From positions 1 through 62,738 of the forward strand of contig JACPSE010000153.1 in NCBI GenBank assembly GCA_016193465.1: a stretch of DNA of 62,738 nucleotides, in the 5' to 3' direction. Of the stretch, positions 1-62,738 are shown one piece after another; positions within the stretch are counted from its first letter, which is position 1; every line of letters starts with the position of its first letter. The position numbers and the translations under genes were made by a program. The notes under the pieces are model-generated. The model made no database searches and had not been told where the DNA came from. It saw nothing but the letters and a program-made list of their open reading frames with translations. This stretch comes from Deltaproteobacteria bacterium (lineage in GTDB: Bacteria > Desulfobacterota > Binatia > UBA9968).

Positions 1-1
1 G

Positions 2-73
2 GACGAAAACGTGGAGCACTACAAGGCAAAGCTTAAAGAGCTGTATGAGAAGTTCAGACCGTTTATTGAATGA
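2..73 (+). CDS. 3' end of a truncated gene, product unknown
   Basis: Only the last 23 codons and the TGA stop (71-73) lie inside the window. They encode a charged helical tail ending in KFRPFIE. No family can be named from so little. The frame is open from base 2, and a hairpin at 90-107 follows the stop, which fits a real gene end. The neighbouring short-chain dehydrogenase starts 370 bases downstream, so co-transcription is not evident. Confidence 0.5.
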   Translation, partial: DENVEHYKAKLKELYEKFRPFIE

Positions 74-89
74 AGAAAGGAGATAACCC

Positions 90-107
90 GACAGGGGCCT
101 CCCTGTC
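90..107 (+). terminator. Stem-loop after the truncated first gene
   Basis: GACAGGG (90-96) pairs perfectly with CCCTGTC (101-107) around a GCCT loop, 17 bases after the stop codon at 73. No T-tract follows, so this may be a factor-independent terminator of weak type or only an mRNA 3' end structure. Confidence 0.4.
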
Positions 108-120
108 CTCTTGGCTCACC

Positions 121-430
121 GGCTCGTCGCTGGAAGGTCCGCTCGGGGACTTACCTCGCTCCCCGAGAGCAATAGGTCCGTGGGTTCTTTGAACCGTTTA
201 CGCCCGGTGCTTTCGGCTCGCTCGGCAAGCCCCCTCACTTATGAAGCGCGGCCCGCAGGGAGTTCCGACGCAGCAGACCGGGAGCGGATTGAGGGCGCGA
301 TGCACCAGGCGTGCAGTTCCAAGCGTATGTAACCGTCGAGCGTACCACAGGTCTATTGCATCGTGCCCGAAAGGCGCTTCCGGTCTGCGTTTCAGCCTGC
401 GGTCGGAAGAGTCGTCCCCGAGGAGCGAAA
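121..430 (+). repeat. Dispersed intergenic repeat, copy 1
   Basis: This stretch has no convincing gene. Blocks of it recur at 27040-27300 and 60815-61075: tgggttctttgaaccg at 181 recurs at 60895, and ctgcggtcggaaga at 397 recurs at 27265, where it is followed by a similar purine-rich segment ending in gaggagcg. The copies are diverged and each lacks some blocks of the others. Like the other two copies it ends just before a start codon, here 15 bases upstream of the dehydrogenase. Confidence 0.6.
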
Positions 431-444
431 CCTTTGGAGGAATC

Positions 445-1179
445 ATGAACGACAAAGTGGCTTTAATTACCGGTGGGGCAAAGGGTATCGGGCGGGCAGT
501 GGCACTAGACTTAGCTGGCTCAGGATGGTCTGTGGCCATATGCTACCGTAAGAGCGCCGACGAAGGGGCAAAGATCGTCGAAGCGGTTGAGAAAAAGGGC
601 TCGAAGGGCATGGCGTTCCAATGCGACGTATCGGATGCCGGCGCGGCTCGGGAGATGGTAAAGCGAATAGAAAAAGAATGGGGGCGGATCGATGCCCTGG
701 TCAACTGTGCCGGCCCCTATCACCGAGTCAACCTCCTCGAGGAAAGCGTCGAAGGGTGGCACTCGATGTTCGACAATAATCTCCATCCCCTCTTCTATCT
801 AAGTCAGGCGGTCGCTCCGGGCATGATCGAGCGCAGGTGGGGACGCATTGTCTGTTTCAGCATGGCCAACGCGGATCAACTGATCGCCCAGTCTCAGTTG
901 ACCGCGCACTACATCGCCAAGGTGGGGCTTCTGGTGCTGGCGCGCTCTTTGGCTCGCGTACTGGCCCCCCACGGGATCACCGTCAACGCGGTTTCTCCGG
1001 GTTTCATAGATTCCGGCAGCGCCCCAAAGGAGGAACTGGACTCGATGGCCAAGAAAATCCCCGCTGGATACGTGGGAACGCTTGAGGACGCTGTTTTGGT
1101 TGTCCGCTTTCTGGTGTCAGAAGAGGCGCGCTATGTCAACGGCGCGAATATCCATCTGAGTGGGGCGTGGGGAATATAG
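445..1179 (+). CDS. Short-chain dehydrogenase/reductase (SDR), displaced catalytic Tyr
   Basis: This is a 244-residue NAD(P)H-dependent oxidoreductase of the classical SDR family, cytoplasmic, substrate unknown. The Rossmann cofactor motif TGGAKGIG is at residues 9-16 and NCAG at 87-90. The usual YxxxK catalytic pair is not canonical: the segment reads A-H-Y-I-A-K-V-G (154-161), so the Tyr sits three, not four, residues before the Lys, and a His occupies the normal Tyr position. The start at 445 is chosen for the GGAGG at 436-440; the open frame extends to 241 but covers repeat sequence. It is annotated as FabG-like by overall fold only. It stands alone, flanked by the repeat upstream and the convergent toxin-antitoxin pair downstream. 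Confidence 0.85.
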   Translation: MNDKVALITGGAKGIGRAVALDLAGSGWSVAICYRKSADEGAKIVEAVEKKGSKGMAFQCDVSDAGAAREMVKRIEKEWGRIDALVNCAGPYHRVNLLEESVEGWHSMFDNNLHPLFYLSQAVAPGMIERRWGRIVCFSMANADQLIAQSQLTAHYIAKVGLLVLARSLARVLAPHGITVNAVSPGFIDSGSAPKEELDSMAKKIPAGYVGTLEDAVLVVRFLVSEEARYVNGANIHLSGAWGI

Positions 1180-1215
1180 AAAGACAGGCACGAGGCAACA
1201 GGCATTAGGGAACGG

Positions 1216-1611
1216 TCAAACGATAATCGGATCCAACCCTTCCGCCCGCAGGCCATATCGTTCAAAGACTCGATCGTGAGATACGATACGCAGTTTCTCT
1301 ACTCTGGCTTGGGCGATAAGCATCCGGTCGAAAGGGTCGCGATGGACGTCGGGCAGCCGGCCAACACCGACAGCGTGTCGAAACCCCATCACTAAGGGTT
1401 GAAATCCGCTTTTGACAATCGCCTCCTCAAGGCCGTTGAGTTCGATCTCAATCCTTCCCAAAGCCGCCTTGATCGCGATTTCCCAAACCGAGGCTGAACT
1501 GACGAGGATGTCGTTGCCCGGATCGGCAATAATCTTTCGGCCCTGCGAAGACAGCCTGGAGTGATCGGACAGCCACCAGAGAAGCACGTTGGTGTCGAGG
1601 AGCAAACGCAC
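1216..1611 (-). CDS. vapC: VapC-type PIN-domain ribonuclease toxin
   Basis: This 131-residue protein is the length of a typical PIN toxin. It opens with LLLDTNVLLWW, where the Asp is the first metal-binding acidic residue, and has the downstream acidic cluster in DVHRDPFDRMLIAQA and the closing RIVSHDRVF. PIN toxins cut RNA, often initiator tRNA, when the partner antitoxin is lost. The start is GTG, three bases after the stop of the antitoxin gene, so the two are translated together. It converges with the SDR gene. The partner type (Phd/YefM) makes this the PIN-Phd class. The cellular target is not visible. Confidence 0.88.
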   Translation of the reverse strand: MRLLLDTNVLLWWLSDHSRLSSQGRKIIADPGNDILVSSASVWEIAIKAALGRIEIELNGLEEAIVKSGFQPLVMGFRHAVGVGRLPDVHRDPFDRMLIAQARVEKLRIVSHDRVFERYGLRAEGLDPIIV

Positions 1612-1614
1612 GGC

Positions 1615-1854
1615 TTAAGATTTACCTTCGAACGAAGCGAGAATTTCCTTCGGCAGAGGTTGGTCGAAATTCTTCTTCATTCGCAGCTTCCCGCGCAGTT
1701 GTCCCGGCCGGCGAATCTTCCCTTTGGCAGCGTAAGGAACCAATCGAGCGATAGGCTTTCCGGCCTTGGCGATGATGATTTCTTCGCCGCCGGCAGCCAG
1801 TTCGACCAGCCGAGAGAGATGGGTTTTCGCCTGGTGAATGTTGACTTGGCTCAT
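1615..1854 (-). CDS. vapB: Phd/YefM-family antitoxin
   Basis: The 79-residue product begins MSQVNIHQAKTHLSRLVELA, the DNA-binding Phd/YefM fold, followed by GEEIIIAKAGKPIARLVPY, the family signature. The basic C-terminal part (about residues 50-79) would wrap the PIN toxin encoded immediately downstream. Phd proteins bind an operator over their own promoter, and a perfect 12-base palindrome overlapping a promoter lies seven bases upstream of the start codon. The predicted leader is only a few bases long and no good ribosome-binding site is visible, so translation may begin nearly leaderless. Confidence 0.88.
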   Translation of the reverse strand: MSQVNIHQAKTHLSRLVELAAGGEEIIIAKAGKPIARLVPYAAKGKIRRPGQLRGKLRMKKNFDQPLPKEILASFEGKS

Positions 1855-1860
1855 AACTAG

Positions 1861-1893
1861 ACTAAGCTTAGTTCACCGACGCTGGGTTGTCAA
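1861..1893 (-). promoter_or_regulatory. Promoter and palindromic operator of the Phd/VapC operon
   Basis: Read on the minus strand, TTGACA (1888-1893) and TAAGCT (1865-1870) are 17 bases apart. The -10 box lies inside the perfect palindrome ACTAAGCTTAGT (1861-1872), seven bases before the antitoxin start. Occlusion of a -10 by an autorepressing antitoxin is the usual arrangement in Phd-type operons. Boxes and palindrome are seen directly; the binding is inferred. Confidence 0.6.
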
Positions 1894-1947
1894 GCTTCTC
1901 GCACACGACCGGCGAAGCGCTCCATGCCTCCGGTAGCCGCGTAATGA

Positions 1948-2100
1948 ACTCTTATTGCGGAACAAACACAAGATCCAAGACCCGCCCTCTTACGACCCGG
2001 TAGCCACCGAAGCGTGTTTCGCGTTGCGGGAAGAACAGTTTACGTCCTGCGCATCATCCACGGGGCACGGCTCCTCGACAGCTCAATGTTTGAGGAATAA
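1948..2100 (+). pseudogene. Remnant of a ParE/RelE-family toxin (C-terminal part)
   Basis: The frame from 1948 to the TAA at 2098-2100 encodes about 50 residues ending VFRVAGRTVYVLRIIHGAR followed by LLDSSMFEE. The stretch R-V-x-G-x-T-V-x-V-L-R-I-I-H-G-A-R is the diagnostic C-terminal half of ParE/RelE toxins, which are normally 90-100 residues. The frame is closed by TAA TGA at 1942-1947 and there is no start codon with a ribosome-binding site, so the N-terminal half is missing. No antitoxin frame is evident upstream. It is most likely a decayed toxin gene left between the Phd/VapC pair and the restriction system. Confidence 0.6.
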
Positions 2101-2180
2101 AAGCCTCCCGACCCATTTTTTTCACCAAATTCCCCCACCCCCTTTTCTCCTCAATTCTTTTCTCCAATCGCCGCGCTACA

Positions 2181-2203
2181 TTTAGTCTGTAGATAAATAG
2201 TCA
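2181..2203 (+). promoter_or_regulatory. C-box operator of the restriction-modification system
   Basis: AGTC occurs at 2184-2187 and again at 2199-2202, exactly 15 bases apart, within the context AGTCTGT...ATAGTC. This spacing and the AGTCYGT core match the known operators of PvuII-type controller (C) proteins. It lies 23 bases upstream of the start codon of the small XRE protein, which is where a C-box sits when the C protein controls its own gene and the endonuclease gene behind it. Nothing else is recognised in the AT-rich leader. Confidence 0.65.
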
Positions 2204-2225
2204 TCATTTAGGCATAAAGCGATCC

Positions 2226-2444
2226 ATGCCGCGTAAGGATCCTTCTAGTATCGTAGCAGCTAACCTGCGCCGCTTGCGATTACAGCGTAAATGGTCCCAA
2301 GAGGAATGCGCTGAAAAATGTGGGCTTCATCGAACCTACGTTGGGGCTATTGAACGGGGCGAACGAAACATCACCCTGACAACGCTCGACAGAATCGCTG
2401 CGGCGTTCGGTATATCAGTCGTTGACTTGCTCACCGAGAGGTGA
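2226..2444 (+). CDS. Controller (C) protein of a type II restriction-modification system, XRE HTH
   Basis: This 72-residue protein is almost entirely one XRE helix-turn-helix domain: RLRLQRKWSQEECAEKCGLH gives helices 1-2, RTYVGAIERGERN the recognition helix, and TLDRIAAAFGISVVDLL the dimer helices. Size and sequence match C proteins, which bind C-boxes to delay endonuclease expression until the host DNA is methylated. A C-box-like site lies just upstream, and the endonuclease gene begins at its 3' end, so C and R form one transcript. No dedicated ribosome-binding site is strong at 2226. A general XRE repressor is the alternative, but the context favours C. Confidence 0.88.
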   Translation: MPRKDPSSIVAANLRRLRLQRKWSQEECAEKCGLHRTYVGAIERGERNITLTTLDRIAAAFGISVVDLLTER

Positions 2445-2446
2445 AC

Positions 2447-3490
2447 ATGCCAAAGGACTACTCAACAGTGGTCGGGCAGGGAGGCGCCTTGGCGCAGTCC
2501 GGCAAGAGCATTTATGATCCTGTCGATGAGAACCCAGGGTATTTCCTCCCGATCGGGGAATTGGAAAAAGTGCTGCGCGATGGGTTGCTGGGCCTGGATC
2601 TGAATTACCCGTTGCGAACACGCTCGAAGGTTCTGAAGGCAAAAATTTGTGACATTCTGGGTTATCCGGTCCCAAAATCTTTTAAGAAAACGAAGCCCCG
2701 CTTCCCTGGTCAGGACTTTGACACGTACATCCAGAAGTCAAACAACCTGCAGATCTGGAACGAAGAAATCGTCCCCACTCGTCGATATGTGTTGATCCGA
2801 CTAGACGAGTCATCGAAGGTAGTTGGCTTGCGTGTCATCGTAGGTGAAGTTTTAGCGAAGCTGGACCCGACAGGAACTTTAACGAAGAAATACCAGGCTA
2901 AGAGCCGTGAGCCTGTGACCTGCTCGGTGCTTGTGTCGCGTTCCGACTCATACACGGTGCGCGAGGCAATCGCGGCGCCGCCCGGAAAAACTCTGACCAT
3001 TAGTCAAGGCCTTGGCAGCACTCGAACCCCAGATTTTAGTAGGTTTCTTCCAATCGAGAGGCTTTACGAGAAGTTGCTAACGTTGGTGGGCACGCGGCTT
3101 GTTGATCCTGGACTGGACCAAGAACGCAATCGAGGAGCGGCGCTGCACCGCGCTGTCTGCCTTACCCTGGGGACGGGGGCTTACATTGATACGGGGAGTT
3201 TCCCGGACGTTACGGAACAGCTCTTAGAACTGAAACTTCAGACGTCTCCAACTATCGACCTCGGCTTGGTTTCCCCGGATGACTCGACGCCACTCGACTT
3301 CCTGCCCAAGGTCAAGCATTGTGATGTGCGTTATGGAGTGTTTTATGGGAGACTCACGGGAACCAAAGTGCAGATTGAACACCTGGTGCTGACCAAAGGC
3401 CAGGATTTCTTTTCCTTTTTCCAGCGATTCGAGGGAAAAGTCGTCAACGCCAAACTGCAGATTCCGTTACCGCGAGACTTCTTTCTCTAA
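2447..3490 (+). CDS. Putative type II restriction endonuclease, PD-(D/E)XK-like
   Basis: I do not recognise a named endonuclease family. The 347-residue protein is placed by context: it is translationally coupled to the C protein and overlaps the adenine methyltransferase tail to tail. A candidate metal site is F-P-D-V...E-L-K, with Asp about 254, Glu about 261 and Lys about 263, which fits PD-(D/E)XK nucleases, though the Asp-Glu spacing is short. The N-terminal 230 residues carry no recognised motif and could hold target recognition. ATG 2447 is preferred, with GAGAGG six bases upstream; GTG 2441 overlapping the C-gene stop is the alternative. The recognition sequence cannot be read from this. 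Confidence 0.7.
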   Translation: MPKDYSTVVGQGGALAQSGKSIYDPVDENPGYFLPIGELEKVLRDGLLGLDLNYPLRTRSKVLKAKICDILGYPVPKSFKKTKPRFPGQDFDTYIQKSNNLQIWNEEIVPTRRYVLIRLDESSKVVGLRVIVGEVLAKLDPTGTLTKKYQAKSREPVTCSVLVSRSDSYTVREAIAAPPGKTLTISQGLGSTRTPDFSRFLPIERLYEKLLTLVGTRLVDPGLDQERNRGAALHRAVCLTLGTGAYIDTGSFPDVTEQLLELKLQTSPTIDLGLVSPDDSTPLDFLPKVKHCDVRYGVFYGRLTGTKVQIEHLVLTKGQDFFSFFQRFEGKVVNAKLQIPLPRDFFL

Positions 3491-5290
3491 CCCGAATGTA
3501 TTCCAAACAAGGCTATCCACCGATTCCTCAAGACCTTGCAAAGCGTCGAGATCCGAGTTTGACGCCGCTGTTAGCAAGGTCGGTATTAGTCGCACAAGCT
3601 CCTCTGCCGAATCGAGTGAAGGCACCGGAAACTGGCTGACATATTGAGTCATGAAGCGCCTACGACGTGAGTAAAGCTTATTATGGAAAACAGTGTCATA
3701 AAACTTCAGCGCGAAAGAGGAGTTTGCTACCGCCAACATGAGCCAAAGCCACCGGGGATCCTTCTGAGGAAGAAGCTTAATCCAGTAGCAGTCGCCGTTA
3801 ATAACCCACCCGTTGTCCACGAGGAAAAACTTGCTGCTTTCACTGATGTCGGGAAATGCCAATTTGGGTCGATTCCAGTCGCTTGGATGGTGTGGCACCC
3901 AAATCTCAAACCACTCCCTGCCAGATTCTTTTACATAACCACGCCTCTCCAAACGTTCTCGGTTTTGGAGCAGATATGCGTAGGCACGAGGATAACGAGC
4001 TAGATCAACCACCGTTCGTTTGCCATCAACTTCTCGGTATGGATACAGGACTTTTTTGACCTTCACCGTTTCCGGCCGAGGCCGCCAACGGGTCGCCAAA
4101 TGGTGCGTGACAAGAGGGTAAAGCAGATCCTCCTCTGGTTGGATATCTTTAGGAAGCGACTCCCAGTCATCACGAATAAAAACGGTGTCTGCCGTCGTCT
4201 TGATTCCAACACATACCTTACCTAATTCTCCGAACGTTGCAGCCGTATGTGCTCTGACGGTCGTGAGCCAGGTTTCCACGCCTTTATTAGTCATGGACCA
4301 AGGCCGAGCTCCAGTACCACGAGTGCGCAACTCGCCAACCTCAACTCGGTAGCACGATTCGTTGACCTGAACTAGCCCTGAAAACTCCCCATCCAAGGCG
4401 TCAAGGACAGAGTCGAAGCGAGTTATCGAGGGATGACTGGATGCCGTGTGTTCATAAACGCGGATAAACTCGCAAGTTTCAGCTTGATTTCTAGAATCCC
4501 GCCGGGCAACAAGGATTGCAGGCAACACTGACGCAGTGAAGAGTTTCGTATCTCCAAGGTCAACTAGGCGTAGCAGGCGGAATTGACTTGACAGCCACGC
4601 GCGTATCGACGCTCCCGCTTGAACTGTTAAAAAGCGGTTTGAGGTCAGCAGGCCTAGGATTCCTCCTTCACGTAAAACGAGCGTCATCGCTTTCACGAAA
4701 GCATGGTAAAGGTCAACGCGTCCGTTTAAATCGAACCGAGCGGCTAGCTGTCTCGCCTTCTCTGCGCCCAGGATCTGTGTGCGGACATAGGGGGGATTGG
4801 AGATGACAGCATCGAACTGTCCAAATAATCGCAAACCACGCCGCGGGTCTGACTCCAGAGCAAAATTTAATTGAGCATTGCTCTGGTCGGGAGCGACAGT
4901 TGACATGAAATCTTCGCAATGGAGAACGACTGAACCTATACCCGCGTGTTTAAGATTCGCTTCGGCACGTTCTAATGCCGCTGCATCTTTATCTATTCCG
5001 CAAAGTCTTAACTTTTCTCGTAAGCTCGGTGGGGCCGCGTCACTGACCGCTCTCAGTAGTTCACCATCCCCGCATGCAGGGTCGAAAATCTCAAGAGAGT
5101 CTGCTCTATTGATACGGTCGCTGAGTCGGCTGATAACCTGTTTGGCCAAATAGTCTGCTAAGACCGGGGGCGTATAGTGAATACCATGAACCTTTTCGTA
5201 GGATTGCGCCCTCATCTCCTCCTGGAGAAACTTACTCCGCAACCTGACCCGTGCTGAATTTAGTTTAACTGGACCTTGCACTTTGACCAC
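3467..5290 (-). CDS. N6-adenine DNA methyltransferase, Eco57I/PaeR7I type
   Basis: This 607-residue enzyme would methylate adenine in the recognition site of the neighbouring endonuclease. AdoMet motif I is DPACGDGELL, the catalytic motif IV is SNPPY, and the N-terminal HYTPPVLADYLA is typical of gamma-class type II methyltransferases. The C-terminal half contains VGIKTTADTVFI and HHLATRWRP, seen in the target-recognition part of Eco57I-like enzymes. Length is in the range of M.SalI and M.PaeR7I. The listed start is GTG 5290; an ATG at 5215 with AGGAGG just before it would give 582 residues and is a credible alternative. The 3' end overlaps the convergent endonuclease gene by 24 bases, so each transcript is antisense to the other. 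Confidence 0.9.
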   Translation of the reverse strand: MVKVQGPVKLNSARVRLRSKFLQEEMRAQSYEKVHGIHYTPPVLADYLAKQVISRLSDRINRADSLEIFDPACGDGELLRAVSDAAPPSLREKLRLCGIDKDAAALERAEANLKHAGIGSVVLHCEDFMSTVAPDQSNAQLNFALESDPRRGLRLFGQFDAVISNPPYVRTQILGAEKARQLAARFDLNGRVDLYHAFVKAMTLVLREGGILGLLTSNRFLTVQAGASIRAWLSSQFRLLRLVDLGDTKLFTASVLPAILVARRDSRNQAETCEFIRVYEHTASSHPSITRFDSVLDALDGEFSGLVQVNESCYRVEVGELRTRGTGARPWSMTNKGVETWLTTVRAHTAATFGELGKVCVGIKTTADTVFIRDDWESLPKDIQPEEDLLYPLVTHHLATRWRPRPETVKVKKVLYPYREVDGKRTVVDLARYPRAYAYLLQNRERLERRGYVKESGREWFEIWVPHHPSDWNRPKLAFPDISESSKFFLVDNGWVINGDCYWIKLLPQKDPRWLWLMLAVANSSFALKFYDTVFHNKLYSRRRRFMTQYVSQFPVPSLDSAEELVRLIPTLLTAASNSDLDALQGLEESVDSLVWNTFGLEKEVSR

Positions 5291-5363
5291 ACGCTACTTT
5301 TAGTCATCAATTACTACGATTGTCAACCTGTATCTCCTTTCCGTCAGTTATCCAAACCTCCCC

Positions 5364-5813
5364 TTAGCCTTGAGCCTTAAACTCCATCTCTCCCAACGGC
5401 ACCACGATGCTGTGGCCTTTTAGCTTCTTGACTATCTCCTCATCGGCTGTGATGAGCGGGTATCCCACTTGCTCGGCAAGCGCAACATAGAGAGCGTCGT
5501 AAATCGTGATCTTGTAGGCCCAGGCGATGGCGTTGGCTTTGCGCAGAGTATCAAACTCGATTGGTTTCACCTGAAGGTGTAGGTTTTCGAGCACGTGGAG
5601 CGCTTCAGCGCCGTCTGCCTCCTGTGCCTTCGGAGCATATCTGATAGCGTTGAGTATTTCCAAAAAAGTGAGCTCCGAAACAATCAGGGTGGACCGGCCA
5701 GATGTGTGGAGATCTCTTAGGCCAAGAGCGAGGTGGCGGTCTTCCTCCTCTACAAACCACTTGGTCAGAACAGAAGCGTCAACAACGTAGGCAGCGTGGT
5801 AGGTGGAAATCAC
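5364..5813 (-). CDS. vapC: VapC-type PIN-domain ribonuclease toxin (second system)
   Basis: This 149-residue PIN protein starts VVDASVLTKWFVEEED, with the first catalytic Asp in VVDAS, and has KITIYDALYVALAEQ and LITADEEIVKKL carrying the later acidic residues. It begins at GTG within a four-base GTGA overlap with the antitoxin stop, the classic coupling of VapBC operons. It is unlike the first VapC in this window and pairs with a different antitoxin fold, so the two systems should not cross-talk. The target RNA is unknown. Confidence 0.88.
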   Translation of the reverse strand: MISTYHAAYVVDASVLTKWFVEEEDRHLALGLRDLHTSGRSTLIVSELTFLEILNAIRYAPKAQEADGAEALHVLENLHLQVKPIEFDTLRKANAIAWAYKITIYDALYVALAEQVGYPLITADEEIVKKLKGHSIVVPLGEMEFKAQG

Positions 5814-6082
5814 CGGTCACCCTTTAAGTTGGTATCGCGGAATTTCCGGATGATTGCCTGAGCGTCCCACCGGCCAAGTTTTTTAGCCAGTCGGTCCATT
5901 CTCTCGGAGGCCTCCTGCATTTTCTTCCGCTTCTCTTCCTCCTCCCGTTTCTTCTTTTTCGCCTCCAGATATTTTTCTAATGCACTCTGGATCAGAGCGC
6001 TACGATTGGTTTTTTCTTCCTTGGCTTCCTCGTTGATTTCATCCAGCAATTCGTCCTTCAGGAAAACATTTACTCGTGCCAT
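5810..6082 (-). CDS. vapB: Ribbon-helix-helix antitoxin with a long coiled-coil segment
   Basis: The 90-residue product opens MARVNVFLKDELLDEINEEA, a CopG/MetJ-type ribbon-helix-helix, followed by RSALIQSALEKYLEAK. Residues 42-60 are a highly charged Lys/Glu run likely to form a helix, and residues 60-90 are the toxin-binding tail. The listed ATG is preceded by GGAGGTG. It would neutralise the PIN toxin downstream and repress the shared promoter in the AT-rich region beyond 6083. The charged linker is longer than in most VapB proteins. Confidence 0.85.
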   Translation of the reverse strand: MARVNVFLKDELLDEINEEAKEEKTNRSALIQSALEKYLEAKKKKREEEEKRKKMQEASERMDRLAKKLGRWDAQAIIRKFRDTNLKGDR

Positions 6083-6494
6083 AGCACACCTCCAGGTACC
6101 ACTACTAGACCATATTAAGTGTGTCTTGTCAAGCGCATATTTGTGTGCTAATTGATAACCAATAAAAAAACCTAATAATTTCAGTAGGTTAAGTAATTAG
6201 CTGTAACTAAACCGAGGGCAAAGCTAGCAATGGCAATGAGGCTAAAGCGGGGGCAACAGGCAAGCCCTTCGGGATCTCAAATGGCAAATTGCAAATCTCA
6301 AATTTGGAATTTCGAGCAGAGGTCAAGAGTAAGAGAGGCAACTCACACAGGTTTTTAGCTACTGATCATTTTTCTTGCCGAGACCGCTCTGGATCAAGTC
6401 GTTGACTGACTTCATGCCGGTAATCTTTAGAAGGAGACCAACCTTCATGTCGCCCCGCACATGGCGGGCTGGCTTAGGATAATCTATGTGCGAC
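6083..6494. other. Gene-free stretch between two toxin-antitoxin modules
   Basis: No convincing gene. It holds the presumed vapB promoter region, a small stem aaccta/taggtt (6168-6189), an AT-rich dispersed repeat (6248-6325), and a 29-codon minus-strand frame (6359-6448, MKVGLLLKITGMKSVNDLIQ and nine more residues). That frame resembles the tail of some longer protein rather than a gene, but I cannot name it. Confidence 0.5.
6248..6325 (-). repeat. AT-rich dispersed repeat, copy 1
   Basis: The segment caggcaagcccttcgggat followed by ctcaaatggcaaattg matches, in inverted orientation, the sequence at 20600-20665 (tttgccatttgcaatcccg preceded by tttgaaa). It is embedded in a gene-free region and is followed by further caaat/atttg alternations able to fold back. 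Confidence 0.55.
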
Positions 6495-7016
6495 TTATTT
6501 TCTTAGGACCAGATCGACGACGGGGATCTTTAAGGCAGCGGCGATTCTTTCTAGGGTCTCAAGGGAAGGACGGTGTTTCCCTGACTCCACTCGGGAGAGA
6601 TTGGGGCGGAGAATGCCTGCTGCACGGGCGAGCTGGGCTTGAGTCATTCCTTTGATATGCCGTAGTCTTCTCACCTGCCTTCCTACGGCCCTGGACTTTT
6701 CAATCTTCGCTCTATTTCCGCGAAAATATGGATACGACGCCTCGGCCTCGTAGAGAACCCGATCCCACGGAACTTCGTACTTATTCCTCGATGCCTGAAG
6801 CACATAGAAAAAGAAACGCTTCTCATCTACCTCGACCTTGACGATATCTGTCCCGTCGTCGCAATCCAGAACGGAGCGGGCAAAGCTATACTCTTTGCCG
6901 CTATCAAAGGTTACCAAGAATTGGTCTGCTAGTACCTGATAGCGTGCATCCCGGATTTTGTCTTCGAGGCCCGGCGCTAATGTAGCCGTGCTTTTCAGTG
7001 CTGCTGCTTTGGCCAT
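6495..7016 (-). CDS. DUF2442-like domain fused to an XRE HTH domain, likely antitoxin or regulator
   Basis: The 173-residue protein has two parts. Residues about 17-80 (DARYQVLADQFLVTFDSGKE through FFYVLQASRNKYEVPWDRVL) resemble DUF2442, a small beta-rich domain; residues about 108-173 are an XRE HTH (VRRLRHIKGMTQAQLARAAG, RVESGKHRPSLETLERIAAA). It follows the DUF4160 gene by five bases on the same strand. DUF4160 and DUF2442-HTH genes commonly travel as pairs and behave like toxin-antitoxin modules, and the location beside two such systems agrees. The biochemical role is not established from sequence. Confidence 0.75.
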   Translation of the reverse strand: MAKAAALKSTATLAPGLEDKIRDARYQVLADQFLVTFDSGKEYSFARSVLDCDDGTDIVKVEVDEKRFFFYVLQASRNKYEVPWDRVLYEAEASYPYFRGNRAKIEKSRAVGRQVRRLRHIKGMTQAQLARAAGILRPNLSRVESGKHRPSLETLERIAAALKIPVVDLVLRK

Positions 7017-7021
7017 CTTTT

Positions 7022-7258
7022 TTAGCCTTTCCCTACTTTCCTATAGCCAAGTTCTTCCAGATACTTTAAGACCTGTCCTGGTACGTCTCCGTCCATGGAC
7101 CTTTGGTTCTCAACATCAAAACGCCCGATGAACCGGTCATCTTTATAGATATGGACGTGATAGGGTGGGTGGTCGCCTGCGTAGGTCTCGAAAATATACC
7201 CGCCCCTTTTTCTGCGACTCACTGGTTCTGTGGTATCATACTTGATACCTTCAATCAA
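7022..7258 (-). CDS. DUF4160 family protein, putative partner of the HTH protein
   Basis: The product of up to 78 residues carries the DUF4160 signature GDHPPYHVHIYKDDRFIGRF and ends in LKYLEELGYRKVGKG. The listed start is TTG at 7258; no strong ribosome-binding site is seen, and a GTG 12 codons later, just before SRRKRGGYIFETYA, would also keep the whole domain. The short spacing to the DUF2442-HTH gene marks a two-gene operon. Function is unknown; the pairing suggests a toxin or effector of a toxin-antitoxin-like unit. Confidence 0.75.
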   Translation of the reverse strand: MIEGIKYDTTEPVSRRKRGGYIFETYAGDHPPYHVHIYKDDRFIGRFDVENQRSMDGDVPGQVLKYLEELGYRKVGKG

Positions 7259-7340
7259 GGGGTAGGTTTGGGAGTAACTTTGAATTGTGAAAACTAAAGG
7301 GCGCCGATCTTGGAGAGGTGGCGAAAACGTCTCATAGGGC

Positions 7341-8666
7341 CTACTGCGTCAGCTCTTCCAGCGTTGCGGCAAAAATCTCGACGGCGGTGGCCGCCTCATC
7401 TTTGCTGACGATCAACGGCGGGCAGAAACGGATCGTGCTCTCGCCGCAACCCAGAACGAGCAAACCGTTTTCAAAGGCGCGTCGAATCACCTGATTGCGG
7501 AACTCCGCATCGGGCGCCCGGGAGCCGTCCTTTTTCACCAACTCAACCCCGATCATGAGCCCCAGGCCGCGCACATCGCTGATCGCAGGATACGTTGCTT
7601 TGAGTTCCCCGAGCCTGCCTTTTAAATAGTCTCCGACCTCCGCCGCGTTCCGCACCAATCCGTCCTCAATCAGCTCTAAGGTCGCCAACGCAGCCGCGCA
7701 GGCCACGGGGTTACCGCCGAAGGTAGTGCCATGAGTGCCCGGCGTCCACGTGCTGATATCGCTGCGAGCAATCATGGCCCCGAGGGGTAAGCCACTGGCG
7801 ATTCCTTTGGCGACGCAAAGGATATCCGGCTCTACGCCCCAATGCTCGCAGGCAAACATCTTTCCGGTGCGGCCAAACCCTGTCTGTACCTCATCGACCA
7901 CAAGAAGAATCCCGTGACGCTGGCAAATATCTTTGATCATGCCGAGATATTCCGGCGGCGGGACAACGTAACCCCCTTCACCCTGAATTGGCTCAACGAA
8001 TATCGCCGCGACCTCTTCCGGCGCCACCTCCCGGCGAAAGAGAACTTTTTCCAAGTACCGCACACACTCGATATCGCACGAGCCATACACCAGATTGTAG
8101 GGGCAACGGTGACAATAACCGTAGGCAACATGATGAACATCAGGAACCAATGGAGTGAAATGGGCCCGATGGGAGGAACGACTTGCGGTCAAGGAAAGAG
8201 AGCCCAGCGTCCGACCGTGGAAGGAGCCCAAAAAGGCAATGACATGATGCCGCCGCGTGTTGTAGCGCGCCAGTTTCAAGGCAGCCTCGATAGCCTCTGT
8301 CCCCGAGTTCGTAAGAAAGACCTTTTTGGCAGATGGTCCGGGCGCCAGTTGACTCAATTTTTCGGCTAGCTGGGCCATAGGTTCATAGTAGAAGTCGCTG
8401 CCGCAGAAGTGCAGAAACTTGCGCGCCTGCTCTTCAATCGCCTGGACTACTTTCGGATGGGAATGGCCGGTAGCGGTCACGGCGATCCCGGCAGTGAAAT
8501 CCAAAAAGAGATTTCCGTCCACATCCTCGATAATCATTCCCCTTCCCTCTTTGACCACTAACGGGTAGACCCTCCCATAGGCGGGAGCTGTATAGCGCTG
8601 ATCCCGCTCGATGATCTCTTTGGCCTTCGGGCCAGGGGGCTTAATCTTAATATGAGGGACTTTCAT
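7341..8666 (-). CDS. Class III PLP aminotransferase, acetylornithine/ornithine aminotransferase family
   Basis: This 441-residue PLP enzyme transfers an omega- or alpha-amino group. SGTEAIEAA (121-129) binds the cofactor phosphate, DEVQTGFGRTG (from D258) holds the PLP-ring Asp, and K287 in CVAKGIASG is the Schiff-base lysine. The insert GYCHRCPYNLVYGSC with paired cysteines is typical of the branch that includes archaeal ornithine delta-aminotransferases and broad amino-acid racemases. ATG 8666 is chosen because the longer frame to 8711 is made of the CGTG repeat. Next gene upstream is an aldehyde dehydrogenase on the same strand, so a transamination-oxidation pair is likely. GABA, ornithine or lysine are possible substrates. 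Confidence 0.88.
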   Translation of the reverse strand: MKVPHIKIKPPGPKAKEIIERDQRYTAPAYGRVYPLVVKEGRGMIIEDVDGNLFLDFTAGIAVTATGHSHPKVVQAIEEQARKFLHFCGSDFYYEPMAQLAEKLSQLAPGPSAKKVFLTNSGTEAIEAALKLARYNTRRHHVIAFLGSFHGRTLGSLSLTASRSSHRAHFTPLVPDVHHVAYGYCHRCPYNLVYGSCDIECVRYLEKVLFRREVAPEEVAAIFVEPIQGEGGYVVPPPEYLGMIKDICQRHGILLVVDEVQTGFGRTGKMFACEHWGVEPDILCVAKGIASGLPLGAMIARSDISTWTPGTHGTTFGGNPVACAAALATLELIEDGLVRNAAEVGDYLKGRLGELKATYPAISDVRGLGLMIGVELVKKDGSRAPDAEFRNQVIRRAFENGLLVLGCGESTIRFCPPLIVSKDEAATAVEIFAATLEELTQ

Positions 8667-8671
8667 CTGCT

Positions 8672-8725
8672 TCGTGCTCGTTGCTCGTGGCTCGTGCTCG
8701 ATCACGAACACGAATCACGATCACG
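8672..8725. repeat. CGTG-rich imperfect palindrome, copy A
   Basis: The left part repeats cgtgctcg and gctcgtgg; the right part reads atcacgaacacgaatcac and continues in the same vein, so the two halves are imperfect reverse complements. It lies between two co-directional genes. Related copies are at 30313, 37195 and 38594. It can fold into a long stem. Confidence 0.65.
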
Positions 8726-8728
8726 TTG

Positions 8729-10219
8729 CTATTCTGCGTTGTCTATCTGCGCCTTCTGCAATTTGCCGGAATAGTCAACGTAGACCGACTTCCACTCGCT
8801 GAAGATGTCATAGACCGTTGTCCCCGCCTCACGGTGACCGTTGCCTGTCTCCTTGACGCCGCCGAAAGGCAAATGGGCCTCAGCGCCGATGGTGGGGCCG
8901 TTGATGTAGGTAATACCAGCCTCGATATCTCTCACAGCACGAAAAGCCCTTGCCACATCCCGAGTGTAAATGGAGCTGGAAAGACCGTATGGGGTCCCGT
9001 TGAGGACCTCAATGGCTTCTTCGAAGCCTTCGACCTCGATGACAGCGAGGACCGGACCGAAGATCTCCTCCCGTGCTATACGCATGGCGGGAGTTACTTT
9101 ATCAAATACGGTTGGCCGATAAAAATAACCGTCGATCCATTTTCCCTCTTCATAGATCGCGCCGCCTGTGAGAAGCCTGGCTCCCTCCTCCTTGCCGATG
9201 TGCACGTAGCGGTGCACCTTCTCCCGCGCCTCTCCATTGATCAGCGGACCCATCTCGACGCTCTCATCCAGGCCGTCGCCGAGCTTGATCTTTTCCGCCC
9301 GGTCCACAATCATCTCCGTGAATTCTTTTTTGATCTCACGGTGGAGAATAAGACGACTGGTCGCCGTGCAACGCTGTCCGGTAGTGCCAAAGGCACCCCA
9401 CACCGCCCCTTCCAGGGCAAGATTTAAATCAGCATCCTCCATGACAATTTGAGCGTTTTTCCCGCCCATCTCAAGGGAGACCCTCTTCAAACTCCGCCCG
9501 CACTCCGCCGCAATCTCCCGCCCGACTGCCGTTGATCCCGTAAAAGAGATAAGCCGGACATCCCGATGGCGCACCAGCGCCGCGCCGGTCTCTCCTCCGG
9601 TCCCGTGAACGAGATTGGCAACCCCCGGCGGCACCCCAGCCTCTTCAAGGATCTCAAAGAGCTTTACAGCGGTGTGAGGAGTATCCTCGGCCGGCTTCAA
9701 GACAACGGTGTTACCACATAGCAGCGCGGGAAAAAGCTTCCAGGTGGGAATAGCCAGGGGAAAGTTCCACGGAGTGATCAAACCGCACACACCCATCGGC
9801 GCCCGCACGGACATGGCAAACTTATCCGGCAGCTCTGAGGGCGTGGTCTCGCCGAAGAGCCTTCGCCCTTCGCCGGCGGCGTAATAGGCGGTGTCGATCC
9901 CTTCCTGCACGTCGCCGCGTGTCTCCTTCAGGATCTTCCCCATCTCCCGCGTCATGACGCGGGAGATCTCCTCTTTGCGTTTGCGCAGAAGCTCTCCCGC
10001 TTGATAGAGGATCTCGCCCCGTTTGGGCGCAGGGATGAGACGCCACCTGCCAAAGGCCTTTTTGGCCGCGCCGACTGCCCTGTCAACGTCCTCAAGAACG
10101 GAGGCGGGAAAGAGACCGATCAGGTCGTTGCGATTGGCCGGGTTGCGATTCTCGAAAGTCTTGCCGGATTTCCCCTCGGCCCATTTGCCATCAATATAGT
10201 TCTTATAGAGCCCTGCCAT
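8729..10219 (-). CDS. NAD(P)-dependent aldehyde dehydrogenase, probably semialdehyde-specific
   Basis: The 496-residue enzyme oxidises an aldehyde to a carboxylate. Oxyanion N152 is in TPWNFP, general base E250 in SLEMGGKN, nucleophile C284 in GQRCTATSR, and EEIFGPV is the cofactor-binding motif. The C-terminal [18 protein letters not shown] and GNGHREAG place it with the ALDH branch that includes succinic- and other amino-semialdehyde dehydrogenases. Start ATG 10219 follows GGAGGG. It lies upstream of the class III aminotransferase, with copy A of the CGTG repeat between them, so its aldehyde is plausibly the product of that transaminase, for example glutamate, succinate or adipate semialdehyde. 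Confidence 0.88.
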
Positions 10220-10292
10220 AGCTCAACCCTCCTTCCGTTCGGTTAAAGGGTTGAGGTTATTTTAGATGGCTAAGGCCGCAAAAACAAATAGC

Positions 10293-10321
10293 TTGACAAG
10301 GAAAATTGATCGGCTTATTGC
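10293..10321 (+). promoter_or_regulatory. Candidate promoter of the histidine kinase gene
   Basis: TTGACA (10293-10298) is followed after 17 bases by TATTGC (10316-10321). It lies 55 bases before the ATG of the kinase in the divergent spacer with the aldehyde dehydrogenase. The -35 is perfect and the -10 weak. Confidence 0.4.
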
Positions 10322-10375
10322 TTATACCTCAAAAGACTTGCACGGACTTAAAAAAGGATTCCAAAATAACTCAGC

Positions 10376-11671
10376 ATGAAATCCGAAGATCTGGAATCGG
10401 TTAACCGCCGCCTCAACCGTCTTTTGCGGGAGCAGAGCGCCCTGAGAGAGATTTTCACCCAGATTAACCTCCTGGACGTGGGCCATCTCCTCCATCAATT
10501 GGCAGAGCAAACCCTTGCCCTCCTCAGTGTAGATCACACACAGGTGAGGCTTCTCGATAAAGACGGGGTTCTTCAAACCGTTGCCCTTTCGGGCAAAGGC
10601 TCTGAACGTTTTCAAGACCAAGTGGTGATGTCCGGCAGAGGTCGCTCCACCTGGGTTATGGAAAACCTTCAGCCTATGGCGATCAGGGATATCAGACATG
10701 ACAAGATTTTCGGCCCGGGTCGGCTGATGCGGGAGATCGGAGTTAAAGGCTATCTTTGTGTCCCTTTGATCTCGAGACAGCACAAATCGATCGGCGTTCT
10801 CCTGGCCACGAGCCTTGAGGAGCGGGATTTTTCGCAAGAAGAGATTTCCCTGGCCCAGCAGTTAGCCGCTGGAGCGGCCGTTGCCATCGAGAACGCGAGG
10901 CTCTTTGAAGAAGTGCAAAAGAAATCCCAAGAACTGGAAGAGGGCTACAAGACCAAGTCGGTTTTTCTCAACACCTTGGCGCACGAGCTGAGGACGCCGC
11001 TGAATGTGTTGATCGCCACGCTACAGCTTTTCACGGACGGTTTTTACGGAGAACTAAGCGAAACGCAAATAAATGGCATGGAGCCCATGCAGCGGAACGC
11101 CATCAACCTCCTGAACCTGATCAACGGCATTCTGGACCTTGCCCGCCTGGAGGCCAAGAGAGTGCCGCTGCAAATCGAGGAATTTCCCCTAAAAGAGATA
11201 ACCGACGGCCTGGAGTCCTTCTTCGCGCCCTTGGCAAGAGAGAAGGGCCTGGAGCTGCGGTTCAAGATCGAGGATTCCACACTGAGGCTTAAGAGCGACA
11301 AAGTAAAGATCAAAACGATTCTGGAAAACCTCCTGGGCAACGCAATAAAATATACCGACAGAGGTGAGATCGAACTTCGGATCAGCACCCTGGCGCAGCA
11401 CCAGAGCGATCGGTCCGAAGCAGGGCGGCTCTCCATAGCGGTAGAGGACAGGGGGCTAGGAATCAATGAGTCGGACCTCCCGCATATCTTTGAGGCCTTT
11501 TATATGGCAGCCGGGGTTAACCGGAGAAAATATCCCGGCAGCGGGCTGGGCCTCAGTATTGTCAAGCGCCTCATGGAGCTGCTGCGAGGGGATATTCAGG
11601 TGCAAAGTGAATGGGGGAAAGGCTCAACCTTTACGGCGACTCTGCCATTAGTTCACCCAACCGAAAGCTGA
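10376..11671 (+). CDS. Soluble GAF-domain sensor histidine kinase
   Basis: This 431-residue kinase has no membrane segment. A GAF domain spans about residues 22-175 (LDVGHLLHQLAEQTLALL to AAVAIENARLFEEV), followed by a short coiled coil and the HisKA domain with phospho-acceptor H203 in LAHELRTPLN. The HATPase domain follows, with an N box NLLGNAIKYTDRG, G1 VEDRGLGI and G2 GSGLGLSIVK. It probably senses a cytosolic ligand or redox cue. No response regulator is adjacent; the nearest stand-alone receiver is about 6 kb away and its pairing is unproven. It is divergent from the aldehyde dehydrogenase and precedes the arginine-dihydrolase-like gene, which suggests local metabolic control, but this is inference. 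Confidence 0.9.
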   Translation: MKSEDLESVNRRLNRLLREQSALREIFTQINLLDVGHLLHQLAEQTLALLSVDHTQVRLLDKDGVLQTVALSGKGSERFQDQVVMSGRGRSTWVMENLQPMAIRDIRHDKIFGPGRLMREIGVKGYLCVPLISRQHKSIGVLLATSLEERDFSQEEISLAQQLAAGAAVAIENARLFEEVQKKSQELEEGYKTKSVFLNTLAHELRTPLNVLIATLQLFTDGFYGELSETQINGMEPMQRNAINLLNLINGILDLARLEAKRVPLQIEEFPLKEITDGLESFFAPLAREKGLELRFKIEDSTLRLKSDKVKIKTILENLLGNAIKYTDRGEIELRISTLAQHQSDRSEAGRLSIAVEDRGLGINESDLPHIFEAFYMAAGVNRRKYPGSGLGLSIVKRLMELLRGDIQVQSEWGKGSTFTATLPLVHPTES

Positions 11672-11744
11672 GCGAAGGTAAAGAGATTCAGGTCTGAGGG
11701 TCTGTTCTCTGAACCCTGAAATCCTTTAACCTTCCTGACGCGTT

Positions 11745-12554
11745 ATGAAGCTGTTGATGTGTCCTCCTCTCTATTACGGTATCGAGCGCGAGATCAATCC
11801 CCGGATGAGCCGGAGCCACCAGAGCAACCCCCAACTGGCGCAGGAACAATGGAGGGCATTGTACCGCATCTTGGAGGACCATCTCGGCGCGGAAATTGCT
11901 CTCCTGGAGCCGCGCAAGGGACTGCCGGACATGGTCTTCACAGCCAGCGCCGGGTTGGTTTGGGGAAACAAATTCATCGCGAGCAATTTCCGCCACGAAG
12001 CGAGGAGAGGAGAGGCCCCTTTTTTCGACAACTGGTTTCAGGTCCGGGGGTACGAGATTTTTTACCTTCCCGAAGAAAACTTTTTCGAGGGAGAGGGAGA
12101 TTTGCTGTTGTGCGGCGATCTCTTCTTCGCCGGATACCACATCCGCTCCGGCATTACCTCCCGCCAAAAGGTGGCCGAGATCCTCGGGCGCGAGATCCTA
12201 TCGCTAGAACTCACCAATGAATGGTTTTACCACCTCGATACCTGCTTTTGTCCCCTGGGGAAAGGGCAGGCGCTATTTTACCCCGCCGCGTTCGCCAGCG
12301 ACGCCTTGAAAGTGCTGGAGGACAAGATCGGCGCCCTTATACCGGTGCCGGAAGAAGAGGCCCGGCGCTTCGCGTGCAATGCGATTGTCGTGGAGAAAAA
12401 CGTGGTCATGAACGATGGTTGCCCTCAAACCCGCGAGAAACTGCGCGCCCTGGGGTTCTCCGTCCTGGAAACGCCGCTGAGTGAATTCATCAAGGCCGGC
12501 GGTAGCGCGAAGTGCCTGGTGTTAAAGGTTCCACACGCCGAAAAGCAGGAATAA
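11745..12554 (+). CDS. Amidinotransferase-fold hydrolase, arginine dihydrolase / DDAH-like
   Basis: The 269-residue enzyme belongs to the guanidino-group modifying superfamily. Substrate and catalytic motifs are clear: LPDMVFTASAG (60-70), FEGEGDLL (114-121), HLDTCFCPL (H163, D165) and the nucleophile C257 in GGSAKCLVL. The match along its length to the N-terminal catalytic domain of cyanobacterial ArgZ/AgrE, which converts arginine to ornithine, ammonia and CO2, is closer than to dimethylarginine hydrolases, judged by eye. It lacks the C-terminal ornithine cyclodeaminase-like domain of AgrE. A class III aminotransferase and an aldehyde dehydrogenase encoded nearby could carry ornithine on to glutamate. 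Confidence 0.8.
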   Translation: MKLLMCPPLYYGIEREINPRMSRSHQSNPQLAQEQWRALYRILEDHLGAEIALLEPRKGLPDMVFTASAGLVWGNKFIASNFRHEARRGEAPFFDNWFQVRGYEIFYLPEENFFEGEGDLLLCGDLFFAGYHIRSGITSRQKVAEILGREILSLELTNEWFYHLDTCFCPLGKGQALFYPAAFASDALKVLEDKIGALIPVPEEEARRFACNAIVVEKNVVMNDGCPQTREKLRALGFSVLETPLSEFIKAGGSAKCLVLKVPHAEKQE

Positions 12555-12605
12555 AGGCAGAGAGCCGATAAGGACACGACTTGAACGTAGCGAAGCGACT
12601 GAACG

Positions 12606-12629
12606 CTTGAAACGTTTAAAACGTTCAAG
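12606..12629. repeat. Palindrome upstream of the tripartite transporter operon
   Basis: CTTGAAACGTTTAAAACG followed by TTCAAG is a near-perfect inverted repeat. It ends 14 bases before TTGACA at 12644-12649, a likely -35 box of the transporter operon, although no convincing -10 follows. A related palindrome lies just after the operon at 15904. It could be an operator or the end structure of the preceding gene. Confidence 0.55.
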
Positions 12630-12713
12630 CTGTTCAAATTGCCTTGACACAACTTTCATTTTATGAGTTAAGAGGCGAGTTAACTACGCATCACATAGGG
12701 AGGCCATTTAACC

Positions 12714-13796
12714 ATGAGAACGCCGACTCTGATGGACAGTAACGAGTTAAAGGGTTCAAGGGTTAAACGGATCACGGGTTTGGTCGTTTTATCCCTGTAT
12801 TTTTTCATCTTGTTATTTTTTGCCGCACCCGCTTCCGCCCAGGAGCAATTTTACAAGGGAAAGACGGTCCGCATCGTCGTTGGTTTCGCGGCGGGAGGTG
12901 GGTTTGATACCTATTCGCGCACCATCGCCCGCCGTCTTGGCAATCACACCCCCGGCAACCCCACGGTCATCGTGGAAAACATGACTGGCGCTGGCAGCCT
13001 GATCGCCGCCAATCATGTCTTCAAAGTAGCCAAGCCCGATGGTCTAACCATCGGCCACTTCATCGGCGGGTTGTTCCTTGGCCAGGTGCTCGGCCAGAAG
13101 GGGGTCGAGTTCGACGCGCGAAGGTTTGAGTATATCGGCGCCCCGGTGAAGGATCATGTTGTTTGCGCCTTCACTAAGGCCAGCGGGATCACGAGTATTG
13201 AAAAATGGGTGGCTTCCAAAACGCCGGTCAAGATGGGTGGAGTAGCCCCAGGGGCCTCTACACCTGATAACGCTACCAGAATCCTAAAAGAGGCTCTGGG
13301 ACTTCCCATCCAACTCGTCTCAGGCTACAAAGGCACCTCCGATATTCGCCTGGCCTCTGAGAGTGGGGAGCTAGCCGGAGGGTGCTGGGGCTGGGATTCC
13401 ATTTCCGCCACGTGGCGCAAATCGCTGGAATCGGGTGACGCGCTGGTTGTAGTTCAGGCAGCGCCCAAAGCCCATCCTGATCTTCCCAAGGTCCCGCTTG
13501 CAATCAATCTCGCCAAGACCGATGAGGCGCGACACCTGATCGATGTGGGTATCCACGCTGACAGCGAAATCGTGCGCACCTATACCCTGCCGCCGGCAAC
13601 GCCAAAGGATCGGGTGCAGATCCTGCGCAGGGCCTTTTTTGAAACCCTGAGGGATCCCGAGTTTCTCGCCGAAGCCAAAAAGGCAAATCTGGGAGTGGAT
13701 CCTATCCATGGGGAAGAGGCGGAAAAAAGAATTGCCGCGCTCTTCAAACTCGATTCTACCCTGGTGGCCAAATTAAAGGATATTCTTTACCGGTAG
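12714..13796 (+). CDS. Tripartite tricarboxylate transporter periplasmic binding protein (TctC/Bug)
   Basis: This 360-residue protein has a long N-region, a hydrophobic segment (about 20-38) and a signal peptidase site after APASA (residue 42). The mature part shows the Bug family start, GKTVRIVVGFAAGGGFDTYSR, and the VENMTGAGSLIAANHV motif that lines the carboxylate pocket. Bug proteins capture carboxylates in the periplasm and deliver them to the TctAB membrane pair, which is encoded 93 bases downstream as a single fused gene. Ligands in the family range from citrate to aromatic and amino acids, and the sequence alone does not decide. GGGAGG at 12699-12704 supports the ATG at 12714. Confidence 0.88.
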   Translation: MRTPTLMDSNELKGSRVKRITGLVVLSLYFFILLFFAAPASAQEQFYKGKTVRIVVGFAAGGGFDTYSRTIARRLGNHTPGNPTVIVENMTGAGSLIAANHVFKVAKPDGLTIGHFIGGLFLGQVLGQKGVEFDARRFEYIGAPVKDHVVCAFTKASGITSIEKWVASKTPVKMGGVAPGASTPDNATRILKEALGLPIQLVSGYKGTSDIRLASESGELAGGCWGWDSISATWRKSLESGDALVVVQAAPKAHPDLPKVPLAINLAKTDEARHLIDVGIHADSEIVRTYTLPPATPKDRVQILRRAFFETLRDPEFLAEAKKANLGVDPIHGEEAEKRIAALFKLDSTLVAKLKDILYR

Positions 13797-13889
13797 TTTC
13801 CTCGTCGGCTGGAGATAGGAACGAAGACCGCCCTTCTAGGCGAATGGCATCTCGACTGGCAGCATCGGAGAATTGAGTGGGGTTGAGCT

Positions 13890-15893
13890 ATGTTTGAAAT
13901 GCTCAACGCTTTGTTCTCTGGCTTCTACCAAGTTTTTGCCTGGTCTACCTTCAGCTTGATGTGCGTCGGGATAGTGGTCGGCTTCATCGTCGGCATCCTG
14001 CCCGGACTGGGAGGACCCACGGCCATGGCCCTGATGCTCCCCTTCATCTTCAAGATGAGCGCGGTAGAAGCCTTCGCCTTCCTTTTGGGGATGACTGCCG
14101 TGACCGCAACGACTGGCGACATTACTTCCGTGCTATTCGGCGTGCCGGGTGAACCCACCACGGCATCGACGATCGTGGACGGCCACGCTATGGCGAAGAA
14201 AGGCGAGGCGGGTAGGGCCCTAGGGGCGGTCCTCACAAGCTCTCTCGTCGGCGCTCTCTTTGCCGCCTTCGCCCTCGCCGCCGCCATCCCCATCATTCGG
14301 CCTTTAGTCCTTACCTTCGGCTCCCCGGAGTTTTTCATGCTCGCGTTCCTGGGAATCACCTTTGTAGCCTCGCTCAGCGGAGAGGCTCAGCTAAAGGGGA
14401 TCATCTCGGGCGGATTGGGCTTGATGCTCGCAACGATAGGATTGGATCCTATCTCAGGCATTCAGCGCTACACCTTTGGCCAGTTATTTCTCTGGGACGG
14501 GATTGGCTTGGTCCCCGTCACTATTGGTTTTTATGCCATTCCTGAAACTATAGAGCTGGCAGTGTTGGGAACCAGCATCGCCCAACAGGACGTAGGAAGG
14601 CTGGGAGGCGTGATGGAAGGCGTGAAGGATACCTTCCGCCATTGGTGGCTAGTGATCCGCTGCAGTGCTCTCGGGACCTTCACCGCCATCATTCCTGGAA
14701 TGGGCGCGGCCACGACTCAGTGGCTCGCCTATGCGCATGCCGTACAGAGTTCCCCTAACAAAGAACGTTTTGGCAAAGGCGCCGTGGAGGGAGTCCTGGG
14801 TCCCGGCGCAGCCAATAACTCAACGTTGGGTGGTAGTTTAATCACCACCATCGCCTTCGGGGTCCCAGCCAGCGTCATTATGGCGATCCTATTAGGCGCA
14901 TTTATCATCCAGGGCATCGTCCCTGGTCCGGATATGCTCCTCCCCCCGCCGAAAGGTAAGTTGGATCTGACCTTCTCTTTTGTTTGGGTCATTATCATTT
15001 CCAATATCATCACCGTGGCAGCCTGCTTTCTCTTCTTAAAACCTTTGGCGAAGATCACTCAGGTCCGGGGAAGCCTTATCATCCCGTGCATTCTGCTGCT
15101 GATCTATCTCGGCGCCTTCGCGGAGAAAAATGCCTTCGAGGATATGATCGTGGTGCTGTTTTTTGGCGCTCTAGGGTGGATTATGGAGAAGCTCGAATGG
15201 CCGCGCCCACCGATACTTCTGGGTCTGGTCCTTGGTCCTTTGGCTGAGAATCGACTTTTCCTATCCAGCGATAACTACGGCGCTGCTTGGCTTTGGCGTC
15301 CGGGCGTCCTGATCATTCTTATGCTGATTCTGGCCGGCATTCTCTACCCCATCATTAAGGAGCGACGGCAAAAGAGGCAAGGCGAGGCTTCCGCACCTGT
15401 CCGAGAACCCAGAAAAATTCAGCCCCGCTTGAATGGGGCCGTGTTGTTTAGCCTCTCTATAGTGGTCATGGTCGCTTTGGCCCTGTGGCGGAGCAGAGAC
15501 TTTGGTTTTCGCGCCGGGCTTTTTCCCTGGACCATCGGCTTTCCAGTCTTGGCCCTGGCCATTGTCCAGTTAGGCTCGGACCTTCTGGGTTACGGGAAAC
15601 GCCGTGCTCACGCAGCCGTAGGAGAGATGGGCCCGAAAACTTCTCCGGAACTGGCTTACCGTCGGACACTCGCCATTATTGGCTGGATTATGGGTTTCTT
15701 TGGCGCGATTTGGCTTTTAGGTTTTCTCCTCGCGGTGCCAGCAACCATGATCCTCTACCTCAAGTTGGCCAAAGAAAAATGGCCAATCACCCTAACTATG
15801 GCCCTCATTACCTGGGCCCTTTTCTACGGCCTCTTTGATTATGCTCTGCACGTGCCCTTTCCTGAAGGCCAACTCTTTGTCTGGCTGAAGTAA
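13890..15893 (+). CDS. Fused TctA-TctB permease of a tripartite tricarboxylate transporter
   Basis: The 667-residue membrane protein joins two subunits that are usually separate. Residues 1-500 are TctA: GILPGLGGPTAMALMLPF near the N-terminus, TGDITSVLFGVPGEPT, and the second pseudo-repeat IPGMGAATTQW and VLGPGAANNSTLGGSLI. After a hydrophilic linker (about 495-525, rich in Arg/Lys/Pro) comes a TctB-like four-helix module starting NGAVLFSLSIVVMVALALW with the typical FPWTIGFPVLALAIVQ. Standard order in other genomes is tctC-tctB-tctA, so here TctB is moved to the C-terminus and fused. Transport is expected to be sodium- or proton-coupled. Confidence 0.88.
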   Translation: MFEMLNALFSGFYQVFAWSTFSLMCVGIVVGFIVGILPGLGGPTAMALMLPFIFKMSAVEAFAFLLGMTAVTATTGDITSVLFGVPGEPTTASTIVDGHAMAKKGEAGRALGAVLTSSLVGALFAAFALAAAIPIIRPLVLTFGSPEFFMLAFLGITFVASLSGEAQLKGIISGGLGLMLATIGLDPISGIQRYTFGQLFLWDGIGLVPVTIGFYAIPETIELAVLGTSIAQQDVGRLGGVMEGVKDTFRHWWLVIRCSALGTFTAIIPGMGAATTQWLAYAHAVQSSPNKERFGKGAVEGVLGPGAANNSTLGGSLITTIAFGVPASVIMAILLGAFIIQGIVPGPDMLLPPPKGKLDLTFSFVWVIIISNIITVAACFLFLKPLAKITQVRGSLIIPCILLLIYLGAFAEKNAFEDMIVVLFFGALGWIMEKLEWPRPPILLGLVLGPLAENRLFLSSDNYGAAWLWRPGVLIILMLILAGILYPIIKERRQKRQGEASAPVREPRKIQPRLNGAVLFSLSIVVMVALALWRSRDFGFRAGLFPWTIGFPVLALAIVQLGSDLLGYGKRRAHAAVGEMGPKTSPELAYRRTLAIIGWIMGFFGAIWLLGFLLAVPATMILYLKLAKEKWPITLTMALITWALFYGLFDYALHVPFPEGQLFVWLK

Positions 15894-15903
15894 TTTGAAC
15901 GGC

Positions 15904-15924
15904 TTGAACGTTTTAAACGTTCAA
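15904..15924. repeat. Palindrome downstream of the tripartite transporter operon
   Basis: TTGAACGTTT and AAACGTTCAA form perfect ten-base arms around one T. It lies 11 bases after the TctAB stop, and the convergent CCA-transferase gene ends about 26 bases further on, so it may serve as a bidirectional terminator, though without a T-tract. It is closely related to the palindrome at 12606. Confidence 0.55.
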
Positions 15925-15949
15925 CCGCTCCAGTACAGGTTAAAGCCGA

Positions 15950-17257
15950 TTATTTCTTATGCTTCCGAGTCAGCCATGCCATCGCCTGCTCTTTGGTCTG
16001 GATTTCTCCTTCTAGCTGCGCCTCCTCGATTTCTTTCAACATTTTCTGGAAAAGCGGGCCGGGGGCAAAACCCATGTCGATCAGGTCCCTCCCCCTAAGC
16101 AGCGGTTCGGGATGGATCTCCTCGTCTCTTAGCTCGGCCATCTTTTGCTTGCAAAAATGGTAATATTGTAGGTCGCCGTTGGCCGAGAGCACATCGATAC
16201 GGGTGAGCTCCAAAAGCTCCTCAATGCCCGCATCGCCGAGGAAGCGCTTCAGGGTGCTAAGGCGCATCTTCGGGGCTTGCGTGTGACGCAGATGATTCTT
16301 AACCAGGTAGGCCACGCGCTCCCACACCGCGCGGCTGCGCTTGAGTCGCTTGAGAATCTCCACGGCCATTTCTGCTCCCTTCTCCGTATGGCCGTAAAAT
16401 GTCACCCGCCTGCCCTCTCTTTGCACGCAGACAGGTTTGGCGACGTCGTGCAGGAGACAACCGTAGGCCAGGCTCTCCGTGGGCTGTGAGAGATGACCCA
16501 GCGTCAGAAGCGTATGGATAAAAACATCCCCCTCGGGATGGAAATCGGGACTTTGCTTGACACCCTTCATTGCCGCTATCTCCGGGAGGAGGATTCTGAG
16601 GAGCAGGGTTGCGTCGAGCAATTCAAATCCCCTTCTCGCTCCGCCCTCGGTCAGGATGCGGGTGATCTCCTCGCCGATTCTCTCCCAAGAGATCTGCGTG
16701 ATAGTTGGCGCCTGGTCTTGGATAGCTCTGAAGGTAGCCTCTTCGATCGTAAAGCCCAGGTTTGCGGCAAAACGCACCGCACGAACCATGCGCAGGCGAT
16801 CCTCCTCAAACCGTTGTCGAGGATCTCCGATGGCTCGCACCAGGCGGCGGCCCAAGTCCTCCCTTCCGCCAACGAGATCGATGAGCTGATCCGCAACCGG
16901 ATCGTACATCATTCCGTTAATCGTGAAGTCCCGCCGCGAGATGTCCTCCTGCATGCTCGCAAAGCGCACATGGCTGGGCCGGCGTCCGTCCAGATAAGGT
17001 CCGTCATGACGGAAGGTTGCGACCTCGAAAGCTTCCCCCTCGAGTATCACCAGGATAACGCCGAACTGCGTACCCACCGCCATGGTCTTGGGGAAAAACT
17101 CCCGGATCGCCTCCGGCCTCGCGTCGGTAGCGATATCGTAATCCTGTGGGGACTTCCCCAGGAGAAAATCCCGGACGCAGCCTCCTGCCAGATAAGCCTG
17201 GTAACCTCTTTCCCGCAGGTGGCTGATGATGGAGACAGCTTTGTCCTGTTGGGACAC
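15950..17257 (-). CDS. cca: CCA tRNA nucleotidyltransferase with HD domain
   Basis: This 435-residue class II nucleotidyltransferase adds or repairs the 3' CCA of tRNA. The catalytic core is GGCVRDFLLG and DYDIATDA, followed by EVATFRHDGPY and SRRDFTINGMMYDP, and the RNA-binding segment EEDRLRMVRAVRFAA. An HD phosphohydrolase motif, CLLHDVAKP, lies in the C-terminal half, as in bifunctional bacterial enzymes that also trim 2',3'-cyclic ends. A PcnB-type poly(A) polymerase is the alternative, but length and the HD domain favour CCA addition. It is convergent with the transporter operon. Confidence 0.9.
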   Translation of the reverse strand: MSQQDKAVSIISHLRERGYQAYLAGGCVRDFLLGKSPQDYDIATDARPEAIREFFPKTMAVGTQFGVILVILEGEAFEVATFRHDGPYLDGRRPSHVRFASMQEDISRRDFTINGMMYDPVADQLIDLVGGREDLGRRLVRAIGDPRQRFEEDRLRMVRAVRFAANLGFTIEEATFRAIQDQAPTITQISWERIGEEITRILTEGGARRGFELLDATLLLRILLPEIAAMKGVKQSPDFHPEGDVFIHTLLTLGHLSQPTESLAYGCLLHDVAKPVCVQREGRRVTFYGHTEKGAEMAVEILKRLKRSRAVWERVAYLVKNHLRHTQAPKMRLSTLKRFLGDAGIEELLELTRIDVLSANGDLQYYHFCKQKMAELRDEEIHPEPLLRGRDLIDMGFAPGPLFQKMLKEIEEAQLEGEIQTKEQAMAWLTRKHKK

Positions 17258-17323
17258 AAAAAGACCTCGGCAGGCCTATTTTAATGGAGAAAAGGCCGGA
17301 CAAAAAGGGGAAAACGCTAACTG

Positions 17324-17707
17324 CTACTGGACAGATCCGTTGGAAGCGGAAATGAATTCCTTGACCTTACCCTGGAGTTCCTGGAAGGTAAAAGGCTTAA
17401 CGATGTAATCGTTGCACCCCACCTCAAGACAAGTGCGCAGATCAGACTCCCTGAAAAGAGCAGTTGCGGCTAATATGGGAATATCCTGGGTCTCAGGATT
17501 GGAGCGCAGATTACGGGTAGCCTCCCACCCATCCATGCCAGGCATCATGATATCCATAAGGATTAGATGCGGCTTTTCCTGCACCGCCTTCTCCACCCCT
17601 TCTTTCCCGTGCTTTGCCGGGATGGCCAGAAAACCCATCAGCTCCATTTGCCAGATAAGCAACTCACGCATATCCGGGTGGTCTTCGACGACGAGAACCT
17701 TTTTCAT
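17324..17707 (-). CDS. Stand-alone CheY-like response regulator
   Basis: The 127-residue protein is a bare receiver domain: VLVVEDHPDMRELLIWQME has the acidic pocket, LILMDIMMPGMDGWEATRN carries the phospho-acceptor Asp (about residue 51), AATA the switch Thr, and VKPFTFQELQ the conserved Lys. There is no output domain, so it must work by protein contact, like CheY or a phosphorelay intermediate. No kinase is adjacent. A TTGACA-17-TATTTT promoter lies upstream on the same strand. Confidence 0.9.
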   Translation of the reverse strand: MKKVLVVEDHPDMRELLIWQMELMGFLAIPAKHGKEGVEKAVQEKPHLILMDIMMPGMDGWEATRNLRSNPETQDIPILAATALFRESDLRTCLEVGCNDYIVKPFTFQELQGKVKEFISASNGSVQ

Positions 17708-17784
17708 ATCTGAAGCCTTCCTTTCGACCTATAAGAAGAATGGGTAATTCAGCGACCCACGACGCTGCTACAACCGTCGTTATA

Positions 17785-17813
17785 AAAATACTATAGCCCT
17801 TAGTGACTGTCAA
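17785..17813 (-). promoter_or_regulatory. Promoter of the response regulator gene
   Basis: On the minus strand TTGACA (17808-17813) is 17 bases from TATTTT (17785-17790), about 78 bases before the start codon. Both boxes are good sigma-70 matches. Confidence 0.55.
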
Positions 17814-17927
17814 GAGACATTTATTGATGTGCCATTATTTCTTTCCAAGTTCGAATTTCCAGTCCCCCGACCTGGCCGAAAAAACTCCCTCTTACGCCGG
17901 GGCGATCGACAGGCGCTTAGGCCCGTA

Positions 17928-17955
17928 TTGACATAAGGCTTTATCATCGGATAGT
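17928..17955 (+). promoter_or_regulatory. Candidate promoter of the radical SAM gene
   Basis: TTGACA (17928-17933) is followed after 16 bases by GATAGT (17950-17955), 65 bases before the GTG start. The -35 is perfect; the -10 matches four of six. Confidence 0.45.
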
Positions 17956-18020
17956 TTCGTTTTTTACGGCCTTCAGTAGTCGGCCTGGAGGCTGGGCTTC
18001 CAGGAACGGAGAACCGAATA

Positions 18021-19298
18021 GTGGTCACAGCCTCTCGCGAGTTCCAGGTGATGGCGAAACCCATTGGCGCCATCTGCAACCTGGACTGCCATTACTGTTA
18101 TTATCTCAAAAAGGAATACCTCTATCCCAAGGGCGAGTCGTTCCGCATGAGCGACGACCTGCTGGAGAAATATATCACCCAGCACATCGAAGCCTCGCCC
18201 AAGCCATTGATCAGCTTCGCCTGGCACGGCGGAGAGCCGACCATCCTGGGACTTGACTACTTTCATAAGATTGTAGCGCTGCAGCGCAAGCACCAGCCCC
18301 CTGGCCGGCGCATCGTCAACGGCATTCAGACCAACGGTACCCTCCTGGACAAGGAATGGTGCTGTTTCCTTGCCGCGGAAGGCTTTTACGTGGGACTCAG
18401 CCTAGACGGCCCACAGAAATTGCACGACCAGTACCGTGTGACCAAGGGCCAAAAGCCAACCTATAAAGAGGTCATGCGGGCCTATAAGCTCCTAAAGCAG
18501 CATAAGGTCCATTGCGATCTCCTCTGCGTGGTCCACAACCAAAACGTCTACTACCCGACGCAAGTTTACCGCTTCTTTAAGGAGATCGGCGTCGAGTACT
18601 TGCAGTTTCTTCCCCTTGTAGAGCGATTGAATGACGGCAAGGGTGGGGTAAGCCTTCAAACGGTGCCTGCGGAGGCCTTCGGCCAGTTTCTCTGCACCGT
18701 TTTCGACGAGTGGGTGAGGCACGATGTCGGGCGCATCGTCGTCCAGATTTTCGACGAGACGGCGAGGCCGGCGCTGGGGATGGAGCATGCGCTCTGCATT
18801 TTTCGCGAGACCTGCGGGGACGTCGTCATCGTCGAGCATAACGGCGACTTTTATTCCTGCGACCATTTCGTTGATCCTGAGCATCGTCTGGGAAACATTC
18901 AGGAAACCCACCTGGGTGAACTACTGGAGAGCCCGGCGCAGAGGAATTTCGGGCTGGCCAAGCGGGACACGCTGCCGCGTTATTGTCGGGAGTGCGAGGT
19001 CCGCGCCATGTGTAATGGCGGCTGTCCGAAAGACCGTTTCATTCGCACTCCAGATGGTGAAGAGGGGTTAAACTATCTTTGCGCCGGATATAAACGTTTT
19101 TTCACCCACAGCCGGGAGCACTTGCAGAAGCTGGCATCCTTATGGCAGGAAGGGCGGCCGCTTGAGCAGTTGATGCAGATGGTGCGGGCCGAGGATGCAA
19201 AGGCAGCCCCCCAAACGGGCCGCAATGACCCCTGCCCATGCGGCAGCGGGAAAAAATATAAGAGATGCTGTTTGGGAAAAGTCTCAGCGCAACCTTAG
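18021..19298 (+). CDS. Radical SAM-SPASM enzyme, anaerobic sulfatase-maturase (anSME) family, with C-terminal SEC-C
   Basis: This 425-residue protein has the radical SAM cluster motif CNLDCHYC (C19, C23, C26) and AWHGGEPTILG, followed by a SPASM region with many cysteines for two auxiliary clusters (CGDVVIVEHNGDFYSCDHF, YCRECEVRAMCNGGCPKDRF, YLCAGY). anSME enzymes oxidise a Cys or Ser in sulfatases to formylglycine. The C-terminus carries an SEC-C zinc motif, NDPCPCGSGKKYKRCC, usually found on SecA. No sulfatase is encoded in this window, so the substrate could be remote or different. The start is GTG and a ribosome-binding site is weak (GGAGAACC at 18009). It converges with a small antitoxin-like gene. 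Confidence 0.88.
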   Translation: MVTASREFQVMAKPIGAICNLDCHYCYYLKKEYLYPKGESFRMSDDLLEKYITQHIEASPKPLISFAWHGGEPTILGLDYFHKIVALQRKHQPPGRRIVNGIQTNGTLLDKEWCCFLAAEGFYVGLSLDGPQKLHDQYRVTKGQKPTYKEVMRAYKLLKQHKVHCDLLCVVHNQNVYYPTQVYRFFKEIGVEYLQFLPLVERLNDGKGGVSLQTVPAEAFGQFLCTVFDEWVRHDVGRIVVQIFDETARPALGMEHALCIFRETCGDVVIVEHNGDFYSCDHFVDPEHRLGNIQETHLGELLESPAQRNFGLAKRDTLPRYCRECEVRAMCNGGCPKDRFIRTPDGEEGLNYLCAGYKRFFTHSREHLQKLASLWQEGRPLEQLMQMVRAEDAKAAPQTGRNDPCPCGSGKKYKRCCLGKVSAQP

Positions 19299-19351
19299 TG
19301 CTTAAGCCAGGCCAAGCTGGCAAAACTCGAAGTAAGAAAGCTCAGCCCAAA

Positions 19352-19621
19352 TTACCCTAGCCATCGACGCATTTTTCTTTTGGCCTGTGTGTGGGTCAGC
19401 ACGCGACCCTGTTGAATCGCCTTCTCGCCCCAGGCGATGCCTTCCAGTATCCGTATCCTGTTTTGGAGATTCTCAAAGGTCCGCACATCAACCAGATATG
19501 CGGCGGGCTTGCCGTGTTCAGTGATCAGTACCGGCGTCCCTTCTTCCTCAAGCTCCGCCAAAATCTTCTCATCTAGGCGGATATATAACAAGTCTGTCTT
19601 GGCGTCGTAGAGGATCTGCAT
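19352..19621 (-). CDS. Orphan Phd-like antitoxin with a DUF2283-like N-terminus
   Basis: The 89-residue protein starts MQILYDAKTDLLYIRLDE, which looks like the first strand pair of DUF2283, and then reads LAELEEEGTPVLITEHGKPA, AYLVDV, which is the second half of a Phd antitoxin. The first Phd helix (usually VSEARANLSEL) is replaced. The tail ILEGIAWGEKAIQQGRVLTH resembles the toxin-binding end of Phd proteins. No toxin gene lies next to it: the gene upstream on its strand, 3' of the heme gene, is HemQ. It may be a solitary regulator or the survivor of a lost pair. Confidence 0.65.
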   Translation of the reverse strand: MQILYDAKTDLLYIRLDEKILAELEEEGTPVLITEHGKPAAYLVDVRTFENLQNRIRILEGIAWGEKAIQQGRVLTHTQAKRKMRRWLG

Positions 19622-19638
19622 CCTATGCCTCCCATGTT

Positions 19639-20505
19639 CTATGTAAAGCTCGGTGTTTTTCCTTCGAGGAAAGTGCCGAGATTGGCGGGCGGGAAGCGCA
19701 GGCCCACGTAGAAGGCGCCGAAGAGGCCGTAGACGGCGCTGGCTTCGTCGAAGCGCATCTCATAGACGAGCTTTTTGAATACTAGCGGGCTATCGGCGAA
19801 GAGGTCCACACCCCACTCCCAATCGTCGAAGCCGATAGAGCCGGAGATAATCTGAGTTACCTGTCCGGCGTATCTTCGCCCGATCAGGCCGTGCTCCTGC
19901 ATCATCCGCTGGCGCTCGGTGATCGGGGCCTGGTACCAGTTTTTTTCCTCTCCGCGCAGTCTGTTCATGGGGTAAAAGCAGACGTAGCGTCGCGGCGGGA
20001 TTTCCGGCCAGAGCCGCGGCTCGGAGGCATGGCGCTGCTTGGCAAGTTCGTTCTCAACGGCCCGGTTCCAGTCGGCAGTTCCGGGTTGCATTCCTTTTTC
20101 CTTGAGCGCTGCGTAGAGACGAACCGAAACCTCGTACAGGCCCAATTCCACTACCGAGACGTATGAGGTTGTCTGCTCCAGGAACTCGGCCAGGTTGAGG
20201 TTCGCCACTGATAGCTCAGCACTGTTAAGCCCCTCGATCGTGCGCCGGAAGTGGAGGAGCATAAGATCCCCCTTATGACCGAGCATAGAAAAGAGCGCGC
20301 TCTGTCCTTCACTGCCTTTCTCCATCTCCTCAACCAACGCGGCTGCTTCCTCAACGGCCCGCTTCTGCTCTACGGAGGTGGCAGCTTTCCAGGCAGGCCA
20401 GCGCACGCGGAACATTTGGTGCAGGATGAAAGAGCCCTCCAGCGTAAGCGGCACAGCGGGAGAGCTTTCGTCTTGTGAGTTCAGAGGTTTCTTTAGATCT
20501 TCCAC
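19639..20505 (-). CDS. hemQ: Coproheme decarboxylase HemQ (chlorite-dismutase fold)
   Basis: The 288-residue protein belongs to the chlorite dismutase superfamily. Its key residues fit HemQ, which decarboxylates coproheme III to heme b using peroxide: Y178 in CFYPMNR, proximal ligand H205 in MMQEHGLIGR, and Q218 in VTQIISGS. Their spacing (27 and 13 residues) equals that of Tyr147, His174 and Gln187 in the Listeria enzyme; true chlorite dismutases have Arg at the Gln site. SIGFDDWEWGVDLFAD and VYEMRFDEASAVYG complete the signature. The cytoplasmic enzyme is the last step of the coproporphyrin-dependent heme route. Start is GTG 20505 with no clear ribosome-binding site, so the N-terminus is uncertain. 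No other heme gene is in the window. Confidence 0.9.
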   Translation of the reverse strand: MEDLKKPLNSQDESSPAVPLTLEGSFILHQMFRVRWPAWKAATSVEQKRAVEEAAALVEEMEKGSEGQSALFSMLGHKGDLMLLHFRRTIEGLNSAELSVANLNLAEFLEQTTSYVSVVELGLYEVSVRLYAALKEKGMQPGTADWNRAVENELAKQRHASEPRLWPEIPPRRYVCFYPMNRLRGEEKNWYQAPITERQRMMQEHGLIGRRYAGQVTQIISGSIGFDDWEWGVDLFADSPLVFKKLVYEMRFDEASAVYGLFGAFYVGLRFPPANLGTFLEGKTPSFT

Positions 20506-20576
20506 AGTCGCGCCATACTATTGTGCTGCATGGGGGCTGTCAACACAGCTTCGCTACCCTTCGACGGTGAGACGCT

Positions 20577-20665
20577 CAAGGCGGTCGAACCGCCCTTGGC
20601 ATCTCAAATTTCAGATCTCAGATTTGAAATTTGCCATTTGCAATCCCGTAGGGCCTGTCCCTTGC
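20577..20665 (+). repeat. AT-rich dispersed repeat, copy 2, with two hairpins
   Basis: CAAGGCGGT (20577-20585) pairs with ACCGCCCTTG (20589-20598, one bulged C), and AAATTTCA (20606-20613) with TGAAATTT (20625-20632). The downstream atttgccatttgcaatcccg is the inverted match of 6268-6285. It fills the divergent spacer between hemQ and the M16 peptidase gene. Confidence 0.55.
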
Positions 20666-20698
20666 ACTTTTAGTTTTCTTCCTTTATTGATAGTGAGG

Positions 20699-22024
20699 AT
20701 GCACGTCGTAGTTTTCTTCTTCGCACTGATTGTTCAAGCTTTTCTTGTCCCTGCCGTCCGAGCCCAGCCCTACCAGACCCAGGAGGTGCTTCTGGAAAAC
20801 GGTCTCAAGGTCCTTCTTTTGGAGAACCACAAAAGCCCTTCGGTGACCTTTCAGGTTTGGTACCGCGTTGGTTCGAGAAACGAAGAAGACGGCAAGAGCG
20901 GCCTCGCTCATTTTTTGGAGCACATGATGTTTAAGGGGACCGCCAAGGTAGGGCCCGAAGAGTACTCCCGCATCATCGCCAAGAACGGCGGGCGCTCGAA
21001 CGCTTTCACTTCAGAAGATCACACGGTCTATTTCGCCACCATGAGCCGGGAAAAAATCGGCATCGCCATTGAACTGGAGGCGGATCGAATGGCCAATGCC
21101 CGTTTAGACGGGAGCCAATTTGAGTCGGAGAAGAAGGTAGTCATGGAAGAACGGCGACTGCGGACGGAGGACAACCCCATTTCGGCTTTGGCCGAGGTCA
21201 CCGGCGCCGCCACCTATATGGTCCACCCCTATCGGCGTCCGGTCATCGGCTGGATGGGTGACATCCAAAATCTGTCGCGGGAAGATCTCCAGAGGCACTA
21301 CCAGAGCTATTACCTCCCTAACAACGCCTTTATCGTTGTCGTTGGGGATTTCTCCACCCGGGAGATTTTGGCCAAGATCAAGTCTGCTTTTGGCAAGATC
21401 CCGCGCGGTCCGGAGCCGCCGAAGGTAAAAGTCGAAGAGCCACCGCAAAGGGGGGAAAGGAGAGTTGTCCTTAAAAAAGAGGCTGAGATACCTTTCCTTT
21501 TGATGTACTATCACGTTCCCAATCTCAGAGATCGGAATAGTTTCGCTTTGGATATCCTCTCCGTGATTTTGGCAGGCGGCCGCAGCTCCCGGCTCTACCA
21601 AGAGCTGGTCTACCACAAACGCATCGCTAGCAGCGTGAGTGCGGACTATGGAGGAGTCTCCGTGGACCCTACGGCCTTTTCCATTACAGCCCGGGTGATG
21701 CCCGATAAGGAGCCCGCCGAGGTGGAGCGCGCTGTCGATAGCTTACTGGAGCGGGCGAGATCCGAGCCCGTCAGTGAGAGAGAACTGGAGAAAGCAAAAA
21801 ATCAGATTGAGGCGGGCTTTATCTTTGGCCAGGATTCGATCTTCGGCCAGGCCATGAGGATTGGCCAATATGAATCCGCGGCGGGCTGGCGGTTTTTGGA
21901 TAGTTACCTCGCGGGGGTCAGGAAGGTGACTGCGGCGGATGTCCTCAAAGTAGCAAAACAGTATCTTGATCCGGACCGACGAACCGTAGGGATTCTGATC
22001 CCCGTCAAAGAGAAAAACCAGTGA
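20699..22024 (+). CDS. M16 family zinc peptidase, catalytic subunit, secreted
   Basis: The 441-residue protein has a signal peptide (hydrophobic residues 3-20, cleavage after VRA, residue 22). The inverted zinc motif HFLEH is at 71-75, with the distal Glu in the ELEADRMAN region, as in processing-peptidase-like M16B enzymes. The C-terminal half has the RSSRLYQELVYHKRIASSV arm that closes over substrate. ATG 20699 is chosen because the signal peptide begins there; the open frame reaches 20378 but covers repeat and hemQ antisense sequence. It overlaps the next gene by four bases (GTGA) and the two probably form a heterodimer in the periplasm that degrades peptides. Confidence 0.9.
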   Translation: MHVVVFFFALIVQAFLVPAVRAQPYQTQEVLLENGLKVLLLENHKSPSVTFQVWYRVGSRNEEDGKSGLAHFLEHMMFKGTAKVGPEEYSRIIAKNGGRSNAFTSEDHTVYFATMSREKIGIAIELEADRMANARLDGSQFESEKKVVMEERRLRTEDNPISALAEVTGAATYMVHPYRRPVIGWMGDIQNLSREDLQRHYQSYYLPNNAFIVVVGDFSTREILAKIKSAFGKIPRGPEPPKVKVEEPPQRGERRVVLKKEAEIPFLLMYYHVPNLRDRNSFALDILSVILAGGRSSRLYQELVYHKRIASSVSADYGGVSVDPTAFSITARVMPDKEPAEVERAVDSLLERARSEPVSERELEKAKNQIEAGFIFGQDSIFGQAMRIGQYESAAGWRFLDSYLAGVRKVTAADVLKVAKQYLDPDRRTVGILIPVKEKNQ

Positions 22025-23346
22025 AAAATCTTCTCTTCGCTTTGCTCTTTTTGTCCCTGTCCGCATCCGTCCATTCAATAGTGGACGCGCGTCTTACGCC
22101 GCAGCGGTCGGTGCTGGAAGACGGTCTGGTCCTTCTGACCTCGGAAGAGAGAGCCCTTCCTATCGTGACTTTTAACCTCCTCATAAAGGCGGGCTCTCGA
22201 TACGACCCGCAGGGACGCCAAGGACTGGCCAATCTGACCGCACGGCTGCTCTCTTACGGGACCAGCAGCCGCACCGCCTTGCAGATCAGCGAGACCTTGG
22301 ACTTCATTGGCGCCGGGCTCTCCACTGGCTGCGGCGAGGAACTGGCAACAGTGAACTTAACCCTGCTGAAGAAAGACCTGGATGTCGGGCTGAACCTCCT
22401 CGCCGAAATCTTGACCGCCTCGGTTTTTCCTCAGGAAGAGATCGATAGACAGAAACAATCGGTTATCGCATCGATCAGGGCTAGAGAAGAGGAGCCTGGA
22501 GCCGTTGCCCAGACGAAGTTTTTCGAGGCGCTTTTTCCTCAAAGCCCCTATGGCCGTCCGGTAGAGGGGACAGTGGCGAGTGTCCAGGGTGTTGATCGGG
22601 CAGATATTGCTGAATTTTACAAACAGTACTACAGGCCTGATCGGGCAATCCTGGCCGTAGTCGGGGATATTTCCCATCAAGACATGATGGAGAGACTTGC
22701 CCAAGCCTTCCGGTCCTGGGAGGGCAAGGCGTCCGCTCAGGAACCACGTCCCTCGGTTTCGCCCGGCCCGGCAAACTTTATCCGCATTGACAAGAACCTC
22801 ACTCAAGCCAACATTGTCATCGGCCACGAGGGCGTGCCTAGAGGCCACCCGGATTATTACGCGATCCAGGTGATGAATTACATACTCGGAGGCGGCGGCT
22901 TTTCCTCGCGACTCATGGATTCTGTTCGCAACGAGCGGGGGTTGGCTTATTCGGTCTATAGTTTGTTCGACGCTGACAAATATGTCGGGACCTTCCAAGT
23001 GACCATGCAAACTAAAAACGAAAGCGCCGAGGAAGCGATCCGCACGGCCATGGAGGAGATCCGGCGCATCCGGGAAAAGGGGGTCAGCGGGGAGGAACTA
23101 CAGGCGGCTAAAGATTATCTCATCGGCAGTTTCCCTCTGCGTTTCGACACCAATCGCAGGCTGGCCAGCTTCTTCACCCAGGTGGAATTTTTCGAGTTGG
23201 GATTAGACTATCCGGAGCGCTATTCAGAGCTGATCCGGACAGTCCGACGCGAGGATGTCCTGCGCGTGGCTCAACGTTATCTCCAACCGGAAAAGCTCAT
23301 CGTGGTAATGGTGGCGAATCAGGAAAAGACCGGGCTCAAGAGATAG
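22021..23346 (+). CDS. M16 family peptidase homologue, non-catalytic partner
   Basis: The 441-residue protein has an N-terminal signal peptide (LLFALLFLSLSASVHSI). At the place of HxxEH it reads GLANLTARLL, so the zinc ligands are absent, while the C-terminal substrate-binding Arg/Tyr motif is kept in SSRLMDSVRNERGLAYSVYS. This is the usual split in M16B pairs: one chain cuts, the other helps bind. It starts at GTG inside the stop region of the catalytic gene, so expression is coupled one to one. Confidence 0.9.
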   Translation: MKNLLFALLFLSLSASVHSIVDARLTPQRSVLEDGLVLLTSEERALPIVTFNLLIKAGSRYDPQGRQGLANLTARLLSYGTSSRTALQISETLDFIGAGLSTGCGEELATVNLTLLKKDLDVGLNLLAEILTASVFPQEEIDRQKQSVIASIRAREEEPGAVAQTKFFEALFPQSPYGRPVEGTVASVQGVDRADIAEFYKQYYRPDRAILAVVGDISHQDMMERLAQAFRSWEGKASAQEPRPSVSPGPANFIRIDKNLTQANIVIGHEGVPRGHPDYYAIQVMNYILGGGGFSSRLMDSVRNERGLAYSVYSLFDADKYVGTFQVTMQTKNESAEEAIRTAMEEIRRIREKGVSGEELQAAKDYLIGSFPLRFDTNRRLASFFTQVEFFELGLDYPERYSELIRTVRREDVLRVAQRYLQPEKLIVVMVANQEKTGLKR

Positions 23347-23351
23347 GGAGC

Positions 23352-23609
23352 TCAGCGAAGGTCCGCCCTTCTGATTTTGGCAGCGAGGCCCTCCTTGAGG
23401 GCTCGCAGCTTGGCTGCTTGCCGGGGAAAGCGGACCTTCAAGGAATCAAGTATTTTTCTCGCCCACTCTGATTGGGCGGAAAGGATTGCCAGCCCTAGAA
23501 CGATAAAGGGTGTCCCGGGAATAATGGGCAGGAGCCAACCAGCAAGCCCTAAGGACACTAACGCCCAGCCGGCAATCAATTTACAAAAGCGATGGAGCTT
23601 GGCCTTCAT
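23352..23609 (-). CDS. DUF454 (YbaN-like) small inner-membrane protein
   Basis: The 85-residue protein has one hydrophobic hairpin, LIAGWALVSLGLAGWLLPII and PGTPFIVLGLAILSAQS, with the PGTPF loop that marks DUF454. The basic C-terminal tail RFPRQAAKLRALKEGLAAKI should face the cytoplasm. ATG 23609 is preferred to the GTG at 23645, though neither has a good ribosome-binding site. It ends five bases after the convergent M16 gene. The family has no established function. Confidence 0.8.
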   Translation of the reverse strand: MKAKLHRFCKLIAGWALVSLGLAGWLLPIIPGTPFIVLGLAILSAQSEWARKILDSLKVRFPRQAAKLRALKEGLAAKIRRADLR

Positions 23610-23702
23610 AGCAGGTAAAAAAACAAAGGTTTCGCACCATACCACTATTCCCCGGGAGATAAAAGGCCTAAACGACTGTCGTGTCGTGGCAACACTAATC
23701 CG

Positions 23703-24122
23703 TCATTTAGGTGTTGGCTGGGCCATTTTCCTAAGGGTGTTCCGAATCTTCTCAGGTAACTTGATTGCTTTCCCTGAGTGGTTCACTAAAACATGCACCA
23801 TCTTGCAGCTCATGAGCAGCTTTTGCTCCTTTTGTAAGAGGAAGTTGTACCTCATGGTAATGGACTTGGTTCCCACATCTAAGACGTTGATGCATAGCTC
23901 CACGTCATCCCCGTATCTAGCTGGAGCGTGAAAGCGGCACTCCATCAGAACCGGGGCATAGGGGATCATTTTTCTTTTGATCAACTGCTCATGAGGGATA
24001 GCGTACAGGCTGAAAAACCGCTCAATGCCAGCCGATATGAAGTCGAAATAGAAAGGCATATAGAGCCATCCTGCTGCTTCCACCTGACCGAACCTCACTT
24101 TAAAGTTCATCCTGAAAGTCAT
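23703..24122 (-). CDS. Hotdog-fold acyl-CoA thioesterase (4HBT family)
   Basis: The 139-residue product shows the 4-hydroxybenzoyl-CoA thioesterase/YbgC pattern: RFGQVEAAGWLYMPFYFDFI, in which the usual catalytic Asp of R-x-x-D-x-D-x-x-G is Glu (QVEAAG), then PVLMECRFHAPARYGDDVEL. Length is standard for a single hotdog domain that acts as a dimer or tetramer. It presumably hydrolyses an acyl-CoA in the cytosol. No neighbouring CoA gene narrows the substrate. The Asp/Glu change is uncommon and its effect is not known. Confidence 0.8.
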   Translation of the reverse strand: MTFRMNFKVRFGQVEAAGWLYMPFYFDFISAGIERFFSLYAIPHEQLIKRKMIPYAPVLMECRFHAPARYGDDVELCINVLDVGTKSITMRYNFLLQKEQKLLMSCKMVHVLVNHSGKAIKLPEKIRNTLRKMAQPTPK

Positions 24123-24201
24123 CTTGATTTGATAAAGAGGACTGTTTTCCTTACCGCAACCGGGGGTAAATGTCCATCCCCACCTGCCAGACAGGCTGGA
24201 G

Positions 24202-24231
24202 TTGACATAACGCTACCTTATATCGGATACT
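24202..24231 (+). promoter_or_regulatory. Candidate promoter of the solute-binding protein gene
   Basis: TTGACA (24202-24207) and GATACT (24226-24231) are 18 bases apart, giving a leader of about 150 bases. Within that leader agacaggctgg (24295) repeats the same 11 bases found at 24190. Confidence 0.45.
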
Positions 24232-24389
24232 CTCTCCCCAAAACGGCCAGTTCCGCCCAGTCCATTCTCTTAGGCATCCCCCTTAGGCTGTCCAAGACAG
24301 GCTGGCGGGTAGTCGTTAATGCGATTTCCACCTTCTCCGTGGCCATGGCTCAAGAACAAATTCTATTAAGAGGTAGAAAGAAGGTGCCT

Positions 24390-25424
24390 ATGTTATCGAT
24401 GCCGAAATCCATCCGCGTCTCACTTTGTTTTCTTTTTTTCACTGCTACCTTCGGTGTAAGCTTTCCAGCGTTAGGTCAATCCATAGATGTTATCGAGGGC
24501 GCGAAAAAAGAGGGCCAGTTGGTTTACTACACTGGAATGGAGCTCGAGCAGTCAACCATTTTTGCAAACGAATTCGCGAAAAAATACCCGTTCATCAAGC
24601 ACGAAATATTCCGCGCAAGCGGAGAGAAGGTCTTGACGAAATACTTGACAGAAGCCCGCACCAAAACCTATAGGGCCGACATATTTCAGGCCAGCGTCAT
24701 TCAAGTTTCCCAACTCAAAGGCGAGGGCCTTGTGCAGAAATACGTCTCCTCTGAAAATAAAGCCTACCCGGAGGGCTTTAAAGATCGCGAAGGCTATTGG
24801 TATGCTTTTTATCTGCTGCCTTACGTTATCGGCTACAACACGAACCTTATTCCTCCCAACGAGGCCCCCAAAAGCTACGAGGACCTCTTAAACCCGAAAT
24901 GGAAGGGCAAGATCGGGTTGGAGGCGGAATCCTATCAATGGTTTTTTCATTTGTTGAAGATCATGGGTAAAGAAGCGGGCTTGGATTTCATGAAAAGACT
25001 CGCCAAGCAAGATTTACAGTTGCGAAACGGGACTGCGCTTCTCCTTCAATTGGTCATATCCGGGGAAGTGCCTATTTCGGTGGTGTTGAATAATAACCAA
25101 GTTGAGTACGCGAGACGGACCAAGGGTGCGCCTGCCGATTGGGTAAGGTTTAAAGGGCCGACGATTACTGCGTTTAACGCTATCTCGATACCAGCGAAGG
25201 CACCCCATCCAAATACAGCCAGGCTGTTTTTAGATTTTTCTTTGTCCAAGGAGGGACAGGCCATACTCAAGCGGTTTAACAGGGTCCCTGCGCGGCCAGA
25301 TGTGACTCCCGATCCCCCGGGTCTAGTGGAAGGCTTAAACCTCTATCCGGCCCGACCCGAAGAACTGATTGCAAACTATAAAGAGACTGCGGCTCAGTTT
25401 AAAGAAATATTTAACGTGCCCTAG
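24390..25424 (+). CDS. Periplasmic solute-binding protein, ferric-iron/2-aminoethylphosphonate type, orphan
   Basis: The 344-residue protein has a signal peptide ending GVSFPALGQ (about residue 26). The mature region resembles the FbpA/AfuA class of extracellular solute-binding proteins: IDVIEGAKKEGQLVYYTGME, YNTNLIPPNEAPKSYEDLLN, PKWKGKIGLE, and HPNTARLFLDFSLSKEGQAIL. No ABC permease or ATPase gene is adjacent, so the ligand and transporter are unknown. The start is supported by AAGG five bases upstream; the open frame upstream to 23928 runs over the thioesterase and is rejected. It is a distant paralogue of the protein at 38653-39678. Confidence 0.88.
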   Translation: MLSMPKSIRVSLCFLFFTATFGVSFPALGQSIDVIEGAKKEGQLVYYTGMELEQSTIFANEFAKKYPFIKHEIFRASGEKVLTKYLTEARTKTYRADIFQASVIQVSQLKGEGLVQKYVSSENKAYPEGFKDREGYWYAFYLLPYVIGYNTNLIPPNEAPKSYEDLLNPKWKGKIGLEAESYQWFFHLLKIMGKEAGLDFMKRLAKQDLQLRNGTALLLQLVISGEVPISVVLNNNQVEYARRTKGAPADWVRFKGPTITAFNAISIPAKAPHPNTARLFLDFSLSKEGQAILKRFNRVPARPDVTPDPPGLVEGLNLYPARPEELIANYKETAAQFKEIFNVP

Positions 25425-25434
25425 CGCAGTATAT

Positions 25435-26376
25435 TTAAAGACCCTGACTTTCCAAAAACCTCTCCGCGTCGATGGCGGCCATGCAGCCGGTGCCGGCAGC
25501 GGTGACCGCCTGGCGGTAAACATGATCCTGCACATCACCGCAGGCGAAGACACCAGGGACGTTGGTCGCCGTCCCCTTGTGCGCGATGAGGTATCCGGTC
25601 TGGTCCATCTCCAACTGGCCCGCGAAAAGCTTGGTGTTGGGCTCATGGCCGATCGCCATGAACACCCCGTCACACTTAAAATCGTGCGTGGCCCCGGTCT
25701 TCACGCTCTTCAGCCTGACTCCCTTAACCCCTCCCTCTTTAGGGTCGCCGTAGACCTCGTCGACGACAGAGTCCCAGATGAAGGAGATCTTAGGATTTTT
25801 CCTGGCTCGGTCTTGCATGATCTTCGAGGCCCGAAGCTCGTTGCGGCGATGCGCTATAGCCACTTTGCTCGCGTATTTCGTTAGAAAGAGCGACTCTTCC
25901 ATCGCGGTATCGCCGCCCCCTACGACGATGACCTCTTTGTCTTTGAAAAAGAAGCCGTCGCACGTGGCGCAGGCCGAAACGCCGTAGCCCATCAACTTCT
26001 TTTCCGACTCCAGGCCTAAAAGCTTTGCCGAGGCCCCAGTCGCTATGATCAGGGCTTCACAGGTATAAGTCTCCTTGCCGACAACAACCTGAAACGGCCT
26101 CGGTTGAAGCTTGACAGCCGTGACCTCGCCGAAGACCGTTTTGGTGCCGAAGCGCTCCGCCTGCTTCTTGAACTCCTCCATCAGCTCCGGGCCGAGTATC
26201 CCCTTGGGGAAGCCGGGGTAGTTTTCCACCTCCGTGGTAATCGTTAATTGGCCGCCGGGCTGGGAGCCCTCGATGACAAGGGGCTCCAGATTGGCGCGGG
26301 CCGAGTAGATCGCGGCCGTGAGACCGGCCGGCCCAGAGCCCAAGATAATTACGCGGTAGTGGCTTTTTTTCTCCAT
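25435..26376 (-). CDS. trxB: Thioredoxin reductase
   Basis: The 313-residue FAD/NADPH flavoenzyme reduces thioredoxin. The FAD motif [16 protein letters not shown] starts at residue 13, the redox disulfide is CATC (C136, C139), the NADPH motif is [11 protein letters not shown], and the C-terminal FAD motif is [10 protein letters not shown] with [18 protein letters not shown] 26376 fits the family length; the longer frame to 26448 adds residues not seen in the family. It diverges from moaC with a short shared promoter region and ends ten bases from the convergent binding-protein gene. Confidence 0.93.
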
Positions 26377-26430
26377 GGTTTTTATGTAGCATAAAAAGAT
26401 TGCAGGGAAAAGAAAGAACAGGAGGGGATC

Positions 26431-26910
26431 GTGGCCAAGCTCACGCACTTAGACGCTGAAGGGCGCGCCCGGATGGTTGATGTGACGGAAAAGGCCGTCA
26501 CCCAGAGGGTAGCCATTGCGCGCGGAACCATATTCATGCGGCCTGAAACTCTTTCTCTCATCATGGAGAAAAAAATCGAGAAGGGAGATGTCTTCTCGGT
26601 TGCCCGCGTAGCAGGCATCATGGCCGCCAAGAGGACCCCGGAACTGGTCCCCATGTGCCATCCCCTCAACATCACTTCAGTGGAGATTTTCCTTACTCCC
26701 GAGCAAAACCCCGCCCGAGTCGAGATCGAGGCGGTAGTTAAGGTCGGCGGGCAGACCGGAGTGGAGATGGAGGCGATGACCGCGGTGGCGGTCTCCGGCT
26801 TGACGATTTATGACATGTGCAAAGCAGTGGACCGGGAGATGTCGGTGAGCGAGATCCGTTTGGTCAAGAAGAGCGGCGGCAAAAGCGGCACGTTTATTCG
26901 GAAAGAATAG
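26431..26910 (+). CDS. moaC: Cyclic pyranopterin monophosphate synthase MoaC
   Basis: The 159-residue enzyme carries out the second step of molybdenum cofactor synthesis, forming cPMP from the MoaA product. Conserved segments are [29 protein letters not shown], and [20 protein letters not shown] with the MCKAVDR motif that lines the active site. GTG 26431 is well supported by GGAGGG five bases upstream. No other moa or mob gene is in the window. Confidence 0.93.
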
Positions 26911-27039
26911 GTTAAGAGCCTAAGGGGACCCCCCCAATCCCTTCGCTTCAGTGCCTCCTCGTTGGGAAGAATGAGAAAGAGAGAGGGAGGCCTGCCCCTC
27001 AGCGGGAGCCGATGGACCTCTGCCTCTCTGCCCCGAACG

Positions 27040-27300
27040 TTTTGCTTGTTGGGTTCAGTGCTCTCAAGTAACTCCAGTGTCGGACGTCTCCCTCGCTTCG
27101 GGACAAACCTCCCTCTCTCTGGGAAGAAGCGGGGCGGGTGGGGAAGTCCCGAGGGGAGCGCGAGTGAGGCTGCGGACGTAGGAGGAAAAAGATTCGGTTA
27201 AAGCACAGGTCCATCGGCCGCAGCCGAGAGCGCGTTCCCCGAGGGATCTGTAGGGAGACATCGGCTGCGGTCGGAAGACTCGCCTCCGAGGAGCGCAATT
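27040..27300 (+). repeat. Dispersed intergenic repeat, copy 2, with mutually exclusive hairpin arms
   Basis: The stretch from moaC to rlmI has no gene. From about 27150 it matches copy 3 (60970 onward): ggctgcggacgt, gattcggttaaa (27191) and atcggccgcagccga (27213) all recur. Three arms can pair in two ways: GGCTGCGGACG (27168-27178) or GGCTGCGGTCG (27263-27273) with CGGCCGCAGCC (27215-27225). The last block (27265-27300) matches copy 1. It ends 15 bases before the rlmI start. Confidence 0.6.
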
Positions 27301-27314
27301 CCGCAAGATCCACA

Positions 27315-28490
27315 ATGCACAAGGTATTTTTGAAAAAAGGTAGAGAGCGGCCAGTGCTCAACGGTCATCCATGGATCTTCTCCGGTGCCATTGAAAGAGT
27401 CGAGGATGACTCGGACTCTGCCGGTATTACCGACGTGCTGGACAGCGAAGGTCGCTGGCTCGCCCGGGGCATTTACAGCCCCCGATCGCAGATACGCGTT
27501 CGCCTTCTGACTTGGCAAGACGAGACGATCGATCAGCTCTTTTTTACCCGGCGCCTCTCCCAGGCAGCAGCTCTCAGAGAAGAACACCTCGCCTCTACGT
27601 GCAACGCCTATCGCCTGGTGAACGGCGACGGCGATTTTCTGCCCGGCCTGGTCGTCGACCGCTACGGCGATTTCTTCGTGGTCCAATTTTTTACTGCCGG
27701 CATGGACTCCCTGAGAGGCTTGGTAGTGGATTCGTTGAGCGCCCTTTTCCCCTTTAGGGGAATATACGAGCGCAGCGAAGGCGGTGTCAGGGAGGAGGAA
27801 GGTTTGGCCCCAGCGTCGGGTGTGCTCCAGGGCGAGGAGCCGCCTGAACTAACTGAGATCGAAGAGCACCGGCTTAAATTTCTGGTCGATATCCGCAAGG
27901 GGCAAAAAACGGGGTTCTTTTTGGATCAACGCGAGAACCGACTCCTCCTCTACTCGCTCGCCCGCGACAAAACCGTCCTCAACTGCTTCGCCTACACCGG
28001 GGCTTTCGCTGCTTACGCGCTGAGAGGAGGGGCCAAGCAAGTTATCTCCGTCGAGTCGTCGAGGCCGGCCGTCGAGTTGGCCAGGCAGAACTTCGCTCTC
28101 AACGGTCTCTCTGTATCCGACGGAGAGCTCCTTAAAGCGGATGCCTTTGCCCATCTCAAACACTGCAAAAACCAATTTGACATCGTGATTGTAGACCCGC
28201 CATCCCTAGCCCTCAAGCGCGCCGACGTCCTGGCCGCTTCGGGCAGTTACAAGTTTCTAAACCTCCACGCGTTGCGCCTGCTAAAACCGGCCGGTCTGCT
28301 CCTTACCTTCTGCTGCTCTCAGCATCTTTCTCTGGACTTGTTCCAGAAAATCATTTTCGGCGCGGCGGTAGACTCCGGGCGAAAGGTCCAGCTCCTAAAG
28401 AGGCTCGGCCATCCCCTGGATCACCCCGTGAGCCTGCACCACCCCGAAGGGGAGTACCTCAAAGGGCTTCTCTTGAACGTATTGGAGTGA
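27315..28490 (+). CDS. rlmI: Class I 23S rRNA cytosine-C5 methyltransferase, RlmI family
   Basis: The 391-residue protein begins with a PUA RNA-binding domain (LKKGRERPVLNGHPWIFSGA, about 1-75), followed by an EEHL domain and a Rossmann methyltransferase with CFAYTGAFAAYALRGGAKQV for AdoMet and DPPSLALKRAD for the target base; the second conserved Cys sits in TFCCSQ. RlmI makes m5C1962 in E. coli. The N-terminal LVNGDGDFLPGLVVDRYGDF is typical. There is no good ribosome-binding site before ATG 27315; the preceding bases belong to a dispersed repeat. Confidence 0.88.
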   Translation: MHKVFLKKGRERPVLNGHPWIFSGAIERVEDDSDSAGITDVLDSEGRWLARGIYSPRSQIRVRLLTWQDETIDQLFFTRRLSQAAALREEHLASTCNAYRLVNGDGDFLPGLVVDRYGDFFVVQFFTAGMDSLRGLVVDSLSALFPFRGIYERSEGGVREEEGLAPASGVLQGEEPPELTEIEEHRLKFLVDIRKGQKTGFFLDQRENRLLLYSLARDKTVLNCFAYTGAFAAYALRGGAKQVISVESSRPAVELARQNFALNGLSVSDGELLKADAFAHLKHCKNQFDIVIVDPPSLALKRADVLAASGSYKFLNLHALRLLKPAGLLLTFCCSQHLSLDLFQKIIFGAAVDSGRKVQLLKRLGHPLDHPVSLHHPEGEYLKGLLLNVLE

Positions 28491-28535
28491 TCGGGTGGCC
28501 GTGATATAAGGCGGCTGCTCCCCCGGAGGTGTTTC

Positions 28536-29234
28536 ATGATCCGCAGCCGCTACCGAGCCATTAAAGATTGGCCGGAGGAAGACCGTCCCAGAGAAAAGCT
28601 CCTCGATCAGGGGGCGCAAACACTCACCGACGCCGAGCTGCTGGCGATCCTGTTGCGAACCGGCAACGCGAGCACCGGAGAAAGCGCCCTGGACCACGCC
28701 CGTCTTCTCCTCACACAGTTTGGCGGATTGAAGGGAATCGACGGAGCGCCGATCAGAGAGCTAAGGACAGTCAAGGGAATCGGTCCGGCCAAGACGGCGC
28801 AACTCAAAGCTGGCCTGGAGATCGGCCGGCGGATGGGACAACAGAAATGGGCGGCAGGAAGTTCTCTGCGATCCTCCGAGGATGTCTATCGCCATTTTCG
28901 TGAACGGCTGGAAAAAGAGAGTCGAGAGATATTTTATGTTGTTCTCCTCACCAATAAGAACCGGAAGATCCGTGAGGTGAAGGTATCCGAGGGCTCCCTG
29001 ACCGCTTCCCTGGTTCATCCCCGGGAGGTCTACAATCCGGTGATCCGCGAATCGGCCGCGGCGGTGATCTTCGTGCACAACCATCCGAGCGGCGACCCTG
29101 CCCCGAGCCCGGAGGATCTGGAGATCACGCGCAGACTGAAAGAGGTAGGAGAGGTGATGGGGATCAGGGTTTTGGACCACGTGGTGGTCGGGCACGAACG
29201 CTATTTTAGCTTCAGCGACCGAGGTATACTATAA
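28536..29234 (+). CDS. radC: RadC family protein (JAMM/MPN+ domain)
   Basis: The 232-residue protein has an N-terminal helix-hairpin-helix region (DAELLAILLRTG, TVKGIGPAKTAQLKAGLEI) and a C-terminal JAMM metalloprotease-like domain with HNHPSGDPAPSPED as the zinc motif. Despite the name, a role in DNA repair is not established; the family is common beside mobile DNA but also as a single chromosomal gene, as here. CCGGAGG precedes ATG 28536. It lies 45 bases after rlmI and 17 bases before the UspA gene, so the three may share a transcript. Confidence 0.9.
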   Translation: MIRSRYRAIKDWPEEDRPREKLLDQGAQTLTDAELLAILLRTGNASTGESALDHARLLLTQFGGLKGIDGAPIRELRTVKGIGPAKTAQLKAGLEIGRRMGQQKWAAGSSLRSSEDVYRHFRERLEKESREIFYVVLLTNKNRKIREVKVSEGSLTASLVHPREVYNPVIRESAAAVIFVHNHPSGDPAPSPEDLEITRRLKEVGEVMGIRVLDHVVVGHERYFSFSDRGIL

Positions 29235-29251
29235 ACTAAAGGAGGGACCTC

Positions 29252-29767
29252 ATGGCCTTAAATTTCAGAAGGATTCTATGCCCGGTGGATCTATCCAGCT
29301 TTTCCTTAAATGCCATCAAGCTGGCCGTGAAAATTGCGGAAACCAGCAATGCGGCCCTTTATCTCCTCCATGTCATAGATAACCCCTTCGACGAGCTTTA
29401 CATGACCACCATTACTCAGGCAGATCCGGCCTTGATCGAGCTTTACAAGAGCGAGCCGCTCAGACGATCCAAGATCTTGGAGGCCACCACGCAGCATTCT
29501 CAAGTCCTGCTCAAACAGTTCTGCCACGACTGGGTCGAGGCCCTTCCCAAGGTCAGATATGTCGTGGAGAGCGGAAACCCTTTTGAGAAAATTCTCGACG
29601 TGGCCGAAACCAATAACATCGACCTCATTGTTCTTGCCACACACGGGCGCACGGGATTCAAAGGGCTGATCATCGGGAACGTGGCTGAAAAGGTGGTCCG
29701 TTACGCTCCGTGCCCGGTGCTGACGGTCAAGACGCGCCCGAACAGCAAGCGGGCAAAGAAAAAATAA
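29252..29767 (+). CDS. Universal stress protein, UspA family
   Basis: The 171-residue single-domain protein starts FRRILCPVDLSSFSLNAIKL and ends with the ATP-binding pattern LATHGRTGFKGLIIGNVAEKVVR followed by APCPVLTV, so it is of the nucleotide-binding type. It is slightly longer than usual owing to an insert around residues 45-85 and a basic C-terminal tail. GGAGGG precedes the start. It is co-directional with radC and convergent with the DUF167 gene. Confidence 0.9.
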   Translation: MALNFRRILCPVDLSSFSLNAIKLAVKIAETSNAALYLLHVIDNPFDELYMTTITQADPALIELYKSEPLRRSKILEATTQHSQVLLKQFCHDWVEALPKVRYVVESGNPFEKILDVAETNNIDLIVLATHGRTGFKGLIIGNVAEKVVRYAPCPVLTVKTRPNSKRAKKK

Positions 29768-29841
29768 ATAGCGGTTCTGTCAGGCAACGCCAAGCGGATG
29801 CCCGCCTTGCAAGCATCCTGACCGTGTCGGCCTGCTCCATT

Positions 29842-30066
29842 TCAGCCAATCTCTACTAGCTTTCTTCTGCCTGTTCGCCCGAGAAGAATTCTTACCGAGG
29901 ATTTCGCAACTGAAAAGTAATCGCCCAACACTTCCCTCAACTCCTCGTTGGCTTTTCCCTCCCGAGCCGGCGCATGGATCGAGGCGACGTATTGCGCATC
30001 AGCAATCTTTTTGACCTCCGCCTTCTTAGCCTGGGGCCTGACGGTAACCCAAATTTTCCGTCCCAT
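29842..30066 (-). CDS. DUF167 (YggU) family protein
   Basis: The 74-residue protein has the family signature VRPQAKKAEV near the start and HAPAREGKANEEL in the middle, ending VRILLGRTGRRKLVEI. The structure of homologues is a small alpha/beta fold with no known biochemical role. ATG 30066 is chosen, with AAGGTG five bases upstream, over TTG 30084. The decayed amidohydrolase start lies immediately upstream on the same strand. Confidence 0.88.
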   Translation of the reverse strand: MGRKIWVTVRPQAKKAEVKKIADAQYVASIHAPAREGKANEELREVLGDYFSVAKSSVRILLGRTGRRKLVEIG

Positions 30067-30113
30067 CTTTGCACCTTCAGACAAGATACGGGCTGAAAAA
30101 GAGGCGCGGCCGG

Positions 30114-30247
30114 TCAGAGTAGTCTTTCGATGTTGCCCGCCATGAATTTCATGATCGGGGGAATCTGGTGTACGGCAAGCTTTTTTCTCGCTCCCATGTG
30201 TGAGTGCGCATCCATGACTTCGATGCGTCTCCTTCGACGATAATCAT
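30114..30247 (-). pseudogene. Decayed 5' end of an amidohydrolase gene
   Basis: On the minus strand, GAGGGGG is followed by ATG 30247 and the codons for MIIVEGDASK; one base out of frame, from ATG 30215, the sequence continues MDAHSHMGARKKLAVHQIPP and IMKFMAGNIERLL, then TGA at 30114-30116. D-A-H-S-H-M-G is the first metal-binding motif of amidohydrolases, expected a few residues from the N-terminus. The gene thus seems to have kept its ribosome-binding site and first 40 or so codons, suffered a frameshift near codon 11, and lost the rest where DUF167 now begins. Confidence 0.55.
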
Positions 30248-30312
30248 TTCCCCCTCTTCAAATATTTTCACCGAGACTATCTAACGGAAGCTTTTCCGTC
30301 AACCCGACGGAG

Positions 30313-30362
30313 TCGTGATCGTGCTCGTTACTCGTGCCCGATAACGAACACGAGACCACACG
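30313..30362. repeat. CGTG-rich imperfect palindrome, copy B
   Basis: Left half tcgtgatcgtgctcgtta, right half ataacgaacacgagacca; the halves are approximate reverse complements. The rest of the 30248-30433 spacer shows only the leader of the cyclodeaminase-family gene, with AGAGGGG before its ATG. Confidence 0.6.
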
Positions 30363-30433
30363 CCGGCCGCAGGTAGACATTTCCCCTGCCTTCAGGTAAC
30401 AAGATAGCATGTCAAATATTGCAGAGGGGCTTT

Positions 30434-31495
30434 ATGACATTGATCTTGAACAATGACGAGATCCAGCGGGCACTCGACGTGCAGGAATGTCTAAAGACCA
30501 TGGAGGAGGCCTACCGGGAACAGGTTTCCAGCCGGGCCGTCAACCGCCCCACGAGCCACTCCTATCTCGCCCATTCTCTTCCGCAGGCAACCTACAGCTT
30601 CAAGTCCGTAGAGGGTGGCGTGGAAAAATTCGGCGTCTTGGCCCTGCGCATCACATCGGACATCGTCCAAGAACAAAAAATCGGGGACATGGTGCGGCTT
30701 GAAAAACTCCCGCTCGCTGGCAAAGGACATTTTTTGGGATTGCTCCAGCTTTTTAGTATTGAGAGCGGCGAGCTTCTGGCAATTATGCCCGACGGCTTGA
30801 TCCAACAGACCCGCGTAGGAGTCACCAGCGCCCTTGGGGCGAAAGCGATGGGACGTTCCAACTCCGAAGTGCTCGGCCTCATCGGCTCAGGGGGACAGGC
30901 ACGCTCTCACTTCCGCTTTCTCACCGCTGTGCACCCCATCAAACGGGTCAAGATCTTCAGCCCGAACCCGGACCACCGGAAAAAATTCGCTGCCGAGATG
31001 CAGAGAGAGACGGGTATGGCGGCAGAGCCCGTAGGGAGCGTGCAGGAAGCAATCGAGAACTGTGACATCATCTGCACCGCCACCAATTCGTCACGCCCTT
31101 TGATCAAGGGGGAGTGGCTCAAACCTGGAGTCCATTACAACGCCATCAGGGAATTTGAAGTGGACGAATCGGTCTTCGGAAAAAGCGACGTCGTTGCCAT
31201 CCATACCCGGTTCGGCGGGATCCAACACCACCTTCCTCCGGGACTAAAAGAGGATCTGCCGGCGATCCGGCGGGAAAAACCGCGAGACTGGAGCCGCTAT
31301 CCTGAGATCAGTGATCTTTTGGCGGGGAGCGTCCCAGGCCGCACCAGCGAGAAGCAGATCACCTTTTTTCTCAACAACGTGGGGACCGGAGTCCAGTTCG
31401 CCGCCATGGGCTACTGCACCTACCGCGCCGCCAAGGAAAAAGGCCTAGGCCACGAAATCCCCACGGACTGGTTTCTCCAGGACATCAAGCCTTAG
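30434..31495 (+). CDS. Ornithine cyclodeaminase / mu-crystallin family protein
   Basis: The 353-residue NAD(P)-binding protein has the family core: GDMVRLEKLPL, TRVGVTSALGAKAMGRS, the Rossmann motif GLIGSGGQARSHF and CDIICTATNSSRPLIKGEWL. True ornithine cyclodeaminases make proline directly; many relatives reduce imines such as ketimines or are alanine dehydrogenases, and the C-terminal part here (HHLPPGLKEDLPAIRREKPR) does not settle which. ATG 30434 is preferred, with AGAGGGG upstream. An arginine-dihydrolase-like enzyme is encoded 18 kb away, but no physical link exists. Confidence 0.85.
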   Translation: MTLILNNDEIQRALDVQECLKTMEEAYREQVSSRAVNRPTSHSYLAHSLPQATYSFKSVEGGVEKFGVLALRITSDIVQEQKIGDMVRLEKLPLAGKGHFLGLLQLFSIESGELLAIMPDGLIQQTRVGVTSALGAKAMGRSNSEVLGLIGSGGQARSHFRFLTAVHPIKRVKIFSPNPDHRKKFAAEMQRETGMAAEPVGSVQEAIENCDIICTATNSSRPLIKGEWLKPGVHYNAIREFEVDESVFGKSDVVAIHTRFGGIQHHLPPGLKEDLPAIRREKPRDWSRYPEISDLLAGSVPGRTSEKQITFFLNNVGTGVQFAAMGYCTYRAAKEKGLGHEIPTDWFLQDIKP

Positions 31496-31531
31496 GGGGA
31501 GAAACCTTTTTCTCCTTACGATCCCCCGGTG

Positions 31532-31561
31532 TTGGCCACGGAAGAGAGTCTGGGGTATAAT
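31532..31561 (+). promoter_or_regulatory. Promoter of the DEAD-box helicase gene
   Basis: TTGGCC (31532-31537) lies 18 bases from a perfect TATAAT (31556-31561), 20 bases upstream of ATG 31582. AAGGA at 31573-31577 is the ribosome-binding site. Confidence 0.65.
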
Positions 31562-31581
31562 GTTCGCTGATTAAGGATATC

Positions 31582-32787
31582 ATGCCGTTTTCCAAACTCG
31601 GCCTTTCGGCTAAAGCGCTCGAAGGCGTTCGCGCCTCGGGTTACACCGAGCCCACCGCGATCCAGCTGCGCGCCATCCCGCTAGTGATGTCGGGCCGCGA
31701 CCTCATCGGCTCCGCCCAGACGGGCACGGGCAAGACCGCGGCGTTCGCGCTGCCCATGATCTCCCGCCTCGCGCAGCGCGGCGCGTTGCGCGGGCTCGTG
31801 CTCGAGCCCACGCGCGAGCTGGCCGCCCAGGTAGAGACCGCCATACGCGATTACGGTCGCTTCACCAACCTGCGCACCGCGGTCCTCTACGGCGGCACGG
31901 GCTATGGCCGGCAGGATCAGGCGCTGCGCCAGGGCGTGGACATCATCGTGGCGACGCCGGGGCGCCTACTCGATCAGATGCAGCGCGGCCTGGTGCGGTT
32001 TAACCACATCGAGATGCTCGTCCTGGACGAAGCGGACCGGATGCTCGACATGGGTTTCCTGCCCGACGTGCGCCGGGTCGTCGAGCGCTGCCCGCGCGCG
32101 CGTCAGACAATGTTATTCTCCGCCACCATTCCTCCTGAGATCGAGCAGCTCTGCAGGTGGGCGTTGTGCGATCCCGAGACCGTCGAAATCGGCCAGCGTC
32201 GTTCCCCTGCCGAGACCGCGACGCACGCGCTCTATCCCGTAGCCAGCGACCAGAAGCAGGAACTCCTGGAGGATCTCCTGCGCCGCACCGACTACGATCA
32301 GGTGCTCATCTTCTGCCGCACCAAACACGGCGCCGACCGAGTCGCCCGCAGGCTCCAGCAACAGGGCCACGCCGTGGCGGTGCTCCACTCCAACCGCACG
32401 CAGCAGGAGCGCGAGCGGGCGCTGAACGGCTTTCGCAACGGCCGTTACGAGGTGATGGTCGCGACCGACATCGCCGCGCGCGGCCTCGACGTCGAGCAGA
32501 TCAGCCACGTCATCAACTACGACGTGCCGCACCATCCCGAGGACTATGTCCATCGGATCGGCCGCACGGGCCGAGCGCAGAGCGTAGGGGACGCCTTCAC
32601 CATCATGACCGGCGAGAACGTCGAGGAGATCGTCGCGATCGAGCACTTCATCGGGCAGAAGATTCCGCGCGTCAAGCTCGAGGGCTTCCCTTACAAATAC
32701 ACGCGCCTGCTCGAGGACAGACCCCCGCCCATCTTCGGCGGCCGCTCTCGCCGCAGCCGCCCTGTCGGCTACGGCGGCAGAAGGTGA
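31582..32787 (+). CDS. rhlE: DEAD-box ATP-dependent RNA helicase, RhlE-like
   Basis: The 401-residue helicase has all motifs in order: the Q motif with EPTAIQLRAIP, AQTGTGKT (I), PTRELA (Ia), DEAD in LDEADRMLDMGF (II), SAT (III), and HRIGRTGR (VI), followed by a short basic tail RSRRSRPVGYGGRR. It acts in ribosome assembly or mRNA turnover. Third-position GC and overall GC are visibly higher than in adjacent genes, which suggests recent acquisition from a GC-richer donor. It has its own promoter and no co-transcribed partner. Confidence 0.92.
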   Translation: MPFSKLGLSAKALEGVRASGYTEPTAIQLRAIPLVMSGRDLIGSAQTGTGKTAAFALPMISRLAQRGALRGLVLEPTRELAAQVETAIRDYGRFTNLRTAVLYGGTGYGRQDQALRQGVDIIVATPGRLLDQMQRGLVRFNHIEMLVLDEADRMLDMGFLPDVRRVVERCPRARQTMLFSATIPPEIEQLCRWALCDPETVEIGQRRSPAETATHALYPVASDQKQELLEDLLRRTDYDQVLIFCRTKHGADRVARRLQQQGHAVAVLHSNRTQQERERALNGFRNGRYEVMVATDIAARGLDVEQISHVINYDVPHHPEDYVHRIGRTGRAQSVGDAFTIMTGENVEEIVAIEHFIGQKIPRVKLEGFPYKYTRLLEDRPPPIFGGRSRRSRPVGYGGRR

Positions 32788-32863
32788 CACTTAAGGATAG
32801 TGGACTATTGAGATCTCGACAGATTGCTTTTGGCAGGATATTAAACCGCAAAGTTGGAAGCTT

Positions 32864-33112
32864 TTATGCGCCGGGTGACGGGAATAAAAAGTAGCCTCCT
32901 GTCAACCGCACCAGCCCGTAGCCGCCGGCGCCAGCAATGAGCCCGGCCACAAGGGCAATGCGCCACAGGTGGTCCCCAGGCGCGCCACTGGTCACCAAGC
33001 CGCCCATTATTCCGGACATGCCGGCAAGACGGCCATTGACGGCAAGCAAGAGCAAACTGGCAAGGCCGATCAGGCCGCCGCCGATTAGACCGCCGATGAG
33101 ATTGGGTTCCAT
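32864..33112 (-). CDS. Single-domain YeeE/YedE-like small membrane protein
   Basis: The 82-residue product has two strongly hydrophobic segments (LIGGGLIGLASLLLLAV and IALVAGLIAGAGGYGLV) and the loop NGRLAGMSGIMGG, which resembles the substrate-path motif of YeeE/YedE (TsuA-like) sulfur-compound channels. Full proteins have about eight or more helices; this has one repeat unit, so it would need to oligomerise or pair with another half. The start is ATG 33112. It sits 21 bases from the aldo/keto reductase stop on the same strand. Confidence 0.6.
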   Translation of the reverse strand: MEPNLIGGLIGGGLIGLASLLLLAVNGRLAGMSGIMGGLVTSGAPGDHLWRIALVAGLIAGAGGYGLVRLTGGYFLFPSPGA

Positions 33113-33133
33113 TACGACACCGCCAAAAGAGCC

Positions 33134-34138
33134 TCAAAAACTCAACTGCCCAAAATCCGTATCCCAAAGCCGTCTCAAACGGGCCTGCGCCTCTTGAGAC
33201 AAGCCGCCGGCGCCGGAGCAGGCGACTGCTTCATCGATGTGAGCGGTGTTAGAGAAACCTACCAGCACAGTGGACACCTCTGGCTTCATCAAACCAAAGC
33301 GAATGGCGGCATGGGTGAGACTTTTGATATCGCTTCCAATCAGGAATTTGACCTGCTCCGCGCGCTCGAGATCCAGGGCATAATCAGAGCCTGGCGACAT
33401 AGGCTCCGGACTGCTGCCGCCGCCTGCCGTGGGGTCTGACGTGAGAGCGCCTGCCGCGAGAACCCTAATCACAGCGACCCCCATCCCTTTGCCAGCGGCG
33501 CGATCAATGAGCCTGCCATAATCCAAGGCAGAGAAACCGTTAGGGATCGTCTGGCCGGCGCTTGGATTTAGAAGGTTGTAATAGGCCTGAACTGAGTGAA
33601 ATTCCCCGCTGTCGATAAGCTCATGCAAGGCCTTCGGATCGCCCAGGCCGCTGAAGCCAAAGTAGCCCACCTTGCCCTTATCTCTCATCACCTTAAAGCC
33701 TTCGAGGACTCCTCTGTGTCCAAGAACATCCGCAGGAGTCAAACTAAACCGTTTGCCAGGACTTCTTTCCACCGTGACTCTATTATGCAACTGGATGAGA
33801 TTCACGGATTTCCTCTTTAGACGCTTAAGGCCCGCCTCGGCGGCCTGAATCGTCGCGGCTTTAAGGTCGGCCACAGCCGAAGGCTCAAGCCGGATCTTGG
33901 TGGAAACCACCGCTGACGCGTCCAGCTCGTTTAGGATCTTTCCCAGATTCTCCTCTGATTTGCCCAGGCCATAGGCAAAGGCAGTGTCGAAGTAGTTGAT
34001 CCCGAGCTCCAGGGCGCGACGGACCGCCTGCAACTGCTCCGCGTATGCCGCGCGAACCATCAGGACGGCGTTATTGCCGCAGCCGAAGCCGACCTCCGAA
34101 ATTTTCAAACCCGTTCTGCCAAGCATTCGATACTTCAT
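33134..34138 (-). CDS. Aldo/keto reductase
   Basis: The 334-residue TIM-barrel oxidoreductase uses NADPH. It has the N-terminal LGRTGLKISEVGFGCG, the catalytic Asp-Tyr pair in INYFDTAFAYGLGKSEENLG, the expected Lys in VVSTKIRL and His in LIQLHNR. The C-terminal SNTAHIDEAVACSG is part of the cofactor site, usually SxxxxxxN. Its substrate is unknown. It is divergent from the riboswitch-controlled serine operon, sharing a 323-base spacer. Confidence 0.9.
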   Translation of the reverse strand: MKYRMLGRTGLKISEVGFGCGNNAVLMVRAAYAEQLQAVRRALELGINYFDTAFAYGLGKSEENLGKILNELDASAVVSTKIRLEPSAVADLKAATIQAAEAGLKRLKRKSVNLIQLHNRVTVERSPGKRFSLTPADVLGHRGVLEGFKVMRDKGKVGYFGFSGLGDPKALHELIDSGEFHSVQAYYNLLNPSAGQTIPNGFSALDYGRLIDRAAGKGMGVAVIRVLAAGALTSDPTAGGGSSPEPMSPGSDYALDLERAEQVKFLIGSDIKSLTHAAIRFGLMKPEVSTVLVGFSNTAHIDEAVACSGAGGLSQEAQARLRRLWDTDFGQLSF

Positions 34139-34271
34139 GCCCTCTCTCCTTAGGTTAGAATCCCAACAAGATGCGGAATATTGGCACAGTTAAAATTGGG
34201 TCGCAAATCCGATTTTCCTCCGAGAACCATCCGCGCCAGCCGGCCTCCATTTATGCTTCTAACAAAAACCA

Positions 34272-34300
34272 TTGACAAAGGGTGTCTTCTAAGATAGGTA
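34272..34300 (+). promoter_or_regulatory. Candidate promoter of the ZTP-riboswitch operon
   Basis: TTGACA (34272-34277) is followed after 17 bases by TAGGTA (34295-34300), ending ten bases before the riboswitch. The -35 is perfect; the -10 is poor. The preceding 34139-34270 shows nothing else. Confidence 0.45.
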
Positions 34301-34310
34301 AAAATTAATC

Positions 34311-34390
34311 CATCGGTTTGCGCGACTGGCGTCTGCGTGGAATCAACCACGAGGGAGTGCAAAGCGTTAAGATGGCCGAACGCCTGGGTC
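34311..34390 (+). ncRNA. ZTP (pfl) riboswitch
   Basis: The conserved parts of the pfl motif are present in order. P1 is TTTGCGC (34317-34323) with GTGCAAA (34357-34363). Inside it is GACTGGCG (34324-34331), then hairpin P2 GTGG (34337-34340) with CCAC (34347-34350), then GAGGGAG. The 3' domain is GGCCGAACGCCTGGG (34374-34388), whose CGCC can form the pseudoknot with GGCG of the first part. ZTP is the phosphorylated purine-pathway intermediate ZMP that accumulates when 10-formyl-tetrahydrofolate is short; these RNAs switch on purine and one-carbon genes. Here the controlled genes would be a class V aminotransferase, serA and possibly purA. Confidence 0.88.
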
Positions 34391-34418
34391 TCTTAAGGAA
34401 AGAGGTTCAGGCTTTTTT
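34382..34418 (+). terminator. Intrinsic terminator that forms the expression platform of the riboswitch
   Basis: GCCTGGGTCTCTT (34382-34394) pairs with the segment 34400-34412 around a five-base loop, followed by six T's (34413-34418). The 5' arm includes the GCCTGGG that belongs to the ZTP-binding 3' domain, so ligand binding and terminator formation exclude each other. The next start codon is 44 bases downstream. Confidence 0.88.
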
Positions 34419-34461
34419 ATTTTATGCCGTGCCAATCAACTTCGCCTAACGAGGACAAGAG

Positions 34462-35604
34462 ATGATTAAACAATATTTGCTCGCGCCAGGCCCCACACCC
34501 ATCCCCAACGAGGTGGTGAGGGCGATGGACCAGACCATGATTCACCACAGGACGCCACAGTTCAGCAAGGCCTTTGCCGAGGCGCGAGAGGAACTCAAGG
34601 CGCTCTTCGGAACGAAAAATGACGTGCTGGTTTTGGCCTCATCGGGAACCGGCGCGATGGAGGCGGCTGTCGCGAACCTTTTCTCTCCGGGCGAAAAAGT
34701 GCTGGTCGTGAACGGAGGAAAATTCGGCGAGCGCTGGATGCAAATCTCTCAAGCGTTCGGCTTAGAGGTAGTCCAGCTTAAAGTAGAATGGGGAAAAGCC
34801 GTTAAGCCCGATGTCATAGAGAATCACCTCAAGGTTTATCCTGATATCCAAGGCGTTCTCATCCAGGCGAGCGAGACCTCCACCACGACTCTGCATCCGG
34901 TTCGGGAAATCGCTCAGCTCACCCGCAACGGCCCGCTTCTCATCGTCGATGGGGTCACCGCCGTCGGCGTCTTGCCCGTGCCGATGGATGATTGGAACAT
35001 CGATGTCCTGGTCACCGGTTCCCAAAAGGCGCTCATGCTTCCACCGGGACTCGGCTTTATCGCTCTCAGCGATCGCGCTTGGGGAAGAACGGAAAAGGCC
35101 AAGCTTCCCAGGTTCTATCTGGATTTGCGCCTCGAGCGAAAAAATCAGCAGAAAGGATCCACCGCTTTCACTCCGGCGGTCTCGCTGATCTTCGGCCTGC
35201 GCGCGTCTTTACAGATGATGAGAGAGGAAGGATTGGAGCGGGTTTACGCCCGCCACGAAAGATTGGCTCGGGCCACGCGGGCGGCAGCTACCGCGCTGGG
35301 GCTCAGGCTCCTCGCGCCCGACAACCCCAGCCCGGCAGCCACGGGGATCATGCTTCCCGGAGGTATCGATGGCGACAAGCTGCTAGATTATTTCAGGGAG
35401 CGCATGGGGATTACCTTCGCCGAAGGCCAAGATCAATTGCGGGGGAAGATTATCCGCATTGCCCATGTGGGTTATATCGGCGCCTTTGACGTTCTGGTCG
35501 CCATCGGCGCCTTGGAGATGGCGCTTAAGAAATTCGGACAGCCAGTGAAGTTCGGCCAAGGAATAGCTGCCGCACAAGAAATTCTTATGGAGAGTCTCGA
35601 TTAA
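34462..35604 (+). CDS. Class V PLP aminotransferase (serine-pyruvate/alanine-glyoxylate or phosphoserine type)
   Basis: The 380-residue enzyme starts YLLAPGPTPIPNEVVRAM, typical of the alanine-glyoxylate/serine-pyruvate branch. ASSGTGAMEAAVANL binds the phosphate, VDGVTAVGVLPVPMDDW holds the cofactor Asp, and the Schiff-base Lys is in VTGSQKALMLPPG. Because it is one base-overlapped with serA, its likely role is the transamination of 3-phosphohydroxypyruvate, as known for such SerC substitutes in some archaea and deltaproteobacteria; a glyoxylate role is the alternative. It is the first gene after the ZTP riboswitch. Confidence 0.88.
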   Translation: MIKQYLLAPGPTPIPNEVVRAMDQTMIHHRTPQFSKAFAEAREELKALFGTKNDVLVLASSGTGAMEAAVANLFSPGEKVLVVNGGKFGERWMQISQAFGLEVVQLKVEWGKAVKPDVIENHLKVYPDIQGVLIQASETSTTTLHPVREIAQLTRNGPLLIVDGVTAVGVLPVPMDDWNIDVLVTGSQKALMLPPGLGFIALSDRAWGRTEKAKLPRFYLDLRLERKNQQKGSTAFTPAVSLIFGLRASLQMMREEGLERVYARHERLARATRAAATALGLRLLAPDNPSPAATGIMLPGGIDGDKLLDYFRERMGITFAEGQDQLRGKIIRIAHVGYIGAFDVLVAIGALEMALKKFGQPVKFGQGIAAAQEILMESLD

Positions 35605-37187
35605 TGAAAATCCTTGTGACAGATAGTCTGGCCCGTCAGGGACTTGAGGTATTTGAGCGCGCTGCCGGCTTCGAGGTTGATGTCCGTCTCGGGCTCAAGC
35701 CGCCGGAGCTAAAGAAGATTGTCGGAGATTACCACGGCTGGGTGATCCGCAGCGGCACCAAGGTGACTGCGGATCTTATCGAGGCCGCGGAAAATCTCAA
35801 AGTCGTCGGCAGGGCCGGCGTCGGTGTCGAGAATATCGATGTCGAGGCCGCCAGTAAAAAAGGCATTGTGGTCATGAACACGCCCGGCGGAAACAACGTG
35901 ACCACCGCTGAGCACACCATTTCCCTGATGCTCTCCCTTGCCCGCCACATCCCTCAGGCTGTCGCCTCCCTCAAGGCCGGCGAGTGGAAGCGGGACAAGT
36001 TCATGGGCGTGGAGCTGTGCAACAAAACTCTTGGGGTCATCGGTCTCGGCAACGTGGGGCGCATTGTCGCCGAGCGAGCCGTGGGCTTAAGAATGAAGGT
36101 GATCGCGCATGATCCCTTTGTGTCGCCTGAAAACGCGGCCCGTCTCGGAGTCGAGCCGGTCGGCCTGGAGGAGATTTTCAAGAGGTCCGACTTCATCACC
36201 GTGCACGTCCCGTTGACCAACGAGACCCGCGGGCTGATCAATCGAGAGGCCTTCGCCAAGATGAAGAAGGGAGTCAGGATCATCAACTGCGCTCGGGGCG
36301 GCATCGTCGATGAAAAGGATCTGGCGGAGGCGCTCAAAGAAGGCAACGTGGCAGGGGCGGCGCTGGATGTCTATGTTGATGAACCACCTCCGCCCGACCA
36401 TCCCTTCTTTAAAATGGAGCAGGTCATTACCACTCCGCACCTGGGGGCTTCCACGGATGAGGCGCAGCTCAACGTCGCGATAGCCGTGGCGGAGCAGATG
36501 GTTGATTTTCTAGCCCGCGGGATTATCCGATATGCGGTCAATATCCCCTCCGTGAGCCCGGAGCTTCTGAGCGCGCTTCGACCCTATCTTACTTTGGGAG
36601 AAAAACTCGGCAGCCTCCAGGTACAAATGCTGGCCGCATTGCCCAAAGAGGTCCATATCGAATACGGCGGGGAAGTAACCCAGTACGACGTGGCGCCGCT
36701 GACGCTGGCCGTGCTTAAGGGAATCTTGACCCCGGTGATGGAATCAAATGTCAATTATGTCAATGCCCCGGTGGTCGCGCGCGAGCGAGGAATCAAAGTC
36801 GTGGAATCCAAGAGCAACCTGGCAAGTGATTTTGCCAGCTCGATCACGGTAAAGGTAAAGACCAAACAGAAAGAGCTCGAGGTCAAAGGCGCGATCTTCG
36901 GCAGCAACAACCCCAGAATCGTTAAGATCAATAGCTTTTATCTCGAGGCGGTCCCCGAGGGCTACATTGTCATCCTTCATAACCGGGATGTCCCCGGCGT
37001 GATCGGGGCTGTAGGTACCCTACTGGGACAGAAGGGCATCAACATCGCCAGTATGGAGTTGGGTCGGGAAAAGGTAGGCGGGATGGCGATCTCCCTTTTT
37101 CATGTTGACGACGCCGTCCCCAAGGAGACTCTCGAAGCCCTGCGCAGTCTGCCGAATATTGTTACCGCTGAACTGGTAAAACTTTAG
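35604..37187 (+). CDS. serA: D-3-phosphoglycerate dehydrogenase
   Basis: The 527-residue enzyme begins serine synthesis. The NAD motif GLGNVGRIVAERA follows TLGVIGLGN; active-site residues are in RSGTKVTADLI (substrate), NCARGGIVDEKDL, and the His in TTPHLGASTDEAQ. The long form is complete: an allosteric-substrate-binding domain (about 320-450) and a C-terminal ACT domain (VILHNRDVPGVIGAVGTLLG) that gives serine feedback. The ATG overlaps the stop of the upstream aminotransferase by one base, so both should be under the ZTP riboswitch. Confidence 0.94.
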   Translation: MKILVTDSLARQGLEVFERAAGFEVDVRLGLKPPELKKIVGDYHGWVIRSGTKVTADLIEAAENLKVVGRAGVGVENIDVEAASKKGIVVMNTPGGNNVTTAEHTISLMLSLARHIPQAVASLKAGEWKRDKFMGVELCNKTLGVIGLGNVGRIVAERAVGLRMKVIAHDPFVSPENAARLGVEPVGLEEIFKRSDFITVHVPLTNETRGLINREAFAKMKKGVRIINCARGGIVDEKDLAEALKEGNVAGAALDVYVDEPPPPDHPFFKMEQVITTPHLGASTDEAQLNVAIAVAEQMVDFLARGIIRYAVNIPSVSPELLSALRPYLTLGEKLGSLQVQMLAALPKEVHIEYGGEVTQYDVAPLTLAVLKGILTPVMESNVNYVNAPVVARERGIKVVESKSNLASDFASSITVKVKTKQKELEVKGAIFGSNNPRIVKINSFYLEAVPEGYIVILHNRDVPGVIGAVGTLLGQKGINIASMELGREKVGGMAISLFHVDDAVPKETLEALRSLPNIVTAELVKL

Positions 37188-37194
37188 GAAAAAG

Positions 37195-38592
<1,398 letters not shown>

Positions 38593-38593
38593 C

Positions 38594-38643
38594 CCGTGTT
38601 CGTGATTCGTGTTCGTTCTTCCGAGCACGAGCAACGAGCACGA
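38594..38643. repeat. CGTG-rich imperfect palindrome, copy D
   Basis: Left half cccgtgttcgtgattcgtg, right half gagcacgagcaacgagcac. It fills the convergent spacer between purA and the binding-protein gene and can fold into a stem, so it could serve as a bidirectional terminator. The right half is the inverse of the left half of copy A. Confidence 0.65.
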
Positions 38644-38652
38644 CCAACGGTC

Positions 38653-39678
38653 TTAGCGTAGCTTGAATATCTCTAAGTAGAGCTTTACCGTCTCGTCGAA
38701 TTTCGCGTAATCCTCCGGGTTCTCGATGACGTACTTATAGCCCCTAAAGAGCCTCGGGGGATCCGGGTCCACATCCCTGCGGACGGGAATCCGCTGGAAA
38801 CTGCTCAGCATCGCGGCCCCTTCTTTTGAAAGAACGAAGTCCAGGAAAAGTCTGGCGGCGTTGGGATGAGGCGCGTTGGAAGCCAGCATTATCGGATTGA
38901 CCTGTACTACAGCCGGCTCCAGAGGCAGCCAGTCGATCGGCGCCCCTCTTGAGGTCATCCTTTGGATCGTTTGGTTGTAGGCAAGGATGAGCGGATATTC
39001 GCCGGCCACGGCCATCTGGACCCTTTCCGTGTTTCCTCGTTTGGGAACCGGATCCAGAGCGGCTAGCCTCTTAAAGTAAGACACGGCCTTTTCTTTTCCC
39101 CATAGTCCGATGAGTCCTTGAAGCATCCCATAGGCTTCGGTGTCGACAGAGATCTGCCCCTTCCACCTGGGGTTGAGAAGGGCCTCATAGGTTTTTGGAA
39201 CATCCTCCTTTTTCACCATCTTGGTGTTCCAGCCAAGCACATAGGTATTGACGTAGTAGGCGGTCCAGTACCCTTCCTTATCGACCAACTGGCTGTCTAT
39301 CATCTTGGTCTCGGGCGAGATGTAAGAGGCCAAGAGCTTTTTCTCCATCAGAGGAAGAACCATCTCTCCCCTACCGACCAGAACGTCCCAGGCATGTCTC
39401 CCGCCGCGAACCTCGGTCATGATCTTGTTGAGGAGCGGGCCGCCGCCGGTGCGGAAAAGCGTAGGCTTGATAAAAGGGTACTTCGCCTGGAAGCGGTCCA
39501 CGACCGTCTTACTCTGGTCCAGCGTCATGGTGGTGTAATATATGACCTCGCCTTCCTTTTTCGCCCCTTCGACAATCTTCGGATCCGGGCCGCCCTGTGA
39601 CCAACCGATGGCGGCTGGCAAACAAACAGCGACAAGCAACGCGCAGAACACTAAAATCACTTTAAGACGATCCAACAT
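38653..39678 (-). CDS. Periplasmic solute-binding protein, ferric-iron type, orphan
   Basis: The 341-residue protein has a signal peptide (VILVFCALLVAVCLPAAIGW) and a mature part of the FbpA/AfuA class: IVEGAKKEGEVIYYTTMTLD, TKMVKKEDVPKTYEALLNPR, and HPNAARLFLDFVLSKEGAAM. It is a clear paralogue of the protein at 24390-25424. GGAGGGAG precedes the start. No permease or ATPase gene is adjacent; the gene upstream on the same strand is gamma-glutamyltransferase, which might release amino acids, but any functional link is speculation. Confidence 0.88.
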   Translation of the reverse strand: MLDRLKVILVFCALLVAVCLPAAIGWSQGGPDPKIVEGAKKEGEVIYYTTMTLDQSKTVVDRFQAKYPFIKPTLFRTGGGPLLNKIMTEVRGGRHAWDVLVGRGEMVLPLMEKKLLASYISPETKMIDSQLVDKEGYWTAYYVNTYVLGWNTKMVKKEDVPKTYEALLNPRWKGQISVDTEAYGMLQGLIGLWGKEKAVSYFKRLAALDPVPKRGNTERVQMAVAGEYPLILAYNQTIQRMTSRGAPIDWLPLEPAVVQVNPIMLASNAPHPNAARLFLDFVLSKEGAAMLSSFQRIPVRRDVDPDPPRLFRGYKYVIENPEDYAKFDETVKLYLEIFKLR

Positions 39679-39753
39679 ACTCCCTCCTGATATCTAGGCT
39701 TGATACGTCCGAAGCCTTAAGTATGTTAAGGGAAAAAAAGAAGAAAATCAACG

Positions 39754-41442
39754 TTATCTCTCCGCCCTAGCCTTTTCCTCTTTTCTTGGGTCTGCCGCAG
39801 CTTCGATCTTCGCGCGCTGCGCCAAGATGGCCTGCGCTACCCCTAGAGAGCTCTTCTCTTTGACGGCGTGTCCTCTTCGCTCCAGGGATTTTCGGGTACT
39901 AGGCAGGATCTTGCCCTCGACCGCAAGCTCATTAGGAATCCACTGGTGATGGATGCGTGAAGACTCTACTGCCCTCTTCAGCGACAGGCGGAAGTCCAGA
40001 ACATTAAGGATGGTCTGCAAGGTTGCGCTGATGATGCGCGGGCCGCCTGACGCCCCGACGACCAGAGCGGGCCGGTCGTCTTGAAGTATAATCGTTGGCG
40101 TCATGCTGCTCAGAGGTCTTTTCCGGGGCTGAACAGAGTTAGCCTCCATACCGATCAGCCCATAGACGTTGGGCGAGGCCGGCTCGATGGAAAAATCATC
40201 CATCTCGTTGTTCAGGATGACCCCTGTTCCGGGGATAAAAACCTTCGAGCCAAACTGAGTATTGATGGTCAAACTACACGAAACGGCATTGCCGGACCGA
40301 TCCAGCACGCCAAAATGCGTAGTGCCTCCCTGCTCCAGCTTGGCAGCGCCAAGTCCATAAAATCTTGGACCATAAGTCTGCACCGAGGAGATCCGGCTGC
40401 GTATCGAGACGGCGTACTCTTTTGAGGTGAGCTTTTCTGCGGGGATCTGAACGAAGTCAGGATCCCCCAGATATTGGGCCCGGTCGGCGAAGGCATGCTT
40501 CATGATCTCCGCAAGCAGGTGAAGGTAGGTAGCGGAGTTATGGGGGATGAGATGGAGCTGGTATCCCTCCAGCACATTCAGCATCTGCACAAGGGCGATC
40601 CCCCCGGAACTCGGAGGTGGCATAGTAATGACCAGGCGTTTACGGTAGTTGCCGATAATCGGCTCCCGCCAAACGGGCTTATAGCCCTTGAAATCCTCGA
40701 GCGTAAGGATCCCGCCTTCCTTCTTTAGCGCGCCCACAATCGCCTGAGCGATCCATCCTTGGTAGAAAACTTGCGGGCCCTGTTCCACGATAGCTTTGAG
40801 CGTCTCTGCCAATTCTGGCTGGCGCATCGGCTCTCCCTCTTGAGGAACCTCATCCTTTGCCAGGAACACGCGGGCGAGATCGGGAAACTTCCGGATGGTT
40901 GGAAGTTGGCGTTGGATAGCCTGGCGAAGATGGGGCTTTAAAGGGAGACCCTCCATGGCGTAGCGGATCGCTGGCGCCATGACGGTTGCCAACGGGAGAC
41001 TCCCAAAGCGCTTCAATGCCTCAGCAAGGCCGGCCACCTCCCCCGGAACGGCGATGGCAAGCGGACCGGTCAGGCTCAAGGCGGGAACGGGACGGCCTCC
41101 TTTGATGTACAGATCCTTTCGCGCTGCCGCTGGGGCTGTCTCCCTAAAGTCCAATGCGTGGGCTTTCTTTTCTTTCGCCTGATAGACCACCATAAACCCA
41201 CCGCCGCCGACGCCTGATGACGCTGGGTCGACCACCCCGAGAGCAAACGCCGTGGCCACCGCGGCATCCACGGCGTTGCCGCCGCGCTTGAGGATCTCCA
41301 TCCCGGCCTTTGTGGCCAGCTCGTTGTCTGAGACAACGATCCCACGTCCGCTTTGTTGGGCAGACGCGCCAGCCAGCCACGCGGAAACGAGAACAAAAAG
41401 AAGAGAAAAAAACAGCTTGCGAATTTTGTCTCTGGGAAGCAT
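39754..41442 (-). CDS. ggt: Gamma-glutamyltransferase, exported
   Basis: The 562-residue proenzyme has a signal peptide (IRKLFFSLLFVLVSAWLAGA). The auto-cleavage site and N-terminal nucleophile is the second Thr of GGTTHFGVLDRSGNAVS, splitting it into large and small subunits. Substrate-binding segments are DFRETAPAAARKDLY and LSSMTPTIILQ (usual MSSSMAPT), with GASGGPRIISATLQ. It cleaves gamma-glutamyl bonds in glutathione and peptides in the periplasm. ATG 41442 is chosen over GTG 41454 because the signal peptide fits better; no ribosome-binding site is evident. Confidence 0.9.
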   Translation of the reverse strand: MLPRDKIRKLFFSLLFVLVSAWLAGASAQQSGRGIVVSDNELATKAGMEILKRGGNAVDAAVATAFALGVVDPASSGVGGGGFMVVYQAKEKKAHALDFRETAPAAARKDLYIKGGRPVPALSLTGPLAIAVPGEVAGLAEALKRFGSLPLATVMAPAIRYAMEGLPLKPHLRQAIQRQLPTIRKFPDLARVFLAKDEVPQEGEPMRQPELAETLKAIVEQGPQVFYQGWIAQAIVGALKKEGGILTLEDFKGYKPVWREPIIGNYRKRLVITMPPPSSGGIALVQMLNVLEGYQLHLIPHNSATYLHLLAEIMKHAFADRAQYLGDPDFVQIPAEKLTSKEYAVSIRSRISSVQTYGPRFYGLGAAKLEQGGTTHFGVLDRSGNAVSCSLTINTQFGSKVFIPGTGVILNNEMDDFSIEPASPNVYGLIGMEANSVQPRKRPLSSMTPTIILQDDRPALVVGASGGPRIISATLQTILNVLDFRLSLKRAVESSRIHHQWIPNELAVEGKILPSTRKSLERRGHAVKEKSSLGVAQAILAQRAKIEAAADPRKEEKARAER

Positions 41443-41506
41443 GAGGAAAAGCACAATACCGCCCTCTGTTTAAAACTTTGCCTGAGGATTTGCAACTGAA
41501 AAATCT

Positions 41507-41534
41507 TTGACCCGGATTCCGGTTGTGCTAATCT
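41507..41534 (+). promoter_or_regulatory. Candidate promoter of addBA giving a leaderless message
   Basis: TTGACC (41507-41512) and TAATCT (41529-41534) are 16 bases apart. The expected start of transcription falls on or next to the GTG at 41541, and there is no ribosome-binding site before that codon. Confidence 0.4.
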
Positions 41535-41540
41535 CGCCTT

Positions 41541-44500
41541 GTGGGATCGAAGGTTTTTACCAGCGCTTGCCTGCAAACTTTAGAGCGCGCCTGCCTCACG
41601 GGGCTGATTCACATTCAACGCGAGCCGCTGACTCCGGTTTTCGTGGTCGTCCCCGGAAACCTTCTGGCCTTCCATCTCCAGCGCAGCTTGGCCCGGGCGC
41701 GCAGCCCCGGTCACGCAAATATTCGCTTCCTGACCCTGGTCGATTTCGCCTCGGAGGTTGCGGAAAACTCATTCTTAAGCGCCGGCTCCAGAGCTTTAAC
41801 GCCACTGGCGGAAGAAATCATCCTGCGTAAGGCGATAGGTGAAGCCGTGCCTGCTGAGGGCTATTTCGCCCGCGTGAAGGAGCATGCGACCTTCGGTCGT
41901 TCCCTTTCGGCTACGCTGGCGGACCTTCGCGAGGCGCTGATCGAGCCGGCAGAATTGGAGTCGTGGGCCTCCCGCTTCCCCGACCCAAAGGAGGGAGGGC
42001 ATAAGCTTAGGGAATTGGCTCGCATCTACAGCCGCTACCGGAGCTTGCTGCAAGGGATGGGGCTATTTGACCGAAACAACCTGATCGAGCGAGCGGCGAA
42101 TCTCCTGGAGCGGGAGCGAATCCCAGACTTCCAGCTTCTCTTCTATGGATTCTACGATTTCAACCCGCTGCAGCGAAAGCTCTTGGAGTCCTTGCTAAAA
42201 AAAAAGGAGGCCCTTTTTTTCTTTCCCTGGATTGACGGTCCGGCCTTCGACTACGCCCTGCCGACCTTGACCTGGCTTAAGAATCTGGGCTGCGAGCAGC
42301 TGCCCCTGGAAAAACCGGATGGCCCGGCCGGGCAGCAGCCCCTGGCAGCGCTAGCCGAGGCGATCTTCAGTCCCTCTCGCCGCTCGGCCGGCCTTCAGAG
42401 AGGCTCCGAACAGATCGAACTCCTCTCAGCGCCAGGCGAGGCGCGCGAGGCCGCCGAGACCGCCCGCAGGTGTCTCAGGTGGGTAAAGGAGCGCGGCTTG
42501 AGCTTTTCCGAGATCGGCGTCCTGCTGCGCTCTGCGGAGCCCTACGCGGAGCTGCTGGCGCAGGCCTTCTCCCATGCCGGCATCCCTTTCTACCTCCAAG
42601 GCGGCCAGCCGCTGTGGAAGTCCCGCGAAGGACAGAGTCTCAGGCTCGTCTTCAAGATCCTGAAAGAGAATTGGAGCCGCGCCAGCGTGATGGAGTTCAT
42701 CACGTTTGCGCCGCTCGCCTTCGGCCCGACCGATTCTAACGAAGCAGCGGAGGCCAGTCCCTCTCTATGGGAGCTCTTTTCCGCGCAGGCAGGCATCGCC
42801 GGAGGGAAAGAAGAGTGGCAGGAGCGGCTCCGGCGCCTTCTAGCCGGAGAGCCGACGGAGCCCGAGAGTCTGAAGGCCTTTATCCGATTCATGGACAGGC
42901 TGATCGAGATCCTGGAAAGCCTTCCCCGGCGCGCCTCGTGGAGCGAGATGGCGCTTAAGTTGAACGGCGTTATTCAGAGGCTCTTTGCGCCGTCGGAGGC
43001 GCTGCAGAAGATTGCCGACGAGATCGAGAAGCTCGCCGCCTACGATGCTCTCGAAGAGGAGATCGACCTCGAACGCTTCGCGCAAGGACTTGAGTCCGCG
43101 CTCACCTCTGCGCGCGAGGCCGTCGGCTCCTTCGGCAAAGAAGGGGTCTTTATCGGCGACCTCATGTCGGCGCGAGGGATCCCCTTTAAGGGGGTCATCG
43201 TCCCCGGCATGGTGGAGAGGCTCTTTCCGCTCAAGCACCGCCAGGACCCGGTGCTTCTGGACCGCGAAAGGCAATACCTCAGCGAGACTTTGAGAAAGGA
43301 ATTGGCTCAAAAGGAACGGGGCTTCGACGAGGAGAGGCTGCTTTTTACCCTGACCCTTATGAGCGCCCAGGAGCGCGCTCTCTTCACCTTCCCCCGCCTG
43401 GAGCCCTTCACAGCCCGCGAGAGGATTCCGTCTTTCTTTTTGCTCCGCCTGATGGAGGCGGTCACCGGAAAGGCAGTCGACTTCAGCGATTTCGAAGAGT
43501 GGCGCCTGCTGGAGCGCGTGCCGCTTTCCCGCCTTTTTCCCCGCAGCGCTTCGGAGGCGCTGACGCCGCTGGAATATGACCTCAGGCAGGCCGATGCGGC
43601 CCTGGAAGAAAGGGAGCTGGCCCCGCTCGACTATCTCTCTCGCCTCTCCCCCTTTTTCTCTCGCTCGCTGCTGGCGGAGGCCAAGCGGTGGGGAGAGCGG
43701 CGCTTCACCGAATTCGACGGCCTGCTTGCGAGCCCGAAAAGCCGCGCCGGTCTCGAACGCTATCTGGCGGAGAGGGAGCTCTCCTTTGCCCCGACCGCCC
43801 TCGAGACTTACGCGCGCTGCCCCTACCGCTTCTTTCTCCAATCGCTGCTGCGCCTCGCCCCGTGGGAGGAGGCCGAGAGGCTGGCCGGCCTCGCCCCTGT
43901 GGAGCGCGGCGAACTGGTGCACCGCATCCTCTTTCCCTTTTTCAGCCGGCTGAAGGAAGAGGGGCGCCTTCCCCTGGCCGGGCAGGAGCGCGCCTATCTC
44001 GAAGCGCTCTTGACCGAGGTGGCCGAGGGAATCTTCCGGGCCTTCGAGGCGGAGAAGGCCACCGGCTACCCGCTTCTCTGGTCGTTGGAGAAGCGCGCGA
44101 TCATGGAGTCTCTCTTAGGGTTCTTAAACAGCGAGTTGAAGGATAAGGAAGGCTTCGTGCCCGCCTACTTCGAGCGGAGCTTTCACTGCCCCTTCCCGCT
44201 AAACGGCAAAGGGGCCATTTCCTTGCGCGGAAGGATCGATCGAATCGACCTCTCGCCGGATGGGCGGCGGGGCCGGATCATCGATTACAAGAGCGGGCAG
44301 CCCAGGCCCGTTACGGACGGGAAATTTAACGGCGGCGAGGCATTGCAGCTTCCTCTCTACCTCTATGCCGCAAGCCGAGAACTGGGCGCGGTCGAGTTCA
44401 CCGGCGCGGCCTATGCTTACGTCAGCGAGAAGGCGGGCTACAAGCGGTTTGTTTTTACCACGAGTGGATGGCAAGGCAAGCTGAAGACTCTTAAGAAGAT

Positions 44501-44672
44501 CGTCAGCGGCCTGGTCGGGGGCATCCGAAAAGGGATCTACCCCGCCCGACCGCTCTCCTGCCGTCCCTGCCCTTTTCCTTTGATCTGCGGCCACGCCGCC
44601 GAGATCCTCTACGAGAGGAAGATTCAGGATCCGCGCATAGCCTTTCTCGAGCGTATTAAGGAGATCCCGTAG
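41541..44672 (+). CDS. addB: AddB-type nuclease/helicase-like subunit with Fe-S cluster
   Basis: The 1043-residue protein is the B subunit of an AddAB recombination nuclease. The C-terminal RecB-like domain has GRIDRIDLSPDG and IIDYKSG (D915, K917) as the metal site. Four cysteines, C760 in ARCPYRFF and C1007, C1010, C1016 in CRPCPFPLIC, have the C...CxxCxxxxxC arrangement of the AddB iron-sulfur staple. The N-terminal VFVVVPGNLLAFHLQRSLAR is in the position of the Walker A but lacks the GKT lysine, so this subunit may not hydrolyse ATP. The gene ends right before addA with no gap. The start is GTG with no Shine-Dalgarno. Confidence 0.88.
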   Translation: MGSKVFTSACLQTLERACLTGLIHIQREPLTPVFVVVPGNLLAFHLQRSLARARSPGHANIRFLTLVDFASEVAENSFLSAGSRALTPLAEEIILRKAIGEAVPAEGYFARVKEHATFGRSLSATLADLREALIEPAELESWASRFPDPKEGGHKLRELARIYSRYRSLLQGMGLFDRNNLIERAANLLERERIPDFQLLFYGFYDFNPLQRKLLESLLKKKEALFFFPWIDGPAFDYALPTLTWLKNLGCEQLPLEKPDGPAGQQPLAALAEAIFSPSRRSAGLQRGSEQIELLSAPGEAREAAETARRCLRWVKERGLSFSEIGVLLRSAEPYAELLAQAFSHAGIPFYLQGGQPLWKSREGQSLRLVFKILKENWSRASVMEFITFAPLAFGPTDSNEAAEASPSLWELFSAQAGIAGGKEEWQERLRRLLAGEPTEPESLKAFIRFMDRLIEILESLPRRASWSEMALKLNGVIQRLFAPSEALQKIADEIEKLAAYDALEEEIDLERFAQGLESALTSAREAVGSFGKEGVFIGDLMSARGIPFKGVIVPGMVERLFPLKHRQDPVLLDRERQYLSETLRKELAQKERGFDEERLLFTLTLMSAQERALFTFPRLEPFTARERIPSFFLLRLMEAVTGKAVDFSDFEEWRLLERVPLSRLFPRSASEALTPLEYDLRQADAALEERELAPLDYLSRLSPFFSRSLLAEAKRWGERRFTEFDGLLASPKSRAGLERYLAERELSFAPTALETYARCPYRFFLQSLLRLAPWEEAERLAGLAPVERGELVHRILFPFFSRLKEEGRLPLAGQERAYLEALLTEVAEGIFRAFEAEKATGYPLLWSLEKRAIMESLLGFLNSELKDKEGFVPAYFERSFHCPFPLNGKGAISLRGRIDRIDLSPDGRRGRIIDYKSGQPRPVTDGKFNGGEALQLPLYLYAASRELGAVEFTGAAYAYVSEKAGYKRFVFTTSGWQGKLKTLKKIVSGLVGGIRKGIYPARPLSCRPCPFPLICGHAAEILYERKIQDPRIAFLERIKEIP

Positions 44673-47600
44673 ATGGCGGTCAGCGACGATCAGGATATCC
44701 GCGAGCGAGCCGGAAGAGATCTCAGGCAAAGCTATATCGTCGACGCCGGCGCGGGAACGGGCAAGACCACCGTGCTGATCTCCCGCGCCATGGGAGCGAT
44801 CGCTTCGGGGAAGACCGCGCTGGACAAGATCGTAGCGATCACCTTTACCGAAAAGGCCGCGGGCGAGCTCAAGGTGAGGCTGCGCGGAGAATTGGAAAAG
44901 GCGCTGCGCAATTTCGACAGCGAGAGGTGGAGCAGCGTGCGCAACGCCCTGGCCGACATCGAACGGGCGCAGATCTCGACCATCCATTCCTTCTGCGCCA
45001 CGCTTCTCAGGGAGAGACCCGTCGAGGCCGGAGTGGACCCCGGCTTCGAGGTCCTGGACGAGACCGCCGCCAATATCTTGCTGGACCAGAGCTGGGAGCA
45101 ATGGCTGGAGCGGGAGATGGACCAAGCTACCGGCGTGCTCGCGGAGGCGCTGGAGGCGGGCATCCGCATCGAGGAGCTCTACGGGCTGGGAAAATTTCTC
45201 ATCCGCCACCGCGACGCCTCGAAGGCGCCTGAGCCGGTCGAGGAAAGGCCACAGCCGTTTCTCGACAAGCTCTCCAAGGGCCTCGCCCGTCTCAAGGAGC
45301 TGCAGAGCGCCTGCGCAAGCCAGAGCGACCGCGCATGGATCCAGATCGAGGCTCTAGAAGAGAGCTGCGGGGCGCTCAAGGAACCGGCGGCGCTGCGCAG
45401 GCTCTTGGCTCGCTCCCTGGCCTTAAGACCGAATGAGGGAAATCAAAAAAACTGGACTTCCAAGGAGGCCCTGGCAGAGGTCAAGCGGCTGATCGCCGAG
45501 CTGCGCGAAGGCCACGAAGAGATCGTGCAGGCGATGAGCCACAACCTCGCGGTCGCCCTGCTCCGCTGGCTCAACGGTTACGTGAGCCACTACGAAGCGG
45601 CCAAGCGGGAAAGGGGCTGCCTGGACTTTTTCGATCTCCTCTACCGCACGCGCGAGCTGCTCAAGCATAACCGGGAGGTGCGGCGGTATTTTCAAAGCCG
45701 CTTTGACTACATCCTGGTGGACGAATTCCAGGACACCGATCCGCTCCAGGTCGAGATCGTTTTTTTCCTGGCCGAGAGTTCCCCGAAGGCGGGCGACTGG
45801 ACCAAGGTCGAGCTTAAGCCCGGAAAGCTGTTTTTGGTCGGCGATCCTAAACAGTCGATCTACCGCTTTCGGCGCGCCGACATCGAAACTTATCACGCGG
45901 CCGAAAAGATTCTCTCCCGGCAAGGAGAGGTGCTCGATCTCACGCTCAATTTCCGCAGCCGCCCCCGCGTGGTCGATTGGGTGAACAGTCTTTTCTCGAC
46001 CCTCATCCGCCCCCCGGAACAAGGTTCCTACCAGCCCCGCTATCGGCCCATTGCCCCGTCCCTCCCGGATAAGGGCGAGGCCTCGGTGATATTCCTCCCC
46101 TCTTCGCCCCAGATCCCGGCGGGCAGCGGCGCGGCGGGAGAGCTGCGCATGGCCGAGGCGCGCACCATCGCGGCATTTCTTAGAAAAATCGTCTCCGAGG
46201 GGCTGCCGGTCTGGGACCGGCGAGATGGAAGCAAGAGAAAAATCGGCTACGGCGATGTCGGCATCCTGTTTCGCGCCAAAGCGGCGATGGACGTCTACGA
46301 GGAGGAATTCCGCGACTTTGAGATCCCGTACCGCGTGGCCGGGGGCCGCAGGTACTACAGCCGGCAGGAGATGGGTGCTTTGCTCGCCGTATTAAGCGCT
46401 ATCAACAACCCAAAGGATAGAGCGGCTTTGACCGCCGCCTTGCGCTCGCCTTTTTTCTCCGTCAGCGACGAAGATCTCTTCCTTTTCTCTCGCGCGGGCA
46501 ACGGGCTGGATTATCTCGAGAGCCGGACGGCGGACGGCTCTGCCCCCGAATCGATTCGAAACAGCTTTCGGCTCCTCAGCGAGATCCACGAGCTGAGAAA
46601 CCGGATGCCGGTCCCGCTGTTCCTCTTAAGGCTTTATGAGGCAAGCCGCATCCTGCCTTTTCTTTATCTTAAGCCGCAGGGAGATCAAAAGGTGGCGAAC
46701 CTGCTTAAGGTCGTCGATATGGCGCACTCCCTGGCCCGCCAGGGGCTTGTGACGCTGCGCTCCTTCGTGCAGTTTCTGACCAAGATGGAGAGCGCCGAGG
46801 CCGAAGAAGGGGAATCGCCGCTGGCCGAAGAGTCCGAGGATGTGGCGCGCCTCATGACCATCCACAAGGCCAAGGGACTGGAGTTTCCGCTGGTGATTTT
46901 AGGGGACGCCGCCTATCAGGGCCGGAGCCGGATGGGAGAAGGGATCGTCAATCGTCAGGCAGGCCATCTGGAGATTCGTCTGGGCAGCCAGCTAGCCACC
47001 CGCGGCTGGGAGGCCGCGGCGGCGCAGGAAGAGCTGCGAGAGGAAGCGGAGGACTGTCGCCTGCTGTATGTGGCGACCACGCGCGCGCGCGATTATCTCG
47101 TGATCCCGCTGGTTACAGGCGAAAAAAAACGCTTTCTCGGAGCCCTGTGGCAGGATCTAGAGTTTTCAGGAGAGATCCCTTGGGGAAGAGAGCTCCATCC
47201 GTACGGAGACGCCGGCCCTTCGGTGCGGGTCTACGACTCGCGCAAGCTCAACGTGGAGAAAAAGGAGCTCAGGCCCTTTCGGATCAGCGTGGCAGCCAAA
47301 AAAAGGAGGGGCGATCCCCGATCTCTCGACCGGTTTTATACCTGGCAGAGGGAGATAGAAGAGCTGCGAAAGGGCGGGAAAAAGGGGGCGCGAATCCTCA
47401 CCGCGAGCGCGGTTGCCACGCCGGAGAAGGAAGCCGCCGCAGTCCAGGGCCTAGGGAAAGGCAGAGGCGCCCTCTTCGGCAGTTTCGTCCACGAACTCCT
47501 TTGTCGGATCGATCTCAGCAATCCCGAAGGTCTGGCAACCGTCGCCTTGGCCCTGGGAAAGAAATACGGCTTAAGAGATGACGAAGCCCTGAAAGGAGTC

Positions 47601-48008
47601 GAGATCATCACCTGGGGGCTTAAGTCTGATCTGCTCCAGCGGGCCGCGCGCGCTGAGGGCCTCTGGCGCGAGCTTCCCTTCGTGTACGTCCAAAACGGGA
47701 CGCTGATAGAAGGCTTTGTCGATCTGGTCTTCGAGGAAGGAGAAGAGCTCGTCATCGTAGATTTCAAGACCGACCGGGTCATGGGCCAGGAGCTGGAAGA
47801 GAGGACGCGCCTTTACGCCACGCAGGGGCTCGTCTATGCGATGGCGCTTGAGAGAATTACGCGCAAGAAGGTCAAGGAAGTTGTCTTCCTGTTTCTCTCG
47901 GCCAAGGCGGAAAAATCCATACCTCTGGAGCAGTCCGAGTTTCGGCGAGTCGAAAGGCTTGTGGAAGAAGTCAGCGCAGGCGAGACCTCTTCGCTCATTG
48001 CGAATTGA
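44673..48008 (+). CDS. addA: AddA-type helicase-nuclease subunit
   Basis: The 1111-residue protein is the motor of the double-strand-break end-processing complex. UvrD-family motifs run in order: GAGTGKTT (26-33), ITFTEKAAGELK, the DExx box LVDEFQDTDPLQ, VGDPKQSIYRFR, LTLNFRS, MTIHKAKGLEFPLV, and LLYVATTRARDYL. The C-terminal RecB-like nuclease has GFVDLVFEEGEELVIVDFKT (D1030, K1032). It starts directly after the addB stop and ends 14 bases into the convergent M15-like gene. The pair replaces RecBCD in many bacteria and loads RecA at Chi-like sites. Confidence 0.92.
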   Translation: MAVSDDQDIRERAGRDLRQSYIVDAGAGTGKTTVLISRAMGAIASGKTALDKIVAITFTEKAAGELKVRLRGELEKALRNFDSERWSSVRNALADIERAQISTIHSFCATLLRERPVEAGVDPGFEVLDETAANILLDQSWEQWLEREMDQATGVLAEALEAGIRIEELYGLGKFLIRHRDASKAPEPVEERPQPFLDKLSKGLARLKELQSACASQSDRAWIQIEALEESCGALKEPAALRRLLARSLALRPNEGNQKNWTSKEALAEVKRLIAELREGHEEIVQAMSHNLAVALLRWLNGYVSHYEAAKRERGCLDFFDLLYRTRELLKHNREVRRYFQSRFDYILVDEFQDTDPLQVEIVFFLAESSPKAGDWTKVELKPGKLFLVGDPKQSIYRFRRADIETYHAAEKILSRQGEVLDLTLNFRSRPRVVDWVNSLFSTLIRPPEQGSYQPRYRPIAPSLPDKGEASVIFLPSSPQIPAGSGAAGELRMAEARTIAAFLRKIVSEGLPVWDRRDGSKRKIGYGDVGILFRAKAAMDVYEEEFRDFEIPYRVAGGRRYYSRQEMGALLAVLSAINNPKDRAALTAALRSPFFSVSDEDLFLFSRAGNGLDYLESRTADGSAPESIRNSFRLLSEIHELRNRMPVPLFLLRLYEASRILPFLYLKPQGDQKVANLLKVVDMAHSLARQGLVTLRSFVQFLTKMESAEAEEGESPLAEESEDVARLMTIHKAKGLEFPLVILGDAAYQGRSRMGEGIVNRQAGHLEIRLGSQLATRGWEAAAAQEELREEAEDCRLLYVATTRARDYLVIPLVTGEKKRFLGALWQDLEFSGEIPWGRELHPYGDAGPSVRVYDSRKLNVEKKELRPFRISVAAKKRRGDPRSLDRFYTWQREIEELRKGGKKGARILTASAVATPEKEAAAVQGLGKGRGALFGSFVHELLCRIDLSNPEGLATVALALGKKYGLRDDEALKGVEIITWGLKSDLLQRAARAEGLWRELPFVYVQNGTLIEGFVDLVFEEGEELVIVDFKTDRVMGQELEERTRLYATQGLVYAMALERITRKKVKEVVFLFLSAKAEKSIPLEQSEFRRVERLVEEVSAGETSSLIAN

Positions 48009-48771
48009 ATCTGAGAGACGGCCTGCCGATGTGAATGTGGGCCCCGCTGGCAGACCCCGGCACCCCATTGCGAAAGGCCATATAAGGGATGCCCGCCTGG
48101 CGCAGGTGGGCCATGAGCGCCCTGCCCTCTGAGCTGTCCGGATGCAGCGCTACGTCCACGGCATCACGATGATCAAATTTCATTCGGTCATGAAATGGGG
48201 TTTGGCCCAAAGCGCTGATCGGCAGCACGCGACCGAACTTTTTAGCAAAAAATTTTTGAATCTTGCCGGTGTCAGCAACAGACCAAGGGGCTTTTCCGTT
48301 ATAACGAATCAACCCCCCCCTTTCCGTGTATTCTCCGGCCCTTAAGGGCGGAAGCCTGAGAAGCTCTTCGAAGATCGTGGTCTCAGTGATCGCGGTTTTC
48401 GTTTCCGCGATCTTCTGCTCCACCTCTCTCACCTTGGCCTCCGCCCCGGCAAGCTCCCGCTGGCTCTGATCAAGCTCTAATCGTGAGACATACCCCTTCT
48501 CGTACAGATCTCTACGCTCCTGAACTACTCCGACCTTTTTTTTGAACTCCTGCTGGTAGATCTGCAACAGCTTCTCAAGACTTACTCGGTAAGCCGTCAG
48601 CGTCTTGATGAGATCGGCGCCGAGCTGTGGAGAGGCAACTTCCGTGGAGGCGGCCGGTTCGGGCAAAGAGAGGCGCGTGGCGGATTGCTCCTTCTCCTGC
48701 TGAGCAAGGGTGCTGCCGGCAAACAACAGAAGAGCAATAAACTGAGGAATTAAAAAACGGGACGGCCCCAT
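47995..48771 (-). CDS. Exported coiled-coil protein with a C-terminal M15-peptidase-like domain
   Basis: The 258-residue protein has a signal peptide (FIALLLFAGSTLAQ, cleavage about residue 23). Residues about 48-140 form a long helical coiled coil resembling the hairpins of HlyD/TolC-type proteins (EKLLQIYQQEFKKK, QSQRELAGAEAKVREVEQ). The C-terminal part has PFHDRMKFDHRDAVDVALHP and GAHIHIG, which match the zinc ligands (H201 or H194, D206, H245/H247) of D,D-carboxypeptidase-like M15 domains, with a short His-Asp spacing. A cell-wall or adhesion role is possible. The 3' end overlaps addA by 14 bases. I know no named protein with this architecture. Confidence 0.65.
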   Translation of the reverse strand: MGPSRFLIPQFIALLLFAGSTLAQQEKEQSATRLSLPEPAASTEVASPQLGADLIKTLTAYRVSLEKLLQIYQQEFKKKVGVVQERRDLYEKGYVSRLELDQSQRELAGAEAKVREVEQKIAETKTAITETTIFEELLRLPPLRAGEYTERGGLIRYNGKAPWSVADTGKIQKFFAKKFGRVLPISALGQTPFHDRMKFDHRDAVDVALHPDSSEGRALMAHLRQAGIPYMAFRNGVPGSASGAHIHIGRPSLRFNSQ

Positions 48772-48783
48772 GAGACTGCGCTC

Positions 48784-49260
48784 TCACCAAAACTTGTGGG
48801 CGGAATGACCGCGCTTTTCGAAGTACTGCTGATGGTACTCTTCGGCGCGGTAGAACTCCGCCACCGGCTGGATCTCCGTTACGACCGGCCTCTTATAGCG
48901 GCCGCTTCCCCGGAGCCGCTCTTTTGATGCCTCGGCTACGGCCTTCTGCTCGGGAGTGTGGTAAAAAATCACCGAGCGGTACTGCGTGCCGATGTCCGGC
49001 CCCTGCCGGTTGAGTGTCGTCGGGTCATGGGTGGACCAAAACACCTCGAGCAGCTCCTCGTAAGAGACCTGGGACGGATCATAACCCACCTCCACCACCT
49101 CAGCGTGGCCGGTCTGATCCGTGCACACATCTTCATAAGTCGGCTCTCTAAAGGAGCCGCCGGAGTAGCCGACAGCCGTCGAGACAACTCCTTTGACCTT
49201 ACGAAACGCCGCCTCCACTCCCCAAAAACAGCCAGCTCCAAAAGTAGCCTTCTCCGTCAT
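48784..49260 (-). CDS. msrA: Peptide methionine sulfoxide reductase MsrA
   Basis: The 158-residue enzyme reduces the S-epimer of methionine sulfoxide. The active site is [12 protein letters not shown] with the nucleophilic Cys at residue 10; [18 protein letters not shown] and GHAEVVEV, then [19 protein letters not shown] and EEYHQQYF, complete the family pattern. The C-terminus (GHSAHKFW) has no resolving cysteines, so recycling may depend directly on thioredoxin or on Cys46. It lies 12 bases upstream of the M15-like gene on the same strand. Confidence 0.93.
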
Positions 49261-49379
49261 ATTTCCCGACCCTCCTCTTTTTCAGCAACCAGCCTACAAA
49301 ATGTCAGCCCGTTTAACAACGCCCTTCAATGGCGGCGCGACAACGCGAAGGACTTACGGCGCTCCAGTATCTGTTTTTC

Positions 49380-49751
49380 TTACCGCTCCTCCGGCGTCAG
49401 AAGCTGGAGGCGGTGGCCGTCGGGGTCGAAGAAATAGATGCAGCGGGGATCGCCCCTGCGGCCGGTGACCTCACATCCTGCCTCCTCTAACACGGCCTTG
49501 ACTTTCTCGTACTCCCCGGATTTTAAACGCAGGGCCATGTGGTTCATCTCGCTCCCGCCGTGAATCTTGTCACCCTTTTGCACCTTAAAGAGCGCGACCA
49601 TTTGCTTGCCACAACAGAGGAAGGCGCCCCAGGAATACTCATGCTCCACCTCCATCCCTAAAAGTTCCACATAGAATTTCTTGGACCGAGCCAGGTCCTT
49701 AACGTGAAGCACGACATGGTCGATGCCCGTAACTTTAAGCTGTGATTTCAT
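49380..49751 (-). CDS. VOC superfamily protein (glyoxalase/bleomycin-resistance fold)
   Basis: The 123-residue protein has the two beta-alpha-beta-beta-beta units of a glyoxalase-like domain, beginning VTGIDHVVLHVKDLARSKKF with a metal-binding His, then HMALRLKSGEYEKVKAVLEE with the second His, and ending YFFDPDGHRLQLLTPEE with the conserved Glu/Gln position. The fold serves lyases, dioxygenases and resistance proteins and does not fix a function. The start is ATG 49751 with GGAGGG upstream. Confidence 0.85.
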   Translation of the reverse strand: MKSQLKVTGIDHVVLHVKDLARSKKFYVELLGMEVEHEYSWGAFLCCGKQMVALFKVQKGDKIHGGSEMNHMALRLKSGEYEKVKAVLEEAGCEVTGRRGDPRCIYFFDPDGHRLQLLTPEER

Positions 49752-49838
49752 ATTTGCCCTCCTCTAGATCAACTGGTAATTTCACAAGGCCGTCCCATTC
49801 TAGTTTACCGGCTGACAGCCGTAAAGAGGCAGTAAAGC

Positions 49839-50432
49839 CTAGCCATCCAATGGCAGGGCCAACTGCTTTATCTCCCTGCTTTTTCTCAAGGGGCGGCGGG
49901 TGAGCTCTTTTATCTCGGCTTCGAGCCAGCGGAGATAAAAGCGGTAGCTTTTGCGTTTCTCTATTGCCGAAATGCAGAGAGAACGCACTAAATGAGCATA
50001 CTGCGGCCATTTTTCCCTGACGGCGCGCGGCAGCCTCAAGTAACTCGGCGCGTCATCGCAAAACAGGCTGCTGCGCGCAAGCGTCCAGACATCACACTGT
50101 TTTTCGCCTCCGGGAATCCGGGTTATGAGCGCCGATTGTCTTGAGAGACCCTGCAGCAAATGGGTCAGTTCATGGCCGATGGTATTGTAGGTTAGTTTGC
50201 GGACTTTCAATCGGATCGTCAATTTCGGATCCGCCGTGGGACGCCGCGGCAGCACCGCGCTGCCGAGGTGCGCCTTAGTATATCCGACGGTAATGCCTTT
50301 CCCGGCCAATTCCGGAAACTGCCGCAGAGCCATCTCCAACATGGCCAGCGCCCGGCGTGTCAGCCGTTTTTTCATGCCCGGCGTATATATAATGGGAATA
50401 CCCATTTTTACCAGCCTTGACTCTAACTCCAT
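49839..50432 (-). CDS. HExxH zinc metallopeptidase-like protein, SprT-like size
   Basis: The protein is about 197 residues and carries one zinc motif, GHELTHLLQG. Preceding LTIRLKVRKLTYNTI and following sequence are consistent with a small gluzincin or SprT-like fold, but no further zinc ligand can be assigned with certainty. It has no signal peptide. The start is uncertain: ATG 50432 has AAGGAG directly abutting it, and the frame stays open to a TTG at 50522. It is divergent from the PcrA-like helicase gene with a very short shared promoter region. Substrate unknown. Confidence 0.65.
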   Translation of the reverse strand: MELESRLVKMGIPIIYTPGMKKRLTRRALAMLEMALRQFPELAGKGITVGYTKAHLGSAVLPRRPTADPKLTIRLKVRKLTYNTIGHELTHLLQGLSRQSALITRIPGGEKQCDVWTLARSSLFCDDAPSYLRLPRAVREKWPQYAHLVRSLCISAIEKRKSYRFYLRWLEAEIKELTRRPLRKSREIKQLALPLDG

Positions 50433-50536
50433 CTCCTTTAACAGTAATCCAAAGCAACCAGCAACCGTCAAACGGAAAGATCCCTTGCTCACTCCAAAAA
50501 AAATTAGTACGTTAGGTTGCAAGCGGGGATTTCTAG

Positions 50537-52537
50537 TTGGCGCGCAAATATTTTTTAAAGAGAAACAGCCTGCCTGAGCGCAGCCTTTCGGGGATCGATT
50601 ACCGAAAGGAATTGAACGAGGCCCAGTATGAGGCGGTAACCGCGACCGAAGGGCCGCTCCTGGTCATCGCCGGCGCCGGCACCGGCAAGACCCGCACCCT
50701 GGTCTTCCGCGTGGCCCACCTGGTGGATATCGGCGTCGACCCGCGCTCGATTCTGCTCCTCACCTTTACCCGCCGGGCCGCCGAGGAGATGCTTCGCCGC
50801 GCGAGCTTGCTGATCGACAGCCGCTGCGCCAGGGTATCCGGCGGCACCTTCCACTCCTTCGCCAACATCATCCTGCGCCAGCACGGACGCAAGTTGGAGC
50901 TCTCCCCGGCCTTCACCATCATGGATCGGCCGGATAGCGAAGACGTGATCCAGCTCTTGCGCGCGGAGATGGGGCTCAACACCAAAGAAAAGCGCTTTCC
51001 GCGCAAGCAGACCGTGGCTGAAATCTACAGCATGGCGCTCAATAAGCAGTGGACCATCCCGGATCTCATCGAGAGGGACTATCCTCATCTCTACGAGTGG
51101 CTCGAAGATCTGCTCCAGCTTTACCAACGCTACGTCGAATACAAAAAGGGCAAGGCCCTGCTCGATTACGACGATCTCCTGACCAGGCTCAGGGAGCTTC
51201 TCGCCGACAACGAGGAGATCCGCCGCCGGCTTTCCGATACCTACCACTTCATCATGGTGGACGAATTCCAGGATACCAACCGCCTTCAGGCGGAGATCAT
51301 CCGTCTTCTAGCCGCGACCCACGACAACGTCATGGTCGTCGGCGACGACGCCCAAAGCATCTATTCCTTTCGCGGCGCCAATTTCCGCAACATCATGGAC
51401 TTTCCCAAAGAGTTTCCCGGCGCCAGGCTCATCTCCCTCGAGGAAAACTACCGGAGCACCCAGCCGATCCTGAGCTTTACCAACGAGATCATCCGCCGGG
51501 CCAGAGAGAGATACGAGAAGAACCTGTTCACCCGTAAGAAAGACGGCGACACCCCGCTTCTCGTTCAGGCGGAAAGCGAGCAGGCGCAGTCCCGCTTTGT
51601 CTGCCAGAAAGTGCTGGAGCTAAGAGAAGAAGGCGTGCCGCTCTGGGATATCGCCGTTCTCTTCCGCTCGAGCTTTCATTCTTTCGATCTCGAAATCGAG
51701 CTCGCGCGCCACAACATCCCCTTCGTGAAGCGCGGCGGTTTCCAGTTTATGGAGAGCGCCCACGTCAAAGACCTCCTCGCCCATTTGAGGATCCTCTCCA
51801 ACCCGCAGGATGCCATCTCCTGGAGCCGGGTCCTGCTGCCCCGGGAAGGGGTGGGACCACAGCAAAGCCACAAGATCACCCGGTGGCTGCTCGGCGGGAC
51901 GAACCCGGCAGAGAGGTTGCGTTCGTTCGAGGCCAAGGGTAAGGTCGCGCATGGCTTGAGAACGCTGGCCCAGGTTTTGGAGGCGTGCGGCGAGGGGGAG
52001 CGGCCAGCGGAAAAGGCGCAGTACCTTATGCAGTACTACGTCCCCATTCTCAAGCGGAAATATCCTGATGACTATCCCAAGCGGCTTAAAGACATGGAGC
52101 ATTTTCAAGGCATGACCGAGCGCTATCGAAGCCTGGAGCGCCTGCTGAGCGATATGGCGCTGGAGCCGCCTACGGACAGCGTCGATGGGGTCCTGGCGGT
52201 GGACCCGGACGAAGGTCCGCTGGTGCTCTCCACTATCCACTCCGCCAAGGGACTGGAGTGGCACTCGGTCTTCATCATCTGGGCCTTAGAGGGGAGATTC
52301 CCCTCCTATTACAACATCAACACCGAGGAGGAGCTAGAGGAAGAGAGAAGACTCCTTTATGTGGCGACCACGCGCGCCAAGGAAAATCTCTATATCTCCT
52401 ATCCGATCAAGATCTTCGATCGCGGCTTGCGCACCGTCCTCTCCCGCCCCTCTCAGTTCATCGAGGGAATCCCCGAAGAGCTGCTGGAGCCGGTAAACCT
52501 CGTGGACGAAGAAGAGGACGGAGGCTGGGGGAATTAA
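50537..52537 (+). CDS. pcrA: UvrD/PcrA-type superfamily I DNA helicase
   Basis: The 666-residue helicase has AGAGTGKTRTLVFRVAHL (motif I), LLTFTRRAAEEM (Ia), MVDEFQDTNRLQ (II), VGDDAQSIYSFRGA (III), LEENYRST (IV), LSTIHSAKGLEW (V) and RLLYVATTRAKENL (VI). It lacks a nuclease domain and is shorter than the usual 720 residues. The start is TTG 50537 with no clear ribosome-binding site; the upstream sequence is AT-rich. It begins an apparent operon with the fused membrane-spermidine-synthase gene two bases downstream. PcrA-like enzymes remove RecA or work in repair and replication restart. Confidence 0.88.
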   Translation: MARKYFLKRNSLPERSLSGIDYRKELNEAQYEAVTATEGPLLVIAGAGTGKTRTLVFRVAHLVDIGVDPRSILLLTFTRRAAEEMLRRASLLIDSRCARVSGGTFHSFANIILRQHGRKLELSPAFTIMDRPDSEDVIQLLRAEMGLNTKEKRFPRKQTVAEIYSMALNKQWTIPDLIERDYPHLYEWLEDLLQLYQRYVEYKKGKALLDYDDLLTRLRELLADNEEIRRRLSDTYHFIMVDEFQDTNRLQAEIIRLLAATHDNVMVVGDDAQSIYSFRGANFRNIMDFPKEFPGARLISLEENYRSTQPILSFTNEIIRRARERYEKNLFTRKKDGDTPLLVQAESEQAQSRFVCQKVLELREEGVPLWDIAVLFRSSFHSFDLEIELARHNIPFVKRGGFQFMESAHVKDLLAHLRILSNPQDAISWSRVLLPREGVGPQQSHKITRWLLGGTNPAERLRSFEAKGKVAHGLRTLAQVLEACGEGERPAEKAQYLMQYYVPILKRKYPDDYPKRLKDMEHFQGMTERYRSLERLLSDMALEPPTDSVDGVLAVDPDEGPLVLSTIHSAKGLEWHSVFIIWALEGRFPSYYNINTEEELEEERRLLYVATTRAKENLYISYPIKIFDRGLRTVLSRPSQFIEGIPEELLEPVNLVDEEEDGGWGN

Positions 52538-52539
52538 AG

Positions 52540-54072
52540 ATGGCTCGTCTCTTGCTGAATATCGTCGTTTTTATCAGCGGCGCGGTCCTTATGGCTTTGG
52601 AAATCGTCGGGAGTAGGGTCCTCGCCCCTCACTTTGGCAATTCTATTTTTGTCTGGGGGAGCCTGATCTCCGTTGTCCTCGCCGCTTTAAGCCTTGGCTA
52701 CTACTGGGGTGGATGGCTCTCCGAGCGTAGCCCTTCGTTTGCGCGGCTGTTAGTCCTGCTGCTCATCCCGGGCGTGCTGATTTTTTTTCTTCCCTTTGTC
52801 TACCCTTCGATCAACCAGTCGATTGCCGAAGCCGATTTCGGCAGCCGGCTCAACCCCTTGATCGCCAGCACAATCTTCTTCCTCCTCCCGGGAATCTTTC
52901 TGGGGACCATCTCGCCCTACGCGATCCGCCTTGCCGCCACGACCCTCTCCACGGTCGGAAGCACCGCCGGCGCCCTCTACGCGCTGTCCACCTGTGGCAG
53001 CATCTTCGGCACCCTGCTTACCGCCTTCTATCTCATCCCCGCCATCGGCGTGAGCAACATCATTCACTCTCTTGGGATGACGCTCGTGCTCCTTGCGCTA
53101 CTCCTGTGGCCGCTGGCGCGGTTTTGCCTTGATAAAGTCGATAAGACCGCCGCGGTTGCAGAGACCGCAGCGACTCTTTTCCTTTTGGCCGTGACCTTCA
53201 CGATCCTTGCCCCTCCTCTCTGGGCGAGGGTAAAGATTCTCTTGGAGAAGGACTCCTTCTACCACCACATCCGCGTCGAAGAGGATGAGGAGGCCCGCTA
53301 CCTCTATTTTGACCGGACACTTCAGAGCGCCATGAATCTCGACGACCCCACGACGCTACGCCTGCTCTACTCGCGCTACACCTCCCTGGGCCTGGCCTTC
53401 CGGCCGGATGCAAAAAAGGCGCTGGTCATCGGTCTGGGAGGCGGCTCGATCCCGAAGAAATACAGCAAGGAGTTTCCCTCTTTAGAGATCGATGTTGCCG
53501 AGATCGACCCTGAGGTCATCCAGGTGGCAAAGAAATTTTTCTCCTTGAAGGAGGGAAGAAATCTCCGCGTGCATGCCCAAGATGGGAGACTCTTTCTCAC
53601 GCGCACGTCGCAGCGCTATGATCTGATTCTGCTGGACGCCTACTACACCGCCGCCATCCCTTTTCACCTTACCACACGCGAGTTCTTTCGGATCGCACAC
53701 CAGAAACTCGCGCCGAATGGCATCGTAGTGGCGAATATCATCGGGGCCGTCGCCGGTCCCGGAGGGAAGATCACCCGCTCGGTGGTCAAAACGCTGCGTG
53801 AAATTTTTCCGCAGATCTACCTCTTTCCCACCCTGGGAACGAGCAGCGGGAGCCTGGACGCGATCCAGAACGTCATCGTCATTGCCACCAAAGAAAAACA
53901 GAGGCTCGGCATCAGCGAGATCACGAAGCGGGCCGCCTCTCTGGGCCGTGACCTCTTTCCCAATCCTTTGAAAAATATTCAGGCCTCCTACCACGACGCC
54001 AAGCTGCCTGACGATGTTCCGGTTCTTACCGATGATTACGCGCCGACAGATAACCTGCTCCATCCTTATTAG
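52540..54072 (+). CDS. Membrane protein with C-terminal spermidine-synthase-like domain
   Basis: The 510-residue protein has about seven membrane helices (residues 1-230), starting ALEIVGSRVLAPHFGNSIFVWGS, as in the fused polyamine-synthase-like family. The soluble C-terminal half is a spermidine-synthase fold: ALVIGLGGGSIPKKY for the cofactor, VAEIDPEVIQVAKKFF for the ribose, DGRLFLTRTSQRYDLILLDAY with the catalytic Asp, and LTDDYAPTDNL. Aminopropyl transfer is not proven for this fused type. The ATG is two bases after the helicase stop, with GGGGGA upstream, so they are co-translated. The metzincin gene starts inside its 3' end. Confidence 0.85.
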   Translation: MARLLLNIVVFISGAVLMALEIVGSRVLAPHFGNSIFVWGSLISVVLAALSLGYYWGGWLSERSPSFARLLVLLLIPGVLIFFLPFVYPSINQSIAEADFGSRLNPLIASTIFFLLPGIFLGTISPYAIRLAATTLSTVGSTAGALYALSTCGSIFGTLLTAFYLIPAIGVSNIIHSLGMTLVLLALLLWPLARFCLDKVDKTAAVAETAATLFLLAVTFTILAPPLWARVKILLEKDSFYHHIRVEEDEEARYLYFDRTLQSAMNLDDPTTLRLLYSRYTSLGLAFRPDAKKALVIGLGGGSIPKKYSKEFPSLEIDVAEIDPEVIQVAKKFFSLKEGRNLRVHAQDGRLFLTRTSQRYDLILLDAYYTAAIPFHLTTREFFRIAHQKLAPNGIVVANIIGAVAGPGGKITRSVVKTLREIFPQIYLFPTLGTSSGSLDAIQNVIVIATKEKQRLGISEITKRAASLGRDLFPNPLKNIQASYHDAKLPDDVPVLTDDYAPTDNLLHPY

Positions 54073-54685
54073 CCTTCTGCCGCTATCTTCCTGCTCGCTC
54101 ATTGAATCTGGAGCCCCGCAAAGGATCGTGCGAGTGAAAGTCCTGGCAGATCCGAGGCTCAGGGAGGACAACCCGCGCTGGGCCGAAGAGGTGCGCGGAT
54201 TGGTCGAGGCAGCCTCCGACTATCTCGAAGGAGAGTTTGGTATTCGCCTGGCGACACAAAAAATCGCTCCCTGGCCGCTCAAGGACAGGATTCCGTCCAC
54301 CCCAACTCTCATGAGCCGTCTCAAAGCGGAGGTCCCTCTGAGAGATGCCGAGGGGAGCTATGATCTGATCGTCGCTTTTACCGGAGAGAGGGTGAATGTT
54401 TACTTTGGCGGCAAGGCCCGGGTCGACCGCATCGGGAACTGCCAGGAGGGACTGGGTAATTATCTCGTCAGTTCTGTGTCGACCCGGTTTCGTTACCGTG
54501 GACCCACTGCGGAGTTGGAGTTGGATGTCGTGGCGCTGATCCACGAGCTGGGACATATCTTCGGCGCCGAACACAACCAGGACACGACCTCGATCATGCA
54601 TGAGAATTTCGACTATCGGACGGAATTCGATAAGAAAAACCGTGAGGTTATTTTGAAAAATAAATTTTGCCCGTTTGCAAAATAG
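54032..54685 (+). CDS. Metzincin-type zinc protease, predicted lipoprotein
   Basis: The 217-residue protein starts with a lipoprotein signal peptide, lipobox LSSC with lipidated C21. The zinc motif HELGHIFGAEH (171-181) is the long metzincin form HExxHxxGxxH, and SIMHENFDY (187-195) supplies the Met-turn with M189. Small metzincins of this layout include archaemetzincin- and M12-like proteins, but the rest of the sequence does not match one I can name. ATG 54032 is chosen because the signal peptide starts there; it overlaps the upstream gene by 41 bases. Likely anchored in the inner or outer membrane and facing the periplasm. Confidence 0.75.
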   Translation: MITRRQITCSILISLLPLSSCSLIESGAPQRIVRVKVLADPRLREDNPRWAEEVRGLVEAASDYLEGEFGIRLATQKIAPWPLKDRIPSTPTLMSRLKAEVPLRDAEGSYDLIVAFTGERVNVYFGGKARVDRIGNCQEGLGNYLVSSVSTRFRYRGPTAELELDVVALIHELGHIFGAEHNQDTTSIMHENFDYRTEFDKKNREVILKNKFCPFAK

Positions 54686-54758
54686 GCGAGAGGCATGAGG
54701 CACCAGGCAACAGAAGAAGGCGGTAGGCGGGAGGAAACTCACGCCTCTCGGCTCTCGC
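54686..54758. repeat. Inverted repeat in the leader of trmJ
   Basis: GCGAGAGGCATGAGGC (54686-54701) and GCCTCTCGGCTCTCGC (54743-54758) pair in 12 of 16 positions. The left arm, aggcatgaggcaccaggcaac, truncated here, resembles aggcacgaggcaacaggca at 1186. It lies 14 bases before the trmJ start. Confidence 0.5.
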
Positions 54759-54772
54759 CTCACGGCTTCTTT

Positions 54773-55531
54773 ATGTTGGAAAACATTCGCGTCGTTCTGG
54801 TTGAGCCCAAGGGATCGGGCAATATCGGCTCGGTCGCCAGGGCGATGAAGAATATGGGGCTTAAAGACCTGGCCATCGTCGGCCCCGCCCGAACGAAAAG
54901 TTTTTGGGCCAGGGCGATGGCGGTCCGCGCCAAGGAGATACTTGAAGAGGCCCGCCGCTTTGATACCCTGCGCCAGGCGGTAGCCGATTGCGGTCTGGTG
55001 GTCGGGACCACCTGCCGCAGCGGGCTCTACCGCAGCCATAGCCGGTCGCCGCGCGAAGTGGCGCAGCGCATCCTATCCGCAGCGCGCCGCGCAAAGTGCG
55101 CGCTCGTCTTCGGACCGGAGGACCACGGACTTAGTAACCGGGACCTTAAGTACTGCCAGCAGCTCATTACGATCCCCACCCATTCGGACTATTCTTCTCT
55201 GAATGTCGCCCAGGCTGTGGTGATTTGCCTCTACGAGATTTTCCTCGCGGCGCAGAAAAAGGTCCCGCGGGAACTGATTTCCCGCGCGCCGGCCGAAAGC
55301 GTTGAGCGACTCTTCGACAGGATGAGACGCTCCTTGCTTAAAATCGGCTTTTTAGATCCGCAGAATCCCGAACACATATTGTTGGCGCTGCGCCGTATCT
55401 TGGGCCGGGCAGGTCTGGAAGAAAAAGATGTCCGCATCTTGACCGGCCTGTTCCGCCAGATCGAATGGTATGCAGCGGAAGGGCGGAAAGTGGTGCAAGA
55501 AAAAGAAAGAAAGGGATTAAAAATCAGATAG
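54773..55531 (+). CDS. trmJ: tRNA (cytidine/uridine-2'-O-)-methyltransferase TrmJ
   Basis: The 252-residue SPOUT enzyme methylates ribose 32 of tRNA. Motif 1 is PKGSGNIGSVARAMKNMGL, motif 2 LVFGPEDHGLSNRDL, and motif 3 IPTHSDYSSLNVAQAVVICLYE, together forming the trefoil knot that binds AdoMet. The C-terminal extension (about 165-252) fits TrmJ rather than the shorter TrmL. ATG 54773 is chosen on family grounds; the longer frame to 54695 crosses an inverted repeat. The 55532-55692 region after it shows no gene or terminator. Confidence 0.9.
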   Translation: MLENIRVVLVEPKGSGNIGSVARAMKNMGLKDLAIVGPARTKSFWARAMAVRAKEILEEARRFDTLRQAVADCGLVVGTTCRSGLYRSHSRSPREVAQRILSAARRAKCALVFGPEDHGLSNRDLKYCQQLITIPTHSDYSSLNVAQAVVICLYEIFLAAQKKVPRELISRAPAESVERLFDRMRRSLLKIGFLDPQNPEHILLALRRILGRAGLEEKDVRILTGLFRQIEWYAAEGRKVVQEKERKGLKIR

Positions 55532-55692
55532 GGACAGCCTGAAAAACTCCGCAAAGAAAGAGCCGCGAGATACGGAAGGTCACAAATCAGTCCGAAGCGT
55601 TAAGAACCTATATTCGCAGAGGACAAGGCGAGATTAAGGAAGATTGTTTAGATTGTCGTGGTAGACCCCAACGCTCCGACCAGGTCCTGCGT

Positions 55693-56004
55693 CTAGAATC
55701 CCAGAGCGAAGAGCAGGCTCGGTCGCACCTGTTGCATCTTCGCGGCGCTCAAGGTGGTGATGAGCGGGCCGATTTTTCCCTTTGAAACGGTTTGGAGATG
55801 GTCAAGATTGACAGCGCAGTCCCTGGGCATGCCGTCTGCCTTGGTCAGCAGCACCTCGGAAGGGATATCCCGGATGGTTGACGTGATCGGGGCAACGGTC
55901 ACCTCTCCCAGAAATTCCAGCGCCGAATCTCTGGTTAGAATCAGAACCGGTCGTTTCTTGTCAGGCCGCGAAAACAGATACCATCTGACCTCGCCTCGTT
56001 TCAT
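55693..56004 (-). CDS. mazF: MazF/PemK-family endoribonuclease toxin
   Basis: The 103-residue protein starts MKRGEVRWYLFSRPDKKRPV, the MazF signature, and continues LILTRDSA, VTVAPITSTIRDIPSEVLL, and VNLDHLQTVSKGKIG, ending MQQVRPSLLFALG. MazF cuts single-stranded mRNA at short sites. ATG 56004 overlaps the stop of the antitoxin gene by one base (TGATG), so they are coupled. Confidence 0.9.
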   Translation of the reverse strand: MKRGEVRWYLFSRPDKKRPVLILTRDSALEFLGEVTVAPITSTIRDIPSEVLLTKADGMPRDCAVNLDHLQTVSKGKIGPLITTLSAAKMQQVRPSLLFALGF

Positions 56005-56234
56005 CAATCACCCCAGACCTGTTCCGACTCCCAGTCGCTGAACTCGCCGCGTTTGACCGGCTTGCGCCTGTAGCCTTCGCGATGCTTGGACTCCAATTCT
56101 CTCATGCGGACTGCTCTTAGGGCCGAACGCAAGGCTTCCCTGGCAAAGGCGGACCGCGTCGTCCTTAACTTCTTAGCGGCGCTGTCCACGGCCTTTACAA
56201 GGCTTTCGTCCAGGGTCATTTGCACTGTCTTCAT
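56004..56234 (-). CDS. Ribbon-helix-helix antitoxin of the MazF toxin
   Basis: The 76-residue protein starts MKTVQMTLDESLVKAVDSAA, a ribbon-helix-helix DNA-binding fold, with RSAFAREALRSALR as the second helix. Its tail (HREGYRRKPVKRGEFSDWES and EQVWGD) is acidic and should occupy the MazF surface. Although partners of MazF are often called MazE, this fold is CopG-like, not the MazE swapped hairpin. A palindromic element occupies the promoter region beyond 56235. Confidence 0.85.
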   Translation of the reverse strand: MKTVQMTLDESLVKAVDSAAKKLRTTRSAFAREALRSALRAVRMRELESKHREGYRRKPVKRGEFSDWESEQVWGD

Positions 56235-56299
56235 ATAAGGCCCTCCCGTTTATAGCTATCAGTATAGCTATATTAGCCCACATCGCATGGCCACTCAAG

Positions 56300-56475
56300 C
56301 CGCAAGCTGCAGACGGGCAGCCCTGCGGGGTACGGTGGAGCCCCACGGGCAGAGCCCGTGCCTCCACGACGTCGTCCTTCGACTCGCTTCGCTTGCTCAG
56401 GACGACCCTGAGCAAGGGCCCACGGCCAGAGGCCGTGGCCTGCGTCGAAGGGTCGAACACAACCAGGCAGAGGCG
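56300..56475. repeat. Palindromic element with two AGA-triloop hairpins
   Basis: CACGGGC-AGA-GCCCGTG (56344-56360) is extended by GTGGAG and CTCCAC outside it, and CCACGGCC-AGA-GGCCGTGG (56420-56438) is a perfect eight-pair stem with the same loop. Between them GTCGTCCT and AGGACGAC form another stem. It fills the gene-free 56235-56579 between mazEF and accB and looks like a composite REP-type element. Confidence 0.6.
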
Positions 56476-56533
56476 CTTTTTGCACCGGGCTGGGGATTCT
56501 TGACGTTCCGGAGCGCATCTTATAAGTAACGAC

Positions 56534-56562
56534 TTGAGCGACGCCACGGCGATTGGTTTAGA
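56534..56562 (+). promoter_or_regulatory. Weak candidate promoter of accB
   Basis: TTGAGC (56534-56539) is followed after 17 bases by TTTAGA (56557-56562), 18 bases before the start. GGGAGAG at 56571-56577 is the ribosome-binding site. Confidence 0.3.
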
Positions 56563-56579
56563 AAAATAACGGGAGAGTT

Positions 56580-57062
56580 ATGGATTTGACTGAAGATGAT
56601 GTGCTCGAAATACTAAATCTCATTGAAAAATCGGGCTTCGACTTTCTTCAATTGCAAATGGGGGACCTAAAGCTGGTTGTCAGCAAAGGGGGGTACATGG
56701 GCTCCGCCACGCTTGCGGCTTCAAGCGCGCCTGCGCCTAAAGCCAGCGGCGGGGAGGGCAACGCACAGGTAGCCGCTGAAGCAAAACCGCAAGCCCCGGC
56801 TATTCGCGAAGGGACCGTGCCCGTCAACGCCCCGATGGTGGGAACGTTTTACATCACTCCAGAGCCGGGCGCGCCTCCGTTCGTCAAGGTAGGGAGCCGC
56901 ATCGACGAGGATACCACCGTAGGGCTTATCGAGGTGATGAAGGTCTTCAATGCCGTCAAGTCCGGAGTGCGCGGGGTTGTCGCCGAGATCTGCGTCCAAG
57001 GCGGCCAGTTCGTTGAGTACGGCCAGACGCTATTCCTCGTAAAACCAGAAGGTAAAGGATAA
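56580..57062 (+). CDS. accB: Biotin carboxyl carrier protein
   Basis: The 160-residue protein has an N-terminal interaction segment (DDVLEILNLIEKSGFDFLQL), an Ala/Pro-rich linker (about 42-75), and a biotinyl domain from about residue 80. The biotin goes on K121 in GLIEVMKVFN, where EVMK replaces the commonest EAMKM. The thumb typical of AccB is present in TPEPGAPPFVKVGS. It is followed seven bases later by accC and then a pyruvate-carboxylase-type subunit, so it may serve that enzyme as well as, or instead of, acetyl-CoA carboxylase. Confidence 0.92.
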   Translation: MDLTEDDVLEILNLIEKSGFDFLQLQMGDLKLVVSKGGYMGSATLAASSAPAPKASGGEGNAQVAAEAKPQAPAIREGTVPVNAPMVGTFYITPEPGAPPFVKVGSRIDEDTTVGLIEVMKVFNAVKSGVRGVVAEICVQGGQFVEYGQTLFLVKPEGKG

Positions 57063-57069
57063 AAACAGG

Positions 57070-58443
57070 ATGGGCATCTCGCGCGTCCTGGTAGCCAACC
57101 GAGGCGAGATCGCGCTGCGTGTCATCAAGGCATGTCGAGCTTTGGGCATAGAGTCGGTTCTCGCGGTCTCAGAAGCGGATAGGGAAAGCCTGCCAGCTAA
57201 GATGTCCGACCGCGTCGTCTGCATCGGTCCGGCGCGGGCGACGGAGAGCTACCTCAAAGTGGAGGCAATCATCGCCGCAGCGTTGGGGACCGGCTGCGAT
57301 GCCGTTCACCCGGGATACGGCTTTCTTGCCGAGAGACCGGAGCTGGCCGAAGCATGCGCTGAGGAGAAGCTAAAGTTCATCGGCCCGAGCGCGGAGAGCA
57401 TCCGTCAGATGGGTAATAAGCTCCTAGCCCGCGGTCTTGCCCGCAGCTACGGCATCCCGCTTATTCCTGGCTCCGAGAAGGTCAGCAACTCCAAAGAGGC
57501 CGCGCCGGTCGCACAAGAGGTAGGCTTTCCGCTCCTGCTGAAGGCCGCCGCGGGCGGCGGCGGGCGCGGTATCAAGATCGTGAGAGAGAGAGCGGAGCTC
57601 CAAGGGGCCTTTGAGACGGCGGCCGCGGAGGCGCGCGCGGCATTCGGCGATGAAACGCTCTACATCGAGCGCTATATTCCGAACGCAAGACACATCGAAG
57701 TCCAGCTCCTCGGGGACCGCTTCGGCAATGTCATCCACGTCGGCGAGCGTGACTGCTCGCTCCAGCGGCGCCATCAAAAGGTGATCGAAGAGGCGCCGGC
57801 CTATTCGATTTCCGATTCCCTCAGGGAGGAGATCCGCAGCGCCGCGGTCATTATCGCCAAGAATATCAAGTACGAAAATGCCGGGACCGTCGAGTTTATT
57901 GTGGATCAGGACAGCGAAGAGTTCCATTTCCTCGAGATGAACACGCGCATCCAGGTCGAGCATCCGGTCACCGAGGCGATCACCGGGACAGACCTGGTGA
58001 AGGAACAGATCCGGATCGCCGACGGCCAGCGGCTCAGTCTCTCTCAGGCAGAGGTGAAATTCAGCGGACACGCCATCGAATGTCGAATCACCGCAGAGTC
58101 GGCAAAAGACGGTTTTCGGCCATCGCCCGGGCGGATCACCTGGTGGCATCCCAGCTGCGGAACTGATATACGCGTGGACAGCCACGGCTACATGGGTTAC
58201 TCGGTCCCCCCTTTCTATGATTCGCTGCTGGCTAAACTGATCGTCCGCGGGGAGAATCGGATCCGAGCGGTCGGGCGAATGCAGGAGGCGCTCGCGGGCT
58301 TCGTGGTCTCCGGCGTTGAAACCACGATCCCCTTTCTGCACCTGATGGTATGCCAACTCGATTACGTCAAGGGGAAGGTGAACACGAAGTGGCTGGAAGG
58401 GATGGTGGCCAGTTTGCCCTCTCTCGAGCTCAGGGCCAATTGA
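57070..58443 (+). CDS. accC: Biotin carboxylase
   Basis: The 457-residue ATP-grasp enzyme carboxylates biotin with bicarbonate. It has VLVANRGEIALRVIKACR, HPGYGFLAERPELAEAC, the glycine-rich ATP loop KAAAGGGGRGIKIV, EVQLLGDRFGNVIHVGERDCS, the base EMNTRIQVEHPVTE, and GHAIECRITAE. Length is standard for a separate biotin carboxylase. It is co-directional with accB (seven-base gap) and the carboxyltransferase gene (23-base gap). Confidence 0.94.
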   Translation: MGISRVLVANRGEIALRVIKACRALGIESVLAVSEADRESLPAKMSDRVVCIGPARATESYLKVEAIIAAALGTGCDAVHPGYGFLAERPELAEACAEEKLKFIGPSAESIRQMGNKLLARGLARSYGIPLIPGSEKVSNSKEAAPVAQEVGFPLLLKAAAGGGGRGIKIVRERAELQGAFETAAAEARAAFGDETLYIERYIPNARHIEVQLLGDRFGNVIHVGERDCSLQRRHQKVIEEAPAYSISDSLREEIRSAAVIIAKNIKYENAGTVEFIVDQDSEEFHFLEMNTRIQVEHPVTEAITGTDLVKEQIRIADGQRLSLSQAEVKFSGHAIECRITAESAKDGFRPSPGRITWWHPSCGTDIRVDSHGYMGYSVPPFYDSLLAKLIVRGENRIRAVGRMQEALAGFVVSGVETTIPFLHLMVCQLDYVKGKVNTKWLEGMVASLPSLELRAN

Positions 58444-58466
58444 GGATGTAAGCAGGAGGCGTCTCC

Positions 58467-59924
58467 ATGAGCGAAGTCAGCTTTGTCGATACCACGCTGC
58501 GCGACGGCCATCAGAGCCTCTGGGCTGAAAATATGACCACCGGCATGATGCTCCCGGTGGCGAAGCGCATCGATGATGCGGGATTCGAAGCGATCGAGCT
58601 TATTTCCAGCTCCCACCTCAAAAAGTGCGTCCGGGAGCTCAAAGAGGATCCCTGGGAGCGCGTCCGGCTCATAGCCCAACGGATCACCAAGACCCCGCTC
58701 CGGCTCATCGCCGGCAGGGTTAACACCTTTGAGATCACGCCGCATTCTGTCTACCGGCTCTTTATCGAGCGCATGGCAGCGAACGGGATGAGACAGGCGC
58801 GCATCTCGGACGAGTGGAACGATTTTTCAAGCTGGCAGCGCAAGGTCCAGTGCGCCCGCGATGCCGGCATGGATCCTATAGTGAACATCATCTATTCGGT
58901 CTCCCCCAAGCACACCGACGAGTATTTCGCGCAAAGGACGCGTCAGGCGGCGTCGCTGCCCCTTTACCGCCTCTGCCTGAAAGACCCGGGAGGTCTGTTG
59001 ACGCCGGAGCGCACCCGGGCGCTCGTCCCTTTGATCTTCCAAAATAGTAAAGGCATCCCGGTTGAGCTTCACACCCACTGCACGACCGGCCTTGGCTCGT
59101 TGTGCGCTCTTGAAGCGGTGAGGCTCGGAATCAAGACGGTGAACACCGCCATACCGCCGCTGGCCGAAGCCTCTTCCAACCCTTCGCTGTTTAACGTGGC
59201 CAAGAACGCGCGGGCCTTGGGCTACACGCCCGCTATTGACGAAGAACTACTCAAGCCCGTATCGGAGCACTTCACCTTCATCGCCAAAAGGGAGGGCTTC
59301 CCCATTGGCGCGCCGGTGGAGTACGATTACGCCCAATATCTGCACCAGGTGCCCGGAGGGATGGTCTCTAATCTTCGCCACCAGCTCCGCAAGGTGGGCA
59401 AGGAGGACAAGGTAGGAGAGGCGCTCGAAGAGGCGGGCCGCGTCCGGGCCGAATTCGGTTATCCCATTATGGTCACTCCCCTCTCCCAGTTCGTCGGCAG
59501 CCAGGCCGCGATCAACGTCATCGTTGGAGAGCGCTACAAGGAGGTGACGGATCAGACAATTCAATACGCGCTCGGGCTTTGGGGCAAAGAAGGAAGCAAC
59601 ACCATGGAGCCCAACGTCAAGGACAAGATCCTCAGCGGACCCCGCGCCAGGGAGCTGGCCAGGTGGGAGCCGCCCGAGCCTTCCATTGAGGAAGTGCGCC
59701 GCAAAATAGGAGGGCCGGGGATCTCCGACGACGAGATGCTGCTACGGTGGCTGCTGCGCAAAGAAGAGATTGAGACTATGCGCGCCGCGGGTCCGCCGAA
59801 GGAATATCTCAGCGCCAGGCATCCCTTAGTGATGCTGATCGAGGAGCTGGCCAAGCGCAAAGACTACGGCCAGATCCAGGTGCAAAAACCTGGATTCTCC
59901 CTCACACTTGGAAAAACGGCTTAA
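58467..59924 (+). CDS. Carboxyltransferase subunit of pyruvate/oxaloacetate type (PycB/OadA-like)
   Basis: The 485-residue protein has the HMG-CoA-lyase-like TIM barrel and the conserved domain that follows it. VDTTLRDGHQSLWAENM has the metal-binding Asp and catalytic Gln; the carboxylated Lys is likely in CLKDPGGLLTP; zinc ligands are the two His in ELHTHCTTGLGS, where pyruvate carboxylases usually have HTHD. After the barrel come VPGGMVSNLRHQL and VTPLSQFVGSQAAINV. It has no biotinyl domain of its own, so it must use AccB. Pyruvate is the probable acceptor, but changes near the zinc site leave room for another 2-oxo acid. GGAGGCG precedes the start. Confidence 0.85.
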   Translation: MSEVSFVDTTLRDGHQSLWAENMTTGMMLPVAKRIDDAGFEAIELISSSHLKKCVRELKEDPWERVRLIAQRITKTPLRLIAGRVNTFEITPHSVYRLFIERMAANGMRQARISDEWNDFSSWQRKVQCARDAGMDPIVNIIYSVSPKHTDEYFAQRTRQAASLPLYRLCLKDPGGLLTPERTRALVPLIFQNSKGIPVELHTHCTTGLGSLCALEAVRLGIKTVNTAIPPLAEASSNPSLFNVAKNARALGYTPAIDEELLKPVSEHFTFIAKREGFPIGAPVEYDYAQYLHQVPGGMVSNLRHQLRKVGKEDKVGEALEEAGRVRAEFGYPIMVTPLSQFVGSQAAINVIVGERYKEVTDQTIQYALGLWGKEGSNTMEPNVKDKILSGPRARELARWEPPEPSIEEVRRKIGGPGISDDEMLLRWLLRKEEIETMRAAGPPKEYLSARHPLVMLIEELAKRKDYGQIQVQKPGFSLTLGKTA

Positions 59925-59954
59925 ACCGGCAAAAAATTTAAGGAGGTACTACCT

Positions 59955-60809
59955 ATGGAAGTCATTGCTATTGACGTACACATTCACCTTTGCGACGAGC
60001 TAACGCTGAAAGCCAAGGGCCCGCGGGTCCAGCAAATGGCGGCTTACTTTGGCAGGGAACGCAAACCCGTCTCTATGGATGAGCTGGCCGACCAATACCG
60101 TCAGCGCAAGATGATGGCTGTGATCATGAACACCAGGGACGAGACCGTAACTGGCCTCACCCCCGTGCCCAACGATCACGTCGCTGAATACGTGCGTAAG
60201 TACCCTGATATTTTCTTGGGCTTCGGCGCCATCGACCCATGGACAGGAAAGCTGGCTTTGAAGGAGATTCGCCGCTGCAAGGAAGAGCTGGGACTTACCG
60301 GCATCGGCGAGCTCAACCCGGCCCGCCAGCACTTCTTTCCCAACGACACCCGCTTCTACCCGCTCTGGGAGGAATGCCAGAAGCTCGGGCTGCCGATTCT
60401 GTTCCACGGCGGCATGGCTGCTGCCGGCGCCGGCACCCCAGGGGGCATGGGCACGAAGCTCAAGTATAGCCAGCCGATCCTCCTGGACGACGTGGCGGCC
60501 GATTTCCCGGAGCTAAAAATTATTTCGGCGCATCCAACCTGGCCCTGGACCGCTGAAAGCCTCGCCATCTGCCGGCACAAGAGCAACTACCACATCGATC
60601 TCTCGGGTTGGGCGCCAAAGTACTTTCCCGCCGAGCTGGCTCATAACGTAAATACGCTGCTGCAGGACAAGGTGATGTTCGGCTCCGACTGGCCGGCGAT
60701 CGGCGTGGAGCGGTGGATGGAAGAGTTTCAGCAGCTCAACATAAAGCCGGAGGTTAGGCAAAAGATACTCCTGGACAACGCCAAGAAGTTTTTCGGCTTG
60801 AACTTCTAA
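59955..60809 (+). CDS. Amidohydrolase family 2 protein, ACMSD-like
   Basis: The 284-residue metallo-TIM-barrel starts AIDVHIHLCDE, where H-x-H gives two metal ligands; GIGELNPARQHFFPND, PILFHGGMAA (third His), IISAHPTWPW (fourth His), and MFGSDWPAIG (the metal-binding Asp) complete the set. Relatives decarboxylate or hydrolyse aromatic or unsaturated acids such as aminocarboxymuconate semialdehyde. GGAGGT lies nine bases before ATG 59955. It is 30 bases after the carboxyltransferase and likely in the same transcript, so a carboxylated or decarboxylated substrate common to both is conceivable. Confidence 0.85.
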   Translation: MEVIAIDVHIHLCDELTLKAKGPRVQQMAAYFGRERKPVSMDELADQYRQRKMMAVIMNTRDETVTGLTPVPNDHVAEYVRKYPDIFLGFGAIDPWTGKLALKEIRRCKEELGLTGIGELNPARQHFFPNDTRFYPLWEECQKLGLPILFHGGMAAAGAGTPGGMGTKLKYSQPILLDDVAADFPELKIISAHPTWPWTAESLAICRHKSNYHIDLSGWAPKYFPAELAHNVNTLLQDKVMFGSDWPAIGVERWMEEFQQLNIKPEVRQKILLDNAKKFFGLNF

Positions 60810-60814
60810 AGGGT

Positions 60815-61075
60815 CGCGAGGGGACCTAGTTCGCTCCCCGAAAGCAATAGGGTCGCTCGGGAAGCTGCTTCACACGCCCAAAGCAATAGGCCAGTGGGTT
60901 CTTTGAACCGTTTACGTTCGATGCTTTGGGCTTGCTCAGCAACCTCCCTCGCTCTCAGAGGAGAGGCCGAGGGGAGCGCGAACGAGGCTGCGGACGTCCG
61001 ACTGGGAAGATTCGGTTAAACCACAGGACTATCGGCCGCAGCCGAAGGCGCGTTCCCTGAGGCCTCGACCCGCTC
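60815..61075 (+). repeat. Dispersed intergenic repeat, copy 3
   Basis: Blocks shared with copy 1 (tgggttctttgaaccg at 60895) and with copy 2 (gaggggagcgcgaacgag, gattcggttaaa at 61009, atcggccgcagccga at 61031) occur in one unit, which shows that copies 1 and 2 are parts of the same element. GGCTGCGGACG and CGGCCGCAGCC can pair. It ends seven bases before a small ORF. Confidence 0.6.
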
Positions 61076-61081
61076 GCGCTT

Positions 61082-61192
61082 ATGAAAAATGAAGCAGAGA
61101 TCGATGGGCTTGAACGACAGCGACATTCAAAAGAGCGCGATTCTTTAGATGAGGCAGTGAAAATGATCCGGCAAGCGAAGGAGCGCTTATGA
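61082..61192 (+). CDS. Possible 36-codon small protein overlapping the LVIVD gene
   Basis: ATG 61082 opens a frame for MKNEAEIDGLERQRHSKERD and SLDEAVKMIRQAKERL, ending in TGA that overlaps the next ATG by four bases (ATGA at 61189-61192). The charged helical character and the overlap favour translation, perhaps as a coupling leader. It has no clear ribosome-binding site because the repeat ends just before it, and its length gives little statistical support. Confidence 0.35.
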   Translation: MKNEAEIDGLERQRHSKERDSLDEAVKMIRQAKERL

Positions 61193-62322
61193 GGGCGAGC
61201 AACAAAATAAATTTCGGCGCGAGAAAGAAGATCAAACAGGTGGGCAGAATGGACCTGCCGGGCGGCGGTTTAGTCGCGGTGCAGCGTGCTTATGCCTATG
61301 TGGGCCACATGGACCCTCCCTACGGAACCTCGATCATCAATGTGCGCGACCCCAAACATCCCAAGCTTGTCAGCCAGCTCGAGGTGCCGGAGGAAATCCA
61401 CTCGCATAAAGTCAGAATCGCTGGGGATGTAATGTTGGTCAACTACGAGAGATACGGGGATAACAAAGAAGCGCAGGGGGGGCTCAAGATTTTTGACATT
61501 TCCAACAAGGCCAAACCGCGCGAGATCGCCTTCTTTAAGGCTGCGGGAAAGGGCGTCCACCGCTTCACCTTCGACGGCAGATACGCCTACCTCTCTCCGA
61601 CCATGGAGGGATACGTGGGCAACATCGTGATGATCCTGGACCTCAAAGATCCGGCTAGGCCGGAGGAGGTAGGACGCTGGTGGCTGCCCGGACAATGGGT
61701 CGCAGGGGGTGAAACTCCCACATGGCAGAGAACCGCGCACCGCTGCCACCACCCGATAAGAAGGGGCAACCGTCTCTACGTTAGCTACTGGCACGGCGGG
61801 CTGGTGATCCTGGACATCTCGGACATGAGCCGGCCCAAGATGGTGAGCCACCTGGACTGGAGCCCTCCTTATCCCGCTCCCACCCACACGACACTGCCAA
61901 TACCATGGAAGATCATGGATCGGGACATTCTGGTGGTGACAGACGAAGAGGCAGATAAGCTCTCGCCGAAACCCCAGGCCTTTTTTTGGGTAGTGGACAT
62001 TACTGAAGAAACGCGGCCTATCCCCATCTCAACCTTTTTACTTCCGGATGGCGGCAAGTCAGTCCCAGGTAACCGCTTTGGCGCGCATCAGCCCGCCGAG
62101 CAGGTCCGCGGCAACACCCTCTATGTTACCTGGTTCGCCGGCGGCCTGCGGGCCATTGACATCTCGAACCCCTATTTACCGAGAGAAGTCGGTTATTACG
62201 TTCCTCTCCCTGGCAAGGGACAGAAGACAGTCCAGAGTAACGACATCTTCCACCGCGACGACGGATTGCTCTTTCTCATCGACCGGTTCAACGGCCTGGA
62301 AATCCTGGAAAGCGATTTATAA
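61189..62322 (+). CDS. LVIVD-repeat beta-propeller protein, histidine-rich
   Basis: The 377-residue protein is made of LVIVD-type blades: TSIINVRDPKHPKLVSQLEV, GLKIFDISNKAKPREIAFFK, VMILDLKDPARPEEVGRWWL, GLVILDISDMSRPKMVSHLD and LRAIDISNPYLPREVGYYV. Several histidines sit at equivalent blade positions (HSHKV, GVHRF, RTAHRCHHP, PTHTTLP, GAHQPAE), which could form a metal site near the propeller axis, as in selenium-binding protein/methanethiol oxidase. There is no signal peptide. GAAGGAG six bases upstream supports ATG 61189. The function is unknown. Confidence 0.8.
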   Translation: MRASNKINFGARKKIKQVGRMDLPGGGLVAVQRAYAYVGHMDPPYGTSIINVRDPKHPKLVSQLEVPEEIHSHKVRIAGDVMLVNYERYGDNKEAQGGLKIFDISNKAKPREIAFFKAAGKGVHRFTFDGRYAYLSPTMEGYVGNIVMILDLKDPARPEEVGRWWLPGQWVAGGETPTWQRTAHRCHHPIRRGNRLYVSYWHGGLVILDISDMSRPKMVSHLDWSPPYPAPTHTTLPIPWKIMDRDILVVTDEEADKLSPKPQAFFWVVDITEETRPIPISTFLLPDGGKSVPGNRFGAHQPAEQVRGNTLYVTWFAGGLRAIDISNPYLPREVGYYVPLPGKGQKTVQSNDIFHRDDGLLFLIDRFNGLEILESDL

Positions 62323-62331
62323 AACGGAGGC

Positions 62332-62360
62332 CCGGCCTGAAAAGCCTGTTTTCAGACCGG
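62332..62360 (+). terminator. Stem-loop after the LVIVD gene
   Basis: CCGGCCTGAAAA (62332-62343) pairs with TTTTCAGACCGG (62349-62360) except one position, with a GCCTG loop, ten bases after the stop codon. No T-run follows on the plus strand, so termination is plausible but not of the strongest kind. Confidence 0.55.
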
Positions 62361-62738
62361 TCAAAAAGGCTTGACCTGGCCAAAGGCCAAGGGGTCTGCT
62401 AAGGGGTCAAATCTTTTGTTGATAATCAACGTCGCGTTCCTAGCTGACTCACTCCAAACAAAGAATCCCGGCTCAGAAGAGCGCCAGTCCGGGCGATGAT
62501 GTGGGATCAAAGATGTGACGGGATCGAGTGACCCAGCCGAAGCTATTGCTGCGTAAAATAAGGCAAATTCAGCAAGAAGGCAACAGGCAAAAAAAGGGGG
62601 TGATGTATCAGTCTGTGTGTAAATTCGGTGGGGGGAAGGGAGTTGAGGGAGAAAATGGCTTTCATATTTGGCCGAGAAAAGAAGATTTCAAGGTGGTTAA
62701 GGGAAAGGCCTAGGTCATTTTTGGATTGGGAAAAAACA
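62361..62738. other. Gene-poor end of the window
   Basis: No convincing gene. The 61-codon frame at 62528-62713 has low-complexity, Lys/Gly-rich content and no ribosome-binding site. Fragments such as aaggcaacaggcaaaaaaag (62576) echo the aggcaac repeats at 1190 and 54705. Confidence 0.45.

Follow-up and report, generated by a model that had tools for sequence, protein, structure and literature searches.

ZTP riboswitches are ON switches, in which the pseudoknot blocks an overlapping terminator (PMC2864571; PMC7337938). The five genes they most commonly control are purH, fhs, pfl, glyA and folD (PMC2864571). Serine synthesis is also among their targets: Bacillus and Oceanobacillus carry tandem ZTP/glycine riboswitches before the gene which starts serine synthesis from 3-phosphoglycerate (PMC9481103). 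A further precedent concerns an enzyme of that pathway. Sll1559 (SerC2) from Synechocystis is described in PMC9997740 as a phosphoserine transaminase from outside the SerC family, and a case of non-orthologous replacement.

The locus studied here was found in a window of 62,738 nucleotides, the whole stretch of DNA that was analysed (contig JACPSE010000153.1 of assembly GCA_016193465.1), from a Deltaproteobacteria bacterium of the class Binatia. A ZTP aptamer precedes a class V aminotransferase gene, serA and purA, and judging from the sequence it very probably acts as a transcriptional ON switch for this serine and AMP synthesis operon.

The ZTP aptamer and its terminator

The window was scanned with all 4227 Rfam families at gathering thresholds, with E-values that take in the whole window and every family, and the only match was RF01750 (ZMP-ZTP) at 34312-34396 on the + strand. 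The match spans the full model, positions 1-86 of 86, at 58.3 bits (E 6.9e-07). The features of the leader are as follows.

34272..34277, + strand: -35 box TTGACA of a presumed sigma-70 promoter, read from the sequence
34295..34300, + strand: presumed -10 box TAGGTA after a 17-nt spacer, inferred from conserved spacing in relatives
34312..34396, + strand: ZMP/ZTP riboswitch aptamer RF01750, from cmscan, its structure kept in 40 relatives
34314..34366, + strand: P1, pairing 34314-34323 with 34357-34366, from the Rfam structure mapped onto the window
34324..34331, + strand: J1/2 core GACTGGCG, read from the sequence, its columns nearly invariant in alignment A2
34328-34331, + strand: 5' strand of the pseudoknot, GGCG, inside the J1/2 core
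34337..34350, + strand: P2, pairing GTGG (34337-34340) with CCAC (34347-34350), from the mapped Rfam structure
34374..34390, + strand: P3, pairing GGCC (34374-34377) with GGGT (34387-34390), from the mapped Rfam structure
34381-34384, + strand: 3' strand of the pseudoknot, CGCC, enclosed by P3
34382..34412, + strand: intrinsic terminator stem-loop of 13 pairs, with a 5-nt loop at 34395-34399
34413..34418, + strand: T-run of the terminator, TTTTTT, read from the sequence
34450..34455, + strand: Shine-Dalgarno-like CGAGGA, a presumed ribosome site read from the sequence, 6 nt ahead of the aminotransferase ATG

The original prediction, correct on every point checked, had named a ZTP motif with all its core elements. 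When the window is fitted to the RF01750 structure, P1, P2, P3 and the pseudoknot can all be placed, and the covariance-model search that it had proposed gives a score clearly above the cut-off of 39. A single G-G mismatch interrupts P1, and the outermost pair of P3 is a U-U; the four pseudoknot pairs join 34328-34331 to 34381-34384, and GCCGAACGCCTGGG is located at 34376-34389. A chance Rfam match was ruled out by the E-value and by conservation in most genomes of the family. The element is a genuine and well-supported member of the known ZMP/ZTP class, not a new kind of switch. A search for a second ZTP aptamer in the host genome (238 contigs, 4.5 Mb, 100% complete) found none besides the window copy.

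Position 34272, where the original prediction placed the start of the element, is the first base of the TTGACA box. In all leaders examined a TTGAC core lies at most 60 nt upstream of the aptamer, usually with a second TA-rich box 16-18 nt away. In the window that second box, TAGGTA, is a weak match to TATAAT and was not reported by a stricter consensus scan.

The terminator reads GCCTGGGTCTCTT-AAGGA-AAGAGGTTCAGGC-TTTTTT at 34382-34418, with a folding energy of -16.8 kcal/mol (z -2.6); by chance, 0.2 terminator-like sites would be expected in the 351-base region. This is exactly what had been predicted, with GCCTGGG in the 5' arm of a 13-pair stem followed by six T's. The 5' arm (34382-34394) includes the pseudoknot bases GCC and the 3' strand of P3, so that 34382-34390 are common to aptamer and terminator, and the leader has an expression platform which shares the aptamer's 3' strands. 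With these bases shared, the two structures should be mutually exclusive. The overlap was part of the original prediction, and its conservation in relatives strengthens this reading. The minimum-energy fold of the full leader is the terminator, in a calculation which cannot include the pseudoknot or the ligand.

In the proposed mechanism, transcription would start a few bases before the aptamer, and P1, P2, P3 and the pseudoknot would fold as the RNA emerges. With ZMP or ZTP bound, 34381-34384 and 34387-34390 would be retained in the aptamer, the terminator stem would not form, and the polymerase would continue into the aminotransferase gene, serA and purA. In the unbound RNA, the terminator arm at 34400-34412 would displace the aptamer strands and transcription would stop at 34413-34418. 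ZTP accumulates when there is too little 10-formyl-THF for AICAR to be formylated by PurH, so that at such a shortage the switch would raise serine synthesis from 3-phosphoglycerate. The serine would supply one-carbon units to THF via GlyA, and PurA, made from the same transcript, would draw the restored IMP, formed once AICAR is formylated, towards AMP. The host genome has PurH and a single GlyA.

The operon and its aminotransferase

Besides the aminotransferase gene and serA, no other gene lies between the aptamer and purA.

34462..35604, + strand: class V aminotransferase, 380 aa, a probable phosphoserine transaminase (SerC2-like); PF00266, 111 bits
35604..37187, + strand: serA, D-3-phosphoglycerate dehydrogenase with an ACT domain, 527 aa; TIGR01327, 681 bits (cut-off 454), PF19304 and PF01842
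37297..38592, + strand: purA, adenylosuccinate synthase, 431 aa; NF002223, 644 bits (cut-off 402), and TIGR00184, 559 bits, both over cut-off

The serA ATG overlaps the aminotransferase stop codon (TAATG). Since the upstream neighbour, an aldo/keto reductase gene, is divergent and the downstream neighbour, encoding a solute-binding protein, is convergent, the operon is taken to consist of the three genes listed. The purine or one-carbon/folate genes downstream of the aptamer are thus serA and purA, and they are conserved in relatives. The original prediction had read the same arrangement from the letters, and all three genes were identified by family models. Its further suggestion, that ZTP is tied to the supply of serine and to the adenylate branch, is supported, the purA link by conserved gene order. 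The ZTP-serine interpretation is also borne out by gene order behind the aptamer, which is conserved across families, though the link between ZTP and serine is not itself new.

The aminotransferase is not a member of the SerC family: against the SerC model TIGR01364 it scores 26.7 bits, where the cut-off is 443.6. A TIGR01364 search of the host genome found no SerC, the operon aminotransferase being its sole match, and so removed the possibility of a hidden SerC elsewhere in that genome. Among the 109 class genomes with a completeness of 90% or more, 108 have no SerC match at E 1e-20. Because SerC is absent, the gene overlaps serA and SerC2 offers a precedent, the aminotransferase is the best candidate for the phosphoserine transaminase, and most likely replaces SerC. 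The operon would then point to the class's missing phosphoserine transaminase. A point against the preferred reading concerns the last step of serine synthesis: no match to the phosphoserine phosphatase SerB in the host genome exceeds the model cut-off, and the two weak ones fall in long open frames of some 870-935 aa.

The aminotransferase might instead act in glyoxylate/glycine metabolism, as a serine- or aspartate-glyoxylate aminotransferase, in which case the operon would be ZTP-controlled with ZTP steering serine-glycine exchange. Its best NCBIfam model is indeed BhcA, L-aspartate--glyoxylate aminotransferase (NF045640, 329.3 bits), and the closest solved structure, 6pk1, is annotated as a serine--glyoxylate aminotransferase. 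However, the BhcA score is under the cut-off of 650 and the protein stays below every NCBIfam cut-off for glyoxylate enzymes, while the lack of SerC in the genome and in nearly the whole class, together with an adjacent and translationally overlapping SerA, favours the serine pathway. The glyoxylate role is considered unlikely.

It is unlikely that the switch governs the aminotransferase gene and serA only, with purA expressed mainly from its own start and the neighbourhood a relic of an older cluster. What speaks for this is the 109-nt gap between serA and purA, whose strong hairpin, lacking a T-run, might limit the predicted read-through into purA. Moreover, many lineages that lack a ZTP aptamer have aminotransferase-serA(-hisZ)-purA clusters too, so the switch is not the reason for the cluster. 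On the other hand, a search of 37100-38720, covering the gap and its surroundings, found neither a terminator-like site nor a promoter-like one on the same strand, and in several Binatia families the gap is down to about 10-50 nt. The preferred reading keeps purA on the switched transcript.

Inverted repeats rich in TCGTG/CACGA and without T-runs occur in the serA-purA gap (37188-37296, z -3.0) and again just after purA (38593-38655, z -5.4). The window has 18 copies of a related 12-mer against 7 expected, an excess reminiscent of REP-type elements.

Conservation, leader variants and distribution

The ZTP aptamer is present in 63 of 148 genomes of the class, including most of the window's own family. 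In family f1 it is followed by aminotransferase-serA-purA in 18 complete cases, and the same gene order stands behind the aptamer in f79, f80, f4, f82, f83, f84, f85 and f90; the count covers the loci fetched, and incomplete cases, in f1 as elsewhere, are mostly cut by contig ends. Gene order kept across families ruled out a chance neighbourhood of aptamer and operon. Most of the remaining aptamers in the class stand before glyA, an assignment made by reading translated sequences, and this fits the same serine-to-one-carbon logic.

Pairs were counted in 40 distinct relatives, using the Rfam structure on alignment A2. (In the mixed alignment A3, RNAalifold did not recover P2, and the resulting model R1, of only 12 pairs, was used to screen loci only.) The aptamer structure is paired in 89.5% of cells, vs 34-49% with slid arms. 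Both sides have changed in 8 of its pairs, vs 4.8 in shuffles and at most 5 in slid versions, and in 42 cells, vs 20.3 in shuffles. In the P1 helix (P1 and two J1/2 pairs) 7 of 12 pairs changed on both sides. P2 is paired in 100% of cells, one pair having changed on both sides in 4 relatives, and the four pseudoknot pairs are unbroken and without variation in 40/40. Pairing in the overlapping terminator reaches 93.5% of cells, vs at most 68% with slid arms. Compensatory change in the terminator shows no excess over shuffles in these 40 relatives, because the aptamer holds its 5' arm fixed. The aptamer is supported by covariation as aligned here, and the terminator overlap by conservation and the slide control.

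Of the 55 distinct aptamers preceding the aminotransferase gene, 47 have a T-run after the stem, as found by the regular expression used. The f4 leaders (L091, L092, L116, L119) and L096 (f82) have none. In the f4 leaders a hairpin forms instead between the aptamer's CGCCTGGG and the stretch just before the aminotransferase start codon, and in several cases it holds an AGGUG-like ribosome site. This suggests that in f4 the terminator was replaced by a start-codon hairpin, and that control may have shifted from termination to translation. The roughly 50 sequences would form a natural series sharing one aptamer, which acts through a terminator in some families and through a hairpin at the start codon in another. 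In a separate case, L020:2136-2330 (G092), the aptamer is followed by the apparent first ~48 aminotransferase codons and a stop, and then by serA; the aminotransferase gene seems to be largely deleted.

Two groups within Binatia have the same genes behind leaders without the aptamer. The f5 leader of the aminotransferase-serA genes (L215:1443-1553 and at least 11 further loci: L216-L226, L194, L197) has a TTGACT promoter, a short variable hairpin and then GGGGTCTGGCG...CACCAGGC-TTTTTTTT. Across 145 class genomes this pattern is confined to 18 f5 genomes, each with a single copy, and the sampled loci L194 and L197 have no Rfam match at E 0.5. It is possibly an undescribed attenuator. In the other group (L178:5380-5500, L182:1380-1501 and L166:5380-5500) a terminator-like hairpin comes directly after the TTGACT promoter of the same operon, in L178 and L182 as GCCTGGATACGGGGAGCCCATCCGGGC-TTTTTT. 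This leader has perhaps lost the aptamer and kept the terminator. The L166 record (CAMBFS010000030.1) is titled as a Klebsiella pneumoniae MAG; since its operon is of the Binatia type and its place on the tree is among Binatia, it is almost certainly mislabelled.

Such hairpins before the same genes in aptamer-less Binatia suggest that attenuation without ZTP sensing is viable here, yet it is very improbable that the window leader is itself a constitutive attenuator, whose terminator dominates at cellular ZTP levels or whose ligand response is lost, since an aptamer that had lost sensing would be expected to drift and this one has an intact core with all Rfam-consensus ligand-site bases, and P1 shows compensatory change across families. 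A ligand-responsive ON switch remains the preferred reading.

Named genomes, in Binatia and beyond, were scanned and gave 80 aminotransferase loci. Aminotransferase-serA(-hisZ)-purA clusters were found in Binatia, other "Deltaproteobacteria" lineages, Nitrospinota, Nitrospirota, Zetaproteobacteria and others, and the aptamer in only 23 of the 80 loci, belonging to Binatia and one other clade. Many relatives outside Binatia have hisZ between serA and purA (L151:8542-9549, L164:8345-9352, L188:3033-4313), and TIGR00443 confirmed hisZ in three loci. The second ZTP clade (L150, L151, L164, L169, L170, L181, L191), whose core has the form ACTGACGG, is a second bacterial group with the switch on aminotransferase-serA-hisZ-purA. 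The histidine pathway produces AICAR, and in this clade the switch would also act on that pathway.

On a tree of 59 aminotransferase and SerA sequences the aptamer label needs 6 changes, vs 16 in shuffles, and at least 5 of the changes are forced by starred branches. Lineages without the aptamer separate the two ZTP groups. The simplest reading, which is not proof, would be two gains and several losses, and the aptamer of the hisZ-bearing clade was apparently gained separately. It is possible, though less likely than not, that an old serine-AMP(-histidine) operon acquired ZTP sensing on at least two occasions, in Binatia and in a further "Deltaproteobacteria" lineage, so that ZTP would set the flow of glycolytic carbon into one-carbon units and AMP together; the Binatia that lost the aptamer would then have kept a terminator leader or put another in its place, and the f5 GGGGTCTGGCG leader may be an undescribed regulatory RNA.

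Comparison with known systems

For the riboswitch field the locus is a solid addition and no surprise. It would bring an entire serine-plus-AMP operon, in uncultured phyla, into the set of ZTP-controlled genes, and supports ZTP as a signal of one-carbon shortage. No report of a ZTP switch linked to purA or hisZ was found in the open-access papers searched.

Three described systems come close. The Synechocystis enzyme Sll1559 is a class V aminotransferase that takes the place of SerC as a non-SerC transaminase, the role predicted for the Binatia protein. The pfl motif RF01750 of Thermosinus carboxydivorans, Fusobacterium ulcerans and Clostridium beijerinckii pfl has the same aptamer, a terminator built from the P3 and pseudoknot strands and the same expected ON direction, whereas the window regulates aminotransferase-serA-purA in place of purH, fhs, pfl, glyA or folD. 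The tandem switches of Bacillus and Oceanobacillus likewise place serine synthesis under ZTP as a one-carbon source, and with this precedent ZTP control of the first serine-synthesis step is not new (PMC9481103). Those systems are two-aptamer A AND NOT B gates, whereas the window has a single ZTP aptamer, belongs to another phylum and includes purA in the operon. The conserved operon setting is a well-supported new context for a known switch.
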